In this document: piece after piece, positions 1 to 64,000 of the stretch
Numbering within the stretch: position 1 is the first letter of the stretch
Layout: each line of letters begins with the position of its first letter
Assembly: GCF_000799565.1 (NCBI RefSeq)
Contig: NZ_JUHB01000001.1
Location: forward strand, 620,001-684,000
Reading direction: 5' to 3'
Length of the DNA: 64,000 nt
Source: Cellulophaga sp. Hel_I_12
GTDB taxonomy: Bacteria > Bacteroidota > Bacteroidia > Flavobacteriales > Flavobacteriaceae
The notes under the pieces: generated by a model
What the model saw: only the letters and a program-made list of their open reading frames with translations
Databases searched by the model: none
Told to the model about the DNA's origin: nothing
Position numbers and translations under genes: made by a program

Positions 1-2
1 GC

Positions 3-119
3 TATGTAAATTTGTTTAAAGAGCGCCCAGAGTTATTAAAAGTAATCCCTCTAAAATATATCAGTTCTTATATTGGTGTGACTTCGCAAGCCTTAAGCAG
101 AATTCGAAAACGGGTTTAA
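3..119 (+). CDS. Crp/Fnr-family transcriptional regulator, C-terminal end (partial)
   Basis: An open frame enters from the left edge and ends at a TAA at 117-119. The visible 38 residues include RPELLKVIPLKYISSYIGVT followed by SQALSRIRKRV. This matches the helix-turn-helix end of flavobacterial Crp/Fnr-type regulators, where the recognition helix reads roughly YIASYLGITPETLSRIRK. The cyclic-nucleotide-like sensor domain lies outside the window, so the signal it senses cannot be judged. The assignment rests only on this short tail. Confidence 0.7.
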   Translation, partial: YVNLFKERPELLKVIPLKYISSYIGVTSQALSRIRKRV

Positions 120-177
120 GAAGCTGTCGAAAGCCGAATGTCAAATATTTTAAGTGTAAAGGCTCATAAATTAGAAC

Positions 178-261
178 CAAGATACAAGACTCAGGATTCA
201 AGACCCAGGATTCAAGATTCAAGACCCAGGATTCAAGATTCAAGAGCCAAGATACAAGAAT
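178..261. repeat. 21-bp tandem repeat, four units
   Basis: Two identical 21-bp units lie at 199-219 and 220-240, starting CAAGACCCAGGATTC. Degenerate units flank them at 178-198 and 241-261. The unit is built from CAAGA(T/C) words. It lies between the end of the Crp-like gene and the desaturase promoter. On the minus strand it produces a heptad-like open frame (repeated LESWVLN), which looks like a by-product of the 21-bp period. The function is unknown; unit number could vary between strains. Confidence 0.75.
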
Positions 262-369
262 CAAGACTTCATAGGTGAACCATTTTATGAGCTGTAAAAT
301 TTAGTCTAGCCTCCTAGTTCTTAGAGCGCAGCAGTCATGAATCTTTCCTAATTAATTGATTTAGGTTCA

Positions 370-400
370 TTGTTTCTCTCCATGCATCAAATTACCTTTG
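370..400 (+). promoter_or_regulatory. Bacteroidota-type promoter of the desaturase gene
   Basis: TTG at 370-372, a 20-bp spacer and TACCTTTG at 393-400 fit the Bacteroidota pattern TTTG-N17-23-TAnnTTTG. The expected transcript start is only a few bases upstream of the ATG at 413, giving a very short leader. Confidence 0.5.
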
Positions 401-412
401 TAAAAAAAAGCT

Positions 413-1153
413 ATGTTGATTATTATATTTGTTGCCGTACTCTGGTATGGCGGTTTGTTTTTCCAGTCCTTTTTTTTACACCGGTATGCGGCGCATCAGG
501 TATTCACAATGTCTAAAACCATGGAACGCATTACCTTTGTTTTAACTTGGATTTTTCAGGGACCCAGCTACTTAAGCGCCTATGGCTACGGCATCATGCA
601 TCGCATGCATCACGCGTATACTGATACCGAAAAAGACCCACATTCTCCCTCACACGATGACAACTTATTTGCAATGATGTGGAAAACAAAAACCGTCTAT
701 CAAGATATCAATACCCAACGTGTAGTCATAGATCAACGGTTTACCAAAAACGTGCCCCAATGGAAAGGCTTTGATGTCTTTGCAAGTTCTCGCTTTTCTA
801 GACTACTATGGATCACGGCTTATATTTTATTCTTTGTTTTTTTTGCAACGGCTTGGTGGCACTGGTTATTATTACCGGTGACCTTTTTAATGGCACCTAT
901 TCATGGCGTCATCATTAATTGGTTTGGACATATTTATGGCTATGTCAATTACACGATGAAGAATACTAGTAAAAACCTCTTTCGTTTTGATTTTTTAATG
1001 ATGGGCGAAGGCTATCACAACAACCATCATAGACATGCGAACAGAGCCAATTTTGGCGTAAAATGGTATGAGATTGATGTCACCTATTTAATTATTAGAG
1101 TTTTAGATGGTTTTGGTCTAATTCAATTGAAGCCTGTTAAAGTTAAATCATAG
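413..1153 (+). CDS. acyl-CoA (delta-9 type) fatty acid desaturase
   Basis: This is a 246-residue integral membrane di-iron desaturase expected to put a double bond into acyl chains and so adjust membrane fluidity. The three histidine boxes are all present: HRYAAH at about residues 23-28, HRMHH at 63-67 and HNNHH at about 202-206. Hydrophobic stretches lie at the N-terminus and around residues 130-170. The length agrees with the short bacterial acyl-CoA desaturases. It appears to be a single-gene unit with its own promoter directly upstream. The exact position of the double bond and the electron donor cannot be read from the sequence. Confidence 0.9.
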   Translation: MLIIIFVAVLWYGGLFFQSFFLHRYAAHQVFTMSKTMERITFVLTWIFQGPSYLSAYGYGIMHRMHHAYTDTEKDPHSPSHDDNLFAMMWKTKTVYQDINTQRVVIDQRFTKNVPQWKGFDVFASSRFSRLLWITAYILFFVFFATAWWHWLLLPVTFLMAPIHGVIINWFGHIYGYVNYTMKNTSKNLFRFDFLMMGEGYHNNHHRHANRANFGVKWYEIDVTYLIIRVLDGFGLIQLKPVKVKS

Positions 1154-1388
1154 GAATCGTTGAAGACACAGAAACCTTCTCCCCTAGGTTTTGGTTTCCT
1201 TTAGGACAGTGAAATTTCACATCTACGGCTGTAATAAACGAAAAGATAAAGGTATACGTGACTTATATTTTGTGTCTTACTAAGCTATTTTTTTAGAAAT
1301 AAAAGTATTGTCTAAGCTTATATATAATCCCGATAAATTAAAACTACGGCTAAGAAAAATTAGGCAATTCATTAGCTCATTAAAAGAA

Positions 1389-1415
1389 AAAAGCGGGATA
1401 AGAATCCCGCTTTTT
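1389..1415. terminator. bidirectional hairpin terminator
   Basis: The stem AAGCGGGA (1391-1398) pairs with TCCCGCTT (1405-1412) around a 6-nt loop, with A-rich and T-rich flanks. It lies between two convergent genes, the desaturase and the DUF4382 lipoprotein, and could serve both. Confidence 0.8.
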
Positions 1416-1433
1416 CATATATGAGACAGAATC

Positions 1434-2318
1434 TTATTCTTCCAGCACCAGTTCAAAGTCTTGAACCGTTTTATTAGCTGCGATTATTTGGATTTCTTCA
1501 ATAGTCTGTGCCTTATATGCTTCTTTTTCAACGGCTACAGTGTAAGACCCCGCATTCAATCCCATAATCATATAACCCCCATCGACACCAGAAAAAGTTG
1601 TTGTGTTTAGTGTATCTGCAATAAAGACCGCCACTTGGGCACCTTCCAATCCAACCAGTACGTCTCCTTTCTTTTCTGTAATTATACCCATAAGTGTTCC
1701 GGCTGTTGATAAATTACTAGCCTTGATAACAGGTTTAAAATTAAAACCATTAATATTTGCTGTCCCCCCTTTTGCGACGAAGGATTTGCTTACATCAAAA
1801 TCAAGTAAAAGATCTGAAGTTAATCCACCGTCAACCACAAGCTCTGGTTGTATAAATATTTTGATTCCTGATTGTGATCCACTTGGAACATTTAAATCAT
1901 AGGAAGTACCATCTTTCAGTACTACATTAATTCCCTTTACATACACTCTAATCAAATCGTAAGACCCAACCGGAACATCTATATCTACCAGTGTTTTTGT
2001 AACACCATTGGTGAGCTCCAAAAGATTTACTTTTATGTCATCTTCCATTAGTACTACAAAAGGTTTATCACTATCTGTTTCAACCGTCATGCCATTGCTG
2101 TCAGTCATTTGATCATCTATTTCCACATTTCCTTTGTAGCGCGCGTCAATTTTGAAAATAGTCACATTTGCTTCTGCTACTAAATCGTGTGGGAAAGGAG
2201 CATCTGTTAATTGAACTTTAAGCCTGCCAAAGGTATTATTCGTGTCATTTTCATCTGAACAAGCAATAAATATGCTACTAAAAACAATTAGAAGAATTGA
2301 AAAAAAGTTAAATTTCAT
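1434..2318 (-). CDS. DUF4382 lipoprotein with C-terminal carboxypeptidase-regulatory-like domain
   Basis: This 294-residue protein has a lipoprotein signal peptide (hydrophobic N-terminus ending in IFIAC, Cys20). The body starts with LKVQLTDAPFPHD, the typical opening of DUF4382 domains, and runs to about residue 200. The last 90 residues (GTLMGIITEKKGD...VAVEKEAYKAQTIEEI) resemble a CarboxypepD_reg/Ig-like beta-sandwich often found in Bacteroidota surface proteins. It is probably anchored to the outer or inner membrane facing the periplasm. No enzymatic residues are recognisable. It stands alone, and the 420 bp upstream hold no gene. Confidence 0.8.
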   Translation of the reverse strand: MKFNFFSILLIVFSSIFIACSDENDTNNTFGRLKVQLTDAPFPHDLVAEANVTIFKIDARYKGNVEIDDQMTDSNGMTVETDSDKPFVVLMEDDIKVNLLELTNGVTKTLVDIDVPVGSYDLIRVYVKGINVVLKDGTSYDLNVPSGSQSGIKIFIQPELVVDGGLTSDLLLDFDVSKSFVAKGGTANINGFNFKPVIKASNLSTAGTLMGIITEKKGDVLVGLEGAQVAVFIADTLNTTTFSGVDGGYMIMGLNAGSYTVAVEKEAYKAQTIEEIQIIAANKTVQDFELVLEE

Positions 2319-2740
2319 AGTCTAAAATTTTAATTAATATGTATAAGTTTATCTATATACGTTTAAAAACAAAGAGTAGACCTTAAACCCTACCCGAGAT
2401 TTCAATTATTCGATGAATGACCTCTTTATTTTTTTAAAGTTTATGGATAACATAATTTATACATAGCTAAATATTTCTGAATACATATTTTCTAAATTTT
2501 ATTTTATACTCCTTATTACTCCGTGTCAAAACTATTTTAGAATTATTTTTTGGGAATTTAGAAAGTACTAAAATTATATTTGATACGTATCCCAAGCAGA
2601 TGTATTCGGTATATTTTTTTTTGCACTTTTTGATATTTGGCCAATATATAGTTATTGCATTTATAGAAACAGAACAAACTCGTATTAGATAAAATTACGA
2701 ACCACAAGATTTTATATCATAATTTTTGATTTTAGTAGTG
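2319..2740. other. AT-rich intergenic stretch without a recognisable gene
   Basis: This stretch of roughly 420 bp lies upstream of the DUF4382 gene and downstream of ybbP. I see no convincing reading frame, RNA gene or repeat. It presumably carries the promoter of the lipoprotein gene, but no good TAnnTTTG box was found near it. Confidence 0.5.
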
Positions 2741-5266
2741 CTACCCCTCCCGTCTCAAAACCTCTAGGGGCGAACTGCGTAAAACCGTCTGAATATTACT
2801 TAAACCAATCGCTAACACTAAAAGCGTAATGCCCGGTAAAAACACTAAAAACGGAATCGAAGAAGGCAAAAATGGCTCTTTGAAAACAAATAATGCCAAA
2901 CAAAGGCTACTCACCAAGGCCAATAAAATGCCCACCAAACTTCCTAAAAGTCCTAAAAAAACATATTCTAAGGCTGATATTTTTAATATTTGAGTGTTTT
3001 TGGCCCCCAGGGTTCGGAGGAGCACACTTTCTTTAATTCGTTGGTATTTACTGGTGCGTACCGAGCCTATCAACACAATAATCCCCGTAAGAATGCTAAA
3101 AAAGGCCATAAAATTTATAATCCAAGAAACTTTATCTAAAATATCTTCAACGATGGTAAATACTTGTCGCAAATCAAGTACGGATACATTTGGAAACTGT
3201 GCTACCAAATCGCGTTGCAAATTTGCAGATCCTACTTCATCCGGTACTGCTGTGGTAATAACCCTAAACTGTGGCGCCTGCTCTAAAACACCTTTGGGAA
3301 AAACTATCGTGAAATTAGGTTGCAATTGTGTCCAATCTACACTTCGAATGCTACCTATAGTCGTTTCTAGCAATACGCCTTGAACATTAAAAACTAATGC
3401 ATCACCTACCGCTAATTTTGCGTCTCGCGCAATATTATCTGATATAGAAATTACTACAGGAGCTCCTTTTGGCAACTCGGGGGTCCACTCCCCTTCTAAA
3501 ACCTCTTCAGAATCGGCTAGAGTATCCCGATAGGTGGTTCTAAATTCGTGTCTTAATATCCAACCTCCCATTTCGCGGACAGAATCTTGGCGAATATCAT
3601 TTACCAATCGGTCTTTTATTTTATGTACACGCATGGTAACAATCGGAATGCTACTTAAAACAGGTAAATTGCCATCCGTGAGTCGCTTTTCGATGGCATC
3701 ACGCTGGTCTGTTTGCACATCTAGGATAATCAAATTGGCATTTTCTGCCGTCTGACCTATTTCGGTTTTAGCCAATAAAATATCTTTGGTAAAATAGAGC
3801 GTGCTAATTAAAAACGTACCTAAACCAATTGCCACGACCAGCACTACCGTCTGGTTATTAGGTCGAAATAAGTTTAGCAAACTTTGACGTGTCGTGTACC
3901 CAAAACGTTTTGGAAAATAGCGTTTAATCAACTTCATAAACCCTGTTGCAATAAAGGCTAAGGTCGCAAAGGTGACCAACGTACCCCCCACAAAACTCAA
4001 GGCGTACAGCGCGTCTTTTAACAACCAGAAAGAAAACAGAAAGAGGAAGAGTAAAATTAAGCCCAATACGAAAAATCGCACTTTATTTGGGCCTTGTGAT
4101 GCTTCTTCATCCACACGCAATACTTCTAATGGCGAAACATACCAAGTTCGCAATAAAGGCAACAAGGCAAATAAAACCGACATGAATAATCCTAGAAAAA
4201 TCCCTATTAAAATGGGTTGTATTGAAATACTTATTTCTACGGTAAAAGGTAAAAATTCTTGTAAAATGTAAGGAAATAGCTCTTGAAGCGCCACACCTAT
4301 AAGTGAACCTAGTAAGCCACCAACAATACCAATCCCTGCAATTTGTAGTAAGAAAATTAAAAAACTCTGCTTTCGAGAGGCACCCATACATTTTAAAACG
4401 GCGATAGATTGTAATTTTTCTTTGATGTAAATATGTACAGAACTCGCAATACCAATACAGCCTAATAATAACGCAATAAAAGCAGCCAAATTTAAAAATT
4501 TACCTACATTATCATAGCGTCTGCCCAAACGTTGACTTGTGCTTGTATGGGTATCTAAATCGGCATTTTCGGCATCTAAAAGGGGACCAATTTTATCTGC
4601 AAACCGACTTAAATTGAGTGAATCGGTGGCCTTATAAAAAAATTGGTATTCCTTGCGACTTCCGAATTGTAAGAGTTCTGTACCTTCAATAAGCCGATTA
4701 GGAATAATTACGGTTGGCGCTACAGAAGTAGAAATTGCGGTACTTCCTGGTATGGCTTTTAAAGCACCTGCAATTGGCAAGGTAAGTTCACCAACCTTTA
4801 TAGAATCACCTGCTTTTACATTAAACTGAAGCATTAAGGTAGCATCAACCAATGCTCCACCTAAATCCTGATAAGCTACTGATGCTGAACTAGGTTCGGT
4901 ATCAATAGTACCATAAAAGGGAAAGTCTCCTTGCAGCCCTCGAACCTTGACCAATTTAGTGCCCCCATTTTTAGGAAAGGCAATCATCGATACAAAATTC
5001 ACTTCCTGTGCGTCAGGTTTCAAAGAGTCAATAATCGCTTGAGCTCTAAGAGTGGGTTCTTGACGACTGTCGATAATATAGTCTGCCCCCATCAAGGCTT
5101 TTGATTGTCGCTGAATGTTATCTTTTAAATTGGTACTAAACAATTGAATGGAAACGACTGCGGCTATTCCTAAAATAATAGAAGCCATAAACAATAAAAG
5201 TCGTACTCTACTCGCTTTGGCATCGCGCCAAGCCATTTTAAAAAGCCATTTGGTATGTTGATTCAT
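2741..5266 (-). CDS. ybbP: FtsX-family ABC transporter permease (YbbP-like)
   Basis: This 841-residue membrane protein belongs to the large YbbP/FtsX-type permeases that work with a LolD-like ATPase. There is an N-terminal membrane segment (about 22-45), then a periplasmic MacB-like region. A first FtsX four-helix module lies at about 255-390 and starts with NLAAFIALLLGCIGIASSVHI. Further helices lie near 400-500, then a second periplasmic region, and a second FtsX module at about 715-835. The end motif SPLEVLRREG is typical. The gene follows the ATPase gene by 15 bp in the same operon. The pairing with a TesA-like esterase next door is conserved in many bacteria, including E. coli ybbA-ybbP-tesA. 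The substrate is unproven; export of lipid or lipoprotein-like material is the usual suggestion. Confidence 0.88.
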   Translation of the reverse strand: MNQHTKWLFKMAWRDAKASRVRLLLFMASIILGIAAVVSIQLFSTNLKDNIQRQSKALMGADYIIDSRQEPTLRAQAIIDSLKPDAQEVNFVSMIAFPKNGGTKLVKVRGLQGDFPFYGTIDTEPSSASVAYQDLGGALVDATLMLQFNVKAGDSIKVGELTLPIAGALKAIPGSTAISTSVAPTVIIPNRLIEGTELLQFGSRKEYQFFYKATDSLNLSRFADKIGPLLDAENADLDTHTSTSQRLGRRYDNVGKFLNLAAFIALLLGCIGIASSVHIYIKEKLQSIAVLKCMGASRKQSFLIFLLQIAGIGIVGGLLGSLIGVALQELFPYILQEFLPFTVEISISIQPILIGIFLGLFMSVLFALLPLLRTWYVSPLEVLRVDEEASQGPNKVRFFVLGLILLFLFLFSFWLLKDALYALSFVGGTLVTFATLAFIATGFMKLIKRYFPKRFGYTTRQSLLNLFRPNNQTVVLVVAIGLGTFLISTLYFTKDILLAKTEIGQTAENANLIILDVQTDQRDAIEKRLTDGNLPVLSSIPIVTMRVHKIKDRLVNDIRQDSVREMGGWILRHEFRTTYRDTLADSEEVLEGEWTPELPKGAPVVISISDNIARDAKLAVGDALVFNVQGVLLETTIGSIRSVDWTQLQPNFTIVFPKGVLEQAPQFRVITTAVPDEVGSANLQRDLVAQFPNVSVLDLRQVFTIVEDILDKVSWIINFMAFFSILTGIIVLIGSVRTSKYQRIKESVLLRTLGAKNTQILKISALEYVFLGLLGSLVGILLALVSSLCLALFVFKEPFLPSSIPFLVFLPGITLLVLAIGLSNIQTVLRSSPLEVLRREG

Positions 5267-5281
5267 GTGTGTTAGCTATGC

Positions 5282-5971
5282 TTACAGTACTGCTGTAGTT
5301 TGATTGGTTAAAATTTGGCCGCCTTTAAGTCGTAATATTTGCTGGGTTCTATTCGCTAAGTCTAAATCGTGTGAAATAATCACTAAGGTAGTGCCTGCTT
5401 CTTTATTTAAATCAAACAATAATTGAATGACTTTCTCGCCCGTTTCTTCGTCTAAGTTTCCAGTAGGTTCATCCGCAAACAAAATAGAAGGGCTGTTCGA
5501 AAAGGCTCTGGCTAGTGCCACACGCTGTTGCTCTCCTCCTGAAAGTTGCGAGGGGTAATGGTCAAAACGATCGGCTAAGCCCACTTTATCTAATAATGCC
5601 ATACTTTTTTCTGTTGCATCTTTTGCGCCTTGTAACTCTAAAGGAACGCTTACATTTTCTAAGGCTGTAAGGGTGGGCAACAATTGAAAATTTTGAAAAA
5701 TGAATCCCACTTCCTTATTTCGTAATTGCGCGCATTGGTCTTCATTTAAGCTGCTCAAGTCTTGACCACAAAGTTCAACCGTACCCGCATTAGGTGCGTC
5801 TAAACCAGCACAAAGGCCTAGTAAGGTTGTTTTTCCGCTTCCAGACGGACCAATAATGGAAAATGTTTGTCCTTTTTCTACATCAAACGTAATGTTTTGC
5901 AATACTGTTAATTCTTTTTGACCACTGGTGTAGGTCTTTTCTAAACCAGTAATCTTTAATATCTTTGGCAT
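5282..5971 (-). CDS. ybbA: ABC transporter ATP-binding protein (YbbA/LolD family)
   Basis: A complete nucleotide-binding domain is visible: Walker [11 protein letters not shown]-loop [10 protein letters not shown], signature [15 protein letters not shown], Walker [13 protein letters not shown] and H-loop VIISHDLDL. The frame is open to an ATG at 5995, but the in-frame ATG at 5971 ([14 protein letters not shown]) matches the usual start of YbbA proteins. It also leaves room before the divergent esterase gene that starts at 5999, so 5971 is preferred. The protein would be about 229 residues and would power the permease encoded immediately downstream. Confidence 0.88.
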
Positions 5972-5998
5972 ATAATTTTTAATTAAAAATGACACCTT

Positions 5999-6739
5999 AT
6001 GTCAAAGGCTGAAAATAATCAATTGAGGGCAAATTTACCAACTTCACTGCACCCGATATTCTTAAAGTTTTGTTATTTTACGATGGCGCTATGCCTATTG
6101 TCTTGTGGAAATGATAAAAAAGAACAAAACTCCTCTGACGCCGCGGCCAAAGAAACAAGCGCAACAACGGAAACAGAAACAACGAGTACAAAAACAATCC
6201 TTTGTTTTGGGGACAGCATAACCGCTGGTTACGGACTTGAGGATACGGAAGATGCATTTCCCGGACTATTACAAGAAAAAATTGATTCCTTAAACCTAGA
6301 ATACACCGTGATCAATTCAGGCCTAAGTGGCGAAACAACCGCTGGTGGAAGAAGCAGAATTGATTGGGTTTTGAATCAAAACATCGATATATTCTTGTTA
6401 GAATTGGGGGCGAATGATGGCTTGCGAGGCGTACCGCTTTCAGAAACTCGTGCCAATTTACAAGCCATAATTGATATGGTGCAAGCAAAGAGCCCTACAA
6501 CCAAAATTATCCTTGCAGGAATGCAATTACCGCCCAATATGGGTCAAGCCTATACTACGGAATTTAAGCAACTTTTTGTCGATATCGCCAAAAATAATGA
6601 TATCGCTTTTATTCCTTTTATTTTACAAAACGTCGGGGGTATTGCTGATCTTAATCAAAGTGATGGCATTCACCCTACAGAAGCAGGTCATCAAATAGTG
6701 GCTAATACTGTTTGGGAGGTTTTAAAGCCGATGTTGTAA
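5999..6739 (+). CDS. tesA: SGNH/GDSL hydrolase lipoprotein, TesA-like arylesterase
   Basis: This is a 246-residue secreted esterase. It has the GDSL block FGDSITAGYG (nucleophile Ser), the block II glycine region NSGLSGETTAGG, block III LGANDGLRG and the C-terminal pair DGIHPT (catalytic Asp and His). The N-terminus is long before the hydrophobic segment and ends with a lipobox-like LLSCG, followed by a Ser/Thr/Glu-rich linker, so the enzyme is probably a lipoprotein. It is divergent from ybbA, as in the conserved ybbA/ybbP/tesA neighbourhood. E. coli TesA acts as a thioesterase, lysophospholipase and protease I. The natural substrate here is unknown. Confidence 0.85.
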   Translation: MSKAENNQLRANLPTSLHPIFLKFCYFTMALCLLSCGNDKKEQNSSDAAAKETSATTETETTSTKTILCFGDSITAGYGLEDTEDAFPGLLQEKIDSLNLEYTVINSGLSGETTAGGRSRIDWVLNQNIDIFLLELGANDGLRGVPLSETRANLQAIIDMVQAKSPTTKIILAGMQLPPNMGQAYTTEFKQLFVDIAKNNDIAFIPFILQNVGGIADLNQSDGIHPTEAGHQIVANTVWEVLKPML

Positions 6740-6810
6740 TTAGTTTTTAAATTTAAAACTGACATCACCCTTGTATTTTTATATTTTGCCAACGAGGAAC
6801 ATGCACGTAG

Positions 6811-6892
6811 CACTGAGCGTGTTGAAGCGCCTTCAACCATTTTAGAAGGTCTTCGACAGGCTCAGACGGACACTTTAGTATTCATTTGTCAT
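6811..6892 (+). repeat. REP-like palindromic element, copy A
   Basis: CTGAGCGTGTTGAAG (6813-6827) and CTTCGACAGGCTCAG (6851-6865) form an imperfect inverted pair. They are followed by a conserved tail ending TTTAGTATTCATTTGTC. The same element recurs on the other side of the neighbouring SDR-like gene. CTTCGACARGCTCAG-type palindromes are widespread intergenic repeats in bacteria. Confidence 0.75.
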
Positions 6893-6956
6893 AGTAGAAC
6901 TCAATAATACTTTTCTAAATTTTCAACTTTTGACATTCGACATTCGACATCATGAC

Positions 6957-8495
6957 TTACCAGTCAATAGGAAAATAGTCTTTTAAGAACTTCCCCGACC
7001 AATGTTTCCCTGTGTTAATGCCGTCAAATAAGGGGTCTAGAACACGAGCTGCGCCGTCAACAATGTCTAAAGGCGGTTGAAAATCTTGTTCTACTTGTTT
7101 CTTTTTCGCTAATGCCGCAGGGTCTTCATCAGTGACCCAACCGGTATCAACGGCATTCATAAAAATACCTTGCTTCGCTAAATCACCAGCTGCGGTATGG
7201 GTCAGCATGTTTAAAGCCGCTTTTGCCATATTGGTATGTGGATGGCGCGATTCCTTAAATGCACGGTGAAATTTGCCTTCCATAGCGGTTACATTAATCA
7301 TATGCTTTTGTCCTGTATGGGTCTTTTTCATCACTTCAGCCAAACGGTTACACAACACAAAAGGTGCAACAGCATTTACGAGCTGAACTTCAATCATTTC
7401 TGTAGTTTCTATTTCTCCGAGTTTTAAGCGCCAACTATTGGTGTTACGCAAATCTACCTGCTGCAAATCGGCATCTAATTCTCCTTCTGGGAACACTTCT
7501 TTTGCTACCAAAGCCTTATCAAAACTGTAAGGAATTTGTGATAGTTTAGCAGAAGCCCGTAATCCGATACCGGGCTCGGGACCATGCCAGGTGACAGGCA
7601 TATTCTGGTTGGGCGATGCTGAGGAAGTAAGCTGCGCTAATTCTTGCAAACAACTCGTATGATCTTGTAATAGTTCTTGTGCAAATTTAGGAAGTGAGGT
7701 GATAGGTCGCTCTTCATTCGCCATTAAATGATGATAAAAACCCGCTGGTCGCCGCACAGTTTGGGCTGCGTTATTAATCAAAATATCTAAATGATCATAC
7801 TGCTGTGCTATAAAATTACAGAAGATTTCTACACTTGGAATATGCCGTAGGTCTAAACCATGAATTTTTAAGCGATGTCCCCATTCCATAAAATCGGGCT
7901 CTTTAGAGAAGCGTAAAGCAGAGTCCACAGGAAAACGTGTGGTCGCAATAACCGTGGCTCCTCCACGTAAAAGCATTAAGGTGATATGATAGCCAATTTT
8001 TAAGCGAGAGCCCGTTATAACGGCTATTTGTCCCTTTACATTGGCGGTTTGAAAGCGTTTGGCATAGTTAAAATCACCACATTCAGAACACATAGTATCA
8101 TAAAAATGATGCAATTTGGTAAATGACGTTTTGCAAACATAACAATTACGGGCAATTTGTAATTCTTGTTGCTCCTTATGTTCCAAATCTGCCGCTTGTA
8201 TTAATTTTGGAGCAGTGAAAATATGTGCTTCTCGAGCATTCCGGATCCCAGTTTCCTTACGAGCTACCCGATCTTTTTTATCTTGTTTGCGTTTACTGGC
8301 TTTCTGTGCATCTTTTTTACGTCGTGAAAATTCGTCACGAGTAGGTCTTGAAAACTGACCGGTTACTTTGAGCAATGCTGTTCTTTGTGCTAAAGGAATA
8401 TCAAAAATCTGATCGGTATGCGCTACTAACTGCCCTAAGATGGCAATGCATTTATCAATCTCTTCAGAAGTAATAGGTGGTGTATCGTTGCTCAA
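6957..8495 (-). CDS. SDR-like protein with N-terminal CxxC pair (catalytic Tyr missing)
   Basis: This 512-residue protein has an unusual layout. Residues 1-110 are charged and helical, with a Lys/Arg-rich stretch around 55-85. Residues about 118-139 hold CYVCK...CSECG, a probable metal-binding CxxC/CxxC pair. From about 155 onward there is a short-chain dehydrogenase-like Rossmann domain with [16 protein letters not shown] as the cofactor motif and [10 protein letters not shown] as the NAG-type motif. In the active-site region the usual YxxxK is replaced by TNMAK ([14 protein letters not shown]), and the preceding Ser is in a VTAMEG context. Ordinary SDR chemistry is therefore doubtful. The closing [12 protein letters not shown] motif is distinctive. 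The cofactor fold is clear, the reaction is unknown. The gene stands alone between repeat elements. Confidence 0.75.
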
Positions 8496-8606
8496 TTTTG
8501 ATGTGTTTATTTATTTTTATGTGATGTATACCTTAGCCTTTAGTGGTTAGGTTCTTAAACTATGTAAGAAGAAGCAAGACTTTAAATAATTAGAAGCCTA
8601 TAGGTC

Positions 8607-8940
8607 TCCCTGGGCTTGTCAATGTGCCTTCTATTATTTCGCATGGTCTTCGACAAGCTCAGACAGACATTTTAGTATTCATTTGTCTACAAAATTAGAT
8701 GATTTTTAATTTTTTTTATCAGTACCCTTTAGAATCCTAGTTGTTTCACTGAGCCACTCGAATTACGTTCGGCTAATTGGTAAGGTCTTCGACAAGCTCA
8801 GACATACATTTTAGCATTCATTTGTTTACAAAATTAGATGATTTTTAATTTTTTTTATCAGTGCCAACTAGTAACATGGATGTCTTACTGAGCCTGTCGA
8901 AGTGCATTCGGCTAATGGATAAAGCCTTCTACAAGCTCTC
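8607..8940 (+). repeat. REP-like elements in a ~139-bp tandem array
   Basis: CTTCGACAAGCTCAG occurs at 8648-8662 and again at 8787-8801, 139 bp later. A degenerate third copy (GCCTTCTACAAGCTC) lies about 140 bp after that, near 8924. Between them lie matching left arms, CTGAGCCACTCGAA near 8750 and CTGAGCCTGTCGAAG at 8888-8902. The first two copies share a long tail, TTCATTTGTYTACAAAATTA and onward. The array occupies most of the 470 bp between the SDR-like gene and the helicase gene, which otherwise contain nothing I can identify. Confidence 0.75.
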
Positions 8941-8964
8941 AATACTTCTAATTTTATATGATTT

Positions 8965-10281
8965 CTATCCTTCTAAAACAGTAATCCTTACTTTTTTATT
9001 CTTCAGTTTTGTATTGCTTAATTTCTGTACGAGTTCATCCGCTAAAACCTTTGGAACTGCCACAAAAGCGCAATCTTGCTTTAATTCGATCATCCCTAAT
9101 TGCTCTTTAGTTATACCACCTTGTTTCAAAAACAAACCAGCAATATCTCCTTTAGAAATTTTATCTTTTCTACCTCCAGAAATAAATAAGGTTTCCCAAT
9201 ATACAGGTTTTTTGGTGGGTTGTTTTGAAATATCAGCGATAGCCGTTTCTGCTATAAACTCTGGCAAAGCCTGATCTTTCCATTTTAATACGTAGGCAGT
9301 ACCCTCCGCTTTTACACGTGCAGTTCGCCCGTTTCTATGGATAAATTCTTCTTTGTGAATCGGTAGTTCATAATGAATGATAAACTCCATTTCAGGTACG
9401 TCGATGCCTCTTGCGGCCAAATCAGTAGCCACCAGCAAGGGATAGGTTCCATTTCTAAATTTTAATAAGGATCGTTCACGCTCTTTTTGCTCCATGCCTC
9501 CATTAAAATTTCCATGCGGAAGGCAATGTTTCTTTAAAAAATCGCTTACCGTTTGTATACTATCTTTTAAATTGCAAAAAATAATGCCTTGTTGATTTCC
9601 TAAATGATGCAATAAAGCTAATAAAGTTGTTAGTTTATTTTTATCAGGAGAAATGAGTGTTTTTATTGTTAAGCTAGAGGCTTTGCTGTCTAAGTAATTA
9701 AGAATATTTGGGTTGGTCAACTTTACAAATTCGGGAATGCTAACGCCTTGTGTAGCAGATGTTAAAATACGTTTATGTAAAGCATTTAAATCTTTTAATA
9801 TTTCACGCATTTCATCTTCAAAGCCCACTTCTAAAGATTTATCAAATTCATCTAAAATTAGGGTTTTAATATCGTCTTTAGTAAAACGTTCGTTGGCAAA
9901 ATGATCATTTATACGCCCCGGAGTACCAATTAAAATAGCGGGTGCATGTTTTAATTCTATTTTATCTTTAGACATTGCCCGACCACCATACACCGCATTT
10001 ACTTTATAACCAGAACCCATATTCCTTAGTACTTGTTCAATTTGTATAGCTAATTCACGGGAAGGCACTAAAATTAAAGCTTGAATGTTTTCACAATCCG
10101 GATCTAAACTTTCAATTAAAGGCAAGGCAAAAGCTAGTGTTTTGCCTGTTCCTGTCGGAGAAAGAATTATGGTATTCGAAGTTTTCGGAATACTCCTCAA
10201 TGCTTCAATTTGCATTGGGTTTAAGCTTTTAATACTTAATTTTTCTAATATTTCTGCTTGTGTTTTTAGGGGTGCTGCCAT
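8965..10281 (-). CDS. DEAD-box RNA helicase, DbpA-like, with DEFD motif II
   Basis: This 438-residue protein carries a two-domain helicase core. Motif Q/I region is NPMQIEALRS and SPTGTGKT (about 45-52). Motif Ia is PSRELAIQ, and GTPGR, motif II LILDEFDKSLE, motif III SAT and motif VI HRNGRTARV follow. The C-terminal 75 residues (ETLFISGGRKDKISKGDIAG...) look like the DbpA RNA-binding domain, which in the family binds 23S rRNA hairpin 92. Motif II is DEFD instead of DEAD. The gene lies 2 bp downstream of another helicase gene in the same direction, so they are likely co-transcribed. A ribosome-assembly role is inferred from the family. Confidence 0.85.
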   Translation of the reverse strand: MAAPLKTQAEILEKLSIKSLNPMQIEALRSIPKTSNTIILSPTGTGKTLAFALPLIESLDPDCENIQALILVPSRELAIQIEQVLRNMGSGYKVNAVYGGRAMSKDKIELKHAPAILIGTPGRINDHFANERFTKDDIKTLILDEFDKSLEVGFEDEMREILKDLNALHKRILTSATQGVSIPEFVKLTNPNILNYLDSKASSLTIKTLISPDKNKLTTLLALLHHLGNQQGIIFCNLKDSIQTVSDFLKKHCLPHGNFNGGMEQKERERSLLKFRNGTYPLLVATDLAARGIDVPEMEFIIHYELPIHKEEFIHRNGRTARVKAEGTAYVLKWKDQALPEFIAETAIADISKQPTKKPVYWETLFISGGRKDKISKGDIAGLFLKQGGITKEQLGMIELKQDCAFVAVPKVLADELVQKLSNTKLKNKKVRITVLEG

Positions 10282-10283
10282 AC

Positions 10284-11624
10284 CTACTTCTTTTTCTTTG
10301 CTGCTAAGGATGCTTCTTTTGGTAGCACACTGCTGTGTTGTTCCAGATGATTTGCTAAAACCTTTTCGATCAACTCTTCTTTGGTTAAATGATGAAAAAT
10401 TGTTTTAATCTTATTTTTAAAATCATCAGAAACCTCTCGATTGGGTTTCGTTTTAAATATCCTGGTGGCCCACAGCAAGGTGTTTGTTTCTTCAATACTT
10501 GCGGCAGATGCCTTTTTTATTCTATGGAAACTAATTCCTAATTCTTTTTCAAAAACCGGAATTTCGGCTTCTTCTTCTTGCTGAAGAATGGTTAATGAAA
10601 GTCCGTTTGCTCCTGCCCTTGCGGTTCTACCACTTCTATGCACATATAAATCATAGGTCTCTGGTAAATGATAATTTATGATAAATCCTATATTTTTTAC
10701 ATCAATACCTCGAGATGCCAAATCGGTGGCTACTAATAGCTTTAAATGACCGTCACGAAATTGTCCCATCACACGATCTCGAATGGCCTGCGTTAAACTA
10801 CCATGTAGCGCTCCAGAAGAAAATTTATTGATGGCTAAATTTTTGGCTAATTTATTTACGGCTGCTTTTGTTTTGCAAAAAATAATACCTTGTTCGCCTT
10901 CTCTTGAGCTTAAAAAATGGAGTAAAACGTCTAATTTTTCTATAGGTTCCACCACAATATACTGATGATCGATGCCTTGATGACCAATAGTTTCCATATC
11001 AGCTTCTAAATGCATCACATTTTTATTCAAGTAGTTTTGTACCAATTGTTTAATAGCGCCTGGCATGGTTGCCGTAAACAAAAGAGTTCTACGAGATTCT
11101 GGTAATTCAGCTACAATTGGGTCTAAATCTTGCTTTAATGCCGTGACCATTTCATCCGCTTCATCCAATACCAAATACGCCACATTTTTAAGGTTTATGG
11201 CTTTTTTTTGAATCAAATCAACCAAGCGACCCGGTGTAGCCACGACCACATGGGTTGTACTTTTTAGTTGTTCTATTTGTGGTTTTATAGGTGTTCCTCC
11301 ACAAATCGAAGCAATTTTAATGGCTGGACTATGTTTAGAAAAAGAAACTAAGTTGGCATAAATCTGTTGGCCTAATTCTCTCGTTGGTGCTAAAATTACA
11401 GTTTGTATTTGAGAGCTATCCGTAGCTATTAATTGCAATAAAGGCAATCCGAAAGCAGCAGTTTTACCTGTTCCTGTTTTAGCTAAGGCTACAATATCTT
11501 TTTTAGCGCTAAGAACTAGAGGAATTGTTTTTACTTGAATATCAGTAGGAATTGTTATGGCTAAATCCGCTAAACTTTTTTGAAACGCTTCGCTAACTCC
11601 TAACTTTGAAAACTTTTTAGACAT
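10284..11624 (-). CDS. DEAD-box RNA helicase
   Basis: This 446-residue ATP-dependent RNA helicase has motifs in order: Q motif IPTDIQVKTIPLV, I AKTGTGKTAAFG, Ia APTRELGQQ, Ib TPGR, II LVLDEADEM, III TAT, V ATDLASRGID and VI HRSGRTARAG. The C-terminal tail is Lys-rich (LAAKKKK). It is the first gene of a two-helicase operon, and a good -7 box lies just upstream. Family knowledge points to RNA remodelling, cold adaptation or ribosome biogenesis. The exact partner is not visible. Confidence 0.9.
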   Translation of the reverse strand: MSKKFSKLGVSEAFQKSLADLAITIPTDIQVKTIPLVLSAKKDIVALAKTGTGKTAAFGLPLLQLIATDSSQIQTVILAPTRELGQQIYANLVSFSKHSPAIKIASICGGTPIKPQIEQLKSTTHVVVATPGRLVDLIQKKAINLKNVAYLVLDEADEMVTALKQDLDPIVAELPESRRTLLFTATMPGAIKQLVQNYLNKNVMHLEADMETIGHQGIDHQYIVVEPIEKLDVLLHFLSSREGEQGIIFCKTKAAVNKLAKNLAINKFSSGALHGSLTQAIRDRVMGQFRDGHLKLLVATDLASRGIDVKNIGFIINYHLPETYDLYVHRSGRTARAGANGLSLTILQQEEEAEIPVFEKELGISFHRIKKASAASIEETNTLLWATRIFKTKPNREVSDDFKNKIKTIFHHLTKEELIEKVLANHLEQHSSVLPKEASLAAKKKK

Positions 11625-11638
11625 AAAATAATTTTCGA

Positions 11639-11646
11639 CAAAGATA
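11639..11646 (-). promoter_or_regulatory. -7 box (TATCTTTG) of the helicase operon
   Basis: Read on the minus strand, TATCTTTG matches TAnnTTTG and lies 15 bp before the ATG at 11624. A clear TTG at -33 was not found, so the call rests on one box and its position. Confidence 0.4.
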
Positions 11647-11737
11647 GTTAGACTTTTATAGGGAATAACAGGTATTTTACTTGTTATTGCTAGAAAACAA
11701 TAAGTTGCCCTACGACTTTCTGCAGTACTTGATACTT

Positions 11738-13009
11738 TTAAAGGTTCGCTGAATTCGTAGAAGATGAATTCTCGATCGTTTTCACCAAGGCCAAGGCAGC
11801 CGTTTCACCAGCAATCATGGCTGCATTTAAGGAACCGTTTAAGAGAAAGTCACCCGCCAAAAATATATGATCCGAGAGTTTTATGTCTTCTATAGCTAGT
11901 CTATTTTTTAAATGCTGTAGGTTAGGAAGTGCCTTAGGAATTGTGTAGTGCTTTACAAAAGTTAGTTCAGTAATTCCACAGTACGTTTCCAAATCATGCT
12001 GTACTTTTTCAATTAATGCTTCTTGGCCAAGTTGGTGCTCTTTTACTACGGTTACCGAGAGCAGCTCATCAGTAGCCCTTGTTCCTGTTTCAAGACTGGT
12101 GTGGTAAAAGATATTATTGATTAAAGCCGACTCGTCAGCAATTAAACCAATGAGCGCTTTTTCTATGATTCTTTTTTTTGCCGTAAAATATAAAACATCA
12201 CAATGTTTCCAAGATACTTTTTGATCTAGGGGTTTTGGTGTTTCAAAAAGAGGTTCGGTGGCAATAATAGCATAGTCAAATTCATTTTCAGTTCCATCAG
12301 ATAAATTTAGTGATACATCTGTTAGACTGGTAATTGTTGAATTATATAAAATTTTAGACTTGGTAAGTGACCCTAACAATTGTGCAGGAATAGCTGAGAT
12401 TCCGTTTTTTGGAAGTGTAGCAAATCCCTCACCAAACATTTTAAATACAAATTGAAACATTCTGCTGGAGGTAGCTAAATCGGGTTCTAAAAAAATTCCA
12501 CTAAAAAATGGCTTAAAAAAACAGGCAATCATATCCTCACTAAATCCTTTTTGTTCTAAAAAAGCCTTGGTGGTCATTTCATCTTCAGCAAAAATCTGAT
12601 CAATTGTTTTGCTTTTTAGAGATAAACTTAGCCTAATTATTTTCCATTTATCCTTCAAATTCCCGATAGATGAACCTAAGGTGGGCAACAAAAGTGAAAA
12701 ATCTCGAAGTGGATCTCCTAAGGTCATTTGCTTTCCATTTCGAAAGATGACTGCTCCAGGCAGAAACTTTTGTAAGGCTAGTTCTTCTAAGTCTAAATAT
12801 TTTTGTACCATAGGGTAAGCCTCTAAAAGCACCTGAAATCCATGATCTAACTGGTAGCCAGCTATCAGATCGGTTTTTACACGACCTCCAGCGGAATCTG
12901 TTTTTTCATAGATTGTGGCAAAATAACCATTTGCTTCTAACACTTTTGCCGCCATTAAGCCACTAATTCCTGCGCCTATGATACTAATTTTTACACTTCT
13001 TTTTTCCAT
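11738..13009 (-). CDS. FAD-dependent amine oxidase / phytoene-desaturase-like oxidoreductase
   Basis: This 423-residue flavoprotein has an N-terminal dinucleotide-binding motif IIGAGISGLMAAKVLEANG followed by EKTDSAGGRVKTD, the GG doublet of the amine oxidase/protoporphyrinogen oxidase superfamily. The C-terminal FAD signature is IFLAGDFLLNGSLNAAMIAG. The substrate is unknown; relatives are often annotated as NAD(P)/FAD-dependent oxidoreductases or protoporphyrinogen oxidase-like. No signal peptide is seen, so it is cytoplasmic. It stands between the helicase operon and a divergent DoxX-like gene. Confidence 0.82.
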   Translation of the reverse strand: MEKRSVKISIIGAGISGLMAAKVLEANGYFATIYEKTDSAGGRVKTDLIAGYQLDHGFQVLLEAYPMVQKYLDLEELALQKFLPGAVIFRNGKQMTLGDPLRDFSLLLPTLGSSIGNLKDKWKIIRLSLSLKSKTIDQIFAEDEMTTKAFLEQKGFSEDMIACFFKPFFSGIFLEPDLATSSRMFQFVFKMFGEGFATLPKNGISAIPAQLLGSLTKSKILYNSTITSLTDVSLNLSDGTENEFDYAIIATEPLFETPKPLDQKVSWKHCDVLYFTAKKRIIEKALIGLIADESALINNIFYHTSLETGTRATDELLSVTVVKEHQLGQEALIEKVQHDLETYCGITELTFVKHYTIPKALPNLQHLKNRLAIEDIKLSDHIFLAGDFLLNGSLNAAMIAGETAALALVKTIENSSSTNSANL

Positions 13010-13113
13010 GGCCTAAAAATAATAAATAATCAGAACCTTGCGCTTTAATAGGAACAGGATATTTTACGCTTTTAAAATGTATTCGCATTAATTCAAGTAT
13101 CTTTATCCCCGCT

Positions 13114-13461
13114 ATGAGCTTTTATACTTTTTTAATTTTTTTCTCAGCTATATCTTTTGCTTTTTTCGGCATAGGATGCTTTGTAGCTCCCCGAATGAAA
13201 ATTGAGTTTTTACGCTACGGATTATCAAAACTGCGAAATTTTGTAGGAGTATTACAACTTTTAGGAGCTATAGGTTTGGCGATTGGCTACTACTTCAGCC
13301 CAATGCTCATCTTGGTTTCCGCGAGTTGTCTTTCTTTATTGATGTTGCTTGGATTTGGAGTGCGCTTGAAAATAAAAGATTCTTTAGTGCTAGCTACTCC
13401 AGCTCTTTTCTACGCCTTGTTGAATGCTTACATTGCTTTCGAGCAATGGATTATTTTGTAA
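13114..13461 (+). CDS. DoxX-like small membrane protein
   Basis: This 115-residue protein has four predicted membrane helices (about 5-22, 42-60, 64-82 and 90-110). It contains the KLRNFVGVLQLLGAIGLAIG stretch characteristic of DoxX-like proteins. Members are often near oxidative-stress or quinone functions, but the molecular role is poorly defined. A TATCTTTA near 13098 could be its -7 box. The gene faces a second DoxX-like gene across a gap of 22 bp. Confidence 0.75.
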   Translation: MSFYTFLIFFSAISFAFFGIGCFVAPRMKIEFLRYGLSKLRNFVGVLQLLGAIGLAIGYYFSPMLILVSASCLSLLMLLGFGVRLKIKDSLVLATPALFYALLNAYIAFEQWIIL

Positions 13462-13483
13462 AAAGCTATACACTTTAGGTGTA

Positions 13484-13846
13484 TTATAAATAAGAAATGA
13501 TCAAACACATGCTAAAAAACAAAAAGGCTGGAAAAGATTTTTTTAAAGGATCTTTAACTTTTAAATGCATAACTATCGAACCTAACAGTAAGGCAGCCAA
13601 ACCTAAGGCCGCTATTTTTTGTATTTCCGGATACCAAATTGAAGCTAAAAGGCCTATGGCTAGTGCTACCTTTAAGGCACCAACAACATAGCACATCCAA
13701 ATCGGAAGTCCATAAACTTTGAACTCTTCTATTATAGTTTTGGCGTTTCCTCCACGCCAGGGTGTAGGTTTATTATATTGCAGAAGCCAAACATTAAGAA
13801 TGCTAAAGGCAACGATGCACTGTAATACTATGGTGATGTACTGCAT
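13484..13846 (-). CDS. DoxX family membrane protein
   Basis: This 120-residue four-helix membrane protein contains FKVYGLPIWMCYVVGALKVA, the conserved G-x-P...G-x-x-K/E block of the DoxX family, followed by GLAALLLGSIVMHLKVKDP. It is a paralogue-like neighbour of the convergent DoxX-like gene at 13114. The role is unknown beyond probable membrane redox association. Confidence 0.75.
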   Translation of the reverse strand: MQYITIVLQCIVAFSILNVWLLQYNKPTPWRGGNAKTIIEEFKVYGLPIWMCYVVGALKVALAIGLLASIWYPEIQKIAALGLAALLLGSIVMHLKVKDPLKKSFPAFLFFSMCLIISYL

Positions 13847-13897
13847 AATCAGGTATTTTTAGGTTGTTATATGGTATTAGTTTTAACTATATTTTAC

Positions 13898-13934
13898 AAA
13901 AAAGCCATTACAAGAAAATTGTAATGGCTTTTTG
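13898..13934. terminator. strong hairpin terminator
   Basis: A perfect 14-bp stem, AAAAAGCCATTACA (13899-13912) with TGTAATGGCTTTTT (13920-13933), surrounds a 7-nt loop. Read on the minus strand it ends in a T tract after the fasciclin gene. Confidence 0.85.
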
Positions 13935-13950
13935 ATTACTTTAAAAAAGT

Positions 13951-14535
13951 CTATTCTGGCATTACTACAGTATCAATAGCGTGAATTACGCCATTTGAAG
14001 CCGCTACGTCAGCCATTATTACTTTAGCCATTCCGCCTTTTGCATCAGTCAACATTACACTACCATCCTTTAAAGATAATGAAATATCATTACCTTGAAC
14101 AGTAGTCACTGTGAATTTTCCATTGTTACTATTGATAGCCTCAATAACTGCTGAAGCGCTAAAGTTACCTGAAACTACGTGATATGTTAATATCCCTGTT
14201 AAAGTAGCTTTATTTTCTGGCTTTAACAAAGTTTCAACCGTACCTGCTGGTAATTTTCCAAAGGCATCGTTGGTTGGAGCAAATACTGTAAAAGGACCTG
14301 CACTACTTAATGTTTCTACTAATTCGGCAGCTTTAACTGCAGCAACTAAAGTTGCAAAATTTTCATTTCCTGCAGCTACCCCAACAATATTAGGTGTTTG
14401 TTCTTCAACTACAGCCATTTCTACTTCCGCAATTTCTTCAGACACTTCTTCTTTTACTTCTTTTTTTGTTTCTCCACAAGACATGAATAATGTTCCTGCT
14501 AAGGCCAAAATACTTAATGTTTTAATTGTTTTCAT
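13951..14535 (-). CDS. fasciclin (FAS1) domain lipoprotein
   Basis: This 194-residue protein has a lipoprotein signal ending LFMSCG (Cys20), then an acidic linker rich in Glu/Val (about 24-48). One FAS1 domain follows, with the conserved blocks [15 protein letters not shown] and ILTYHVVSG and the closing [16 protein letters not shown]1 domains mediate adhesion or matrix contact. The protein should be anchored at the cell surface or in the periplasm. It appears monocistronic with a terminator directly behind it. Confidence 0.92.
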
Positions 14536-14745
14536 AATTCGTTTTTAGATTTTAGTTTTTTAATACAGGGCTAAGATACTATTATTATTTTATTGTCTAA
14601 CCTATTTAACAAAACATTAAACAAATTAAGCTGTTAACGCTAATTCTAACCGCAATAGCGTCAAAAATGATGTCATGATCAGGGGATAAGAGCTAAAATA
14701 GTATTGGATTACTTGCTATTTAATAACTTCCAAACTATCGCATTA

Positions 14746-15156
14746 CTATTTATTTAACTCATCAACATGAAGCATATAGGTTGCAATGGCACCTAGTTCT
14801 TCATCTGAAATATTTTTTAAAAACCCTTTGATGTTTACCTGCATCATGGCTATTTGCGCAGCCGAGGCTTCGACGATAGGTTCTGCCTCTCCTTTCAAAA
14901 AGGCCACAATATTTCCATTTTCCTTTTTATATACTTTCATGATTTCTTTTACAGAAGGCCCGATAGTACTTTTCTGTGCATCATGACATGTAATGCAGGT
15001 TTTTTCAGAAAAAAGTCTATTCCCTAAAAAAATTTGAGAATCCATGCTTAACTCACCACGTACAAGCGTCGTTTCTGAGTCTTTAGTTTCAGATTTTTGA
15101 TTGGTATTACAACTTTGTAACCAAAGGCAGAGCAGAAAAAGAGCTAAGATGCGCAT
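14746..15156 (-). CDS. c-type cytochrome lipoprotein, single haem
   Basis: This 136-residue protein has a lipoprotein signal ending WLQSC (Cys16). The haem motif CITCH sits at about residues 54-58, followed by GPSVKEIMKVYKKENG and several Met residues (AQIAMMQVN), one of which is a probable distal ligand. The tail ISDEELGAIATYML is typical of class I cytochrome c. It should act as a periplasmic electron carrier held by a lipid anchor. It lies in a run of minus-strand redox genes (15269, 15879, 16580), with gaps that allow but do not prove co-transcription. Confidence 0.88.
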   Translation of the reverse strand: MRILALFLLCLWLQSCNTNQKSETKDSETTLVRGELSMDSQIFLGNRLFSEKTCITCHDAQKSTIGPSVKEIMKVYKKENGNIVAFLKGEAEPIVEASAAQIAMMQVNIKGFLKNISDEELGAIATYMLHVDELNK

Positions 15157-15268
15157 ACGACTATCATTTTAAGGGTATATCTCTTAAAGATACTTAAATT
15201 TAAGAGGCTAATTAATATGTCTGGATTAATTTTATAAATCCTTTTTTAGCGCTGGACGACACATTTTT

Positions 15269-15805
15269 TTACTCCAAATAAATCTTTTCTATTTCTAATA
15301 CAAAATTCTCTTTGGTCTTATTCCCTATTAAAATAGCGATTTCTTCTAGTAGTTTGCCATTAAAATTTGGTCTGTTTAACCTGTTTCCTCTAAAACTGGG
15401 ATAAAAGTTTTTCAAAGCAATTTTTATAGTTTGCCAATCACCTGAAGTTTCAAAAGTTGTAATGTAAGAGTAGCGATGCGATGTATCATCCTTGATTCTA
15501 AACTGATAATTTTTACCATCACCCTTAATTTTTAACACCATAAACCTGTAGGCAGAGGCATCAATGGTATCAAAAGTATAGCGTACGGATGAAAAACCAC
15601 CATTATTTTCTGTCCGCACGGTTCCGTAATACTCAAGGTGACCAGCATCATTTAATTTTGTGTTACCCCTTGATAATCCTCCCATGACACCATCATCAAC
15701 TACGAACCAATTGTTATTCTTGTCTTGATGTTTGGCATCATATATGAGGCTTGTGTTGTTTTGGGACATAAATAGGAGTATTAAAATTAATGTTGCGCTT
15801 TTCAT
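15269..15805 (-). CDS. CIA30 family protein, secreted
   Basis: This 178-residue protein has a short N-terminal hydrophobic segment, probably a signal peptide. It then carries a CIA30-type beta-sandwich: WFVVDDGVMGGLSRG near the start, GGFSSVRYTF in the middle and FRGNRLNRPNFNGKLLEEIA near the end. In eukaryotes CIA30 is a complex I assembly factor. Bacterial homologues are of unknown function and the fold resembles carbohydrate-binding domains. It neighbours cytochrome and flavin-reductase genes. Confidence 0.85.
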   Translation of the reverse strand: MKSATLILILLFMSQNNTSLIYDAKHQDKNNNWFVVDDGVMGGLSRGNTKLNDAGHLEYYGTVRTENNGGFSSVRYTFDTIDASAYRFMVLKIKGDGKNYQFRIKDDTSHRYSYITTFETSGDWQTIKIALKNFYPSFRGNRLNRPNFNGKLLEEIAILIGNKTKENFVLEIEKIYLE

Positions 15806-15878
15806 ACCTTAAAATTATAAAAAAGAAGGATACAAGGCCTACTGTTTAACAAAACTTCGGCTTATATAAGACTTAACT

Positions 15879-16550
15879 TTAGGCTAAATCTTCTGCAATT
15901 AACTGTTCCCTTGAAAGCCCTAGCGCATATAAATCAGATTGTAAGGCTTTCATCATTGGAGGTGGTCCGCATAAATACACCTTTTTAGCGGTAGCTAGAT
16001 GATGCTTTTGAAGAAAATCCTTATCAATTCTTCCGTGCGCATGCTTATCGGTTTTTTCCTCGGATAGTATGTTATGAAAATCACTTCCTAGCCATGCCTC
16101 AATATGTTGCTGGTAAATAATATCTTTCTCCGTTTTATTCGCAAAAATTAATTGGTGACCCCTTAATTTATTTTTTCGGTTCAAATCTTTTAGAATTGCG
16201 ATAAATGGCGTTATTCCAGCGCCTCCAGCAATAAAGGTGCCTTCTCCTTGATACTTAATAGCACCCCAAGCATCACCCATTAAAAAGGTATCTCCCACAT
16301 TTAAATTAGCTAACTCATCTGTAACTCCCTCATGGGATGGATACATTTTTATGGTAAATTCTAACTCATTATCTTCTGGTAGGCTCGTAAATGTAAATGG
16401 CCTCTTTTCATCTCTCAGTCCGTCTTTATCAATGGCCAATTCCGTGGCTTGACCAGGAGTGAAGGTATAGCCTTCGGGCTTATCGGTAATTAGATGCAAA
16501 ACATCATGAGTTACGTTTTCTATTTTTTTTACTTGTATTTTATAATTCAT
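15879..16550 (-). CDS. FAD/NAD(P)-binding ferredoxin reductase-like flavin reductase
   Basis: This 223-residue protein has the two-domain ferredoxin-NADP reductase fold. The flavin motif is RPFTFTSLPE (R-x-[FY]-[ST]). The pyrophosphate-binding GTFIAGGAGITPFIAIL follows at about 105-125, and the NAD(P) end motif is VYLCGPPPMMKAL. No Fe-S Cys motif is present, so it is a stand-alone reductase handing electrons to an unknown acceptor. It is 29 bp downstream of the NAD(P)-binding protein gene at 16580-17215, so the two are probably co-transcribed. Confidence 0.85.
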   Translation of the reverse strand: MNYKIQVKKIENVTHDVLHLITDKPEGYTFTPGQATELAIDKDGLRDEKRPFTFTSLPEDNELEFTIKMYPSHEGVTDELANLNVGDTFLMGDAWGAIKYQGEGTFIAGGAGITPFIAILKDLNRKNKLRGHQLIFANKTEKDIIYQQHIEAWLGSDFHNILSEEKTDKHAHGRIDKDFLQKHHLATAKKVYLCGPPPMMKALQSDLYALGLSREQLIAEDLA

Positions 16551-16579
16551 TTGTTGTTTTCTTAGCGTATTATTTTTTT

Positions 16580-17215
16580 TTAATGATTTCTTATACTATC
16601 CAGTGCTTTTCCGATAAGCATATCGCCGGAGAGGATTTCGAAACTTGTGTTCAATGCTGCATCATCGTGTAACATTCTGGTTAAAACCTGAGCAACGTCA
16701 TCTCTACTTATAGAACCGCTTTTATTTAAAGAGGTTCCGATTTCAATTTTTTGATTGCCTGGATCGTTTGTTAAGGCCCCTGGTCTTACAATGGCATAAG
16801 GCACCTTGCTTTGTTTTAAATATTCATCAGCATGGTGCTTGGCTTTCAAATAGTCTTGAAGATCAGAAGCCTTTTCAGGTTGCTCTGCACCCATAGAACT
16901 CAGCATTATAAATTTTTTAACTGTATTTTGTTTTGATGCATCAATCATTTTTTTTGCCCCTTCTTGGTCTATTTCTATCACTTTTTTTCCTCCAGAACCA
17001 GCGGCAAAAATCACTTTATCAATATGGTTTGTTGTTAAGGATACATCACCCTCTAGATCGGCAAGTACTGTTTTTACCTGTTGCTCAGAAAAGTCTTTAA
17101 CCTGACTTTCTTTTCGAACCATGGCTATAGGCTCAAAATAGGTCGAAGATTTTAAAAGTTGTACAATTTTTTTTCCAGTGGTGCCAGTTGCTCCCACAAC
17201 GAGTATCTTTTCCAT
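16580..17215 (-). CDS. NAD(P)H-binding atypical SDR protein
   Basis: This 211-residue protein begins with the cofactor motif ILVVGATGTTGKKIVQLL. It follows the NmrA/YwnB-type atypical SDR pattern: VIFAAGSGGKK, FIMLSSMGAEQP and YAIVRPGALTND. It is likely an NAD(P)H-binding reductase or redox sensor acting in the cytoplasm. It is followed by the flavin reductase gene in the same direction. An inverted repeat lies upstream and separates it from the pirin gene. Confidence 0.85.
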   Translation of the reverse strand: MEKILVVGATGTTGKKIVQLLKSSTYFEPIAMVRKESQVKDFSEQQVKTVLADLEGDVSLTTNHIDKVIFAAGSGGKKVIEIDQEGAKKMIDASKQNTVKKFIMLSSMGAEQPEKASDLQDYLKAKHHADEYLKQSKVPYAIVRPGALTNDPGNQKIEIGTSLNKSGSISRDDVAQVLTRMLHDDAALNTSFEILSGDMLIGKALDSIRNH

Positions 17216-17279
17216 AAACTTGTTTTTTTGTAAGGTATGGACAAGCGTGTGGAAATATTAATTCAATATAATTTAAAAA

Positions 17280-17300
17280 TGACTCATACAAAATGAGTCA
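17280..17300. terminator. hairpin between pirin and SDR-like genes
   Basis: TGACTCAT (17280-17287) and ATGAGTCA (17293-17300) form a perfect 8-bp stem with a 5-nt loop. A T-rich run follows on the minus strand. It could be the pirin terminator, or an operator for the downstream gene; the T run is weak. Confidence 0.45.
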
Positions 17301-17335
17301 CTTTTAAATTAATCATCCATGGTTTAAATAACACT

Positions 17336-18205
17336 TTAATTTAAACTCCCAAATTTACCCGTATTATAATCCTCAAAAGCCTCAATTAGCTCTTGTTGTG
17401 TATTCATAACGAAAGGGCCGTGTGCGGCGATGGGTTCATTTAGCGGCTCACCGCTTAAAACTAAAATGATACAATCTGTTGTAGCTTCAATTGTAACTGT
17501 ATCGCCATCAGATTTGAATAAGGCAAAATGGTCTTCAAATACTTCGGCGTTTTCATTGATCATAGAATTACCCTCAATCATTACTAAAGAGGTGGTGTAA
17601 TGTGACGGAAAACTTAAGCTTGTTTTTGCGCCTTTTTTTAACTTTAAATTGAACATAGAAATCGGAGAGAATGTATGTGCTGGACCCTTTTCTCCTTGAA
17701 ATTCGCCAGCAATTACTTCTACTATTCCTGCGTTATCTGGCAATAAAACTTTCTTTATGTCAGCATTAGCAATGGCTTGATATTTTGGCATGGACATTTT
17801 GTCTTTAGCAGGTAAATTTACCCACAGCTGAACCATTTGAAATTCGCCGCCTTTTTTGCTCCACGCTGTTTCGTGAAATTCTTTATGTAAAACTCCCGAA
17901 GCGGCAGTCATCCATTGCACATCACCTTCACCAATAACGCCTCCCCCTCCAGCGCTATCATTATGCTCAATACGACCTTTATAGGCAATCGTCACTGTTT
18001 CAAAACCCCTGTGCGGGTGCACACCTACTCCCTTGGGTGTGTTTGTTGGTGGAAAATTATATTTTGAATTGTAATCCATCATAATAAACGGATCCATTCT
18101 TTTCATCGTGGAAGAACCTGGAATAAAATTATGCACCCGAAAGCCATCGCCCACAAAATGCGGTGTTCCTGGTTTTATAATTTTTTCAATGCTTTTTAAT
18201 TTCAT
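17336..18205 (-). CDS. pirin family protein
   Basis: This 289-residue cupin-fold protein has the pirin metal-site blocks. GVGVHPHRGFETVTIAYKG supplies His ligands, RIEHNDSAGGGGVIGEGDVQWMTA lies next, and GVLHKEFHE supplies the next His/Glu ligands. The C-terminal cupin ends with GEPLNEPIAAHGPFVMNT. Bacterial pirins include quercetin 2,3-dioxygenases such as YhhW and redox-linked regulators. Activity here is inferred only at the family level. The gene is divergent from the TetR gene at 18394, whose operator could also act on it. Confidence 0.9.
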   Translation of the reverse strand: MKLKSIEKIIKPGTPHFVGDGFRVHNFIPGSSTMKRMDPFIMMDYNSKYNFPPTNTPKGVGVHPHRGFETVTIAYKGRIEHNDSAGGGGVIGEGDVQWMTAASGVLHKEFHETAWSKKGGEFQMVQLWVNLPAKDKMSMPKYQAIANADIKKVLLPDNAGIVEVIAGEFQGEKGPAHTFSPISMFNLKLKKGAKTSLSFPSHYTTSLVMIEGNSMINENAEVFEDHFALFKSDGDTVTIEATTDCIILVLSGEPLNEPIAAHGPFVMNTQQELIEAFEDYNTGKFGSLN

Positions 18206-18332
18206 ATCAATAGTTATTTAAGATTATAAAAATACTTGAAATTTGGTACTCAGTGTCTTATGTATAGTAGTTTTTATTGGTCGAAACCAACGGCAAACAA
18301 TTACAAATTTCAAGGGGTAATAATATTATTTT

Positions 18333-18362
18333 TTTGAAAGTAAATAAATTATGGTATATTTG
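18333..18362 (+). promoter_or_regulatory. promoter of the tetR/efflux region
   Basis: TTTG at 18333-18336, an 18-bp spacer and TATATTTG at 18355-18362 match the Bacteroidota -33/-7 pattern. The operator palindromes start immediately after the -7 box. Confidence 0.55.
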
Positions 18363-18389
18363 TTAACCATTTGGTTAAACTAAATAGTT
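18363..18389. promoter_or_regulatory. probable TetR operator, two adjoining palindromes
   Basis: TTAACCA-TT-TGGTTAA (18363-18378) is a perfect 7-bp inverted repeat. It is joined by AACTA-AA-TAGTT (18378-18389). Both sit between the -7 box and the TTG start at 18394, so repressor binding would block transcript start. Autoregulation by the adjacent TetR protein is inferred. Confidence 0.6.
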
Positions 18390-18393
18390 AATT

Positions 18394-19005
18394 TTGAAAA
18401 AAGAAAAAAATTTAAATACTGAAAATCAAATTTTAGAAGCAGCAAAAAATGTGTTTCAACAAAAGGGTTTAGATGGTGCTAGAATGCAAGAAATAGCAGA
18501 TAAGGCTGGGATCAATAAAGCGATGCTTCATTATTATTACAGAAGTAAACAATTACTTTTTGAGGCCGTTTTTGATAATGCCTTTATATTATTAGCACCG
18601 CAATTAAATAAAATATTAAACGATGATTCCAGTATAGAAACTAAAATTAAAAACTTTACGGCTAATTATATTTCGTTTGTTAGCCTGCATCCGTACCTAC
18701 CAAATTTTGTAATTCAAGAATTGCATAAAAATCCAGATTTTGTTGAAAAAATAAAGTCTAAAAGTGATTTTCCAAATCTGGCTAAATTCAAAAAACAAGT
18801 GAATGATGAAGTCGAACAAAACATTTTAAAACCTATTGATGCAGAACAACTATTCATTAATATTTTGTCTTTAAGCATTTTCCCTTTTATTGGAACACAT
18901 TTAATAAAAGCTTTTATTGATATTGATGACAAAGGTTTTCAAAAGATAATCGAAGAACGGAAAACGGCCGTGGCTGCTTTTATCATCGCATCCATAAAAA
19001 AATAA
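18394..19005 (+). CDS. TetR/AcrR family regulator of the efflux operon
   Basis: This 203-residue regulator has an N-terminal helix-turn-helix: ILEAAKNVFQQKGLDGARMQ, then EIADKAGINKAMLHYYYRSK. A ligand-binding helical domain follows. The only start I find in frame before the HTH is TTG at 18394; the next in-frame ATG would cut into the domain. It precedes the TolC-adaptor-ABC genes by 91 bp in the same direction. This arrangement matches the E. coli CecR-YbhGFSR locus, so it is likely the local repressor of the efflux genes. The ligand is unknown. Confidence 0.85.
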   Translation: MKKEKNLNTENQILEAAKNVFQQKGLDGARMQEIADKAGINKAMLHYYYRSKQLLFEAVFDNAFILLAPQLNKILNDDSSIETKIKNFTANYISFVSLHPYLPNFVIQELHKNPDFVEKIKSKSDFPNLAKFKKQVNDEVEQNILKPIDAEQLFINILSLSIFPFIGTHLIKAFIDIDDKGFQKIIEERKTAVAAFIIASIKK

Positions 19006-19096
19006 CAGCTAAAAGAACCTAATTGTCTTTTAATTAAATAATGACAAGTGAACTGATCGTAATATAATATCAGAGGTACAGTCGAATTTTATACCA

Positions 19097-20362
19097 ATGA
19101 AAAAATTTATTTTAATACTCCAATTTCTTTTGTCATTTTCTGTCTTATCTCAACAGAAAATTACCTTACAAGAATGCTATGATTTGGTGCAACAGAATTA
19201 CCCTTTAGCACAGCAAACTAAGCTACTTGAAAAACAAACCAATTTTACACTTGAAGCGATAAAGACCAAGAAACTGCCGCAATTGGATGTAGCGTCACAA
19301 GCTACCTATCAATCAGATGTCATTGAAGTTCCTATACCGAATAGCAACATTACGCCGTTAAATAAAGACCAATATAGGGCGACGCTTAATGTAAATCAAT
19401 TGATTTATGATGGCGGACAAATAAATGCTGCTTTAAAAGAAAAAAAAGCCGATTTATTAACCAAGCAAAAACAGATTGAGGTTAATTTGTACAACTTAAA
19501 ATCACAAGTAAATCTATTGTATTTTTCTATTTTATTAGTTCAAGAAAAAGAGTTTATCTTGAAGGCAAAAAAAGAACAATTACAAGAAAAATTAAGAGAA
19601 ATAGAATCTGGAATTAAAAACGGAATTATCATTCCTTCTTCAGATAAGGTTTTACAAGCAGAGTTATTAAAACTCGAGCAAGCATTCACTGCCTTAAAAT
19701 TTCAAAAAGAAAATTTATACAGTACACTTTCATCAATTATAGGAATAGCAATAAAGCCTACCACAACACTAGAAAAACCAATAATTTCAATAGTTTCGGA
19801 AGTTGACATTCAACGTCCTGAAATCGCTTTGTTTGATTTTAAAAAGTCTCAAATTGAAGCGTCGCAAGAATTACTTACTAAGCAAACGGCACCTAAACTT
19901 ATGGGTTTTGCTACTGGTGGTTATGGAAATCCGGGCTTAAATATGCTTGACAATTCATTCCAGAGCTTCTACATAACAGGCGTAAAACTTAATTGGAAAC
20001 TTTTTGATTGGAAAGCCACAAAAAAGAAACGTGATGCTTTAGAGGTCTCTAAAGAAATAGTTAGCAATGAGGCCGAAATATTCGATTTACAAACCCATAT
20101 TGCTTTACAAAATCAGCAAAAGGAAATTGAAAAATTAGAAGCTTTTATTAGTACCGATTCCGCCATTATTGCCTTGAGAAATGAAGTTCTTGAAACTACA
20201 GCTTCTCAATTAAAAAATGGTGTTATAACTTCTTCAGTTTACATTACAGAACTTACCAATTTGTATGAAGATGAAAATGCATTAAGCACCCATAAAATTG
20301 AATTATTATTGGCAAAAGCAAATTATAATACGATTAAAGGAAATTCAATATTAAAAAAATAA
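19097..20362 (+). CDS. TolC-family outer membrane efflux protein
   Basis: This 421-residue protein has a signal peptide (hydrophobic residues 4-18, SVLSQQ), then ITLQECYDLVQQNYPLAQQT, the usual first helix of the TolC/OEP family. Two OEP repeats with long coiled helices follow (about 100-200 and 310-410). The outer membrane channel would trimerise and connect to the adaptor encoded next. The stop codon is 2 bp before the adaptor ATG, so translation is probably coupled. Confidence 0.9.
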   Translation: MKKFILILQFLLSFSVLSQQKITLQECYDLVQQNYPLAQQTKLLEKQTNFTLEAIKTKKLPQLDVASQATYQSDVIEVPIPNSNITPLNKDQYRATLNVNQLIYDGGQINAALKEKKADLLTKQKQIEVNLYNLKSQVNLLYFSILLVQEKEFILKAKKEQLQEKLREIESGIKNGIIIPSSDKVLQAELLKLEQAFTALKFQKENLYSTLSSIIGIAIKPTTTLEKPIISIVSEVDIQRPEIALFDFKKSQIEASQELLTKQTAPKLMGFATGGYGNPGLNMLDNSFQSFYITGVKLNWKLFDWKATKKKRDALEVSKEIVSNEAEIFDLQTHIALQNQQKEIEKLEAFISTDSAIIALRNEVLETTASQLKNGVITSSVYITELTNLYEDENALSTHKIELLLAKANYNTIKGNSILKK

Positions 20363-20364
20363 AG

Positions 20365-21261
20365 ATGAAGAATAGTATGAACAATATAGTTTTTAGCATC
20401 GCTGCCACTGCCCTACTATCCTGTGGAAACGGTAATGATAAGGCAGATGGATATGGTAATTTTGAAGCCACTGAAATTACAGTATCCGCTGAGAATACTG
20501 GAAAACTAATGCAGTTTTCTGTAGAAGAAGGGCAAATACTTGAAAAAAACGCGTTTGTTGGTTTTATTGACACGATTCCACTACACTTAAAACGTGAACA
20601 ATTAGTTGTTTCGAAAGCGCTTGTTAGTTCAAAATCAAAGGGAGTATTGTCGCAAATTAATGTGTTAAATGCACAATTAAAAACAGCAAATATTACTAAA
20701 GAAAGGACAAAAAATTTAATACAGGATCATGCAGGAACACAAAAGCAATTAGATGATATTACAGGTGAAATTGAGATTATCAAACAAAGAATAAATAGTG
20801 TAGAAATTCAAAATGGACCTGTAGTGAACGAATTAAAAAATATTGATGTTCAGATGGCTCAAATAAACGATCAGATTAAGAAAAGTATACTAATGAATCC
20901 TGTTGCTGGAACGGTACTTGCAAAATATACAGAACCCAATGAAATTACCACTTTTGGAAAACCACTTTATAAAATAGCCGATTTAAGTACGATGCAGTTG
21001 AGGGTTTACATCAGTGAAACGCAATTAGCAAATTTAAAAATAGGCCAAGAAGTGAAGGTAAAAATTGATGCTGCTGATAGCATGAAATCATATACAGGAA
21101 ATGTTAGCTGGATTGCCTCAGAAGCAGAATTTACGCCTAAAATAATACAGACAAAAGAAGAGCGCGTAGCACTCGTTTACGCCGCCAAAATCGATGTTAA
21201 AAATGATGGGAGTTTAAAAATAGGCATGCCAGCAGAAATGTGGATCAATGAAAAATTATGA
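20365..21261 (+). CDS. HlyD-type periplasmic adaptor (membrane fusion) protein
   Basis: This 298-residue protein has a lipoprotein-like signal (ATALLSCG). A biotinyl-lipoyl half-motif follows (ENTGKLMQFSVEEGQILEKN), then a coiled-coil hairpin at about 95-170. The second lipoyl half includes SILMNPVAGTVLAKYTEPNE, and a beta-barrel contains LRVYISETQLANLKIGQEV. This layout matches YbhG/YhiI-type adaptors that bridge an ABC exporter and TolC. The stop codon overlaps the next ATG by 4 bp (ATGA), a sign of translational coupling. Confidence 0.9.
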   Translation: MKNSMNNIVFSIAATALLSCGNGNDKADGYGNFEATEITVSAENTGKLMQFSVEEGQILEKNAFVGFIDTIPLHLKREQLVVSKALVSSKSKGVLSQINVLNAQLKTANITKERTKNLIQDHAGTQKQLDDITGEIEIIKQRINSVEIQNGPVVNELKNIDVQMAQINDQIKKSILMNPVAGTVLAKYTEPNEITTFGKPLYKIADLSTMQLRVYISETQLANLKIGQEVKVKIDAADSMKSYTGNVSWIASEAEFTPKIIQTKEERVALVYAAKIDVKNDGSLKIGMPAEMWINEKL

Positions 21262-22160
21262 GTATTGTCGTATCAAACATATCAAAATCATATAAAAGCG
21301 TAAAAGCCTTAGAAGACATTTCTTTTGAAGTACATGAAGGAGAAATATTTGGACTTATTGGTCCTGATGGTGCTGGAAAAACTACTTTATTTCGAATTTT
21401 AACTACGCTTTTAATTGCCGATCAAGGCAATGCAAAAGTGACAGATTTTGATGTCGTTGACGACTATAAAAAAATTCGAAATAGTGTGGGTTATATGCCT
21501 GGTAAATTCTCGTTATATCAAGATTTAACGATCACCGAAAACTTGACTTTTTTCGCTACTATTTTCGGTACTACTTTCGAAGAAAACTATGAATTAATTA
21601 AAGAAATATACGTTCAAATAGAACCTTTTAAAGATAGAAGAGCAGGAAAACTTTCAGGCGGAATGAAACAGAAACTAGCCTTGTGCTGTGCATTAATCCA
21701 CAAACCTAAAGTTTTGTTTTTAGATGAACCCACTACTGGTGTTGATCCTGTTTCTAGAAAAGAGTTTTGGGAAATGCTGAAACGCTTACAAAAAAAAGGA
21801 ATGACTATTTTGGTTTCTACACCTTATATGGATGAAGCCGAACTTTGTGATAGAATTGCTCTAATTCAAAATGGTAAAATTTTAGAAATAGATACCCCAC
21901 AAGCTATTGTAAAGCATTACCCCATGCCTATTTTTAATGTTAGCGCTAACAATATGTATCATTTAATAAAAGCTTTAAATGATTACGAACATAAGCATAG
22001 TGTATATCCTTTTGGTGAATTTGTTCATTATACAGATACTCGTAATACGTTTAATCCGGAGGATTTAAAGGAGTATTTAGTAACTAAAAATTTATCGAAC
22101 ATAACACTGGAAAAAACAGTGGCTACCATAGAAGACACTTTTATGGAACTCGCAAAATAA
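21258..22160 (+). CDS. ABC transporter ATP-binding protein (YbhF N-half-like)
   Basis: This 300-residue ATPase has Walker A GPDGAGKTT, signature LSGGMKQKLALC and Walker B VLFLDEPTTGVDP. The switch-loop His is missing: the motif reads STPYMDEAE instead of STHYMDEAE. The GPDGAGKTT variant is typical of the first half of E. coli YbhF, a fused double ATPase. Here the halves are encoded as separate genes. It would pair with the ATPase encoded 44 bp downstream. Confidence 0.9.
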   Translation: MSIVVSNISKSYKSVKALEDISFEVHEGEIFGLIGPDGAGKTTLFRILTTLLIADQGNAKVTDFDVVDDYKKIRNSVGYMPGKFSLYQDLTITENLTFFATIFGTTFEENYELIKEIYVQIEPFKDRRAGKLSGGMKQKLALCCALIHKPKVLFLDEPTTGVDPVSRKEFWEMLKRLQKKGMTILVSTPYMDEAELCDRIALIQNGKILEIDTPQAIVKHYPMPIFNVSANNMYHLIKALNDYEHKHSVYPFGEFVHYTDTRNTFNPEDLKEYLVTKNLSNITLEKTVATIEDTFMELAK

Positions 22161-22204
22161 TACCCTACAAGGCATATAATAACCTGTAGATATAAGTTAA
22201 AAAA

Positions 22205-22927
22205 ATGAACCAGGTCATACAAGTAGCGGAGTTAACAAAAACATTCGGAGATTTTACTGCGGTGAATGCCATTACTTTTGAAGTAGCGAAAGGGGAGATT
22301 TTTGGTTTTTTAGGAGCCAATGGGGCGGGAAAAACTACAGCAATGAAAATGCTAATCGGAATTTCTACACCTAGTGCTGGAAAAGCTATTGTGGCTGGTT
22401 TTGATGTTTTTAAGGACGCAGAAAGTATTAAAAAGAATATTGGCTATATGAGTCAAAAGTTTGCCTTGTATGATGATTTAACGGTAAGGGAAAACATTCG
22501 TTTTTTTGGTGGAATTTATGGCTTAACTAAAGCTAGAATTAAAGAAAAATCGAACGTACTAATTAATGAATTGGGACTTTCTAAAGTCGCAAATTCGCTT
22601 GTGGGTTCTTTGCCTTTAGGATGGAAACAAAAATTAGCGTTTTCGGTATCGCTTTTACACGACCCTAAAATTGTTTTTTTAGATGAACCCACCGGAGGCG
22701 TTGACCCTATTACGAGAAGACAGTTTTGGGAAATGATTTATAAAGCTGCTGACACGGGTACTACCGTTTTTGTGACTACGCATTATATGGATGAAGCTGA
22801 GTATTGTGATCGCGTGTCTATTATGGTCAATGGAAAAATAGAAGCTTTAGATACCCCCAAAAAACTTAAAGAATTATACAGGGTGACGAATATGAATGAT
22901 GTTTTCTTAAAGCTAGCAAGAGGATGA
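22205..22927 (+). CDS. ABC transporter ATP-binding protein (YbhF C-half-like)
   Basis: This 240-residue ATPase has Walker A GANGAGKTT, Walker B IVFLDEPTGGVDP and an intact switch His (TTHYMDEAE). Its signature is degenerate: SLPLGWKQKLAF in place of LSGGxxQ. Together with the partner ATPase this gives one consensus and one degenerate ATP site. The stop overlaps the start of the permease gene by 4 bp. Confidence 0.9.
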   Translation: MNQVIQVAELTKTFGDFTAVNAITFEVAKGEIFGFLGANGAGKTTAMKMLIGISTPSAGKAIVAGFDVFKDAESIKKNIGYMSQKFALYDDLTVRENIRFFGGIYGLTKARIKEKSNVLINELGLSKVANSLVGSLPLGWKQKLAFSVSLLHDPKIVFLDEPTGGVDPITRRQFWEMIYKAADTGTTVFVTTHYMDEAEYCDRVSIMVNGKIEALDTPKKLKELYRVTNMNDVFLKLARG

Positions 22928-24030
22928 AACGATTTATAGGATTTGTAACCAAAGAGTTTTATCATATATTTCGTGATAAGCGATCGCTTTTTATTCTCTT
23001 TGGAATGCCCATTGCTCAAATATTACTTTTCGGATTTGCGATAACCAATGAAATTAACAATGTAGATATTGCTATTCTCGACCACTCTAAAGATGCAACA
23101 ACAAAGGAGATAATTCAAAAAATTAAGGCTTCAAAATATTTTAGCATTGAACAATTTATTGAGAAAGAATCAGATATAGAAGCTGTTTTTAAAAAAGGAA
23201 AAGTAAAAGCAGTCTTAAATTTTGAACAAGATTTTGAAGCTAAACTAGGGAGTACACACAAAGCAACAGTTCAAATTTTAACCGATGCGACAGATCCAAA
23301 TACGGCAAATACGATTGCCAACTATGTGAACGCTATGTTGGCAAAATACCAACAGGAACGCAACGCGGGTATTGCAATTCCTTTTCAGATTGTTGCACAA
23401 ACTAGAATGGTGTATAATCCTGAGATAAAAAGCGTATTTATGTTCGTTCCAGGTGTTATGACTATTATTTTAATGTTGGTTTCTGCCATGATGACTTCTA
23501 TTTCTATTACTAGAGAAAAAGAATTAGGGACTATGGAAATACTTTTAGTATCGCCCTTAAAACCTTTTCAGGTAATTGTAGGTAAAGTTGTACCCTATAT
23601 TTTCTTATCTGTTATTAATGCTATTGTCATTATTGTCTTGAGCATTTTTGTATTTAAAATGCCCGTAGAAGGAAGCTTCTTCTTGCTAGGTTTAGAAAGT
23701 GTTTTGTTTATTATTGTGGCTTTAGGCTTAGGTATTTTAATCTCTACCATTTCTGCCACACAACAAACCGCAATGATGATTTCGTTGATGGGTTTAATGT
23801 TGCCCGTCATACTTTTGTCCGGTTTTATTTTCCCTATTTCAAGTATGCCTTTACCCTTGCAAGTCATCAGTAATATTATCCCTGCAAAGTGGTTTATTAT
23901 CATCGTAAAAGCCATTATGCTAAAAGGTGTTGGCCTACAATTTATTTGGAAAGAAACCTTGATTTTAATAGCTATGGCGCTCTTTTTTATCGGATTGAGT
24001 GTGAAGAAATATAAAATTAGATTGGAATAG
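22924..24030 (+). CDS. ABC-2 type transporter permease (YbhS-like)
   Basis: This 368-residue permease has an N-terminal helix (about 22-42), a periplasmic domain of about 130 residues and five C-terminal helices from about 175 onward. The ABC-2 motif TREKELGTMEILLVSPLKPF is present, as is the late LSGFIFPISSMP block. It has the size and shape of the YbhS/YbhR permeases of drug exporters. It is translationally coupled to the upstream ATPase. Confidence 0.9.
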   Translation: MKRFIGFVTKEFYHIFRDKRSLFILFGMPIAQILLFGFAITNEINNVDIAILDHSKDATTKEIIQKIKASKYFSIEQFIEKESDIEAVFKKGKVKAVLNFEQDFEAKLGSTHKATVQILTDATDPNTANTIANYVNAMLAKYQQERNAGIAIPFQIVAQTRMVYNPEIKSVFMFVPGVMTIILMLVSAMMTSISITREKELGTMEILLVSPLKPFQVIVGKVVPYIFLSVINAIVIIVLSIFVFKMPVEGSFFLLGLESVLFIIVALGLGILISTISATQQTAMMISLMGLMLPVILLSGFIFPISSMPLPLQVISNIIPAKWFIIIVKAIMLKGVGLQFIWKETLILIAMALFFIGLSVKKYKIRLE

Positions 24031-24156
24031 CTCCCTAACCCTCAAAGCGGGAATTTAAAAAAGAATAGATGAAAAGTAGTTGGTTGATTGTAGAATTAAA
24101 TAGAAAATAGAAAAAGCCTATTACCTATTGCTAATAGCCTAAAGCCTAAAAATTCA

Positions 24157-25278
24157 ATGAAAACAATACGATACATTATTCAAAAAGAGTTTAAGCAAAT
24201 CTTTAGAAATAAAGGCATGTTGCCTATAATTTTTGTTTTACCCTTACTACAACTCATTATTTTATCCAATGCTGCTACTTTTGAGGTAAAAAATGTAAAA
24301 TTTGGATACATTGATAACAATCGTTCCTCTACGTCAAGGGCTTTACTAGAAAAATTTAACGCTTCAACATATTTTGATGTTTTGACGGTCTTTGAATCAC
24401 AAAAGAAAGCTGATGAAGCGATGTTAAGGGGTACTATTGATGTGGTACTAGAAATTCCAAATCACTTTGAAAAAGACTTAGAGACTAGAAAGACAAGTGC
24501 AGTGGGGCTTACCATAAACGCCATTGATGGCGCCGCTGCCGGAGTAGAAAGTGTGTATGTTCATCAAATTATTCAAAGTTTTAATAAAAATATTTCTTTG
24601 AGTACTTTGCAATCATTGGACGGACAAACTAAGCCTTTGAGCATGACTAGCATTCCATCATTTTGGTACAATCAAACGTTGAATTATAAAACGTTTATGG
24701 TTCCTGGTATTTTGGTACTTTTAGTCACCATGATTACTTTATTCTTATCCGGAATGAATATTGTTCGTGAAAAGGAAATGGGTACTTTAGAACAGATTAA
24801 TGTAACACCCATAAAAAAAAGTCAGTTTATCATCGGAAAATTATTTCCTTTTTGGCTTATTGGTTTGGGTTTGTTAACGGTTGGATTAATCATATCAAAA
24901 CTTATTTTTGATATCCCCATAGTAGGTAGTTTAGGCCTAATGTACGCCTATACATCAATTTACATTTTAGTCGTTTTAGGCATCGGTTTATTTATCTCTA
25001 ATTTTACCGATACCCAACAACAAGCTATGTTTATCGCTTGGTTTTTTATGGTTATTTTTATTTTAATGAGTGGTTTATTTACCCCTATTGAAAGTATGCC
25101 GGCATGGGCACAAACCCTTACTGAATTTAATCCTATCAAGTATTTTGTACAAGTAATGCGTATGGTCATGCTTAAAGGAGCCAGTTTTACCGATATTCTA
25201 CCTCAGTTTTTAAAAACCTTACTCTACGCTTTAATTATGAATGGTTTGGCAGTTTGGAGTTATAAAAAAACCAATTAA
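24157..25278 (+). CDS. ABC-2 type transporter permease (YbhR-like)
   Basis: This 373-residue paralogue of the preceding permease has VREKEMGTLEQINVTPIKKS as the ABC-2 motif and MSGLFTPIESMPAWAQ near the end. The two permeases probably form a heterodimer. A 126-bp gap separates them, longer than the other gaps in the operon. It contains no terminator I can see, only AT-rich sequence with partly repeated AAGCCTAT-like words. It closes the six-gene efflux unit. Confidence 0.9.
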   Translation: MKTIRYIIQKEFKQIFRNKGMLPIIFVLPLLQLIILSNAATFEVKNVKFGYIDNNRSSTSRALLEKFNASTYFDVLTVFESQKKADEAMLRGTIDVVLEIPNHFEKDLETRKTSAVGLTINAIDGAAAGVESVYVHQIIQSFNKNISLSTLQSLDGQTKPLSMTSIPSFWYNQTLNYKTFMVPGILVLLVTMITLFLSGMNIVREKEMGTLEQINVTPIKKSQFIIGKLFPFWLIGLGLLTVGLIISKLIFDIPIVGSLGLMYAYTSIYILVVLGIGLFISNFTDTQQQAMFIAWFFMVIFILMSGLFTPIESMPAWAQTLTEFNPIKYFVQVMRMVMLKGASFTDILPQFLKTLLYALIMNGLAVWSYKKTN

Positions 25279-25656
25279 TTAGCAGCAATGAAATACATTA
25301 AGCCAAGTGTCATCAAGATTTCAGATGTTAAACCACTTAGCTAAAATAATCGAGAAACAAGACTTTTGAATCATGTCTCTATTCGCTAGTATCTAGTGGG
25401 CCTAATAGAAACTATGGTAAAGGAATATCCCCGATGTCTTAAAATTACGTTTACTTGGTACGGATATTTATTACTAATAGTAAAAATTACTTCACTTTAA
25501 GGTCTTGATACGCTAATCTATAAGGTACTGTATCGCAATAAGATAGCATTTGGAAACTATTGTTTAACAAGGACAAGCTTAATAATTCGTTAAAACATAA
25601 ATAAAAAAGAATGAACATTCATTTTTATTTATACCTTTACATCCAGAATTTTTAAT
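25279..25656. other. intergenic region with probable TetR operator
   Basis: This stretch of about 380 bp lies between the efflux operon and the second tetR gene. No convincing gene or repeat is visible apart from the operator near its right end. A chance ORF of 18 codons at 25288-25344 was not accepted. Confidence 0.4.
25610..25623. promoter_or_regulatory. palindrome AATGA-acat-TCATT, probable TetR operator
   Basis: AATGA (25610-25614) and TCATT (25619-25623) are inverted around ACAT, resembling TetR-family operators with AATGAACATTCATT-like cores. A near-consensus -7 box TACCTTTA lies just downstream at about 25632-25639. The site sits 34 bp upstream of the tetR ATG and suggests autoregulation. 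Confidence 0.5.
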
Positions 25657-26235
25657 ATGGCTAAGCTTCAAAAAAGTATCGACAAAAAAAATGCCTTGGT
25701 AAAAGCCACGATAGAATTAGTGAACAACAATGGTTTTCATGGAACTCCCATGTCTAAAATTGCTAAAATGGCTAATGTTTCTCCAGCTACAATTTATCTC
25801 TATTTTGACAGCAAACAAGATTTGGTAAATAAAACCTATCTAGAGGTTAAAACAGCCTATACCCATTTTGCTTTTGCTACTTATGATGAATCCATGCCCG
25901 TAAAAGAAGGATTTGAAATTATTTGGAAACGGATAGCCGATTTTAAATTGAAAGAGCTTGATAAATCCCTTTTTTTATCACAATGTGATAACACACCGAT
26001 GATTGATGAAACGAGCCGACAAGAGGGCATAAAACACCTACAACCCCTACTCGACCTATGGAAAAGAGGAAAAAAGGAGAAAATTCTTAAACCAATTTCG
26101 GACTATCTTCTATACGCCTATACCATAAGTCCTTTATCCTTTCTCATGTTAATGCAACAGCGCGAGGCTTTTAAAATTACCCACGATACTATTGAAGAGG
26201 GGTATCAAGTTGCTTGGGATGCCATTAAAATTTAA
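25657..26235 (+). CDS. TetR/AcrR family transcriptional regulator
   Basis: This 192-residue protein has an N-terminal HTH (ATIELVNNNGFHGTPMSKIA then KMANVSPATIYLYFDSKQDL). A C-terminal ligand domain of the YsiA/TetR_C type follows. It is followed 34 bp later by a nitroreductase gene, which is the likely regulated partner together with its own gene. The inducer is unknown. Confidence 0.88.
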   Translation: MAKLQKSIDKKNALVKATIELVNNNGFHGTPMSKIAKMANVSPATIYLYFDSKQDLVNKTYLEVKTAYTHFAFATYDESMPVKEGFEIIWKRIADFKLKELDKSLFLSQCDNTPMIDETSRQEGIKHLQPLLDLWKRGKKEKILKPISDYLLYAYTISPLSFLMLMQQREAFKITHDTIEEGYQVAWDAIKI

Positions 26236-26269
26236 AACTAAATATAAATTAAAATTGAAACATCATTAA

Positions 26270-26902
26270 ATGGAATTATTAGATAAATTAAATTGGAGGT
26301 ACGCAGCAAAAGCTATGAATGGCGAGAAAGTTGCTCAAGATAAGGTAGATAACATATTAGAGGCTGCTCGCTTGGCACCGACATCAAGTGGTTTACAACC
26401 TTTTGAAATATTTGTGATTACCAATCAAGAAATCAAAGAAAAAATTAAGCCCGTGGCTTGGAACCAATCGGTCATTACAGATTGTTCTCATTTACTAGTT
26501 TTCGCCGCTTGGGATACCTACACAGCAGATCGTATCAATAAGATGTTCGATTTAACCAACGAAGTTCGTGGTTTTAAAAACGAAGGTTGGGAAAATTACC
26601 GTCAAATGTTATTAGATAATTATCCTCAGAAAGATGCAGAAGAAAACTTTAATCATGCTGCGAAACAAGCCTATATTGCTTTTTCACAAGCCATTGCTGC
26701 CGCAGCCTTTGAAGGTGTAGATGCCACACCTATTGAAGGTTTTGACCCTACTAAAGTTGATGAAATTCTAGGTCTTCGTGAAAAAGGCTTACGAAGTGCT
26801 GTTTTATTACCATTAGGATATCGAGAAGTAGAAAAGGATTGGTTAGTAAACTTAGTAAAAGTTCGAAAAAGCACTGAAGATTTAGTGACTGTTATCGATT
26901 AA
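26270..26902 (+). CDS. NAD(P)H-dependent nitroreductase family oxidoreductase
   Basis: This 210-residue FMN enzyme has the NfsB-type N-terminus LNWRYAAKAMNGEKV and the FMN-contact block AARLAPTSSGLQPFEIF. The central GVDATPIEGFDPTKVDEIL and C-terminal LPLGYREVEKDW are also typical. It should reduce quinones or nitro compounds with NAD(P)H in the cytoplasm. It is likely co-transcribed with the upstream tetR gene, pointing to induction by a xenobiotic or quinone. A hairpin terminator follows. Confidence 0.92.
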   Translation: MELLDKLNWRYAAKAMNGEKVAQDKVDNILEAARLAPTSSGLQPFEIFVITNQEIKEKIKPVAWNQSVITDCSHLLVFAAWDTYTADRINKMFDLTNEVRGFKNEGWENYRQMLLDNYPQKDAEENFNHAAKQAYIAFSQAIAAAAFEGVDATPIEGFDPTKVDEILGLREKGLRSAVLLPLGYREVEKDWLVNLVKVRKSTEDLVTVID

Positions 26903-26938
26903 AAGGATTGCATAAAAAACAGCCCTATTTTTGAATTT

Positions 26939-26970
26939 AAACTCACCAATTTTCATTGGTGAGTTTTTTT
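26939..26970 (+). terminator. Rho-independent terminator
   Basis: AACTCACCAAT (26940-26950) pairs with ATTGGTGAGTT (26955-26965) around a TTTC loop and is followed by a T run. It closes the tetR-nitroreductase unit. Confidence 0.9.
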
Positions 26971-27014
26971 ATGGATCTTAAGGAAAAGTTTTAGCTTTAT
27001 ACTTTTAAAGTCAA

Positions 27015-27626
27015 ATGAAAAAACACCTACATTTTAAACTTCATAAACCTTTTGGTGTTTTGAGTCAGTTTACATCAAATGATGCAAAAGAAGCAAGACA
27101 AAAGCAATTTTTAGGTGATTTATATGATTTTCCAGAAGGCATTATGCCTATTGGTCGATTAGATGAAAAATCAGAGGGTTTAATACTATTGACTACCGAT
27201 GGCAAATTAAGTGATCAGGTGAATCAATCTGGAATAGAAAAAGAATATTACGCCCAGTTAGATGGCGAAATTACATTAGAAGCTATAGAAACCCTTCAAA
27301 AAGGCGTTCAAATAGGTTTTGCAGGTAAAAAATATAACACCAAATCTTGTCGAGCTTTCAAACTAGAAAAAACGCCTAACTTTGCCGAAGCTGATAAAAA
27401 ATTAAGAATTGGCACCCACCGTCCTAATTCATGGATAAGCATCACTATAACGGAAGGTAAGTTTCGACAAATTCGTAAAATGACGGCTGCCGTTGGTTTT
27501 CCAACACTTCGTTTGGTACGCGTCAGAATTGGTACTATACTTCTGAAAGATATGACAGCGCGTGAAGTGGTTCCAATTACGATCAAAGAGGTATTAGACG
27601 AAGTGAATACTAAGAACAGACCTTAA
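27015..27626 (+). CDS. rluE: 23S rRNA pseudouridine synthase, RluE/RsuA family
   Basis: This 203-residue enzyme has the catalytic motif GRLDEKSEGLILLTTDG (nucleophile Asp) and the late block ITEGKFRQIRKMTAAVGFPT characteristic of the RsuA/RluB/E/F branch. The N-terminus (LHFKLHKPFGVLSQFTSND) lacks an S4 domain, as in E. coli RluE, which modifies U2457 of 23S rRNA. The RluE-like assignment rests on length and absence of S4. The target base is by family analogy. Confidence 0.85.
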   Translation: MKKHLHFKLHKPFGVLSQFTSNDAKEARQKQFLGDLYDFPEGIMPIGRLDEKSEGLILLTTDGKLSDQVNQSGIEKEYYAQLDGEITLEAIETLQKGVQIGFAGKKYNTKSCRAFKLEKTPNFAEADKKLRIGTHRPNSWISITITEGKFRQIRKMTAAVGFPTLRLVRVRIGTILLKDMTAREVVPITIKEVLDEVNTKNRP

Positions 27627-27649
27627 CTTAAGCAACCATCCTCATTATT

Positions 27650-28594
27650 TTAAGCCTTACTTCTTTTACTTCTCAATTTATCTCTAAAGCGATCATAAAT
27701 CACGAGCTTCTTTTTCGTATTGATAAAATAAACGCCTGTTAAAAGAATTGCAGCGGCTATGATAGATTGAGTGGTTAATTGTTCGTCTAATATATACCAA
27801 CCTAAAAATAAGGCAATCACAGGATTCACATAACTTGAAGTGGCTACTTTTTCTGGAGAAACGGTTTTTAATAAATAATTAAAAGCAGAAAAAGCCACGA
27901 TACTACCAAAAAGAATAAGCATTATCATAGCGAATTGTACTCCACCACTCCAACTTAATGGGGATGTCCAAGTTTCACCTAATAGCAAACTAGCAAGAGC
28001 TAGGGTAATCCCAGCCGTAACCATTTGGTATGCTGTATTGACCAAGTAACTTTCTGGTAAATCTACTCTAGAGACAAATAAACTACCTGTAGACCACGCC
28101 AAAACACAGAAAAATATAATAGTCATGCCTAGAACAGCATCTTCACTCTGAATTACCTGTTTTTGACTCACTAATAAATAAATACCTAAAATGCCAAAAA
28201 TTACGCCTACGAACGACATGGCTTGTATTTTCTTACCATCAACAATGCGCATCATGATTAATACAATTAGTGGCATAGCTGCTACCTCTAGGGCAGCAAA
28301 ACCACTATCCACATATTTAAGTCCCCATACAAAAACACCATTCCCAAAAGTAAGAAATAAGAAACCGGCAATGGCGCTATTGATAAATTGTCGCGCAGTG
28401 ATTTTTGTAGGGATCTTGGTAATTTTACAAATGCCAAAAATTAATAAACCAGCAGTTGTAAAGCGCAATCCTGCTAACATATACGCTGGTAATTCGGTAA
28501 CGGCAATCTTATTTAAAAGATACGTCGAACCCCAAATAAAATAAATAGCAAAGAAAGCAAGGACAATTAAAACGGTATTAGTTGGTTTTGCCAT
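27650..28594 (-). CDS. EamA/DMT family exporter
   Basis: This 314-residue protein has ten predicted membrane helices in two EamA repeats. The first begins LAFFAIYFIWGSTYLLNKIA and the second includes the PVIALFLGWYILDEQLTTQS stretch. This is the layout of RhaT/YdcZ/RarD-type metabolite exporters. The C-terminus is basic (RFRDKLRSKRSKA) and thus cytoplasmic. The substrate is unknown. The end lies 23 bp from the convergent pseudouridine synthase gene. Confidence 0.88.
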   Translation of the reverse strand: MAKPTNTVLIVLAFFAIYFIWGSTYLLNKIAVTELPAYMLAGLRFTTAGLLIFGICKITKIPTKITARQFINSAIAGFLFLTFGNGVFVWGLKYVDSGFAALEVAAMPLIVLIMMRIVDGKKIQAMSFVGVIFGILGIYLLVSQKQVIQSEDAVLGMTIIFFCVLAWSTGSLFVSRVDLPESYLVNTAYQMVTAGITLALASLLLGETWTSPLSWSGGVQFAMIMLILFGSIVAFSAFNYLLKTVSPEKVATSSYVNPVIALFLGWYILDEQLTTQSIIAAAILLTGVYFINTKKKLVIYDRFRDKLRSKRSKA

Positions 28595-28634
28595 GATCTT
28601 TAGCTTACTATAAAATCAGTAAAAAAATATTTAA

Positions 28635-29084
28635 TTATGCTTCTTGAAGTGTTTTTTTAGACTTTCTGTATAAATAACTATTAAAAATACTACGCTTTGC
28701 GAATCGGTATGCTTTTGGAGAATTAATCAACTTTACATAAATATTTTTAGGAACTCCAAAGTATTCATAGGTGGTACCGTCTAAGAAGGTAACTTCTAAT
28801 AGTAAACCTTTGTGTTGAAAATCTAATATTCCAGATTCGGTAGTCAGTTTTGTATATTCTTCTAAGTTGGCTGCTTTAGTTTCTGGAGCTATACTCACTA
28901 AAAAATGATACCCGTCAATAATTTGTCTGCTTTTAAGTTCAGCAACTTCTTTTTGCTCGTCACCATCTTGAAATTTATCAGGATGCCATTGCTTTACCAA
29001 CCCACGGTAGGTATTTTTTAATTCTTTTAAGTCGATTTCTTTTTCAACAGAAAAAAGTTTTTTGTATTCAGCTACTCGTTTCAT
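28635..29084 (-). CDS. J-domain protein with C-terminal KTSC domain
   Basis: This 149-residue protein joins two small domains. Residues 1-60 are a J domain with an intact HPD motif (LVKQWHPDKF) between helices II and III. Residues about 90-149 are a KTSC domain (LLEVTFLDGTTYEYFGVPKN, then INSPKAYRFAKRSIF), a short module found in phage and lysyl-tRNA-synthetase-linked proteins. An HPD motif implies stimulation of DnaK. The KTSC part may bind a client or nucleic acid, but that is unknown. It is cytoplasmic and monocistronic by position. Confidence 0.85.
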   Translation of the reverse strand: MKRVAEYKKLFSVEKEIDLKELKNTYRGLVKQWHPDKFQDGDEQKEVAELKSRQIIDGYHFLVSIAPETKAANLEEYTKLTTESGILDFQHKGLLLEVTFLDGTTYEYFGVPKNIYVKLINSPKAYRFAKRSIFNSYLYRKSKKTLQEA

Positions 29085-29211
29085 TTTGCTTTTTTTTATT
29101 CTGGCCGCGAAATTACATCTTAAATTTCATTTAAACAGCATTTTAGCGAAAATCATATCAGAAATGTAAAGCTGAAATACTTTAGGATATAACTTTTAGA
29201 CAGCTTAGTCA

Positions 29212-30099
29212 CTAGACTAATTTTTCTTTGAAAAAATCCATGGTTCTTTGCCAAGCTAAATCCGCAGCAGGCTTATCAAATCTGGGGGTACTGGTATTAT
29301 GAAAACCGTGATTTACATCAGGATAAAAATAGGCCTTATACTCCACATTATTTTCTTTCAATATTTTTTCATACGCTGGCCAACCCTCATTAACCCTAGT
29401 ATCTAAACCTGCATATTGCAGCATCAAAGGAGTTTTTATAAGCGCTGCCTCTTCGGCCGTTGGTTGCCCTCCATAAAATGGAACAGCAGCTTTTAAATTT
29501 TGAACTTTTACAGCCATCATATTAGAAATCCAACCTCCAAAACAAAATCCTACGACGCCAATGGATCCATTACAATTTTCATGATTGCTTAAATAATCGA
29601 ATGCCGCGATAAAATCTTCTAACATTTCATCTCTATTGCGTTGTCTTTGCAATGCTCGACCATCATCATCATTTCCAGGATAACCTCCCAACGGAGATAA
29701 TGCATCTGGGGCTATGGTGATAAAACCATCCAGAGCTGCAATACGACCAACATCTTCAATATATGGATTTAATCCTCGGTTTTCATGAACAACAATGATA
29801 CCAGGCAACTTGCCTGTTGTATTTTCAGGTTTCGATAATAAGGCTTTTATAGGACCGCCACCTTTTGGTGAATCATAGGTAACGTAGTCAGAATTTAACC
29901 TCGTATCGTCCGGTTGTACTTGAAGGCTTTCCAAATATTTGGGACTCATAAAACTCAATAATGAAGCTACGGTTATGCCGCCAACAGCATAAAGTGATAA
30001 CTTTTCTATAAATTGACGTCGTTCTAATTTATTATGCGCATAATCATCATAAAGGTCATACACTTCTTGTTGTATATCTTCTTTCTTTAAATTTTTCAT
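29212..30099 (-). CDS. dienelactone hydrolase family protein, membrane-anchored
   Basis: This 295-residue alpha/beta hydrolase has the nucleophile motif GVVGFCFGGW (Cys), acid D near QYAGLDTRVN and His in DVNHGFHN. The Cys-Asp-His triad is that of dienelactone hydrolases. The N-terminus carries LERRQFIEKLSLYAVGGITVASLLSF, an RR followed by a hydrophobic segment, which suggests Tat-dependent export or a membrane anchor. The real substrate need not be a dienelactone. It is monocistronic, with no clear regulatory site seen. Confidence 0.87.
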   Translation of the reverse strand: MKNLKKEDIQQEVYDLYDDYAHNKLERRQFIEKLSLYAVGGITVASLLSFMSPKYLESLQVQPDDTRLNSDYVTYDSPKGGGPIKALLSKPENTTGKLPGIIVVHENRGLNPYIEDVGRIAALDGFITIAPDALSPLGGYPGNDDDGRALQRQRNRDEMLEDFIAAFDYLSNHENCNGSIGVVGFCFGGWISNMMAVKVQNLKAAVPFYGGQPTAEEAALIKTPLMLQYAGLDTRVNEGWPAYEKILKENNVEYKAYFYPDVNHGFHNTSTPRFDKPAADLAWQRTMDFFKEKLV

Positions 30100-30363
30100 A
30101 AGATTTTTTTAAATAAATTTCAAGGTTAATCCTTGCCTTTTGTTTTGTAATAGCCTAAAGTTATTCATTTAAATCAAAATATAATGTTTTATTTACGTTT
30201 ATCTAGCTTCTAAACCTTTCAAAATGACGGTTTAATTTTAGATAGATACTTCAAAATGATTAAAGCAATCTGTATTTTAAAGGGATTATTAAGCGTTCTA
30301 CCTAATAAAGTTTTATAAGGGATAGCAAATTAGGAACTTAGAAGAAGTTAAACTGAAGCCATT

Positions 30364-30438
30364 ATGAAAAAATCTTTACTTTTATTTATTGTTCTAATTA
30401 TCACGATTACGCTAGTTTCCTCATCTGGTATTTTATAA
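30364..30438 (+). CDS. possible 24-residue hydrophobic peptide (leader ORF)
   Basis: ATG at 30364 opens a frame of 24 codons ending TAA at 30436-30438. It encodes MKKSLLLFIVLIITITLV followed by a short Ser-rich tail. It looks like a signal or single membrane helix and lies 31 bp upstream of the TTG start of the di-haem protein gene. It could be a small membrane protein, a translated leader, or a remnant of an older gene start. There is no homology evidence. Confidence 0.35.
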   Translation: MKKSLLLFIVLIITITLVSSSGIL

Positions 30439-30469
30439 TATTATTTTAAAAAATCAAATCATAAGTGTT

Positions 30470-31906
30470 TTGTTAAAGCCAATTGAACAAGTACTACTTT
30501 TTATCTTTTTTATTGTACTAGCCAGTTGCGCCGGAGAAGATAGCTTTTTGTCTGAAATTGAAGATAAATCAGATCTACCCTCCGAGGTGTGGGAAATAAT
30601 TCCACTACCCAAGAGTAGCCAGCGATCTGGAGATGCCCAAAAAGGAAAAGAATATTTATTTTCTGGTGATTACATGAGTTCTGGAATACCCTTAGAAGCT
30701 TTTTTAACAGTTTATGGGGCAAATAACGAAAATATACTAAATAGATCTGGTGATAACGCCACCATACCTCATGACTATACGGCACTTTTAGCAGAAAACA
30801 ATGTAAAAGTAGTAGCGCCAAATTGCCTTAGTTGTCATAGTGCCAAAATCAATAATGAATATATCGTTGGTTTAGGAAACCATAGTATGGATTTAACGTT
30901 TAATAGAGCAGCACTGGAACCTATTTTAACAAGAGGAATAATACAAATTTACGGGGAAAAAAGCCCTGAATTCGAAGCGTATCAACAGTTTAGAAAAAGT
31001 ATTATTGCCATTGGACCAAAAACAATAACGGAAACATTAGGCGCCAATTCTGCTAATAAAATTGCAGAAGTTTTAGTGGCTCACCGAGATAAAAACACCT
31101 TAGTTTGGGAAGATACCCCTTTTATTGAAATTGAAGAGGATGTGATCCCGTCAGATGTTCCCGCTTGGTGGTTATTAAAAAAGAAAAATGCTATATTTTA
31201 TACAGCACTCTCTAGAGGAGATTTTGCTAAGTCTTTTATTGAAGCAGGTATGCTTGCCTTGAAAGATGTTGAAAAAGCCAAAGAAATTGATCAAAACATG
31301 CCTGATGTTTTGGCTTATTTTGAAAGTTTAGAGGCACCAAAATATCCTTTTACAGTAGATAACACCTTGGTAAATAAAGGTAAAGCAATTTTTACGAATA
31401 GCTGCTCAAGTTGTCACGGAAATTATGGTGATCAGCCAAGTTATCCAAATTCTCTAGTAGGTTTAAAGACCATAAAAACTGATCCAGAATTATCGAATCG
31501 GAATACTAAAGTTTCTTCATACAACCGCTATTTTTATGACTGGTTTAATACTGGATATTTTGGAACGGAACCTTATAATTTGGTTTTAAAAGCTGACGGT
31601 GGCTATATAGCTCCACCCTTAGACGGAATTTGGGCAACAGCTCCTTACTTACATAACGGCTCGGTGCCAACTCTTTTAGATCTTTTACATAGTGCAAATA
31701 GACCTGAATTATGGAGTAGAACTTTTGATAATGCCGATTATGATACTCAAAAGGTAGGTTGGAACTATACCTTAGAAACTAGTAAAGATAATAACAAAAC
31801 ATATAATACGAATCTGAAAGGATATGGAAATGATGGTCATACCTTTGGAGACAATTTATCGGATGAAGAGCGATTAGCCGTTCTAGAGTATCTTAAAACA
31901 CTGTAA
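30470..31906 (+). CDS. RoxA-like di-haem cytochrome c lipoprotein
   Basis: This 478-residue protein has a lipoprotein signal ending VLASCAG, and the frame's first usable start is a TTG at 30470. It carries two c-haem motifs, NCLSCH at about residues 122-127 and SCSSCHG at about 313-319. The block APPLDGIWATAPYLHNGSVPTLLDLL resembles the di-haem peroxidase/RoxA (rubber oxygenase) family. The natural reaction could be oxidative cleavage or peroxidase-like, and cannot be told from the sequence. It should be exported and matured by the cytochrome c system, then held by a lipid anchor. Confidence 0.82.
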   Translation: MLKPIEQVLLFIFFIVLASCAGEDSFLSEIEDKSDLPSEVWEIIPLPKSSQRSGDAQKGKEYLFSGDYMSSGIPLEAFLTVYGANNENILNRSGDNATIPHDYTALLAENNVKVVAPNCLSCHSAKINNEYIVGLGNHSMDLTFNRAALEPILTRGIIQIYGEKSPEFEAYQQFRKSIIAIGPKTITETLGANSANKIAEVLVAHRDKNTLVWEDTPFIEIEEDVIPSDVPAWWLLKKKNAIFYTALSRGDFAKSFIEAGMLALKDVEKAKEIDQNMPDVLAYFESLEAPKYPFTVDNTLVNKGKAIFTNSCSSCHGNYGDQPSYPNSLVGLKTIKTDPELSNRNTKVSSYNRYFYDWFNTGYFGTEPYNLVLKADGGYIAPPLDGIWATAPYLHNGSVPTLLDLLHSANRPELWSRTFDNADYDTQKVGWNYTLETSKDNNKTYNTNLKGYGNDGHTFGDNLSDEERLAVLEYLKTL

Positions 31907-32063
31907 TAGAAATAATTATTCGTTTAAACTATTAGAAAATAAAACCACCAATTTCAGATTATTGAACTTTGCAGGGTGCCCTGCACTTACTACAAACCAC
32001 ATTTCACTTTTTATTTTATTGAGAAGCTAACTAGTACTTTTTTAAAACTACACCAATCTAAAC

Positions 32064-32098
32064 CAAAAAAAGCCGACACGAATGCCGGCTTTTTTTTA
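32064..32098 (+). terminator. hairpin terminator
   Basis: AGCCG (32071-32075) pairs with CGGCT (32086-32090), extended by A and T runs on the two sides, and followed by eight Ts. It lies between the di-haem protein and the convergent FKBP gene. Confidence 0.7.
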
Positions 32099-32194
32099 TG
32101 ATCTATATTTTTTCCGCAAGAACTTCATAACTTAAATATATACGATTTAAAGTGAAATATAGATGAGGAAAAAATAATAATTTTTAACAAAATA

Positions 32195-32623
32195 CTATTC
32201 AATTCCTACCACCTCTAATTCAAAAGTCAATTCTTGTCCTGCAAGTGGATGATTGGCGTCGATAATAATTGCATCTTCTCGTACATCCGCAATCCTAAGT
32301 TGACGTTCCGTTCCATCAGGATTTTTAGCCATAAGCCCCATACCTACTTCTGGTTTTATTTCTTCAGGTAGTTCGCTTAAAGGTACTTTTTGAAATAATT
32401 CTTTTTGAATTTCGCCGTAAGCTTCTTCCACAGGAATTACCACAGTTTTCTTTTCATTTAACGCCATGTTTATTAATCCGTTTTCAAAACCTGGAATTAA
32501 ACTTTGCTGACCTAAAGTAACTTGTAGCGGTTCTCTTTCCAAAGAACTGTCAAATACTTGTCCGTTCGTTAATTTTCCTGTGTAATGTACTTTAACTGTG
32601 TCGTTTTCTTTTACTTTACTCAT
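32195..32623 (-). CDS. FKBP-type peptidyl-prolyl isomerase, SlyD-like
   Basis: This 142-residue protein has the FKBP start VKVHYTGKLTNGQVFDSSLE, then LIPGFENGLINMALNEKKTV and the flap insertion EAYGEIQKELFQKVPLSELP typical of SlyD. It ends with ITFELEV-like FELEVVGIE. Unlike E. coli SlyD there is no His/Cys-rich metal-binding tail. It should act as a proline isomerase and chaperone in the cytoplasm. A good promoter lies upstream. Confidence 0.92.
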   Translation of the reverse strand: MSKVKENDTVKVHYTGKLTNGQVFDSSLEREPLQVTLGQQSLIPGFENGLINMALNEKKTVVIPVEEAYGEIQKELFQKVPLSELPEEIKPEVGMGLMAKNPDGTERQLRIADVREDAIIIDANHPLAGQELTFELEVVGIE

Positions 32624-32661
32624 AATTTTGCTATTTGTAATATTCTACATCTAAACTTTTG

Positions 32662-32690
32662 CAAACTTATGGCTTGTAAAATGGTTCAAA
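32662..32690 (-). promoter_or_regulatory. promoter of the FKBP gene
   Basis: On the minus strand, TTTG (complement of 32687-32690) is separated by 17 bp from TAAGTTTG (complement of 32662-32669). Both boxes fit the Bacteroidota consensus and the spacing is in the usual range. The leader would be about 30-35 nt. Confidence 0.6.
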
Positions 32691-32743
32691 GAAAAATTAG
32701 CTATATTTTGGATAATCTTAACGTTTTAATTCCCTAATAACGT

Positions 32744-32780
32744 AAAAGAGCATAAAAATTAGATTTTTATGCTCTTTTTT
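32744..32780. terminator. perfect 16-bp hairpin terminator
   Basis: AAAAGAGCATAAAAAT (32744-32759) and its exact complement (32763-32778) surround a 3-nt loop. A and T runs on either side would allow use in both directions. It lies between the FKBP promoter and the end of the S9 peptidase gene, mainly serving the latter. Confidence 0.85.
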
Positions 32781-32916
32781 AATTTTAGGTATCTAATTAT
32801 TTTTAATGTGGAACCTAAGTCATTAACTATCATATAGGCTATACCCTATAAAAAATACATCAAATAAAACAAGATGTACGGGCAGCATAGCACAACAACT
32901 TTTGGTACAGGTTTAC

Positions 32917-35709
32917 TTATTCCTGTAGTAGTTCTAAGCCTTGGTTTATTCCTTTTTCGGCGGCTGGAACCCCTCTATCCATCCAAACAGGCATTGCTGT
33001 ACCTTTTAAATAATAATCAAAAAACTGCGCCATTCGGATATTAAAATCTTTTCTATTTTGCAATTTTAAGGGCCAATGTGGCTCTCCGTTGTAGTTTAAA
33101 AACCAAGATGGTTTTCCTAATCGACGTAAATTCACAAAAAATTCAATACCCTGATACCAAGGTACATGACCGTCTGCATCATTATGCATGATTAACAATG
33201 GCGTATTTATTTTATCCATAGTAAAAATAGGAGAATTCTCTACATATCGTTGTGGATATTCCCATGGGGTACCTCCTATTCTACTTTGGGTATGTTCGTA
33301 TTGAAACTGCCTACTTAAACCTGTCCACCATCGAATTCCGCCATAAGCACTAATCATATTAGGTACGGGAGCACCTGCTTCAGCTGCTTTAAAAATATCG
33401 GTCTTAGTGACTAAGTATGCAATTTGGTAACCACCCCAACTATGACCTTGAACACCAATATTGTCTTTATCGATAAAGCCTTTTTCTATTAAAGAAGTTA
33501 CTCCCGGAATAACACAATTAAACGCACTTTCTCCTGGATAACCTTCTCTATATTGAATGTCGGGTACAAAAATAACATAGCCTCTACTCGTGTAAAAACT
33601 ATAATTAATTGATGATCTTCCCGCTATAGGTGTTCTGTGGGAGTTTAAGCCATCTGAACTACGCTCATAAAAATTAACAAGCATTGGATATTTTTTATTT
33701 GGATCAAAATTTTCTGGTTTTACCAGTAAACCCGTAAGTTCAATGCCATCTAAGGAAGTCCAATGTACCAACTCGATCGTTCCCCAATTGTACTCAGATT
33801 GTTGCGGATTGGCAGTACTAATTAGGCTGGTATTTTTAAAATTAGTATTGGTTACCCGTAAATCTGGAAATTCTTTAAAGGATTCTTGTGTATACAATAA
33901 TTCACTAGATAAATGTGCTTTCGTTGGATTGGAGTACCGAAAAGCGCCTGAAATTAATGGCGTTATTTTTTTAGATTTAGGATTGAAAGACACAAAACCT
34001 GCATCTTTGCTTATCTCGTCAAAAGTGCTGAACAGCCAGTCTACACTTTCATCTAAAAAACGTTCTTCTCGGTCTGTTTTCACATAGCGATATCTTGTTT
34101 TAGTAGCTCTTCCGTTGGTTAATTTAATACTTTCTGCTGTTTCTGGATTAAATTTAAAAATATCATAGCGATCATAAAGGATCAACCATTGATCATCTTT
34201 GGTAAATCCTGCGCTACCGTAAGAAGAAGGATAATCAGGTGAATCATTTAGTTCGTCAGAAAACGGTAATCCTTTCGTTAACTCCTTATACTTTTGGTTG
34301 CTCACCGAATAGCTAAACCAAAGCGTATCCATTGGATTGTAACCATATATATATTTGGCATTGGGGCTCATTGCCGCTGCCGTAAATTTGTTTAGTATTT
34401 GAGTTGTTGCACCTGTTTTGGTATCTACAATAGCAAAATCTTTAGCGCTGTTACCTGTCCATTGGCTTTCTAAATCATAGGGCTCCGAAGAAGACACCAA
34501 AGCGAATGCTGCATTGCCCTCATTTCCTAATTCGGTATTTGGAAATTTTGTTGTTCCTAACTGAACAAGCTTATTTTTATTTTTTAAATCTATTAGCGCC
34601 TTATATGACTTTATGGTGTCATTTTTGACCTCTAGCTCTTGAACGGTATAAAGTCTGGGCTCGTCATAGGTCCAAACTTCTACATTAACGATTTGATCAT
34701 CGGTTAAAAGTGTGTCCTTTATAATAGGTGGTTGTGCTAAACCAAAAAATAATTTGGACTCATCTTTAGAAAATTCAATAGCACCATAGGAAGAAACAAG
34801 ATAGTTTTTTGGAGCATTAGTTGCATTGATGATTTTTTCGGCCTTTGTATTCCCTTCTTTATAATAGAATAATTCATTAGGTCTAAGCTGTACTTTAGTG
34901 GTATCGGTATCTACAATAAAACCTAAATTTTCACCAGACTCACTTAAAGAAAGTTGGTGATATTTTGCTTTTTTTGCTTCATAAACTGTTTTGGTCTGGT
35001 TTTTATCAAGGTTCATAACGACAACCCGCGAAGGATCATCTGTATCTTCTCCTGTCGTTGTATACGCGAAATACTTTCCTTTTTTAGCAAAACTATGGCT
35101 CGTTACAAATTTAAGCGTATCCTCAACTTGAGTCATTACATTAAGTAATATGAGATGATATCCATTTTCTTTGTTTACTTTTTTCACTTTCTTAGGATCT
35201 ATAGTTTTTGCAACTTTAATCGTATCTGTTGCATTTTTGTCCTTATCTGTTTTTATATCTTCTAAATAATAGGCTAAATACCCTGACCATTTTTCGGGCA
35301 TGGTATACGATTTTACGTTTGCTATTTTTGTTAGACGTTTTGAATTTAAATCGTAAATACCTAAAGTATCTTTAGGCATTTTATCTTTTTTAGTTTTGCG
35401 CTGCTTTAAGGCTGTTATACTATCAGTCCAAGCTTTTATGGTAAAGGCTACAAATTTAGAATCGTAGCTAAAGTTTCCTTTTTCTCCCCTGGCATATTCA
35501 AAGACTGAATTTCCTTTAGAGGTTTTTAATTGTAAGGTTTGGTCCTTTTCTCCTTTTTGTAAGCCATAAACAACATATGATCCATCCGGTGAAATAGCTT
35601 CGTTTTCAATGGTATTCCAAATTTCAAGGTCAGCATGATCCAGTACTTTCTTTTGGGAATACAGACATAAACTACTCAACAGTAAGGTACTTATTAAAAG
35701 TGTTTTCAT
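32917..35709 (-). CDS. S9 family prolyl oligopeptidase-like serine peptidase, secreted
   Basis: This 930-residue protein has a signal peptide (LLISTLLLSSLCLYSQ). A long beta-propeller-like region follows (about 25-620), then an alpha/beta hydrolase domain. Catalytic residues are Ser in GVQGHSWGGYQIAY, Asp in HNDADGHVPW and His in GEPHWPLK, which is the S9 order. It likely degrades peptides in the periplasm or outside the cell. The length is above that of classical prolyl oligopeptidase and matches the large Bacteroidota S9 proteins. It is monocistronic. Confidence 0.88.
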   Translation of the reverse strand: MKTLLISTLLLSSLCLYSQKKVLDHADLEIWNTIENEAISPDGSYVVYGLQKGEKDQTLQLKTSKGNSVFEYARGEKGNFSYDSKFVAFTIKAWTDSITALKQRKTKKDKMPKDTLGIYDLNSKRLTKIANVKSYTMPEKWSGYLAYYLEDIKTDKDKNATDTIKVAKTIDPKKVKKVNKENGYHLILLNVMTQVEDTLKFVTSHSFAKKGKYFAYTTTGEDTDDPSRVVVMNLDKNQTKTVYEAKKAKYHQLSLSESGENLGFIVDTDTTKVQLRPNELFYYKEGNTKAEKIINATNAPKNYLVSSYGAIEFSKDESKLFFGLAQPPIIKDTLLTDDQIVNVEVWTYDEPRLYTVQELEVKNDTIKSYKALIDLKNKNKLVQLGTTKFPNTELGNEGNAAFALVSSSEPYDLESQWTGNSAKDFAIVDTKTGATTQILNKFTAAAMSPNAKYIYGYNPMDTLWFSYSVSNQKYKELTKGLPFSDELNDSPDYPSSYGSAGFTKDDQWLILYDRYDIFKFNPETAESIKLTNGRATKTRYRYVKTDREERFLDESVDWLFSTFDEISKDAGFVSFNPKSKKITPLISGAFRYSNPTKAHLSSELLYTQESFKEFPDLRVTNTNFKNTSLISTANPQQSEYNWGTIELVHWTSLDGIELTGLLVKPENFDPNKKYPMLVNFYERSSDGLNSHRTPIAGRSSINYSFYTSRGYVIFVPDIQYREGYPGESAFNCVIPGVTSLIEKGFIDKDNIGVQGHSWGGYQIAYLVTKTDIFKAAEAGAPVPNMISAYGGIRWWTGLSRQFQYEHTQSRIGGTPWEYPQRYVENSPIFTMDKINTPLLIMHNDADGHVPWYQGIEFFVNLRRLGKPSWFLNYNGEPHWPLKLQNRKDFNIRMAQFFDYYLKGTAMPVWMDRGVPAAEKGINQGLELLQE

Positions 35710-35730
35710 AATATTATTGGTTTAATTTTC

Positions 35731-35760
35731 TAAAGATACTACCTAAAGTCCACTTTTCAA
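35731..35760 (-). promoter_or_regulatory. probable promoter of the S9 peptidase gene
   Basis: On the minus strand TTG (complement of 35758-35760) is followed after 19 bp by TATCTTTA (complement of 35731-35738), one base off the -7 consensus. The ATG is 21 bp further. Confidence 0.45.
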
Positions 35761-35784
35761 ATTGCTTTTTAAAATAAAAACCAG

Positions 35785-35812
35785 ATGAGATTATTTTACT
35801 TAAAAATCTCAT
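35785..35812. repeat. perfect inverted repeat upstream of the micro-gene array
   Basis: ATGAGATT (35785-35792) and AATCTCAT (35805-35812) are exact inverted repeats around 12 nt. There is no T run, so a protein-binding site or mRNA hairpin is as likely as a terminator. It lies 136 bp upstream of the first micro-gene. Confidence 0.5.
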
Positions 35813-35947
35813 AATCAATTAATTAAAACTTAAAGAGTCCAATAATTTATTTTAATAACTATAAAATAGTACCTTTTATTACATAGTACTGTAACAAAAT
35901 ACAAACTACGTCGTCTTATATATGTAAATCAATCTAAAACAAACATC

Positions 35948-36034
35948 ATGAAATCATTAAACAAACATCAAGTACAACAAACATTAGAAACATCAACAAG
36001 CAGAATCTGGAACCTGAAAAGAAGGTATCGATAA
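35948..36034 (+). CDS. micro-gene 1 of tandem array, 28-residue basic peptide
   Basis: ATG at 35948 opens 28 codons ending TAA at 36032-36034. The peptide starts MKSLNKHQVQQ, continues TLETSTS and ends SRIWNLKRRYR. It is strongly basic with one acidic residue, and has no Cys and no signal peptide. The leader CAATCTAAAACAAACATC directly before the ATG is repeated before the next two copies. It is one of three tandem homologous frames with conserved length. I recognise no family. A nucleic-acid-binding, membrane-active or signalling peptide are all possible. Confidence 0.7.
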   Translation: MKSLNKHQVQQTLETSTSRIWNLKRRYR

Positions 36035-36078
36035 AACTAAGAATCTATTAAGAGTTACATCAATCTAAAACAAACATC

Positions 36079-36165
36079 ATGAAATTAGGAAACAAACATC
36101 AAGTACATCAAACATTAGAAACATCAACAAGTAGAATCTGGAATGCCAAAAGAAGGTATAGATAA
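36079..36165 (+). CDS. micro-gene 2 of tandem array, 28-residue basic peptide
   Basis: This is a second copy, 131 bp after the first, again 28 codons. The peptide starts MKLGNKHQVHQ and ends SRIWNAKRRYR. Differences from copy 1 include synonymous ones (AGC/AGT, AAC/AAT, CGA/AGA) and replacements at residues 3, 4, 10 and 23. The spacer after copy 1 is 44 bp. The same leader CAATCTAAAACAAACATC precedes the ATG. Function is unknown. Confidence 0.7.
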   Translation: MKLGNKHQVHQTLETSTSRIWNAKRRYR

Positions 36166-36207
36166 ACTATAAAAAATGAAGACTTACATCAATCTAAAAC
36201 AAACATC

Positions 36208-36294
36208 ATGAAATTAGTAAACAAACATCAAATACAACAGACTTTAGAAACATCATCAAGCAGAATCTGGAACCTGAAAAGAAGGTATCGTTAA
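36208..36294 (+). CDS. micro-gene 3 of tandem array, 28-residue basic peptide
   Basis: This is a third copy, 129 bp after the second, with 28 codons. The peptide starts MKLVNKHQIQQ and ends SRIWNLKRRYR. Relative to copy 1, silent changes occur at Gln11 (CAA/CAG), Thr12 (ACA/ACT) and Arg28 (CGA/CGT), and conservative ones at Val9 to Ile and Thr17 to Ser. This pattern is what selection on a protein would leave. The same leader is present. Confidence 0.7.
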   Translation: MKLVNKHQIQQTLETSSSRIWNLKRRYR

Positions 36295-36318
36295 ACAAAA
36301 AATCAAAAAACAACAATC

Positions 36319-36444
36319 ATGAAAATTTTAATCCATCCACAAAAAATAATATCCAAGCGAAACCGCAGATGCATAGAAATCATTAACTCCAGAAGAATTC
36401 ACTTTTTAAAGTTTACATATGACCATCAGTATCCAATCTATTAA
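36319..36444 (+). CDS. micro-gene 4, 41-residue basic peptide at the end of the array
   Basis: ATG at 36319 opens 41 codons ending TAA at 36442-36444, only 24 bp after copy 3. The peptide begins MKILIHPQKIISKRNRRC and ends HQYPIY. It is basic, with one Cys and several Arg/Lys pairs. It is not similar to the three 28-residue peptides but shares position, direction, an A/C-rich leader (AAAACAACAATC) and the terminator. It could be a chance frame; the terminator directly behind it argues that the transcript reaches this far. Confidence 0.45.
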   Translation: MKILIHPQKIISKRNRRCIEIINSRRIHFLKFTYDHQYPIY

Positions 36445-36451
36445 GTACATC

Positions 36452-36489
36452 AAAAAAGCAGTAGCTTTATCAACTACTGCTTTTTTTTT
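36452..36489 (+). terminator. strong terminator of the micro-gene array
   Basis: GCAGTAG (36458-36464) pairs with CTACTGC (36474-36480), extended by A6 on the left and T9 on the right. It can also stop the convergent helicase transcript. Confidence 0.9.
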
Positions 36490-36504
36490 CTTAAATTCTA
36501 AAAC

Positions 36505-38058
36505 TTATTCCTCTGGTGGGTATCCATGAATTTCTTCAAAAACTTCGTCAAAATTTTGACGCAGATATGCGTTTAGTTTTAACTTATAATCATCCTTTAA
36601 CCATTTTAAAAAATTAAAGGTACTTCTGCTGATACACTTTGCGTAGCTTGCGATACGGTTATCGATATCAACATCTAAAATTTTAGCTAAAGCTAGTGCG
36701 TCATAGACATCTTCACTATTTTCAATACAGATTTTAGCGTGCTGTTCTATAGAACGCTCTAAGACCACCTTGGAAGATTCTCCTTTAAACGTTGCCTCAG
36801 TATATACTTCTTTAATATCAAAATAAACCTCTTCTGATTTTGCAAATTGAACTCGTATTTCTTCTGGCATTTCATGCCTAAATTCACTTTCTATATCTTC
36901 ATCATTTTGAAGTCTGTCGATATAAAAGTTAGGTGATTTAAAAATCATCTGCCAATCTAAATCTGCACCCCAAGGCCCAAATCGATGGTAGTTGTTTCCT
37001 AAATCAATCACTTGAAAGCTAGATTTATTATTGAGAATACGCGAGCCCCTACCGATCATTTGATAATATAAGGTCAATGATTTTGTTGCTCTGTTTAATA
37101 TGATGGTATCTATGGTTGGTTCATCAAAACCTGTCGTTAAAATACTCACCGAAGTTAAAATAGCGTCCGGTGTTTCTTTAAACCACTTTAAAATTTGTTT
37201 TCGTTGTTTTTTAGTGGCTGTATTGTCTAAATGCATTACAGGAAGGCCTGCTGCTTTAAACGTATAAAATATTTGGATTGAGGTGTTGATCCCGTTATTA
37301 AAAATCAATGCTTTTTTACCCTTAGAATGTTTTAAATACGCTTGCAGCGTTTTATCTAACATTGCTGGGCTTGTATATAAATCTTCGGATGATTTTACCG
37401 TATAATCTCCGTTAGAACCTACCTCTAAAGAGGTTAAACCCATATCATACTGAAAAACTTCAGCACGGGCTAAAAATTCATTTTCAATTAATGCGCCGAT
37501 CGACTCCCCAGAAATTAATTCATCATAATTATCTTTCATAGGGAGTTCCTTACTAGAACTCAAAGGCGTAGCGGTTACACCAAGAATAAAAGAATTTTCA
37601 AAAAATTTGAACAATTTTGTAAAGGAATTATAATGCGCTTCATCAATAATCACTAAACCGATATCTGAGATATCTAATTTATCATCATTTAAACGATTAT
37701 TAAGCGTTTCGACCATGGCTACAAAGCAAATATACTGGTCTTGATCGTCTAAATTTGCTTTACTATTCACTACTTTATTGGGCACACCAAAACTAGTTAA
37801 CATACCAGAAGTCTGATTACACAGCTCCACACGGTGTGTCATCACCAATACCTTTTTATTATGATTTTTAAGGTATTGACGAACCATCTCAGAGAAAATT
37901 ACGGTTTTTCCTCCTCCTGTGGGTAATTGGTATAGTAAATGGTAATTATCCGCTTCAGTATCGAACTTCTCAAAAATCTTTTGAATAGCTCCTTGCTGGT
38001 AACTATAAAGTTCTTTATCTGTTTTTCTGTCTTGCAATCCTATTGCTGTCTCCGTCAT
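36505..38058 (-). CDS. superfamily 2 helicase, RadD/SSL2-like
   Basis: This 517-residue ATPase has motif I LPTGGGKTVIFSEM at about residues 45-58, motif Ia MTHRVEL, motif II LVIIDEAHYNS, motif III VTATPLS, motif V TTGFDEPTIDT and motif VI YYQMIGRGSR. The order matches the DEAH-like RadD/RecG-type branch of SF2 involved in DNA repair or RNA work. The C-terminal 130 residues lack a recognised domain. A near-perfect -7 box (TAATTTTG, minus strand, 38091-38098) lies upstream. Confidence 0.82.
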   Translation of the reverse strand: MTETAIGLQDRKTDKELYSYQQGAIQKIFEKFDTEADNYHLLYQLPTGGGKTVIFSEMVRQYLKNHNKKVLVMTHRVELCNQTSGMLTSFGVPNKVVNSKANLDDQDQYICFVAMVETLNNRLNDDKLDISDIGLVIIDEAHYNSFTKLFKFFENSFILGVTATPLSSSKELPMKDNYDELISGESIGALIENEFLARAEVFQYDMGLTSLEVGSNGDYTVKSSEDLYTSPAMLDKTLQAYLKHSKGKKALIFNNGINTSIQIFYTFKAAGLPVMHLDNTATKKQRKQILKWFKETPDAILTSVSILTTGFDEPTIDTIILNRATKSLTLYYQMIGRGSRILNNKSSFQVIDLGNNYHRFGPWGADLDWQMIFKSPNFYIDRLQNDEDIESEFRHEMPEEIRVQFAKSEEVYFDIKEVYTEATFKGESSKVVLERSIEQHAKICIENSEDVYDALALAKILDVDIDNRIASYAKCISRSTFNFLKWLKDDYKLKLNAYLRQNFDEVFEEIHGYPPEE

Positions 38059-38090
38059 ACTGTCTTTTTCAAGGGGTACGCAAAATTAAG

Positions 38091-38098
38091 GCGTTTAA
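38091..38098 (-). promoter_or_regulatory. -7 box (TAATTTTG) of the RadD-like helicase gene
   Basis: On the minus strand it matches TAnnTTTG and gives a leader of about 25 nt before the ATG at 38058. No TTG was found at the proper distance. Confidence 0.35.
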
Positions 38099-38239
38099 AA
38101 GGGGAATGCAAAAAAAGTTTATAAGTATATTTCGAAACTCAAAAACTCTAAATTTTGCACAAAATGTAATGGCTTTACTCCTTTCTTATTTTAACTACAC
38201 ATCTAACGAAAGATTGCGAACTAGAACAAATAACGAAAC

Positions 38240-39232
38240 CTAGTTTTTAGCTAATTTTCTCAAGGCCACCCATTGTTTTAACATATCTCTAGAATCACAG
38301 GCAGGGTATCCTAATACTGTTTTGCCAGCAGCAACGTCGCTAACAACTCCAGAACCAGCGCCCACGGTAACTCCAGAATGCAGTGTGGTATGATCATTTA
38401 TAGATGCACTACCGCCTATAATAACTCCATCGCCTAACGTAACAGACCCTGCCAACCCACTATGACCTGCCATAATACAAGAGCGTCCCATAACAGAATT
38501 ATGGCCAATCTGTACTAAGTTATCTATTTTGCAGCCGTCACCGATAATGGTTGAACTGAACTTTCCGCGATCCACGCAAGAGTTCGATCCAATTTCAACT
38601 CCATTGCCAATGACGACATTGCCAATCTGTGGAATCTTAATTAAACCCTGGCCATCTGGACTAGGACGAAAACCAAAACCGTCTGCACCGATACTTACAT
38701 TCGTGTGAAAAATACATTGATGACCAATCACTGTTCGCTCTCTAATCACAGTCCCTGACCAAATAATACAAGAATTGCCAATGGTCGTGTCATCCATAAT
38801 AGTAACATTGGGGTATACCACCGTGCCATCCCCTAAACTTACGTTTTTCCCCACATAACAATTTGCGCCTATTTTAACGCCTTTACCTATCTTAGCTGTT
38901 TCATGAACAACAGCAGTTCTGTGCATTTCTTGTTCAAAAGTTGGGAGTCCTGGGTCAAACAACTCTAAGATTTGAGCCATAGCCAAATCGGCATTTTTAA
39001 CTTTTATCAAAACTCTACCATCACCTGGTTCTAATTCTATTTTTTCATCAATGACAGCCGCAGTAGCCTTCGATGTTTCCCAAAGTTTTGCATATTTTCG
39101 ATTGCCAATAAAAGTAATATTATGAACACCTGCTTTTTCTAATTGCTCGGGAGCACTTATCTTATGACTTGTGTTCCCTAAAATTTCGCCATTTAAAACA
39201 GAATTAATTTCTAATATGGTATACGATTTCAT
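38240..39232 (-). CDS. lpxD: UDP-3-O-acylglucosamine N-acyltransferase
   Basis: This 330-residue enzyme of lipid A synthesis adds the N-linked hydroxyacyl chain. Residues 1-100 form the uridine-binding domain. Residues about 105-295 are left-handed beta-helix hexapeptide repeats (e.g. IGKGVKIGANCYVGKNVSLG), including IMAGHSGLAGS with the catalytic His. The tail is a helical cap. It stands alone here and not with lpxA or lpxC, so it may be a second LpxD-type copy, as some Bacteroidota carry more than one. Confidence 0.9.
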   Translation of the reverse strand: MKSYTILEINSVLNGEILGNTSHKISAPEQLEKAGVHNITFIGNRKYAKLWETSKATAAVIDEKIELEPGDGRVLIKVKNADLAMAQILELFDPGLPTFEQEMHRTAVVHETAKIGKGVKIGANCYVGKNVSLGDGTVVYPNVTIMDDTTIGNSCIIWSGTVIRERTVIGHQCIFHTNVSIGADGFGFRPSPDGQGLIKIPQIGNVVIGNGVEIGSNSCVDRGKFSSTIIGDGCKIDNLVQIGHNSVMGRSCIMAGHSGLAGSVTLGDGVIIGGSASINDHTTLHSGVTVGAGSGVVSDVAAGKTVLGYPACDSRDMLKQWVALRKLAKN

Positions 39233-39405
39233 GCGTGGATTGAATTTTATTAAATAAATATGGTTAAAGATACACTTTAGAAATTATTCTGTTAGTGCCT
39301 TTTCGATCAATTTATATTCATTTTTAAATATCTTAATTTCGCTGCAAAAAGTAAAAAAACAACACAGTAATGTCCCTTTTTAGTTATTTCTGCGCCTTGC
39401 TTTTA

Positions 39406-40764
39406 TCACTTCTTATTGCGTTTATTATAATTTTTATCCCCTCTGGTTTTGGGCTTTGAATACTTTTTAGCTATGATTCTTTGGTAAGAACCTCCCTGAT
39501 TGGTTTTTTTATTTTTTTCAGATTTTTCGTGAAAACTTCCTTGTGATTCTAAGGTTGTTTGATCAGGATTATCAGCTTCAAGAACTCTTGGGCGTTCTTC
39601 TGGTCTCAATTCTTCTGAAATTTCTACATTCGCTGGTATCTTCAGTATAGGAATTTCATAATCCATCAATGCTTCTATAGCCTCTTTATCAGAGGTTTCT
39701 TTTTCCGTAAACATTAAAATTGAATTTCCTTCATGGGCCGCACGACCCGTTCTACCGATTCGGTGCATGTAATTTTCAGGATAATTAGGCGTATCAAAAT
39801 TGATAACATGGGTTATTTTATCTAAATCTAATCCACGCGCCATGACATCTGTCGTTACTAAAATTCTATTTTTACCCTCATCGAATTGGCGAATAGAGCG
39901 CATTCTATAGTTTTGGGTTTTATTAGAATGAATAACACAAACTTCGTTGGAGAACATGGTTTCGATGGACTCAAAAACGACATCTGCACTTTTTTTGTTC
40001 GAAACAAATACGAGTACTTTCTGAAATGTATCTTTATCTTTTAGTAAACGAATCAACAGATTTACTTTCGTATAAAAATTAGGCACGGCATAAGCCGATT
40101 GTGCTATATTTTCTAAGGGAGTACCACTAACCGCAATAGATACTTTTTCAGGCACTGTAAAAAAATCATCAATCAAGGCATCCACATCCGTTGTCATCGT
40201 TGCTGAAAACATGATGTTTTGTCGCTTTACCGGTAAAAGTTCAAAGATATTGGTGAGCTGAAATCGAAATCCTAAATCTAGCATTACATCGACTTCATCA
40301 ATCACCAATTTTTTAATTTCTTTTAGCTTAACCGCCTTACACAGCGCTAAATCGTACAAACGACCGGGCGTAGCGACCAATATATCTGTGCCTTGAGCGC
40401 AAAATTGTTTTTGGGTATTCATGTTAGTACCACCATAAACACCCAAAACTCTAACATTTATATATTTGGCATAACTTTTAATATTTTCCACTACTTGAAT
40501 GACCAGTTCTCTCGTAGGTACTAAAACTAAGACCCTAGGATGTATTTGCTTAGAAAAAGCCAATTCATGCAACAATGGCAACATATACGCCATAGTTTTA
40601 CCAGTTCCTGTTTGTGCGATACCCACGATATCTTTTCCAGATAAAACCACAGGAAAAGCTGCCTTTTGAATAGGGGTAGGTTCCTTAAAACCTAAATCTT
40701 CAATGGCGTAATTTAATTGCTTTTTTAAATTAAAATCTTCGAAAGAATTCATGAATAATCTCAT
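39406..40764 (-). CDS. DEAD-box RNA helicase, RhlE-like, with DEVD motif II
   Basis: This 452-residue helicase has all core motifs: EPTPIQKAAFPVV (Q), AQTGTGKT (I), VPTRELVIQ (Ia), ATPGR, LVIDEVDVMLD (II), SATMTTD (III), TTDVMARGLD (V) and HRIGRTGRAA (VI). The last 75 residues are Lys/Asn/Gly-rich, a typical disordered RNA-binding tail. Motif II is DEVD, so the strict DEAD Ala is Val. ATG at 40752 (MNSFEDFNL) is an equally good start and matches the usual N-terminus better. The gene is divergent from recQ. Confidence 0.88.
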   Translation of the reverse strand: MRLFMNSFEDFNLKKQLNYAIEDLGFKEPTPIQKAAFPVVLSGKDIVGIAQTGTGKTMAYMLPLLHELAFSKQIHPRVLVLVPTRELVIQVVENIKSYAKYINVRVLGVYGGTNMNTQKQFCAQGTDILVATPGRLYDLALCKAVKLKEIKKLVIDEVDVMLDLGFRFQLTNIFELLPVKRQNIMFSATMTTDVDALIDDFFTVPEKVSIAVSGTPLENIAQSAYAVPNFYTKVNLLIRLLKDKDTFQKVLVFVSNKKSADVVFESIETMFSNEVCVIHSNKTQNYRMRSIRQFDEGKNRILVTTDVMARGLDLDKITHVINFDTPNYPENYMHRIGRTGRAAHEGNSILMFTEKETSDKEAIEALMDYEIPILKIPANVEISEELRPEERPRVLEADNPDQTTLESQGSFHEKSEKNKKTNQGGSYQRIIAKKYSKPKTRGDKNYNKRNKK

Positions 40765-40880
40765 TATTTTGTCGCAAAGGTAGCGTATTCTAACATTTCA
40801 AATAGAAAACAGTGCTTTGAGTGTTTGTAAATTGTTTAGGAAAGCACTATTCTCATAGTTTCTAGAGGTTTATTTTCTTG

Positions 40881-40888
40881 TAACTTTG
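40881..40888 (+). promoter_or_regulatory. -7 box (TAACTTTG) of recQ
   Basis: TAACTTTG matches TAnnTTTG 20 bp before the ATG at 40909. A clear -33 box is absent. Confidence 0.4.
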
Positions 40889-40908
40889 CATTTTAAGTTC
40901 TATTCTAC

Positions 40909-43032
40909 ATGCCCAAAACAAGCTATCATACACAGTTGCTACCTACCTTAAAAAAATATTTTGGTTACGATACGTTCCGACCACAGCAGGAAGAGATCAT
41001 AAGCGCTGTTTTAGAGAAAAAAGACGGATTAGTAATTATGCCCACTGGTGGTGGAAAGTCTGTTTGTTTTCAAGTGCCTTCGCTTATTTTTCCGAAAACA
41101 ACCTTAGTTGTTTCTCCATTAATTGCTTTAATGAAAGATCAGGTTGATGGCTGCAATGCGAATGGAATTGCTGCCGCATACTTTAATAGCAGTCAATCTT
41201 CTGAGGAGCAACAAGAGATTATTTCTCGCGTGGTACAACAGGACTTAAAACTACTCTATGTAGCTCCAGAAAGTATGGCATCACTCTCCAACATTATTAA
41301 TGAAACGTATATTAGTTGTATTGCTATTGATGAAGCGCACTGCATTTCGTCATGGGGTCATGATTTTAGACCATCCTATCAACAACTTGGTTTTTTAAAA
41401 CAACAATTACCTGATACGCCTATCATTGCTTTGACCGCAACAGCTGATAAGGCTACCCGTTCAGATATTGTAGCACAATTAGGAATTCCGAATGCAAAAC
41501 AATTCATTACCTCTTTTGACCGAAAAAATATAAGCTTAAGTGTTCGCCCGGCGGATGGCCGGGTAGAACAAATTTTAAATTTTATAGCAAAAAGGCCCAA
41601 TAGCTCGGGGATTATTTATTGTTTAAGTAGAAAAACTACGGAACAATTAGTCGCTAAATTAAAAACTAAAAAAATTAATGCAGAGGCCTATCATGCCGGC
41701 CTAACTTTTAACGAACGCACTAAAGTTCAGGAAGATTTTATTTTTGATAAGACTAAAATTGTGTGCGCAACGATTGCTTTTGGTATGGGAATCGACAAGT
41801 CAAATGTACGTTGGGTTATTCATTACAACATGCCTAAAAATATTGAAGGCTATTACCAAGAAATAGGACGAGCTGGTCGAGACGGAGTCGCCTCTAACGC
41901 CCTACTCTTTCATAGTTATGCTGATGTTATTCAACTGCGCAGATTTGCCGAAGGAGCTTCAAACGAAGAAGTTCAAATAGCCAAATTAGAACGTATGAAA
42001 CAGTTTTCGGAAGCAACTACGTGCCGACGAAAAATTTTATTAAGTTATTTTGGCGAGCTTTTAGCAGAAAACTGCGGTAATTGTGATGTCTGTAAAAGTC
42101 CACCTCAAGTTTTTGACGGTACCATTATCGCCCAAAAAATACTATCCACAGTAGCCCGTGTAAAAGAGAATGAAGCTATTGGTGTTCTTATTGATGTGCT
42201 GCGAGGGGCTAAAAACGCAAGCGTATTAGATAAAGGGTTAGACCAAATAAAAACCTACGGCATTGGACAGGATATTTCATGGAAAGATTGGCAACATTAT
42301 ATTATTCAATTGATAAATCTGGGCTATGCAGAAATTGCTTTTCAGCATCATAATGCCATCCATTTAACTGAATTTTCTAAAAATGTGTTATTTCATAAGG
42401 CAAAAGTGTCGCTTACAAAACCAATTGAACTCGTCGAACAAATAGGCAATCCAAAAGAAAAGACGAAAAAAGTTAAGAAAGAGAAAAGAAGTAGTGAATT
42501 ATTTGAACGCTTACGACTATTAAGACATAAACTTGCCTTAGAAGAAAACATCCCTGCGTATTTGATTTTTAGTGACGCCACACTTCAAGAAATTGTTGAT
42601 GAAAGACCTATTACTGATCATGACTTTATTCACATAAGTGGTGTAGGAAATAGAAAGTTAGAAGTTTACGGTGCTGATTTTATGAATGAAATTAAAGATT
42701 TTAATCAGGAAAAAAATTCTAAAAAAGCCAATACACACAAAGTAACCTACGAACTATACCAGCAAGGATTAAGCATTGATGAAATTTCGGAAAAGCGAAA
42801 CTTAAAGTCTACTACAATTTTTTCACATATTGCTAAATTATATTCAGAGGGTAAGCCCATCAATATTTACGACTTTGTAAGTCCCTCTGAAGTTGAGGAG
42901 ATAAAAAAAGCAAAAGTACAACTGGATAGTCCACCGGCTTTAAAACCCTATTTTGATCACTTTGAAGCGCAAATTGATTATTTTAAAATTCGCTTGGCAT
43001 TGGCTGTTGTTGAAAAAGAAGAACAGACCTAG
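40909..43032 (+). CDS. recQ: ATP-dependent DNA helicase RecQ
   Basis: This 707-residue 3'-5' DNA helicase has the typical N-terminus FGYDTFRPQQEEII, motif I MPTGGGKSVCFQ, motif II AIDEAHCISSWGHDFRP (RecQ-specific aromatic loop) and motif VI EIGRAGRDG. The zinc site is built from C in TCRRKILLSYFGE and the CGNCDVC triplet. An RQC winged helix (about 400-510) and HRDC domain (about 525-600) follow. A further HTH (LYQQGLSIDEISEKRNLKST) sits at about 620-690, typical of the long Bacteroidota RecQ proteins. Its role is recombination repair. It is apparently monocistronic. Confidence 0.95.
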   Translation: MPKTSYHTQLLPTLKKYFGYDTFRPQQEEIISAVLEKKDGLVIMPTGGGKSVCFQVPSLIFPKTTLVVSPLIALMKDQVDGCNANGIAAAYFNSSQSSEEQQEIISRVVQQDLKLLYVAPESMASLSNIINETYISCIAIDEAHCISSWGHDFRPSYQQLGFLKQQLPDTPIIALTATADKATRSDIVAQLGIPNAKQFITSFDRKNISLSVRPADGRVEQILNFIAKRPNSSGIIYCLSRKTTEQLVAKLKTKKINAEAYHAGLTFNERTKVQEDFIFDKTKIVCATIAFGMGIDKSNVRWVIHYNMPKNIEGYYQEIGRAGRDGVASNALLFHSYADVIQLRRFAEGASNEEVQIAKLERMKQFSEATTCRRKILLSYFGELLAENCGNCDVCKSPPQVFDGTIIAQKILSTVARVKENEAIGVLIDVLRGAKNASVLDKGLDQIKTYGIGQDISWKDWQHYIIQLINLGYAEIAFQHHNAIHLTEFSKNVLFHKAKVSLTKPIELVEQIGNPKEKTKKVKKEKRSSELFERLRLLRHKLALEENIPAYLIFSDATLQEIVDERPITDHDFIHISGVGNRKLEVYGADFMNEIKDFNQEKNSKKANTHKVTYELYQQGLSIDEISEKRNLKSTTIFSHIAKLYSEGKPINIYDFVSPSEVEEIKKAKVQLDSPPALKPYFDHFEAQIDYFKIRLALAVVEKEEQT

Positions 43033-43154
43033 TTTATACTTCGAAACTTTAAAGATAAAAGCAGCAATTTATGCAGCTATATTGGCGTGTCTTATTTTTT
43101 AATTGTACCGAACAGAAATAGTCATGATTCATTTCTAGACGTGCAGGAAGCGCA

Positions 43155-43186
43155 TAAAAAAACCGCACAGAAGTGCGGTTTTAAAA
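43155..43186. terminator. bidirectional hairpin terminator
   Basis: AAAACCGCAC (43159-43168) pairs with GTGCGGTTTT (43173-43182) around an AGAA loop. It lies between convergent recQ and cold-shock protein genes. Confidence 0.85.
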
Positions 43187-43205
43187 ATTATTAGTGCGAA
43201 GAAGT

Positions 43206-43649
43206 TTAAATCTTTTTAACGCGAACAGCATTCATCCCTTTCTGTCCTCGTTCTAGTTCAAACTGTACCATATTATTTTCTTTAATTTCTTCTAAGCATC
43301 CATTGATATGTACGAAAAACTTTTCTTGTGTTTCGGTATCCTTAATAAATCCATACCCTTTTGAATCGTTAAAAAACTCAACTCTTCCTTTTCGTGTAGG
43401 ATCTATTTCCTCATCACTTTCTTCCTTTTTCGGTATACCAAGAACGATGCTTTCCGCATCTACTTTTACTTTTTTAGTTGGATCCGGAGGCGTATCTACT
43501 AAATGTCCGTTTTCATCTACGTAGACAAACATACTATCTTGTTCACCGCTTGCTTTACGCTGCTCTTTCTTTTTTGCCTTTTCTTCACGTTTTTTTAAAC
43601 GCTTTTTTTCTCGTTCTTTTTTACCAAAGGTTTCTTGTGCTCTCGCCAT
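43206..43649 (-). CDS. cold-shock domain protein with Lys-rich N-terminus
   Basis: This 147-residue protein has two parts. Residues 1-35 are almost purely Lys/Arg/Glu (KKREREKKRLKKREEKAKKK-like), then a linker containing TPPDPTKKVKVD. The last 65 residues are a cold-shock domain (GRVEFFNDSKGYGFIKD, then KFFVHINGCLEE) with RNP1 and RNP2. It should bind single-stranded RNA or DNA. The layout with a charged extension is common in Flavobacteriia. A possible promoter about 170 bp upstream suggests a long leader, as known for csp mRNAs. Confidence 0.88.
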   Translation of the reverse strand: MARAQETFGKKEREKKRLKKREEKAKKKEQRKASGEQDSMFVYVDENGHLVDTPPDPTKKVKVDAESIVLGIPKKEESDEEIDPTRKGRVEFFNDSKGYGFIKDTETQEKFFVHINGCLEEIKENNMVQFELERGQKGMNAVRVKKI

Positions 43650-44175
43650 TCAAAATTTAAGTTATAATTAATATAAGACCGCTTGTGAAAAGCTGTCGTG
43701 AGGTTATTGAAATTCCGAATGAACACTTGGTACACTAAAGTTGCCGAATATTTTTATAAAGAAGTTGCAATAACGCGCATTGTCGCTCGCTTTTAGAGCT
43801 TTACAATACTTATGCAAATATAGGAAGCTTTTTTTGATTTAAAAAATAGAAAATAACAGGTAATAAATTAAAAATCAAGAAGTTTTAAATTTGTATTCAA
43901 AAATAATCCCATAATCGAATCCTTAACGCCTTACGCAAACATTGTCGCTGATGATAACAAAGCAATTATAAACGAAAAACAGGGTTTTTCTTCGTGTTTT
44001 CCTAAAGAATAGTGTTCGTCACAATTTTAAAATTTATGGCGTATACCATTGTAAGAAAAATTATTTAATCTTTTCCTTAAAACCACTTTTAGAGACTCCG
44101 TAAAATTTCATCAAATTATTGTAATTTAGTTAAAACTAAGACCCTTTAAAATAATAGCACTTAAACTCTAGCATA
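43650..44175. other. intergenic region, probable long leader of the cold-shock gene
   Basis: This 526-bp stretch separates the cold-shock gene and a divergent membrane protein gene. No convincing gene is visible. Its left 160 bp probably form the cold-shock mRNA leader; the right part must hold the promoter of the gene at 44176, which I could not place. Confidence 0.4.
43815..43822 (-). promoter_or_regulatory. -7 box (TATATTTG) upstream of the cold-shock gene
   Basis: On the minus strand TATATTTG is a perfect TAnnTTTG match. The resulting mRNA leader would be about 160 nt. No -33 TTG is visible. Confidence 0.35.
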
Positions 44176-45081
44176 ATGGGGAAAAAAAATGCGGTTATAC
44201 CGCTGATGTACCAAAAGTTACTTTCCGAACCCACCCGAGAGAAAATTGAAAAAATTATTCTTAATATCGCTATTATTAGTTTTTTTATTCACTTGACCAT
44301 TATTTATTTTTTAAAATTTGGCTTCATAGACTTTCCTGCGGATCATGAATTATTAAAAAGTCCTATTTCCGCCGCTTATACGCCGTTTTCTTTTATCCTA
44401 GTCTATGAGGTTTATTTGTTAATTTACTATTTGCCAAAATCATTTACCACCTATATTACCAAGCAGTATGAAATTATTACTTTAATCATCATCCGTAAGT
44501 TATTTAAAGACTTGTCAGCTTTAGAACTTTCTTCTAATTGGTTTGAAATAAAAGGAGATCTTCAATTTACGTATGACCTAATAGGCTCTCTTCTGCTATT
44601 TTATTTAATTTACCAGTTTCAAAAGCAAGGAAGGCGAAGATTTGCTCCCAAGGAAAATATGAGATCTACCATTGAAAAATTCGTGGATAAAAAGAAAATA
44701 ATAGCGCTAGTATTAATGCCCTTATTTTTTATCATGGCACTTTACACGCTTATAAATTGGAGTTTGGAAGTCTACCAGGCTACTTCTCTAGTACCCTCTT
44801 TTGAAAGCATTAATGATCTTTTCTTCGACCAATTTTTTACTGTGCTAATTTTAGTAGATGTGGTTTTATTATTGGTCTCTTTTTTCTATACGAATCAATT
44901 TCATAAAATTATCAGAAACTCGGGATTTGTCATTTCAACAATACTAATTAGAATGTCATTCGGTGTCAGTGGATTAACTAGCACAGTTTTGATCGTGGTA
45001 GCCGTACTTTTTGGATTAGCTATAATTTCAATTCACAATAAATTTGAAAACAATGATTTGCTTGATGATGAACCTATATAA
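44176..45081 (+). CDS. conserved integral membrane protein, unknown function
   Basis: This 301-residue protein has about seven predicted membrane segments (near 27-45, 62-82, 95-110, 135-150, 178-198, 220-240 and 260-285). A basic loop lies around 150-170 (QKQGRRRFAPKENMRS) and the tail is acidic (NNDLLDDEPI). I do not recognise a named family. The short acidic C-terminus and single-gene setting suggest a stand-alone membrane protein typical of Flavobacteriaceae. Confidence 0.7.
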   Translation: MGKKNAVIPLMYQKLLSEPTREKIEKIILNIAIISFFIHLTIIYFLKFGFIDFPADHELLKSPISAAYTPFSFILVYEVYLLIYYLPKSFTTYITKQYEIITLIIIRKLFKDLSALELSSNWFEIKGDLQFTYDLIGSLLLFYLIYQFQKQGRRRFAPKENMRSTIEKFVDKKKIIALVLMPLFFIMALYTLINWSLEVYQATSLVPSFESINDLFFDQFFTVLILVDVVLLLVSFFYTNQFHKIIRNSGFVISTILIRMSFGVSGLTSTVLIVVAVLFGLAIISIHNKFENNDLLDDEPI

Positions 45082-45290
45082 ATCTCTGATTTTATATAGG
45101 TACAAAAACATAGGGTGCTCATTGTTTAGCAACTCTTTATTATGGAATACCTTTAGAAACGAGTGTTCATCAATTTCAAAGGACTAAAATTTTGATGGTA
45201 TAAATTAGCGGTATATTCTGGAGAGTTTATGTTATCCACTCCTGAAAATTGTCCTAGGTCAGTCACTAGGCATCACTACAACCTAAACTC

Positions 45291-45404
45291 CTAATTCTTA
45301 TTACGATCTATTTTATTAAATTCGTTGATCATAAAAAAAGCCCATAGCACAACACAAATAGTTATAAATATAGAAAACCAAAATACGATGTCGTTACCTT
45401 CCAT
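45291..45404 (-). CDS. 37-residue single-span membrane protein
   Basis: ATG (complement of 45402-45404) opens 37 codons ending TAG at 45291-45293. The peptide starts MEGNDIVFWFSIFITICVVL, then WAFFMINEFNKIDRNKN: one membrane helix and a basic tail. The start overlaps the last 11 bases of the upstream small gene (ATGGAAGGTAA), a configuration for translational coupling. Function is unknown. It was found by direct reading of the minus strand. Confidence 0.55.
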   Translation of the reverse strand: MEGNDIVFWFSIFITICVVLWAFFMINEFNKIDRNKN

Positions 45405-45579
45405 TTGTGACTAGTTTTATGAAGATGGCAACACCTAAAAGTGTTGGGGCCCAAAGCCCTATAAAAATTGCATGTTGCTCACGCCCACTTAAGAATAAAT
45501 ATTCAGACACTATAATGATAAGTGCGCAAATAGCAAGAAGCAATATATTAGGAACTCCTATTTTTTTAAAAAAAGCCAT
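45394..45579 (-). CDS. 61-residue small membrane protein
   Basis: This small protein has two predicted membrane helices (about 11-30 and 38-57) connected by SGREQH. It starts MAFFKKIGVPNILLL. Its stop overlaps the start of another small membrane protein, so the pair is likely co-translated. No family is recognised. Confidence 0.6.
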   Translation of the reverse strand: MAFFKKIGVPNILLLAICALIIIVSEYLFLSGREQHAIFIGLWAPTLLGVAIFIKLVTNGR

Positions 45580-45834
45580 TGATTTGTAAGTTATTAAGGC
45601 TTCTAAAATAAGGAATTTTTTCTTTTCATTTAGATTTATTTCAAAAAAGTAACTAGAAGCTCACTACTACAGATATGGCCACAGAGCCGCTTCACAAAAT
45701 CTCTCGACTTTGATGCTCTAACGTTTAATGGTTTAGCTAATTCCTCTAGGCTTTCTGACCTTGAGCAACAAAAAAAACAACTTATCAAAGTTCAGCTTAA
45801 ACAATTGATTTTATTTTATTTTAGTTTTATTTGG

Positions 45835-45842
45835 TAAATTTG
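45835..45842 (+). promoter_or_regulatory. -7 box (TAAATTTG) of the GMC gene
   Basis: TAAATTTG matches the consensus 12 bp before the first ATG (45855) and 48 bp before the second (45891). Such a position would leave almost no leader for the first ATG and favours the second. Confidence 0.35.
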
Positions 45843-45890
45843 AATTAGTACCCAATGAAAATCATTTCCAAAAATACTGTATTAAATAAA

Positions 45891-47480
45891 ATGACATATG
45901 ATTACATTATTGTAGGAAGTGGCTTTGGCGGATCCGTTAGTGCTTTACGCCTAGCTAAAAAAGGATACAAAGTTTTAGTCATTGAAAAAGGAAAATGGTT
46001 TGGAGTTAATGATTTTCCGAAAACCAACTGGAATTTTAGAAAATGGCTTTGGATTCCAAATTTGCGCTTCTTTGGTATCATGAAACTTTCTGTTTTTAAG
46101 CATATTGCCGTACTATCCGGTACAGGAGTTGGTGGTGGCTCTTTGGTTTATGCCAATACCTTACCTACACCCAAAACTGCATTTTTCAAAACTGGTAGTT
46201 GGTCCGGGTTAAACGATTGGGAAAACGAATTAAAGCCCTATTATGAAAAGGCTTTACACATGCTTGGTGCGGCAATAAACCCAGAACTATTTGATGGTGA
46301 TTTAGGTTTAAAAAAAGTGGCAGAAGATTTACATATCACTAAAAAATTTGCGCCAACTCGGGTTGCTGTTTTTTTTGGAAAACCAAATCAAACACAAAAA
46401 GATCCCTATTTTGATGGCGAAGGACCAGAACGCGCTGGTTGCAATTTCTGCGGGGCATGTATGACTGGTTGTAGGCATAATGCAAAAAATACACTCGATA
46501 AAAATTACCTCTTCCTCGCTCAAAAATATGGCGCAGAAATACGTTCCGAAAATGAAGTAATTGATGTACAGCCGATCGATAATGCGGACAGCTCTAAAGG
46601 CTATAAGGTTTCATTGAAAAGCAGTACAAAATTTTTTAGAAAGCAAGAAAAAATTGAAACCAAGGGAGTCATTTTTTCTGGTGGAGTTTTGGGTACGGTA
46701 AAATTACTCTTGAAACTCAAAGAGAAATCACTTCCTAATTTATCCGATAAGCTAGGTGAATATATTCGCAGTAATAATGAAACTTTGGTTAGTGTCACAG
46801 GGCTAGATAAAAACAAAAACTATTCGAAAGGCGTTGCTATAGGAAGCATCTTAGACACAGATGAAAATAGTCATCTCGAAATTTGTAGGTATGGTCAAGG
46901 TTCGGATGCATGGAAGCTGGTACACCTACCCTATGTAACTGGAGCTACAATAGTTTCGCGCGCTTTTAAAATACTGCTAAAATTTCTTAAACATCCCGTT
47001 GCTTATTTTAAAGTTTATTTTGTTAACGGGTGGGCAAAAAATACGGTAGTATTACTTTTTATGCAAACCCTTGACAGTACCTTAAAATTTAGACGAAACG
47101 CTTTCGGACTTATGACATCAACCGTAAGCACGGGTAAAGCCCCCACGCCCTTTATCCCTGAATCTATACAACTGGTAAAGGCCTACCGTAAAGCCATAAA
47201 CGGGGTAAGTACCTCTTTCGCTGTAGAAACCTTGGCAGGCATACCTTCCACGGCACATATTTTAGGAGGTGCTGTGATGGGCAAGGATAAAACCTCAGGT
47301 GTGATTGATAAGGATAATAAAGTTTTTGGCTACAAAAATGTTTATGTGATTGATGGTGCAATGATCTCAGCAAATCCAGGGGTGAATCCATCTTTGACAA
47401 TAACGGCTATTGCTGAACGAGCCATGGATCAAATACCCGATAAAAAGGATTTGCCGAAACTTGATCATGTATGTCGTTGA
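45891..47480 (+). CDS. GMC-family oxidoreductase (cholesterol-oxidase-like) with Cys cluster
   Basis: This is an FAD-dependent oxidoreductase of about 529 residues. The start MTYDYIIVGSGFGGSVSALR gives the dinucleotide-binding motif, the substrate-side GTGVGGGSLVYANTL follows, and the C-terminal motif is VYVIDGAMISANPGVNPSLT. In the middle, AGCNFCGACMTGCRHNAKNT carries four Cys in a CxxCxxxxC-like layout, as in other cholesterol-oxidase-like GMC proteins; it could hold a metal or Fe-S group. The ATG at 45891 is preferred to 45855 because the GxGxxG motif then sits at the normal distance. The substrate, possibly a sterol-like or alcohol compound, is unproven. An alpha/beta hydrolase follows 22 bp later. 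Confidence 0.87.
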   Translation: MTYDYIIVGSGFGGSVSALRLAKKGYKVLVIEKGKWFGVNDFPKTNWNFRKWLWIPNLRFFGIMKLSVFKHIAVLSGTGVGGGSLVYANTLPTPKTAFFKTGSWSGLNDWENELKPYYEKALHMLGAAINPELFDGDLGLKKVAEDLHITKKFAPTRVAVFFGKPNQTQKDPYFDGEGPERAGCNFCGACMTGCRHNAKNTLDKNYLFLAQKYGAEIRSENEVIDVQPIDNADSSKGYKVSLKSSTKFFRKQEKIETKGVIFSGGVLGTVKLLLKLKEKSLPNLSDKLGEYIRSNNETLVSVTGLDKNKNYSKGVAIGSILDTDENSHLEICRYGQGSDAWKLVHLPYVTGATIVSRAFKILLKFLKHPVAYFKVYFVNGWAKNTVVLLFMQTLDSTLKFRRNAFGLMTSTVSTGKAPTPFIPESIQLVKAYRKAINGVSTSFAVETLAGIPSTAHILGGAVMGKDKTSGVIDKDNKVFGYKNVYVIDGAMISANPGVNPSLTITAIAERAMDQIPDKKDLPKLDHVCR

Positions 47481-47502
47481 GCTACTTAAAAAAATGAACT
47501 AA

Positions 47503-48474
47503 ATGAAGTATGTCATTAAAACTGTAAAGGTCCTTTTACTATGTATCCTAATCAGCAGCACAGCCATTATTCTATTGTTCGGTCATCGTGATATTCCACT
47601 AAATGATTTAAAACCAAAGTATGCCAATAAGGCTTCTTCATTCATAGCTGTACATGGTATGGATGTTCATTTTCGCGATGAAGGTGATCCGTCGGACCCT
47701 ATTCCATTAGTGCTAATACATGGAACAGGCTCTAGTTTACATACATTTGATGTTTGGGCAGAACGCTTAAAGAAGACCAATAGAGTGATCCGGATGGACC
47801 TTCCTGCTTACGGATTAACAGGTTCTTTTCCTGATCACAACTATTCCATGACAAATTATACTGTTTTTCTAAAAGATTTTTTGATCGCTTTAGGTATTAA
47901 AAAATGTATCCTGATAGGAAATTCTCTAGGAGGTCAGATAGCCTGGAATTTTACCCTTGAGCAACCCAATACCGTGGCTAAATTAATTTTAATTGATGCG
48001 GCAGGCTACCCTAAAAAATCAAAGAGCGAGCCAGTCGCCTTCAAGGTGGCAAAAACTCCAGTACTAAATAAATTACTTACCTATGTTACACCACGTTTTT
48101 TAGTTAGAGCTAGTGTTGAAAACGTATATTTTAACACCTTAAAAGTTACTGATTCACTGGTTGATAGGTACTTTGAACTCACGCTTAGAGCGGGTAACCG
48201 ACAAGCTTTCGTCGATAGGTTTAAAATGTCGGTAGATGGCAGTTCCCTTACCAAAATCAAAGACATACAACAACCAACACTTATCCTATGGGGTGAAAAA
48301 GATTTATTAATACCTGTAGAGTACGCCTATAAATTTCAGGAAGATTTACCAAATGATACACTGGTGATATTGAACAATACAGGCCATACGCCAATGGAGG
48401 AGAGTCCGTTTGAGAGTTTAATTCCAGTAATTAATTTTATAAATAAACAGCATAGCGAGAATCACAAAGACTAG
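47503..48474 (+). CDS. alpha/beta hydrolase, membrane-anchored
   Basis: This 323-residue protein has an N-terminal membrane helix (about 5-25). An alpha/beta hydrolase fold follows: oxyanion HGTGS, nucleophile IGNSLGGQIAW, acid GEKDLLIP and His NTGHTPMEE. It should work on the periplasmic side. It is 22 bp downstream of the GMC oxidoreductase and probably in the same operon, suggesting joint breakdown of an esterified or lipid-like substrate (inference). Confidence 0.87.
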   Translation: MKYVIKTVKVLLLCILISSTAIILLFGHRDIPLNDLKPKYANKASSFIAVHGMDVHFRDEGDPSDPIPLVLIHGTGSSLHTFDVWAERLKKTNRVIRMDLPAYGLTGSFPDHNYSMTNYTVFLKDFLIALGIKKCILIGNSLGGQIAWNFTLEQPNTVAKLILIDAAGYPKKSKSEPVAFKVAKTPVLNKLLTYVTPRFLVRASVENVYFNTLKVTDSLVDRYFELTLRAGNRQAFVDRFKMSVDGSSLTKIKDIQQPTLILWGEKDLLIPVEYAYKFQEDLPNDTLVILNNTGHTPMEESPFESLIPVINFINKQHSENHKD

Positions 48475-48632
48475 CACAAGCTAAACTACCCTCTAACCAT
48501 GACGAGAATTTGTGGCAAGAAATATAAAGCTTATAAAGCTCTTTTAAAAAAAATTACATTACCTTTTACAAGGCAAAATCTAGCATGGGGTGCATCCAAA
48601 AATTAAATGCAAAATAATCTTCACCAAATTTT

Positions 48633-49478
48633 ATGAAAACTGAAAGTAAAGATCAAGAAAAACATCAAAAAGATTTAGAGAAAACATCTAACGAAGTTGA
48701 TAGTGGTACCAAGTACCGTGATATTTTGAGTCGTGTGATTCATGAGGGTGAAGAAATTTTTAAAATTAAAAATAAAGCAATTAGCTTAAGTGCTCTTATT
48801 GCAGGTCTTGAAATAGGGATCAGCTATCTCTTGATTAGTACGCTCTACTACTTGTTATCTGGAAAAATCCAAGAGGATAGTATTTTCAAATTGTTCAGTG
48901 TTGTATATCCCGTTGGTTTTATTTTAGTGGTTTTGGGGAAATCAGCACTTTTTACCGAACAAACTTCTGTATTAGCTTTACCAGTACTCAATGGTCAACG
49001 AACTATTTGGGAGTTATTACGTATCTGGGGTCTAGTGATCCTTGGAAATGTTATTGGTGGTATTGTCTTTACACTGTTTATTGGGGTTCTTGGGCCGCAT
49101 TTAGGTTTATTTACACATGACACCATGGTCACTATAGGTGAGCACGTACTAAAACCAGATTCATGGGTTCTTTTTTTAAGTGCTATTGTTGCCGGCTGGT
49201 TAATGGGCTTATTGAATTGGTTATTGAACAGTACCAAAAATTCACTTACCCGTATTGTTTTAATTTTGATGATCACAGGCGTTATCGGCTTTGGAGGTTT
49301 TCATCATAGCATTGTAGGTAATATCGAGGTATTTGGAGCCTTTTTATATTCAGATGCCATCACCATTTTAGATTATCTGTTGTTTCTATTGTTAGCCTTA
49401 CTGGGCAATGGCATTGGCGGTGCCATAGTAGTAGGACTTTTCAAGTATCGGGTTTTTGAATCTAATTATGCTAAATAA
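48633..49478 (+). CDS. formate/nitrite transporter family channel (YfdC-like)
   Basis: This 281-residue protein has an N-terminal charged region (1-50) and six to seven membrane helices. Conserved FNT blocks include GKSALFTEQTSVLALPVLNG, the half-helix region after GNVIGG, and FGGFHHSIVGNIEV around the substrate pore. The long hydrophilic N-terminus and the TEQTSVLALP motif resemble YfdC-type members, not FocA. It likely passes a small anion. It is 158 bp downstream of the hydrolase, and may have its own promoter. Confidence 0.85.
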   Translation: MKTESKDQEKHQKDLEKTSNEVDSGTKYRDILSRVIHEGEEIFKIKNKAISLSALIAGLEIGISYLLISTLYYLLSGKIQEDSIFKLFSVVYPVGFILVVLGKSALFTEQTSVLALPVLNGQRTIWELLRIWGLVILGNVIGGIVFTLFIGVLGPHLGLFTHDTMVTIGEHVLKPDSWVLFLSAIVAGWLMGLLNWLLNSTKNSLTRIVLILMITGVIGFGGFHHSIVGNIEVFGAFLYSDAITILDYLLFLLLALLGNGIGGAIVVGLFKYRVFESNYAK

Positions 49479-49599
49479 ATTGATACCTATAGGTATTCGC
49501 TCTCAGTGTGAGCAAAAATTGAGTTTAGGCGAGCTACCGGGTTAAATCGCCTTAAAAAAAGTAGAGGACTACAATTATAATCAAGAAAAAAAGTACATC

Positions 49600-51276
49600 A
49601 TGAAATTAACCAATGCTATACTCCTTCTTTTAGTTGTGATGATGATGAGTTGTCAAACCAAAATGGAAGAAAAAAATAAAGAAAACCAATCCAATACAGA
49701 AAAATTTACAACGAAAGATTATGCAGATTTAGTAGCCTTATTTAAGGATTGGAGAACCTTTGAAAAACCACCATTACGGGATACGGCTCCGGACTATACT
49801 GTCGAAACCTTTGACAAACGATGGCCAGGGTTTAAAGAATTACAATCGCGATTGCAAGGCATTGATACAACGAAGTGGTCTGTAGAAAATAAAGTAGATT
49901 GGATGCTCGTCTGGGCCGAAATGAATGGCTATGATTTTAATCATCGTATTTTAAAACCTTGGACTCGTGATCCTGCTTTTTATAAATCGGTATGGTCTGA
50001 AAGAAGTGATGTACCAGCTCACGAGGGTCCCACACATCATGGTACTACAGAACTATGGACATATACTTTTCCCTTGTCCGCCCAAGAAAGACAAAGATTC
50101 TTAACAGATCTAAAAACCATTGCACCCTTAAATACTCAAGCCAAAATTAACCTAACAGGCAACGCTAGAGATTTATGGATTACTGGAATAAGGGATATTC
50201 AATCGCAGCGTGATGTACTCAACGCCTTAAAAAAACAAGCTGATATAAAAGATGATGCCGAAATAATGGCAAGTATCGATGAAGCCATAAGGTCTACAAA
50301 TGATTTTGTTTCTTGGCTCAAGGATGAGTCTCATTCTAAAGATGGTCCTTCAGGGATAGGGAAAGACAATTATACCTGGTATTTGCAAAATGTACACTTA
50401 GTTCCTTTAACTTGGAATGATGAGGTGATGCTTCTAAAACGTGAGCTTGCGCGCGCATGGTCTTCGTTGAAATTAGAGGAGCACAGAAATAGAAACCTAC
50501 CCGAATTGGTCGATGCAGGCTCCCCGGAAGCTTATGATACAATGGCAGATGCCGCTGCCAAAAGTTTAATTAATTTTTTAGAGCAACAAGATATCATTAC
50601 AGTAAAACCCTATTTTGATCCTGCCTTACGGGAGCATTTGGGTGCTTATGTGCCGAGTGAAAATCGAAACTTCTTTTTGATCGGCGAACACTTCGATCCT
50701 AGACCTTTATATTCTCATTTTTACCATTGGTTTGAATTAGCCCGTATGGACCTTGAGCCACACAAAAGTGAAATAAGAAAAGGTCCCTTACTTTATAATA
50801 TTTTCGATTCTAGAAATGAAGGGACGGCCACTGCGGTGGAAGAAATGTTTATGCAAGCTGGCCTTTACGATGATAGCCCAAGAACCAAAGAGATTGTATA
50901 CATCATGATAGCCCAACGGGCAGCCCGAGGTTTAGGTTCCTTATATGCCCATGCCAATGAAATGACCATGGAGCAAGCTGGGGGCATTCACAGCGAATAT
51001 ACCCCTCGCGGCTGGATGAAAACTGAAAAAGAATTACTCATTTTTGAGCAACATTTATATTTACGACAACCTGGGTATGGAACTAGCTACATAACAGGTA
51101 AATATTTATTAGAAAATACATTGGCTGATTATGCTAGGCTTCAAGAAGTAAAGGCTCAACCCTTTCATTTGAAAGATTTTTTTGATACACTAAATAGTAT
51201 TGGGAACATTCCTATTTCCTTAGTAAATTGGGAAATGACGGGCTCAAATGAGCCATTGAAGAGGATTACAAATTGA
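49600..51276 (+). CDS. DUF885 family lipoprotein
   Basis: This 558-residue protein has a lipoprotein signal ([12 protein letters not shown]). The DUF885 block [20 protein letters not shown] lies at about residues 248-267, with [25 protein letters not shown] and [14 protein letters not shown] further on. Members are thought to be metallopeptidase-like with an E-rich helix in the role of HExxH, but activity is poorly established. The helical C-terminus is typical. It stands alone in the same direction as the FNT gene. Confidence 0.8.
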
Positions 51277-51477
51277 AAAAACATATCCGATTTTAATCCA
51301 GGCTTAAAAAAGTAAAAGAGCTGTACGCTTTAGAAGTTATAGAAATAAAAGCCTAAAGTATGTTTTGATATCTGAACAGCAATAAGCCATTTTTATTTTT
51401 CCTATCTAGGTACTTCAAAAACACAGCTAGTGTAAAAAATCATACATAAATTTTACCTTAAACTTAAAAATTAAAAT

Positions 51478-51888
51478 ATGAGCATAAAAAATGCCACTAT
51501 TAGCAAAGGGTTTATTATTGCCGGATGCATGAATGCCTCAGTTTTAATCTTTTCCAGATTCTTTACGAATTCAACAATTCATGAATTTGACCCTGAGGTA
51601 ATGTCTAATTTTGGCTTAGTCATGATTCTGATTTGGGGATTAGCCTATATGGCTGTTGCAAAAAATTATCATCACGTAAAATGGCTTGTTGGCGTTTTTG
51701 CTTTGGAAAAATTAATTTATGGCTGCGTTTGGAGTTTTTGGCTTTATAATCATCGCATTTCAGACGTATTTGAACAAGATACCATGGCAGGATTGTTTTA
51801 TGCTATGTATGGCCTCAACGATTGGCTGTTTTTTATTTTTTTTCTACTAGTTTTCGTATGGCTATTCAAATCAAAAGATGAGGGCTAA
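51478..51888 (+). CDS. small four-helix membrane protein, unknown function
   Basis: This 136-residue protein has four predicted membrane segments (about 9-25, 45-62, 67-86 and 108-130). ATISKGFIIAGCMNASVLIFS is the first. I do not recognise a family. It stands between a DUF885 gene and the convergent molybdo-enzyme operon. Confidence 0.65.
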   Translation: MSIKNATISKGFIIAGCMNASVLIFSRFFTNSTIHEFDPEVMSNFGLVMILIWGLAYMAVAKNYHHVKWLVGVFALEKLIYGCVWSFWLYNHRISDVFEQDTMAGLFYAMYGLNDWLFFIFFLLVFVWLFKSKDEG

Positions 51889-51942
51889 AGTCCATTTTTC
51901 TTTAAATAGGGTATTTGATGAGTGCTATGTTGTTTATAACAC

Positions 51943-52536
51943 CTAGACCTTAAAGTTGTTTCTTAGCCTTTCATACTCCTCCCAAGTATCAATATCTACC
52001 GATTTTTCTTTGGGATCGAAACAGACTACATTTTTGGTGTTTATGAGATATTTGGCCCCTGTATCTCCAGTTAAGTTTACTAAGTCATCAAAATATTCCT
52101 TAGCAAAAATTGCAGGCACACCATTGTTATTTGGGTATTTCGTAGCGACTATTTTTGTGGTATCGGCTTCATACTCCCTTAGCATTCCCTTTAGATATTG
52201 GGCGTCTATTAAAGGCTGATCTGCTAAAATTAGAAGAACCGCGTCGTAAAAATTTAGACTACTTAAATGAGTAACTCCAAAAGCAATGGAGGAGCCTAAA
52301 CCATTTTTCCAATGTTCATGTTCAAAAATTGTGATTTCCTCTCCCTTGATATGCGGTTTAATAAGGGCTGCGTTAGCGCCTAAAACGACAAAGACATGGT
52401 GTTTAGTTACTTTTTTAGCTTGGGCTATTGCCTGACCAAACAAGGTGGTGTTCTGCCAGGGTAGTAATTGCTTCACCCTATCCTTCATTCTAGAAGAAGT
52501 ACCTGCTGCTAAAATTAAAATAGCCACTTTTTGCAT
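51943..52536 (-). CDS. MocA/MobA-like nucleotidyltransferase
   Basis: This 197-residue protein has the start motif ILILAAGTSSRMKDRVKQLL (nucleotide- and Mg-binding in MobA-type enzymes). ILADQPLIDAQYL (the A-D-x-P motif) and GVPAIFAKEYFDDL follow. Relatives such as MocA attach CTP to molybdopterin for hydroxylase-type molybdo-enzymes. The location right behind xdhC and the hydroxylase subunits supports the cytidylyl role. It shares one base with the xdhC stop/start (ATGA-type overlap), so translation is coupled. Confidence 0.85.
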   Translation of the reverse strand: MQKVAILILAAGTSSRMKDRVKQLLPWQNTTLFGQAIAQAKKVTKHHVFVVLGANAALIKPHIKGEEITIFEHEHWKNGLGSSIAFGVTHLSSLNFYDAVLLILADQPLIDAQYLKGMLREYEADTTKIVATKYPNNNGVPAIFAKEYFDDLVNLTGDTGAKYLINTKNVVCFDPKEKSVDIDTWEEYERLRNNFKV

Positions 52537-53546
52537 TAGTCCAAAATTCCTTTATTCTTATCTTTTAAAGATTTTGGCACTTGATCTCTCGTGACTGCTA
52601 ATATTTCTGACAAAATAGAAACTGCTATTTCCTGAGCGCTAATGGCACCTAAATTAAGCCCTGCTGGGCCATGTAGTACATCAAAAAAACTGGGGTTAAC
52701 CTCCATGGCTTGCTCTAAAAGATCTGCTAGAAGCTTCTCGCGTCGCTTTGAAGAACCCAACAAACCAATATAAGCGGGTGTGGTATCTTTTAATGCCATT
52801 AAAAACAATAGATCTTTGGCGTAGCTGTGATTCATCAACACAATGGCTGTCTGATTGTCTATGTCTGTACCTTGGTACTGGTCTGGGGGTAGCACTACTA
52901 ATTTCGAAATACCTGGAAAATTTTCTATTGTTTTTTCTTCCAAAGGATGCGCAATGACATGTACGTCCCAACCTAAATGGCTTGCAAAACTGCATAATTG
53001 TACCGCATCATGTTCAGTACCAAAAATTAGCAGTCTAAAACACGGTAACATGCGTTGTTCAAAAACTTTTAGCTCTGTATTTACGGCATGTTTTATACTT
53101 ACAGGAAGTGTTGTTGTCTGAAACTGTACTCTAGTTCCAAAACCAATTTCACTGAGGTCTTCCTTTTTATAAAAGGAGGAAATTTTAAAATGTATTCTAT
53201 CCTTAATAGTAGTGTTGAAAGTACTTATAAACAATTCACTTGGGGCAAAAGGTTCTATCAAAATGTACAGAATTCCTTCACAACCCAAACGAAAGCGACC
53301 GTCATAAGTCATAATTTTAGGAATATCAAGTTCGAAAACGCTGGCTGCCTGTCGTATGATTTCCTTTTCTACACAACCCCCGCTAACGGCACCTACCATG
53401 TTTCCATTCTCTAATAACAACATGCGAACGCCTGGTTTCCGATAGGATGAACCATCAAGGGCGACAACAGTTACTAAAAGCGATTTTAGGCCATTTTTTT
53501 TAGCTAGTTGGTGTTGTTCTACCAACTGTATAAACTCATGCGTCAT
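52536..53546 (-). CDS. xdhC: XdhC-family molybdenum hydroxylase maturation factor
   Basis: This 336-residue protein has the XdhC N-domain motif VALDGSSYRKPGVRMLL with GAVSGGCVEKEI. The C-terminal Rossmann-like region is FRLLIFGTEHDAVQLCSFA, and the ending is HGPAGLNLGAISAQEIAVSI. The family binds and sulfurates molybdenum cofactor before insertion into xanthine-oxidase-type enzymes. It sits directly between the catalytic subunit and the MocA-like gene in one minus-strand operon. Confidence 0.9.
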   Translation of the reverse strand: MTHEFIQLVEQHQLAKKNGLKSLLVTVVALDGSSYRKPGVRMLLLENGNMVGAVSGGCVEKEIIRQAASVFELDIPKIMTYDGRFRLGCEGILYILIEPFAPSELFISTFNTTIKDRIHFKISSFYKKEDLSEIGFGTRVQFQTTTLPVSIKHAVNTELKVFEQRMLPCFRLLIFGTEHDAVQLCSFASHLGWDVHVIAHPLEEKTIENFPGISKLVVLPPDQYQGTDIDNQTAIVLMNHSYAKDLLFLMALKDTTPAYIGLLGSSKRREKLLADLLEQAMEVNPSFFDVLHGPAGLNLGAISAQEIAVSILSEILAVTRDQVPKSLKDKNKGILD

Positions 53547-53573
53547 GTAAAAATTCTTTCGAAATGTTCAAAA

Positions 53574-55736
53574 TTACCCAATAATTTCCTGTGGCATTGC
53601 TTTGAGTAATTCTGGATATTTTGAAAAAGGCTGATTCAATAATCGTTTCCCTGTAGCCGCTTTAAAAGCATTAGCCACAGCCGCTCCTGCCGGCGGTAAC
53701 GTTGGTTCACCTAGTCCTGTTGGTTCAAAACTATTCTCCATTAAATGAACATCAATTTCAGGAATTTCATTCATTCTAATCAAGCGATACCTATCAAAAT
53801 TTTGAGCATTGGGTTTACCTTCTGTAAACGAAAAATCGCCATACATCGCATGACCAATGCCATCAATAATACCCCCTTGTATTTGGTTTTTTGCCCCTAG
53901 GGGATTTACCACAATACCACAATCAACAACACAAGTCACTTTTTTAACAACAGGCATTCCATTTTCAATTTGAACATCTGCCACTTCTGCCACGTGTGTA
54001 TTATGACAATAATAGGCCGCAAAACCTTGGTAGGTATTTGCCTTATTTTTACCCCAATCTGACTCTTTTACTGCTTTTTTTATGACCGCTTGCATCCGTT
54101 CTGGAGAATACTGAATGCGCTCGTCTGTAGTGCCTTTAACTTTTTCGAGTAAATCTAAACGCAACTGAATTTTATCTACTTGCATAGATTCTGCTAATTC
54201 ATCAAAAAAACTTTGCTCTGCAAAGGCCAAAAAGTTAGTGTAAGGTGCGCGCCATGCGCCCGTAGTTATATTACTTTGATAATTAGCCACATCGACCTGA
54301 TAATTTTCTATGGATCCAGCCGGAAAAAAATTAGGGATTAAGCCGTACATGTTGCTGTTGATAGCCGCCTCTTTAAGCTGATAACCTGTTATTACGCCAT
54401 CTTTAACAGAGGCTTTAATTCTGTATTTGATGGCAGGACGATAAATTCCATCGGTCATGTCATCTTCTCTGGAGAAAACCACTTTTACAGGTAATTTTGA
54501 AAGATTTGCAATTTGTGCTGCTTCTACCGCAAAATCGCCATACAAACGTCTTCCAAAGCCACCACCCATCCTTGTCATTTCTAAATGAACGTCTTCAAAA
54601 GGACGTTCTAACTTTGCTGCAATTCCTTTGGCTGTGCCTTCTGGAGTTTGAATGGGCCCTACTAAATGAATTTTTTCAGCAGTGACATAGGCAAAAAAGT
54701 TCATCGGTTCCATGCAATTGTGTGGTAAAAAAGGCGACTCGTAAGTGCGCTCTAAAACCATATCTGCTCCTGCAAAAGCCTTAGTGATATCACCGTCTTT
54801 CCGAAGGGTTTTAAAGGAATTTCCATCCAGTAAATTCATTAATAAGCTGTCGTGATCTTCGGTACTTTCTAAGTTTGTATCAGTTAACCATTCTGCTTTA
54901 AGTGCTTTTTTCGCCTTCATTGCGGTCCAAGTATCTTTAGCTAAAACCGCTATTTTATCTTCAAAAGAAATCACATCTAAAACTCCTGCAACTGCTTTGG
55001 CCTCTTCGGCATCGAAAGACGCTAATTTTTGACCAAAAGCGGGAGGTCTCAACACAGAAGCATAAACCATTCCCTCGGTCTTATAATCTAGACCAAAAAG
55101 AGGTTTGCCCGTAATAATTTTATCAATATCAACGTTTCTTGCATCCGTGCCAATTATTTTAAAATCGGCAACATCTTTTAAAGCCACATTATCGGGAACT
55201 TCTAATTGTGCCGCTTCTTTGACGACATCACCATAACCTAATGTTTCTCCTTTTGCATTCGTAATAACACCTTCGCTGGTAGTACATTCACTGGCATCAA
55301 CACCCCATTTTGCGGCGGCGGCATTGATTAACATTTGGCGAGCGGTAGCTCCTGTTTGCCTAAAAGGCTCCCAAGCTAGGCGAATAGAATTACTCCCCCC
55401 CGCAAATTGATTTTTGTAATTATCAGTATCTAAAAGTCCTTGTTGTACAAACACGTTATCCCAAGCAACATCTAACTCTTCTGCGATAAGCATAGGCATA
55501 GAAGTTTTTACTCCTTGCCCAATTTCTGGATTGGGAGAGAATAAAGTGACCATGCCGTTGTCCGCGATTTTTATAAAGGCATTAAAATCATTGAAATTTA
55601 ATTTTGAAATATCAATAGGTGGGGTAACATTATCTTTACAAGCTGTAAAAAAATTAAAACCGATTAACAATCCACCACTGGCTAAACTTGATGTTCTTAT
55701 AAAAGCTCTTCTATTAAAACGTATTGAGGATGACAT
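53574..55736 (-). CDS. molybdopterin-binding hydroxylase large subunit (IorB-like)
   Basis: This 720-residue protein has a Tat-type signal (NRRAFIRTSSLASGGLLIG) with a Cys lipobox-like FFTAC. The xanthine-oxidase-type Mo domains follow, with GGGFGRRLYGDFAVEAAQI (cofactor binding) and the active-site Glu in GLGEPTLPPAGAAVANAF. Its length matches isoquinoline 1-oxidoreductase/aldehyde oxidase beta subunits that pair with a small 2Fe-2S subunit. The substrate could be an N-heterocycle or an aldehyde; this is not resolved. Export through Tat implies a folded, cofactor-loaded complex. Confidence 0.88.
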   Translation of the reverse strand: MSSSIRFNRRAFIRTSSLASGGLLIGFNFFTACKDNVTPPIDISKLNFNDFNAFIKIADNGMVTLFSPNPEIGQGVKTSMPMLIAEELDVAWDNVFVQQGLLDTDNYKNQFAGGSNSIRLAWEPFRQTGATARQMLINAAAAKWGVDASECTTSEGVITNAKGETLGYGDVVKEAAQLEVPDNVALKDVADFKIIGTDARNVDIDKIITGKPLFGLDYKTEGMVYASVLRPPAFGQKLASFDAEEAKAVAGVLDVISFEDKIAVLAKDTWTAMKAKKALKAEWLTDTNLESTEDHDSLLMNLLDGNSFKTLRKDGDITKAFAGADMVLERTYESPFLPHNCMEPMNFFAYVTAEKIHLVGPIQTPEGTAKGIAAKLERPFEDVHLEMTRMGGGFGRRLYGDFAVEAAQIANLSKLPVKVVFSREDDMTDGIYRPAIKYRIKASVKDGVITGYQLKEAAINSNMYGLIPNFFPAGSIENYQVDVANYQSNITTGAWRAPYTNFLAFAEQSFFDELAESMQVDKIQLRLDLLEKVKGTTDERIQYSPERMQAVIKKAVKESDWGKNKANTYQGFAAYYCHNTHVAEVADVQIENGMPVVKKVTCVVDCGIVVNPLGAKNQIQGGIIDGIGHAMYGDFSFTEGKPNAQNFDRYRLIRMNEIPEIDVHLMENSFEPTGLGEPTLPPAGAAVANAFKAATGKRLLNQPFSKYPELLKAMPQEIIG

Positions 55737-55760
55737 AGTACTTTTTTTTAAGTTGAAATA

Positions 55761-56222
55761 TTAAACCATTTTCTTAGCAGCTACTGCTACCGCTTGATGT
55801 ATTCTGGTATAAGCTGCACAACGGCAAATGTTGCCATGCATGGCATTTTTAATTTCTTGTTCTGATGGAGACGTATTGGTTTTTAAAAATGCCGCTGCTG
55901 TCATCATTTGTCCTGATTGACAATAGCCACATTGTGGAACGTCAACTTCTTTCCATGCTTCTTGAACAGGATGCGAACCATCTTCAGATAAACCTTCGAT
56001 GGTAGTGACTTCTTTACCCTCTACTTGTGCCATAGTGATACTACAACTTCGAACAGCACTTCCATCTAAATGTACGGTACAAGAACCACATTGCGCAATT
56101 CCACAACCATATTTAGTGCCTACAAGATCTAAATGATCGCGTAAAACCCATAATAATGGAGCATCTTCGCTAGCTTCAACGCTGGTAGTTTTACCGTTTA
56201 AACTCAATGTGTATGTTGGCAT
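55761..56222 (-). CDS. (2Fe-2S)-binding small subunit (IorA-like)
   Basis: This 153-residue protein carries two [2Fe-2S] clusters: plant-type KYGCGIAQCGSCTVHLDG with a later Cys, and the all-helical CGYCQSGQMM...GNICRCAAY. This is the layout of the small subunit of aldehyde oxidase/isoquinoline oxidoreductase. No own signal is seen, so it is probably carried through Tat together with the large subunit, whose gene follows after 24 bp. It is the first gene of the operon. Confidence 0.92.
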   Translation of the reverse strand: MPTYTLSLNGKTTSVEASEDAPLLWVLRDHLDLVGTKYGCGIAQCGSCTVHLDGSAVRSCSITMAQVEGKEVTTIEGLSEDGSHPVQEAWKEVDVPQCGYCQSGQMMTAAAFLKTNTSPSEQEIKNAMHGNICRCAAYTRIHQAVAVAAKKMV

Positions 56223-56400
56223 GATTTCATTTTTTTTAGTGAGAATATATTAATTTAGCCTTAGCAAGATATTGAAAATATTTAGGAAATTATGACTTAT
56301 TTCATAGAAATCGCTATGCTTTAACATTAAACGATAATTTAGAAAGATGAAAATAGCATTAGTATTAACATTGTTTAACATTTTTTATTCAAAACAATTA

Positions 56401-56408
56401 TAATTTTG
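56401..56408 (+). promoter_or_regulatory. -7 box (TAATTTTG) of the VWA lipoprotein gene
   Basis: TAATTTTG matches TAnnTTTG and would give a leader of roughly 50 nt to the ATG at 56465. No good -33 TTG at the right distance was seen. Confidence 0.35.
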
Positions 56409-56464
56409 TTTTAAAATAAGCGTTAAACTCTTGAACTATTAAATAGATGAAAATGAAATTAAAT

Positions 56465-57553
56465 ATGAAATCGCTCTTATATGCTTTAAGCCTTATTTTT
56501 CTTATTTCCTGCGGAAACGCCGAGGATGATGTTTTTTTTAACGGAGGAGGAAATACAACTGGCACTGACTTAGGGCAAGGAAAACCTGTAGATAAATGTC
56601 TAGATTTAGGCACAAACCAACTTACACTATCGATACAAGATCAATTTACGACCTTACCTGGCAAGGTATCGGTGTTTTTTAGGGTATCAGACACCGATGG
56701 AAATCCTATATCTGGATTAACGGCAAGCCAATTTACGATCTATGAGCAAGGAAGAAACGATGCTTGTTTCAATAGAATTTCTACTTCTGAGTCAAAAGAA
56801 AGAATTTCACCAAATGCACAGATTTTTAATAATAATACTTTATTAGTTTTAGATTTAAGTAATAGTGTACTAAGTAGTAGTTTACAGGAATTAAAAACAG
56901 CCTCCGTAAGTTTTATCAATAACGTGATGCCAAGCACCGAAAGCCCTGCTGTTAAAATGGCTATTTATTGGTTTGATGGAGAAAATAAATTACACTTATT
57001 AAATGCACTTACCTCTTCTAAAGATCAGTTAGTCTCTGCTATTAATGGCATTACAGATACTATAAGTAAAGATCCTTCCACTGATTTATACGGGGCAGTG
57101 ATTAAAGCCACGGATATTGCTGAAAAATTAATTAACGAAACCAAAAATAGAGATGTGATTGGCGCAGCATCCGTTGTTATTTTTACGGATGGTACGGATC
57201 AGGCTTCACGTTTTACCGAAAAGGCAGCCTTAGATAAAGTGAAGAACGCGAACTTAAATATATCGTTCTTTAGCATTGGTTTAGGTGGCGAAATTAATAC
57301 GGATGTTTTAAAGAGTATTGGAAAAACAGCAAGTGTTTTTGCGGGGAACAAGGCCGAATTAGAAACTACCTTTAATAATATCTCTCAATTAGTGTCTCAA
57401 CGTGCTAACAGTTTTTATCTTTTTGAATATTGCAGTCCAAAGCGCGATGGTAGTGGAGATAATAATCTAGTCATCGAGGTGAACGCCAATGGAAAGAAGG
57501 GTGCGGTCCAAACTAAGTTTAGTGCCAATGGCTTTACAGGTGGTTGTGAGTAA
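56465..57553 (+). CDS. VWA domain lipoprotein
   Basis: This 362-residue protein has a lipoprotein signal (SLLYALSLIFLISCG). The frame also allows starts at 56447 and 56453, but ATG at 56465 gives a normal signal length. An Ig-like domain (about 45-120) precedes a von Willebrand A domain with the MIDAS residues in LLVLDLSNSV and VVIFTDGTDQ. It should bind divalent cations and act in adhesion or complex assembly at the cell surface. Its own terminator follows. Confidence 0.85.
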   Translation: MKSLLYALSLIFLISCGNAEDDVFFNGGGNTTGTDLGQGKPVDKCLDLGTNQLTLSIQDQFTTLPGKVSVFFRVSDTDGNPISGLTASQFTIYEQGRNDACFNRISTSESKERISPNAQIFNNNTLLVLDLSNSVLSSSLQELKTASVSFINNVMPSTESPAVKMAIYWFDGENKLHLLNALTSSKDQLVSAINGITDTISKDPSTDLYGAVIKATDIAEKLINETKNRDVIGAASVVIFTDGTDQASRFTEKAALDKVKNANLNISFFSIGLGGEINTDVLKSIGKTASVFAGNKAELETTFNNISQLVSQRANSFYLFEYCSPKRDGSGDNNLVIEVNANGKKGAVQTKFSANGFTGGCE

Positions 57554-57573
57554 ATCACTTTTTAAGACAAAAT

Positions 57574-57607
57574 AAAAAAGGCTATTCGTGAGAATAGCCT
57601 TTTTTTT
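57574..57607 (+). terminator. Rho-independent terminator
   Basis: AAAAAAGGCTATTC (57574-57587) pairs with GAATAGCCTTTTTT (57592-57605) around GTGA. It closes the VWA gene. Confidence 0.9.
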
Positions 57608-57690
57608 GTAGTTGAACGTCTTTTTTTATCATTTCATCGTAAATAGTTCTAGAGAATACCTAAAATTTGAATTTATTTAAAATTAAAAAA

Positions 57691-58518
57691 ATGAAAAGAT
57701 TATCAATTATTGCCGTAGTAAGCCTAGTCGTATTTAGTTCTTGTGTCTCCAAGAAAAAATACGTGGCATTAGAGTCTGACTTAAATGACACTAAAAGTAG
57801 ATTAACGAAAACTCAAGTTGAAAAAGAAGACTTAGAGTCAAAAATGGCTAAAATTGAGGCACGAGTAGCGGACTACAATGAAAAAATCAACTCTTTAAAA
57901 GAAATTAATGACAATCAACTAACTTCTGTTAATGATGTTGCTGTTATGAGTAATAACACGAAAGGAAAGATGAGAAAAACATTAAGTAAGGTAGATCCGG
58001 CTCTTTTAGCCAATGCGACTACTTTAGAAGATTCTATTAATGTTGCTATATCTTACAATCTTAAAAAATCTATTGCTGATGACGAAGATGATGTCAATAT
58101 CAATATTGACAAAACAGTCGTGATGATTAATATTTCGGATAAATTACTTTTCAATAGCGGAAGTTATCAGTTGAGTTCAAAGGCAAACACCATTCTTCAG
58201 AAAATTGCAGAAGTTATTAACTCTGAGCCTAGTATGGAAGTAATGGTAGAAGGTCACACAGATGCCAAAACTATTAACACACCAATGTTTCAAGATAATT
58301 GGGATTTAAGTGTCAAAAGAGCTACCTCTGTAGTGCGTTTGCTTCAAAATAAATACAATGTTGCGCCAGAAAAAATGATTGCCGCAGGGCGTAGTAGTTT
58401 TATGCCCTTAGTTGAAAACGATTCTAAAGAAAATAGGTCTAAGAATAGAAGAACTAAAATTGTTATTATTCCTAATTTAGATAAGTTTTTTGCCTTATTA
58501 GATTCTGATACCTTGTAA
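57691..58518 (+). CDS. OmpA family lipoprotein
   Basis: This 275-residue protein has a lipoprotein signal (IAVVSLVVFSSCVS). A coiled coil follows (about 25-80, KKKYVALESDLNDTKSRLTK). The C-terminal OmpA peptidoglycan-binding domain contains MEVMVEGHTDAKTI, then NWDLSVKRATSVVRLL and the R in ENRSKNRRTKIVI. The upstream TTG at 57667 extends the frame, but ATG at 57691 gives a normal signal peptide. It should anchor the outer membrane to the wall. A terminator follows. Confidence 0.9.
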   Translation: MKRLSIIAVVSLVVFSSCVSKKKYVALESDLNDTKSRLTKTQVEKEDLESKMAKIEARVADYNEKINSLKEINDNQLTSVNDVAVMSNNTKGKMRKTLSKVDPALLANATTLEDSINVAISYNLKKSIADDEDDVNINIDKTVVMINISDKLLFNSGSYQLSSKANTILQKIAEVINSEPSMEVMVEGHTDAKTINTPMFQDNWDLSVKRATSVVRLLQNKYNVAPEKMIAAGRSSFMPLVENDSKENRSKNRRTKIVIIPNLDKFFALLDSDTL

Positions 58519-58540
58519 AAAACAACTATAAAACTATGCT

Positions 58541-58577
58541 AAAACAGGGCTGCAATTTTGCAGTCCTGTTTTTTTTA
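58541..58577 (+). terminator. Rho-independent terminator
   Basis: AAAACAGGGCTGCA (58541-58554) pairs with TGCAGTCCTGTTTT (58559-58572), with one G-T pair, and is followed by a T run. It closes the OmpA gene. Confidence 0.85.
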
Positions 58578-58717
58578 TACCAACACGGCATTAAAAATAA
58601 ATTGATCTAAGTAGGGTTTTTAGCCTTTAAATTGTTATATTACAAAGGAACCCTAAGTCTTTTTTAGGAACATAACCATCCAAAACCGCTATAGAAGAAC
58701 ATTTAAAATTATGAGTT

Positions 58718-58897
58718 ATGTATGTCATGAATCAATTAATAGAACAAAGTGTGTTACAAGGAATGCCTTCCTGGTTAAAAGCCCTTGCTATCGCTATTTT
58801 GCTAAGCGTCATTAGTTTAATACTAATTACGCTAATCATGCTTTTAAAGGATGGCGCAACGACGGTAGTCAATTATGGTTACCTTTACAATAATTAA
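58718..58897 (+). CDS. 59-residue single-span membrane protein
   Basis: ATG at 58718 opens 59 codons ending TAA at 58895-58897. Residues about 1-20 are mixed (MNQLIEQSVLQGMPSWLKAL from the second Met). They are followed by one membrane helix (about 23-43) and a short polar tail ending in NYGYLYNN. It stands between the OmpA terminator and the convergent carboxypeptidase gene and fills the gap. No family is recognised. The in-frame ATG at 58727 is an alternative start. Confidence 0.5.
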   Translation: MYVMNQLIEQSVLQGMPSWLKALAIAILLSVISLILITLIMLLKDGATTVVNYGYLYNN

Positions 58898-58900
58898 TTT

Positions 58901-60391
58901 TTATTTTATAATTAATGCATTTTTAAAAAAGCCTTCTTTCTCCAATAAATGGATAAGAAATCCATTGACCACAGCATATTCTAATACGCCATTTTTTTCT
59001 AAGAAAAATGTTGGGTTTATACCAACATTTAATCGCAAATTTTCAGCTGCTTTAAACTTTGTTGTTACCATATGTACTGGTAATGGAGAAGCTACTAAAT
59101 CTTTCGGTATTGTTTCAACGGGTACATACACAAAGCCTTTCTTTAAAAGTTGCATAGCATCAAGTTGCAAGAACTCTGAACTTGTTTTTAAAATTTTTGG
59201 ATAAACTTTCCCTGCTTTTACGGTATATCCCTTTGCATTGAAAGTATCGTACCCGTAAAATGTAGATAAATCGCCTTGATCAGAAATTGTGCTTCGATAC
59301 CAAAAATCAGCATTTCCTTTTTTATCTATTTCATTTCTATGAATTCCCAAATCTAGCGTATAGATTTCTCCTAATAAGGAATAACTAAGATTTTCAATTT
59401 TTAAATCGAATAATTTCCTGTCGTTCTCAGGAATTTTTTCGTAATCAACAATGTCAATATTTTTATAACTACCGTTTGAAATTGTATAAATAGCAGATAA
59501 AATAGATACATAATTTAATTTTCTGATTTCTTGCTTTTCAGCATCTCTATAATACCCTCCAGATTCAATTAATATGGCACTTGTCCCCCATTTTTGAATA
59601 TTATCTCCAAAAGCTCTAGGCTCAAAATCATCATTATACCTGCCCACTTGCCCTGGAGCATATTTTTGAATAATACTATTCATAAAAACAATAATTTTCA
59701 TCGCATTGCCACGCACCTCATTGATATCTTTTTCGTAATTAAAAGCGGGCGCTAAATAGGAAACCGTTGCTGGTTTATTTGTATTTTCCGCGTTGTAGTA
59801 GGTACTTTGATCGTGTAAATTAAATCCAAAATCAGCATCTAAACTATCACGAACCTTCTTTAAGGTTCTTCCTTCTGGAGATTGCAAATCAAGAGCATCA
59901 CGATTAATATCAATGCCTAAGGTATTTCTTCTTGTAAATATTTCTGCTCCATCGGGGTTTAGCATGGGCAAAAAATGAAGTGTCACGTTGCTTAATATGT
60001 CTTCTTTTTCAGTCTTAAAATCATCACTTTCTAGAAAATTTAAAATATCGAAAATAGCCTGCGTAGCCGTTGGTTCATCACCATGCATTTGAGACCATAG
60101 AAAAACACTAGTAGCTCCAGACCCTACGCTGATTAGAGATAATGAACGCCCTTCTATGGAGGTACCTACGTTTTTCACTGTATATCCTTCCTTAGTTTTA
60201 AATTGTTGTATTAAGGCTTGAATATCGTCATGTTTTATTCTTCTTTTATTTAAAGATGGTTCTTTAAATTTATCGTAAGTATCATATAATGCTGAAGTGA
60301 TATCACTTTTTGGATCAGAAGAAATTACTTTTTCCTGACATGATAGGCTTGTTATGATGGTCAAGCTTAAGATGAAAACTATTTTTTTCAT
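58901..60391 (-). CDS. M14 family zinc carboxypeptidase lipoprotein
   Basis: This 496-residue protein has a lipoprotein signal (LSLTIITSLSCQE). The M14 zinc ligands are visible as SQMHGDEPTATQ (H and E) and FGFNLHDQST (His). The catalytic Glu is probably in AILIESGGYYRD, and MLNPDGAEIFTRRN (Pro-Asp-Gly with substrate Arg) is present. It should trim peptides in the periplasm. A C-terminal region of about 150 residues has no recognised domain. It is single by position. Confidence 0.88.
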   Translation of the reverse strand: MKKIVFILSLTIITSLSCQEKVISSDPKSDITSALYDTYDKFKEPSLNKRRIKHDDIQALIQQFKTKEGYTVKNVGTSIEGRSLSLISVGSGATSVFLWSQMHGDEPTATQAIFDILNFLESDDFKTEKEDILSNVTLHFLPMLNPDGAEIFTRRNTLGIDINRDALDLQSPEGRTLKKVRDSLDADFGFNLHDQSTYYNAENTNKPATVSYLAPAFNYEKDINEVRGNAMKIIVFMNSIIQKYAPGQVGRYNDDFEPRAFGDNIQKWGTSAILIESGGYYRDAEKQEIRKLNYVSILSAIYTISNGSYKNIDIVDYEKIPENDRKLFDLKIENLSYSLLGEIYTLDLGIHRNEIDKKGNADFWYRSTISDQGDLSTFYGYDTFNAKGYTVKAGKVYPKILKTSSEFLQLDAMQLLKKGFVYVPVETIPKDLVASPLPVHMVTTKFKAAENLRLNVGINPTFFLEKNGVLEYAVVNGFLIHLLEKEGFFKNALIIK

Positions 60392-60611
60392 GGTTTTTTA
60401 AGTTTTGTTTTGTTGGACTATAGTAGAACTATTGTTTTTTTATTTCTTGCAATTTTTAAAGAGACGCTGAGTTGTTTGAGCTAAGATTTGTCATCGCGTT
60501 TTGAATTTTTTGATGTAAAAATAATAAAGTACCAACCTATCCATTAAAATCTGGATTTATGGATCTGCCTAAGCGACTTTTGAATGCACTTCATAAAGGC
60601 GCCCTAAAGTT

Positions 60612-61271
60612 TTAATTTGTCGGCACTTGTCTAAACTCTAATTTTTTAGTGGCTTTGCGAACTTTTTTCATAAACCATTCTCCTGGATCTGTTTTGGTGG
60701 TTCTATAGTTCTCATTTTTTTCTAACCAAAGCTCGTGTCCCACAAAATTAGTGTATTCATAATGACCTATCACATACTCAATATCGTATTTCGAATTTAA
60801 ATATTTTACAAGTTTAATATTCGCTTTTAATTGGGCTCTAGTTAGAGGGGTATCTTCAGTGCCTCCAACATTTTCTATGCCTATTGCCGCATGGTTTAAG
60901 CCAATTACGTGACGTGCCATAAGAGTTTCTGGCATCAATCTATAAATAGTACCATTTTGACCAATTAAAAAATGGGAAGACACGTTAAGCCCACTAACAT
61001 TTTCTAAGTCAGGCCGCCAATTTGGTAGTTTTGTTTCATAAAAAGCCTCATATGATTTTTCAAGGCTAGCAATTGCTGTCCAATGTAATACAATTATTTT
61101 AGGAACAATTTCTATATGATCTTGAGTTATATCATACCTATTTAATAAATATTCTTTGGTTAATTGTTCTCTTTCTTCATTGAAAATAATGGGTTTATCC
61201 ACAATTTTTTTTTCTATCCCACAGGAGGCTATTAAAAAAAATAGTACTAAAAAAACGGCTGGTTTATCCAT
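60612..61271 (-). CDS. N-acetylmuramoyl-L-alanine amidase (amidase_2) lipoprotein
   Basis: This 219-residue lipoprotein (signal ending LIASCG) has the amidase_2 zinc residues His in IIVLHWTAIAS, His in YVIGHYEYTN and Asp in TTKTDPGEWFM, plus AIGIENVGG in the core. It cleaves between muramic acid and the stem peptide, for wall recycling or remodelling. A neighbouring 3D-domain lipoprotein, 190 bp upstream on the same strand, also suggests a wall-related pair. Confidence 0.9.
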   Translation of the reverse strand: MDKPAVFLVLFFLIASCGIEKKIVDKPIIFNEEREQLTKEYLLNRYDITQDHIEIVPKIIVLHWTAIASLEKSYEAFYETKLPNWRPDLENVSGLNVSSHFLIGQNGTIYRLMPETLMARHVIGLNHAAIGIENVGGTEDTPLTRAQLKANIKLVKYLNSKYDIEYVIGHYEYTNFVGHELWLEKNENYRTTKTDPGEWFMKKVRKATKKLEFRQVPTN

Positions 61272-61461
61272 ATATCAATCTTGTCATATCGGTTCCTATG
61301 GCTAAAAAGGAATAGCTAATTTAAACAATTTTAGTTCCTAAAAAATAGCGAAGTACCTTCATAATTAAGGATTTTATTATGGAGCAAAGTGGTACCCAAA
61401 TAAAACGACTATAGGCCATACCAAGAGATTATATTTGTGGCGCTAATTTTAAAATTCTATT

Positions 61462-61923
61462 CTATTTTTTAGGATCCTGTACACTACTAGAATCTTTTTC
61501 TGTTAAATAAAAAATAGTTAGTTTTTTTCTTCCCCATTCTCTGGCCATTTTTTTATCTTTTCCCATGTATACATCAATTTTATTTCGATGTCTATAGTGC
61601 ATTTTATCTTTCACCAGAAAAGTATCGGGAAAGGTATCAATCCTAACCATGGTATTGTACGCCAAACCATTTCTCATTAAATCACGAGAAACAGCTATAA
61701 CTTTCATGCCAGGTCTAAGGGTATCGCCCCAAGCGGCAATTGAAGGGTTAATGGCTGTGGTTTGTGAAGGCAATGAATTATACGCCGTCACTGTAACCTG
61801 TAAGGATTGCCAATCGTGAAGGTCTAATTTTTGTTTTTCTTGCTCCGCACAACTGATACCAAAAACAAGCCAGAGAAAAAGGCCTAAAAATTTAATGAAT
61901 CCTGTAGAAAGCTTACGTATCAT
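61462..61923 (-). CDS. 3D domain lipoprotein
   Basis: This 153-residue protein has a lipoprotein signal (LWLVFGISCAE). A 3D domain follows, with the three Asp in AAWGDTLRPG, MVRIDTFPDT and NKIDVYMGKD. The fold occurs in lytic transglycosylases such as MltA and in resuscitation-promoting factors. Here it stands alone, so catalytic power is uncertain and a peptidoglycan-binding role is possible. Confidence 0.87.
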   Translation of the reverse strand: MIRKLSTGFIKFLGLFLWLVFGISCAEQEKQKLDLHDWQSLQVTVTAYNSLPSQTTAINPSIAAWGDTLRPGMKVIAVSRDLMRNGLAYNTMVRIDTFPDTFLVKDKMHYRHRNKIDVYMGKDKKMAREWGRKKLTIFYLTEKDSSSVQDPKK

Positions 61924-62023
61924 ATCATCTAAAGTACGTTATTTTAATGTCTTATAAAAAAAGCTTTTGTAGATTTCATTTTAGCTAATTGAGTATATTT
62001 ATCAAAATTAAAAATACAGATTG

Positions 62024-63352
62024 ATGAAAATTATCAAAAGAATACTATTTATATTGGTTGTTGCAGTTGCGATTATCGCTTATTTCAATTATCCAAAGCT
62101 AAATTTAATCTCAGGCTTTGCCTCTAAAAATATGGCCTCAAGCGTATTTATTGCCGATAGGAGCCCCGAGGCTGTTCGCGATACGGATAATGATATCCCA
62201 TTGGTGAAATTAGCTGAAGTAAGTGTTTCTGAAAATAGTGCTACAGGCAGTGTTTACGGACTTATGAAACGCACAAGTGTGTATCGAGAAGGCTTAGGTT
62301 GTGTGCTTGTTAACGAAGATTTTGATAGCACAAAGCCCTATTTAAAACCTAATAGAAATATTTTTAAGAACAACTTAGCTTTTCCCTACGGGGATACCAT
62401 GCCTAAAGATACTGTCTACGAAAATGTAAACTATCCTAAACTAAATGCAGCTATTGCCAATAGTTTTTCGGATCCAGAAATTAAAAAAACGAGGACGGTT
62501 CTGGTGTATCATAAAAACCGAATTATAGCTGAAAAATATTTAAATGGATTTGATAAAAATACACCTATTTTAGGTTGGTCCACTACCAAAAGTATTATGG
62601 CTACACTTTATGGCATTTTAGAGTACCAAGGCCGTATAGATTTAAATAGTCCGGCGCCAGTTGTAGCATGGCAAAATGATGAACGTAAAAACATCACTTT
62701 AAATCATTTACTGCGGATGCAAAGCGGATTAGCTTGGGAGGAAGACTACACCAAAATTTCAGACGTTACGAAAATGCTTTTTTTAGCAACAGATATGACT
62801 ACGGCACAAGCCGAGAAAGAGGCTATAGCAAAACCAACCGAGGTTTGGAATTATTCTTCAGGCACCTCGAACTTACTGACTGGAATTTTAAGAAAACAGT
62901 TTAAAACAACTCAGGAATATTTAGATTTTCCTTATGCCCAATTAATTGATAAAATTGGAATGCATTCTATGTTGCTTGAAGCCGATATGGCTGGTAATTA
63001 TGTAGGCTCGTCTTATGCCTGGGCAAATACTCGTGATTGGGCTAAATTTGGTATCCTTTACTTAAATAAAGGTCTTTGGAATGGCGAACAGTTGTTTGAT
63101 GAAAAATGGGTGAAGTACATCACCAAACCTACTGCACATTCTAAGGGTACCTATGGAGGTCATTTTTGGTTAAATGCTGAAGGCAAATATCCAGATGTAC
63201 CTAGAGACATGTTTTCTGCAAATGGTTTTCAAGGTCAGCGTATTTTTATTATTCCCTCTAAAGATTTAGTCATCGTTAGAACCGGACTCTCTGAAGAACC
63301 CGAGTTCGATATGAATACTTTTTTAAGTGAAATTATCAGCGCTATTCATTAA
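62024..63352 (+). CDS. beta-lactamase-fold serine hydrolase (class C / esterase type)
   Basis: This 442-residue protein has an N-terminal membrane or signal segment (ILFILVVAVAIIAYF). The class C fold shows the SxxK nucleophile in LGWSTTKSIMATLYGI, the YxN-like YSSGTSNLLTG and the late GGHFWLNAEGKYPD region. The frame also allows a TTG 3 bp upstream at 62021, but ATG is used. Such proteins act as esterases, peptidases or penicillin-binding proteins; true beta-lactamase activity is not implied. It is exported and single. Confidence 0.87.
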   Translation: MKIIKRILFILVVAVAIIAYFNYPKLNLISGFASKNMASSVFIADRSPEAVRDTDNDIPLVKLAEVSVSENSATGSVYGLMKRTSVYREGLGCVLVNEDFDSTKPYLKPNRNIFKNNLAFPYGDTMPKDTVYENVNYPKLNAAIANSFSDPEIKKTRTVLVYHKNRIIAEKYLNGFDKNTPILGWSTTKSIMATLYGILEYQGRIDLNSPAPVVAWQNDERKNITLNHLLRMQSGLAWEEDYTKISDVTKMLFLATDMTTAQAEKEAIAKPTEVWNYSSGTSNLLTGILRKQFKTTQEYLDFPYAQLIDKIGMHSMLLEADMAGNYVGSSYAWANTRDWAKFGILYLNKGLWNGEQLFDEKWVKYITKPTAHSKGTYGGHFWLNAEGKYPDVPRDMFSANGFQGQRIFIIPSKDLVIVRTGLSEEPEFDMNTFLSEIISAIH

Positions 63353-63724
63353 CATACGCCGAATACCTGTTCAGATCATGTTATGTAAAAACTAGCTTCA
63401 CGAAATTATAAGTTTTTTGAAAAACAATGGCCAACTATTTGTAGGTATCAATTTTTTGTATCAGTAATTGTTGAATAGGATAATAACCCACCCTAGTAAA
63501 TATCAGAATTCAAGGAATAAACCACATATATGAGCTACTACACAACAATAGTTTCGTAAACACGACTGACCTGTTTAAATTTACTTTGTATAAAAAAAGA
63601 AGTTAGTTTTTCATTTTCATATAGTGTTCTCGTAAAAAGAGCTTTGTCTACTTAGATAAAGCTCTTTTTTTATTTACCAACTAAAATTAGTAGTCTTTGC
63701 CTCCGAGAGGCCATCTGAAAAAAA
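63353..63724. other. intergenic region with a terminator
   Basis: About 370 bp between convergent genes. Apart from the hairpin near 63650, I see no gene, repeat or regulatory site. Confidence 0.4.
63634..63671. terminator. bidirectional hairpin terminator
   Basis: AAAAAGAGCTTT (63634-63645) pairs with AAAGCTCTTTTT (63658-63669) around 12 nt, with a T run on the plus strand. It lies between the serine hydrolase and the convergent helicase-like gene. Confidence 0.85.
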
Positions 63725-64000
63725 TTAAGCTAAAGTAAAAATTTCTGCATTGGCCATGAATGAATCTTGCATACGTTCCATGCGATTATCAAATTGCGTA
63801 GAAAAAACCACATACTGACATTTTTCTAAGCTCTCTGGCGTCCTCAAAAGATCAGAGAACGTACTTGCTTTTGATAAAAACTCAGCATCTTCAACCATAA
63901 AAAGCTTCAGCTTGCCTAAATTAATACTATTTAAGTAAAAAATCTTATTTAACCTTTTAGGGGTAGCGATGACCACATCTACTCCGTCATAAATATCGGC
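63725..64000 (-). CDS. DEAD-box helicase-like protein, domain 1 only (partial)
   Basis: The frame enters from the right edge and ends at 63725. Visible residues include ADIYDGVDVVIATPKRLNKI (motif Ib-like ATPxR), LFMVEDAEFLSK at the position of motif II (EDAE for DEAD) and YVVFSTQF at motif III (FST for SAT). The protein ends shortly after motif III, so the second helicase domain is missing. It may be a regulatory or inactive helicase relative. The N-terminus and motif I are outside the window. Confidence 0.65.
   Translation of the reverse strand, partial: ADIYDGVDVVIATPKRLNKIFYLNSINLGKLKLFMVEDAEFLSKASTFSDLLRTPESLEKCQYVVFSTQFDNRMERMQDSFMANAEIFTLA

Follow-up and report, generated by a model that had tools for sequence, protein, structure and literature searches.

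Why should a bacterial genome carry three near-identical genes of only 28 codons side by side, and what could their products do? The locus that raises this question lies in a 64,000-nucleotide stretch of the genome of Cellulophaga sp. Hel_I_12 (contig NZ_JUHB01000001.1, positions 620,001 to 684,000), which is called the window here. A preliminary description, made from the sequence alone, had reported three tandem 28-codon open reading frames (ORFs) without indels between the copies, a common 18-nt leader, spacers of 44 and 42 bp between the ORFs and a strong terminator after the array. All of these were confirmed: the leader, CAATCTAAAACAAACATC, is found before each of the three ORFs, and the terminator is a perfect 13-bp stem (36452-36464 / 36474-36486) followed by a T run, which an automated scan for loops of 3-8 nt did not list, its loop being 9. 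The array repeat comprises a reference copy of 127 nt and two further copies that share 83% and 87% identity with it, and this three-copy repetition is far beyond chance. The array unit also includes an ORF of 41 aa (gene B in Table 1) and a promoter region, neither of which had been recognized. The unit is flanked on the opposite strand by genes for proteins of 930 aa (32917-35709) and 517 aa (36505-38058), which we take to be peptidase-like and helicase-like, respectively, and the terminator may also serve the convergent helicase-like gene. The locus appears to be an operon of four micropeptide genes, and further micropeptide arrays in the Flavobacteriaceae form a set with it.

Table 1. Features of the micropeptide array in the window
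Feature	Position	Strand	Basis
Micropeptide gene A1, 28 aa, MKSLNKHQVQQTLETSTSRIWNLKRRYR	35948..36034	+	ORF calls, family search, dN/dS
Micropeptide gene A2, 28 aa, MKLGNKHQVHQTLETSTSRIWNAKRRYR	36079..36165	+	ORF calls, dN/dS
Micropeptide gene A3, 28 aa, MKLVNKHQIQQTLETSSSRIWNLKRRYR	36208..36294	+	ORF calls, dN/dS
Micropeptide gene B, 41 aa; probably belongs, as a divergent peptide, to the 37-aa class	36319..36444	+	Gapless alignment, weak
Palindromic box TACCTTTTATTACATAGTAC, putative PadR operator	35870..35889	+	TACYWTKYWWTRCATAGTAC matched, 0 mismatches
ECF-type promoter core TGTAAC...CGTCTT (GTAAC-N16-CGTC)	35890..35917	+	0 mismatches
Intrinsic terminator, 13-bp stem and T run	36452..36489	+	Perfect stem; G017, a genome of the same genus, has a similar one at the equivalent position

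In the genus itself the 28-aa peptide is found in 2 of 18 genomes (G000 and G017), and its absence from the other 16 implies that it is dispensable to cells. Four tandem copies adjoin the same helicase-like gene in G017, three of 28 aa and the fourth of 27 aa. In G005 there is a weak match (E 1.27), and in G013 the helicase-like protein is 98% identical and the peptidase-like neighbour is shared, with no array at that place. Across the family, matches were obtained in 117 of 397 genomes at E <= 0.5, a threshold at which some may be chance matches, and many of them are full-length and tandem; G124 and G322 encode 28-aa copies yet lie outside the 117. Named genomes were scanned at the DNA level for sequences encoding the final eight residues plus the stop codon, which yielded at least 80 loci. 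Among the 80 listed, 70 truly encode WNxKRRYR, and 58 hold exact 28-codon ORFs, 95 altogether; these 58 were used. Of the others, 12 had no 28-aa ORF and were excluded, as were 10 whose match depended solely on serine codons that the pattern also accepted. By their titles the 58 loci are nearly all from Flavobacteriaceae, and the genera among those listed include Aquimarina, Winogradskyella, Algibacter, Psychroserpens, Hyunsoonleella, Flavivirga and Arenibacter. Copy arrays in other genera, which had been named beforehand as support for a peptide, exist among the loci listed, with the 28-codon length fixed. An alignment of 44 of the 89 distinct peptides from these named loci, together with the three copies in the window, gives the consensus MRTLNxNQxTxxLxxTKSxxWNxKRRYR; all three ORFs of the window have 28 codons and end in WNxKRRYR or a close variant.

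The preliminary claim that selection preserves a peptide is upheld by the 95 exact 28-codon ORFs at the 58 listed loci and by the dN/dS analysis proposed at the time, in which the ratios (0.11-0.28) are low in the coding frame and the signal is absent in shifted frames (pN/pS 1.59 and 0.86). The ratio is 0.27-0.28 among the copies in the window (0.28 for codons 2-28) and 0.11-0.12 between these and G017 (0.12 for codons 2-28). Because the search pattern had selected the last eight residues, codons 2-20 were tested separately, giving 0.25 within the named arrays among the loci listed. The pairs compared are mutually dependent, and the ratios are given with no p-value attached. Most of the differences between copies of one array affect the third codon position (135/114/318 at the three positions). 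The exact length of 28 codons recurs among the loci listed although the search sought just the last eight residues and the stop, and the length changes observed are of whole codons (27 aa in copy 4 of G017 and 35 aa in L255). A second class of 36-37 aa, described below, has a dN/dS of 0.29 within arrays. These substitution patterns indicate that the array ORFs are under selection as proteins.

The regions upstream of 29 arrays in other genera share a strongly conserved block, with a core recognizable by eye in 26 of them. The core, GTAAC-N16-CGT, precedes 54 of the 58 named arrays among the loci listed, and the spacer is 16 in all 54 though 15-19 was permitted. The four arrays without it lie at the edge of the locus (L144) or behind another copy (L115, L127 and L165); the core is also absent from the 518-700 nt upstream of six of the 12 excluded loci without a 28-aa ORF, which have other ORF lengths (L118, L132, L141, L149, L150 and L153). 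The consensus of 51 named array promoters among the loci listed is tGTTAAAAttTGTTAAattA.TACTtTGTtATaCATAGTACTGTAACA-N15-CGTCTA, and in its best dyad, picked from many windows tried, 71% of the positions pair, where composition would predict 33%. In the window, the GTAAC-N16-CGTC core stands behind the palindromic box (35870-35917) with 0 mismatches. The direct repeat GTTAAAANNNGTTAA, which is part of the consensus of the 51 promoters, has no counterpart there, GTTAA being absent from 35790-35870. One promoter type precedes the great majority of the arrays examined.

The pattern ATAGTACTGTAACA-N15-CGTCT, with at most 2 mismatches, matches 195 of the 397 family genomes, whereas its reversed form matches 10. 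In a control with the spacer one base short and at most 3 mismatches, 3 of 18 genomes matched, and 5 did so when this shortened pattern was reversed. In a draw of 395 genomes from the phylum, the promoter was found in 8 of 41 genomes of the family and 9 of 354 others (reversed control: 2 and 11, respectively); among the nine matches outside the family, G612 has 1 mismatch and the rest have 2. The 23 genomes of genus g128 in this draw gave no match at <= 1 mismatch and one, G711, at 2. Within the genomes sampled, the promoter is confined to the family.

What follows the promoter in genomes without the 28-aa peptide? A set of 39 sites in 38 loci, drawn mostly from genomes without a 28-aa match, contained 36 sites that precede micropeptide ORFs, 27 of them by count with at least two copies of one class; the exceptions are L281, which is cut off, and both L259 sites of G099, which stand before a 188-aa protein (the second was read in L253). 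An overlapping set of automatically fetched loci with <= 1 mismatch gave 28 of 30, the remaining two being those of G099. The micropeptides are 24-44 aa long and comprise, besides the 28-aa class, one class of 36-37 aa and one of 33 aa, four-copy repeats of 24 aa and of 29 aa, and a first ORF with an FGW motif. The 36-37 aa class, aligned from 17 of 54 distinct ORFs and two companions, has the consensus MKxxxxxTPTESRRxxxFSNFKNSKRVRWxExRNYxx. Gene B of the window aligns with it without gaps, retaining S24 and R26 and having F in place of the core W, at 14% identity to the first row of the alignment, which is weak evidence where this copy is taken by itself; it also aligns without gaps with an ORF at the equivalent position in G017. 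Of the 52 named arrays among the loci listed whose sequence extends far enough, 33 have an ORF of 43-45 aa behind the final 28-aa copy. The structure predicted for this 44-aa companion is one helix (residues 2-34; mean pLDDT 78.7, pTM 0.42) with an unstructured C-terminus. Common ancestry of the 28-, 37- and 44-aa classes was considered and rejected: their profiles align at the W motif with a probability of 1-2% and E values of 0.045 and 0.022. This similarity is insignificant, and the promoter is therefore the sole firm tie between the three classes.

Many 37-aa arrays (among them L243, L267, L274, L276, L279, L288, L289 and L309) open with a distinct FGW, mostly GFGW, peptide of 28-43 aa. 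G099 (L253 / L259) has two perfect array promoters before 188-aa, secreted-looking proteins with repeated acidic blocks, the one tested having no Pfam match. In L235 a secreted-looking protein of 113 aa, also without a Pfam match, follows two micropeptide copies, 266 nt past the promoter site. Recurrent array neighbours of at least 100 aa were grouped into clusters as a check for a RiPP maturase gene.

The palindromic box links the array to a second locus. With <= 1 mismatch it occurs in all 54 promoter-positive genomes, the reversed control in 7, and it often recurs once elsewhere in the same genome. Of the second sites listed, 20 were fetched, from this genome and 19 others, and all 20 stand upstream of a PadR-like gene that has a PspC-like gene close by on the fetched sequence; in 19 of them a DUF4870-like gene lies in between. 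Third sites are listed for G017, G337 and G269. The PadR and PspC identities are confirmed by Pfam for the proteins of this genome, and the names used beyond the Pfam-scanned proteins are those that we presume. The PspC protein here has PspC, LiaI-LiaF-TM and Toast-rack domains, with a HAAS match under the cut-off. The padR operon has a different -10 region, TATATTTG in the boxes listed. The array promoter carries a palindrome that is also found before a PadR-PspC envelope-stress operon. The half-sites of the box resemble, in the excerpts that print them, the lmrR site TACATAGTA...TACTTTGTT and a site of a Clostridium difficile PadR protein, TACTATGTA...ATAGTA. The canonical PadR spacing, ATGT-N8-ACAT in the relevant passage of PMC5428041, is found in none of the 27 boxes before padR, nor in the box of the window; the link of PadR to the box rests on position. 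PspA/LiaH was also considered: no PF04012 match was found in the peptides or in this genome, and 364 of the 397 family genomes have no PspA above the cut-off. The idea that the array stands in for PspA was rejected, since the promoter (<= 2 mismatches) occurs in 12 of 33 PspA-positive genomes and 183 of 364 others (p = 0.15), and PspA coexists with it (0-1 mismatches) in G119, G212, G293 and G379.

The core itself resembles the promoter of an ECF sigma factor gene. In 30 of 30 chosen genomes there is one match at E <= 1e-40 to such a gene, of 169-170 aa, and GTAAC-N16-CGTC lies upstream of it in 29, with a spacing of 16 in all 29; the array core was compared with this one of the ECF candidates in each genome. 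In the genus studied here the gene is preceded by TGTAACAAA-N13-CGTCTT. Perfect matches to this sequence also stand, in at least one genome each, before an ABC transporter and before proteins of the DUF4870 and DUF456-like types; once 1 mismatch is allowed, about half of the genomes match the reversed control as well. The genes sharing the promoter elements look like an envelope-stress regulon.

The peptides are hydrophilic and basic, with an aromatic/basic motif at the C-terminus that resembles W-x3-[KR]-x-[YF]. The mean net charge is 5.8 in the 28-aa class (n=93, among the loci listed) and 6.1 in the 36-37 aa class (n=54), and the mean hydropathy is -1.56 and -1.15, respectively. The best 15-residue hydropathy window is below 0 in the three 28-aa copies of the window and 0.40 in the 41-aa ORF, and the helical hydrophobic moment does not exceed that of shuffled sequences in four test peptides. 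Thus, of the reading offered in the preliminary description, selection on a peptide has held, whereas the secreted or membrane-active amphipathic role mentioned there is not favoured, the three 28-aa copies having no hydrophobic stretch and the moments in the test peptides being no higher than those of the shuffles; the PadR/ECF-type promoter, the fourth gene and the multi-class set had not been seen.

We regard it as probable that the arrays encode envelope-stress micropeptides, repressed by PadR and transcribed by this ECF factor, which act by dose on an anionic partner. PadR at the palindrome would hold the array silent. The PspC partner would sense envelope stress, which would release PadR and would separately free the ECF factor, and the array would be fully transcribed when PadR is relieved and the ECF factor is free, the tandem copies increasing the dose. 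The charge, the low hydropathy and the lack of an amphipathic-helix signal favour cytoplasmic peptides that act as stoichiometric binders of some anionic partner, which is the most likely arrangement. The inner membrane face or the PspC complex is a slightly more likely partner than RNA or ribosomes, the membrane-face version being weakened by the low hydrophobic moment.

The charge of about +6, the hydrophilic character and the K/R-rich C-terminus with W and Y would also suit peptides that bind RNA, ribosomes or the nucleoid, slowing or protecting gene expression during envelope stress, and tandem copies would again supply dose. This is unlikely on balance but a serious contender; the searches made gave no similarity to a nucleic-acid-binding family, and the genes with common promoter elements resemble envelope genes. 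A different doubt concerns the repressor. A regulator other than PadR might bind the palindrome and control both the array and the padR operon, as the missing canonical PadR spacing would allow and as would the GTTAA direct repeat that accompanies the box in other genera, such repeats being of the kind bound by response regulators. We consider this rather improbable, given that autoregulated padR operons, and PadR-family sites with TACTATG/CATAGTA-like half-sites, are described in print. Toxins or secreted antimicrobial or signal peptides would explain cationic products, tandem genes and a stress-type promoter. Type I toxins have a hydrophobic, membrane-spanning stretch, which the 28-aa peptides of the window lack, and cationic amphipathic antimicrobial peptides have a high helical hydrophobic moment, which the four test peptides lack; with the hydropathy values given above, these properties make such roles quite improbable.

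That the transcript is a regulatory RNA, in which the ORFs are incidental or merely stabilizing, would agree with a short, repeated, predicted transcript ending in a terminator, with a hairpin that overlaps the ORF end in some genera (stems >= 8 at the ORF end in 17 of 93 28-aa ORFs among the loci listed, against 3.75 expected) and with the fold of the L131 unit (z -3.20). It is rejected as the main reading because the ORFs show protein-level selection, and is very improbable in view also of the fixed ORF length, the absence of a stable fold in the window (z 1.15, 0.39, 1.53 and -0.66) and an Rfam search whose sole two matches up to E 1 are under the cut-off and outside the array. Leader or arrest peptides, whose pre-stop residues stall ribosomes, might be suggested by the conserved residues directly before the stop and by lengths of 28-44 aa, about what the ribosomal exit tunnel holds. 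The named matches, however, had been selected for those residues, several copies follow one another, and in the window and G017 a terminator comes next without a further gene, so that this reading is extremely unlikely. A phage origin was rejected, there being 0 exact promoter matches in viral contigs and no significant match in PHROGs.

Do the array peptides belong to a known family? The earlier statement that no family was known holds in the libraries searched (Pfam, NCBIfam, PHROGs and PDB) for the classes scanned. Pfam and NCBIfam gave no match above the cut-off for these classes, the 24-, 29- and 33-aa ones lying outside the scans; PHROGs gave nothing for the 28- and 44-aa peptides and insignificant matches (E 0.16 and 0.24) for the 37-aa one. 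The RnlB antitoxin for the GFGW-type ORF (E 0.014) and the SdpR repressor for the 44-aa ORF (E 0.091), both under the cut-off, and PDB 2rag for the 28-aa profile (E 1.6) were taken as chance matches. A protein-collection search with the 44-aa companion found 7 proteins, three of them annotated as 'hypothetical protein' and none with a Pfam domain. No description of micropeptide arrays was found in open-licence papers.

The proposed regulators have precedents. HAAS-PadR is described as a switch for PspC (Lia-like) envelope-stress systems in passages of PMC11237479, and the array palindrome also precedes the DUF4870-PadR-PspC operon of this genome; the system in those passages, however, consists of sensors and regulators, and micropeptide-array targets are not mentioned in them. 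In Listeria, the PadR-type repressor LstR and the ECF-type sigma C jointly govern one operon, according to the relevant part of PMC6624303, and similar joint control is what we propose for the array. In that case the two regulators act on the operon that encodes them and a RodA-like protein, whereas here the regulators and the array lie at three places and the targets would be micropeptides. The genes behind the SM6 CGT-box promoters of Flavobacterium psychrophilum include type IX secretion system parts, and micropeptide arrays are not mentioned in the passages concerned (PMC9723704). Tiny genes in tandem copies are likewise known for type I toxins and for other small proteins; the array peptides are strongly hydrophilic, whereas hydrophobicity is typical of type I toxins. 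The regulators would thus be of known kinds and the effectors not.

We tentatively suggest, with somewhat less than even confidence, that the arrays represent an undescribed class of stress effectors: tandem basic peptides of 24-44 aa, of several sequence classes under one switch, which about half of the Flavobacteriaceae genomes sampled would carry and which would form an abundant PspC-PadR output that is gated by PadR and the ECF sigma factor, with copy number setting the dose. If so, the small size of the genes is a plausible reason why a main output of a stress response, encoded in roughly every second genome sampled from a large bacterial family, would have escaped notice, and the PadR-PspC branch of the phage-shock response gains a directly testable candidate effector. 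The promoter would also be a tool for finding further such genes without protein similarity.

Minor observations concern related loci. The promoter search in members of the genus without the 28-aa peptide covered G002 and G011; in G002 (L399) a membrane protein of 52 aa, presumably YqaE/Pmp3-like, lies behind a site that differs from the longer pattern by 2 mismatches, which is in keeping with a membrane-stress regulon. In L131, L169, L126, L104, L133, L155, L179 and others, the stop codon lies within a hairpin of 9-13 bp, one arm of which is made up of the KRRY codons; this hairpin is not present in the window and may be a translation-sensitive terminator between copies. In five genomes of the genus (L021, L022, L023, L025 and L026, in G005, G006, G012, G004 and G007, respectively), tandem units of ~200 nt adjoin the same helicase-like gene, in 2, 2, 3, 3 and 2 copies; each unit ends in a strong terminator-like hairpin, AAAAGAGTCTTG..CAAGACTCTTTTT, and they may be small RNAs in tandem, occupying the position of the peptide array in the window.
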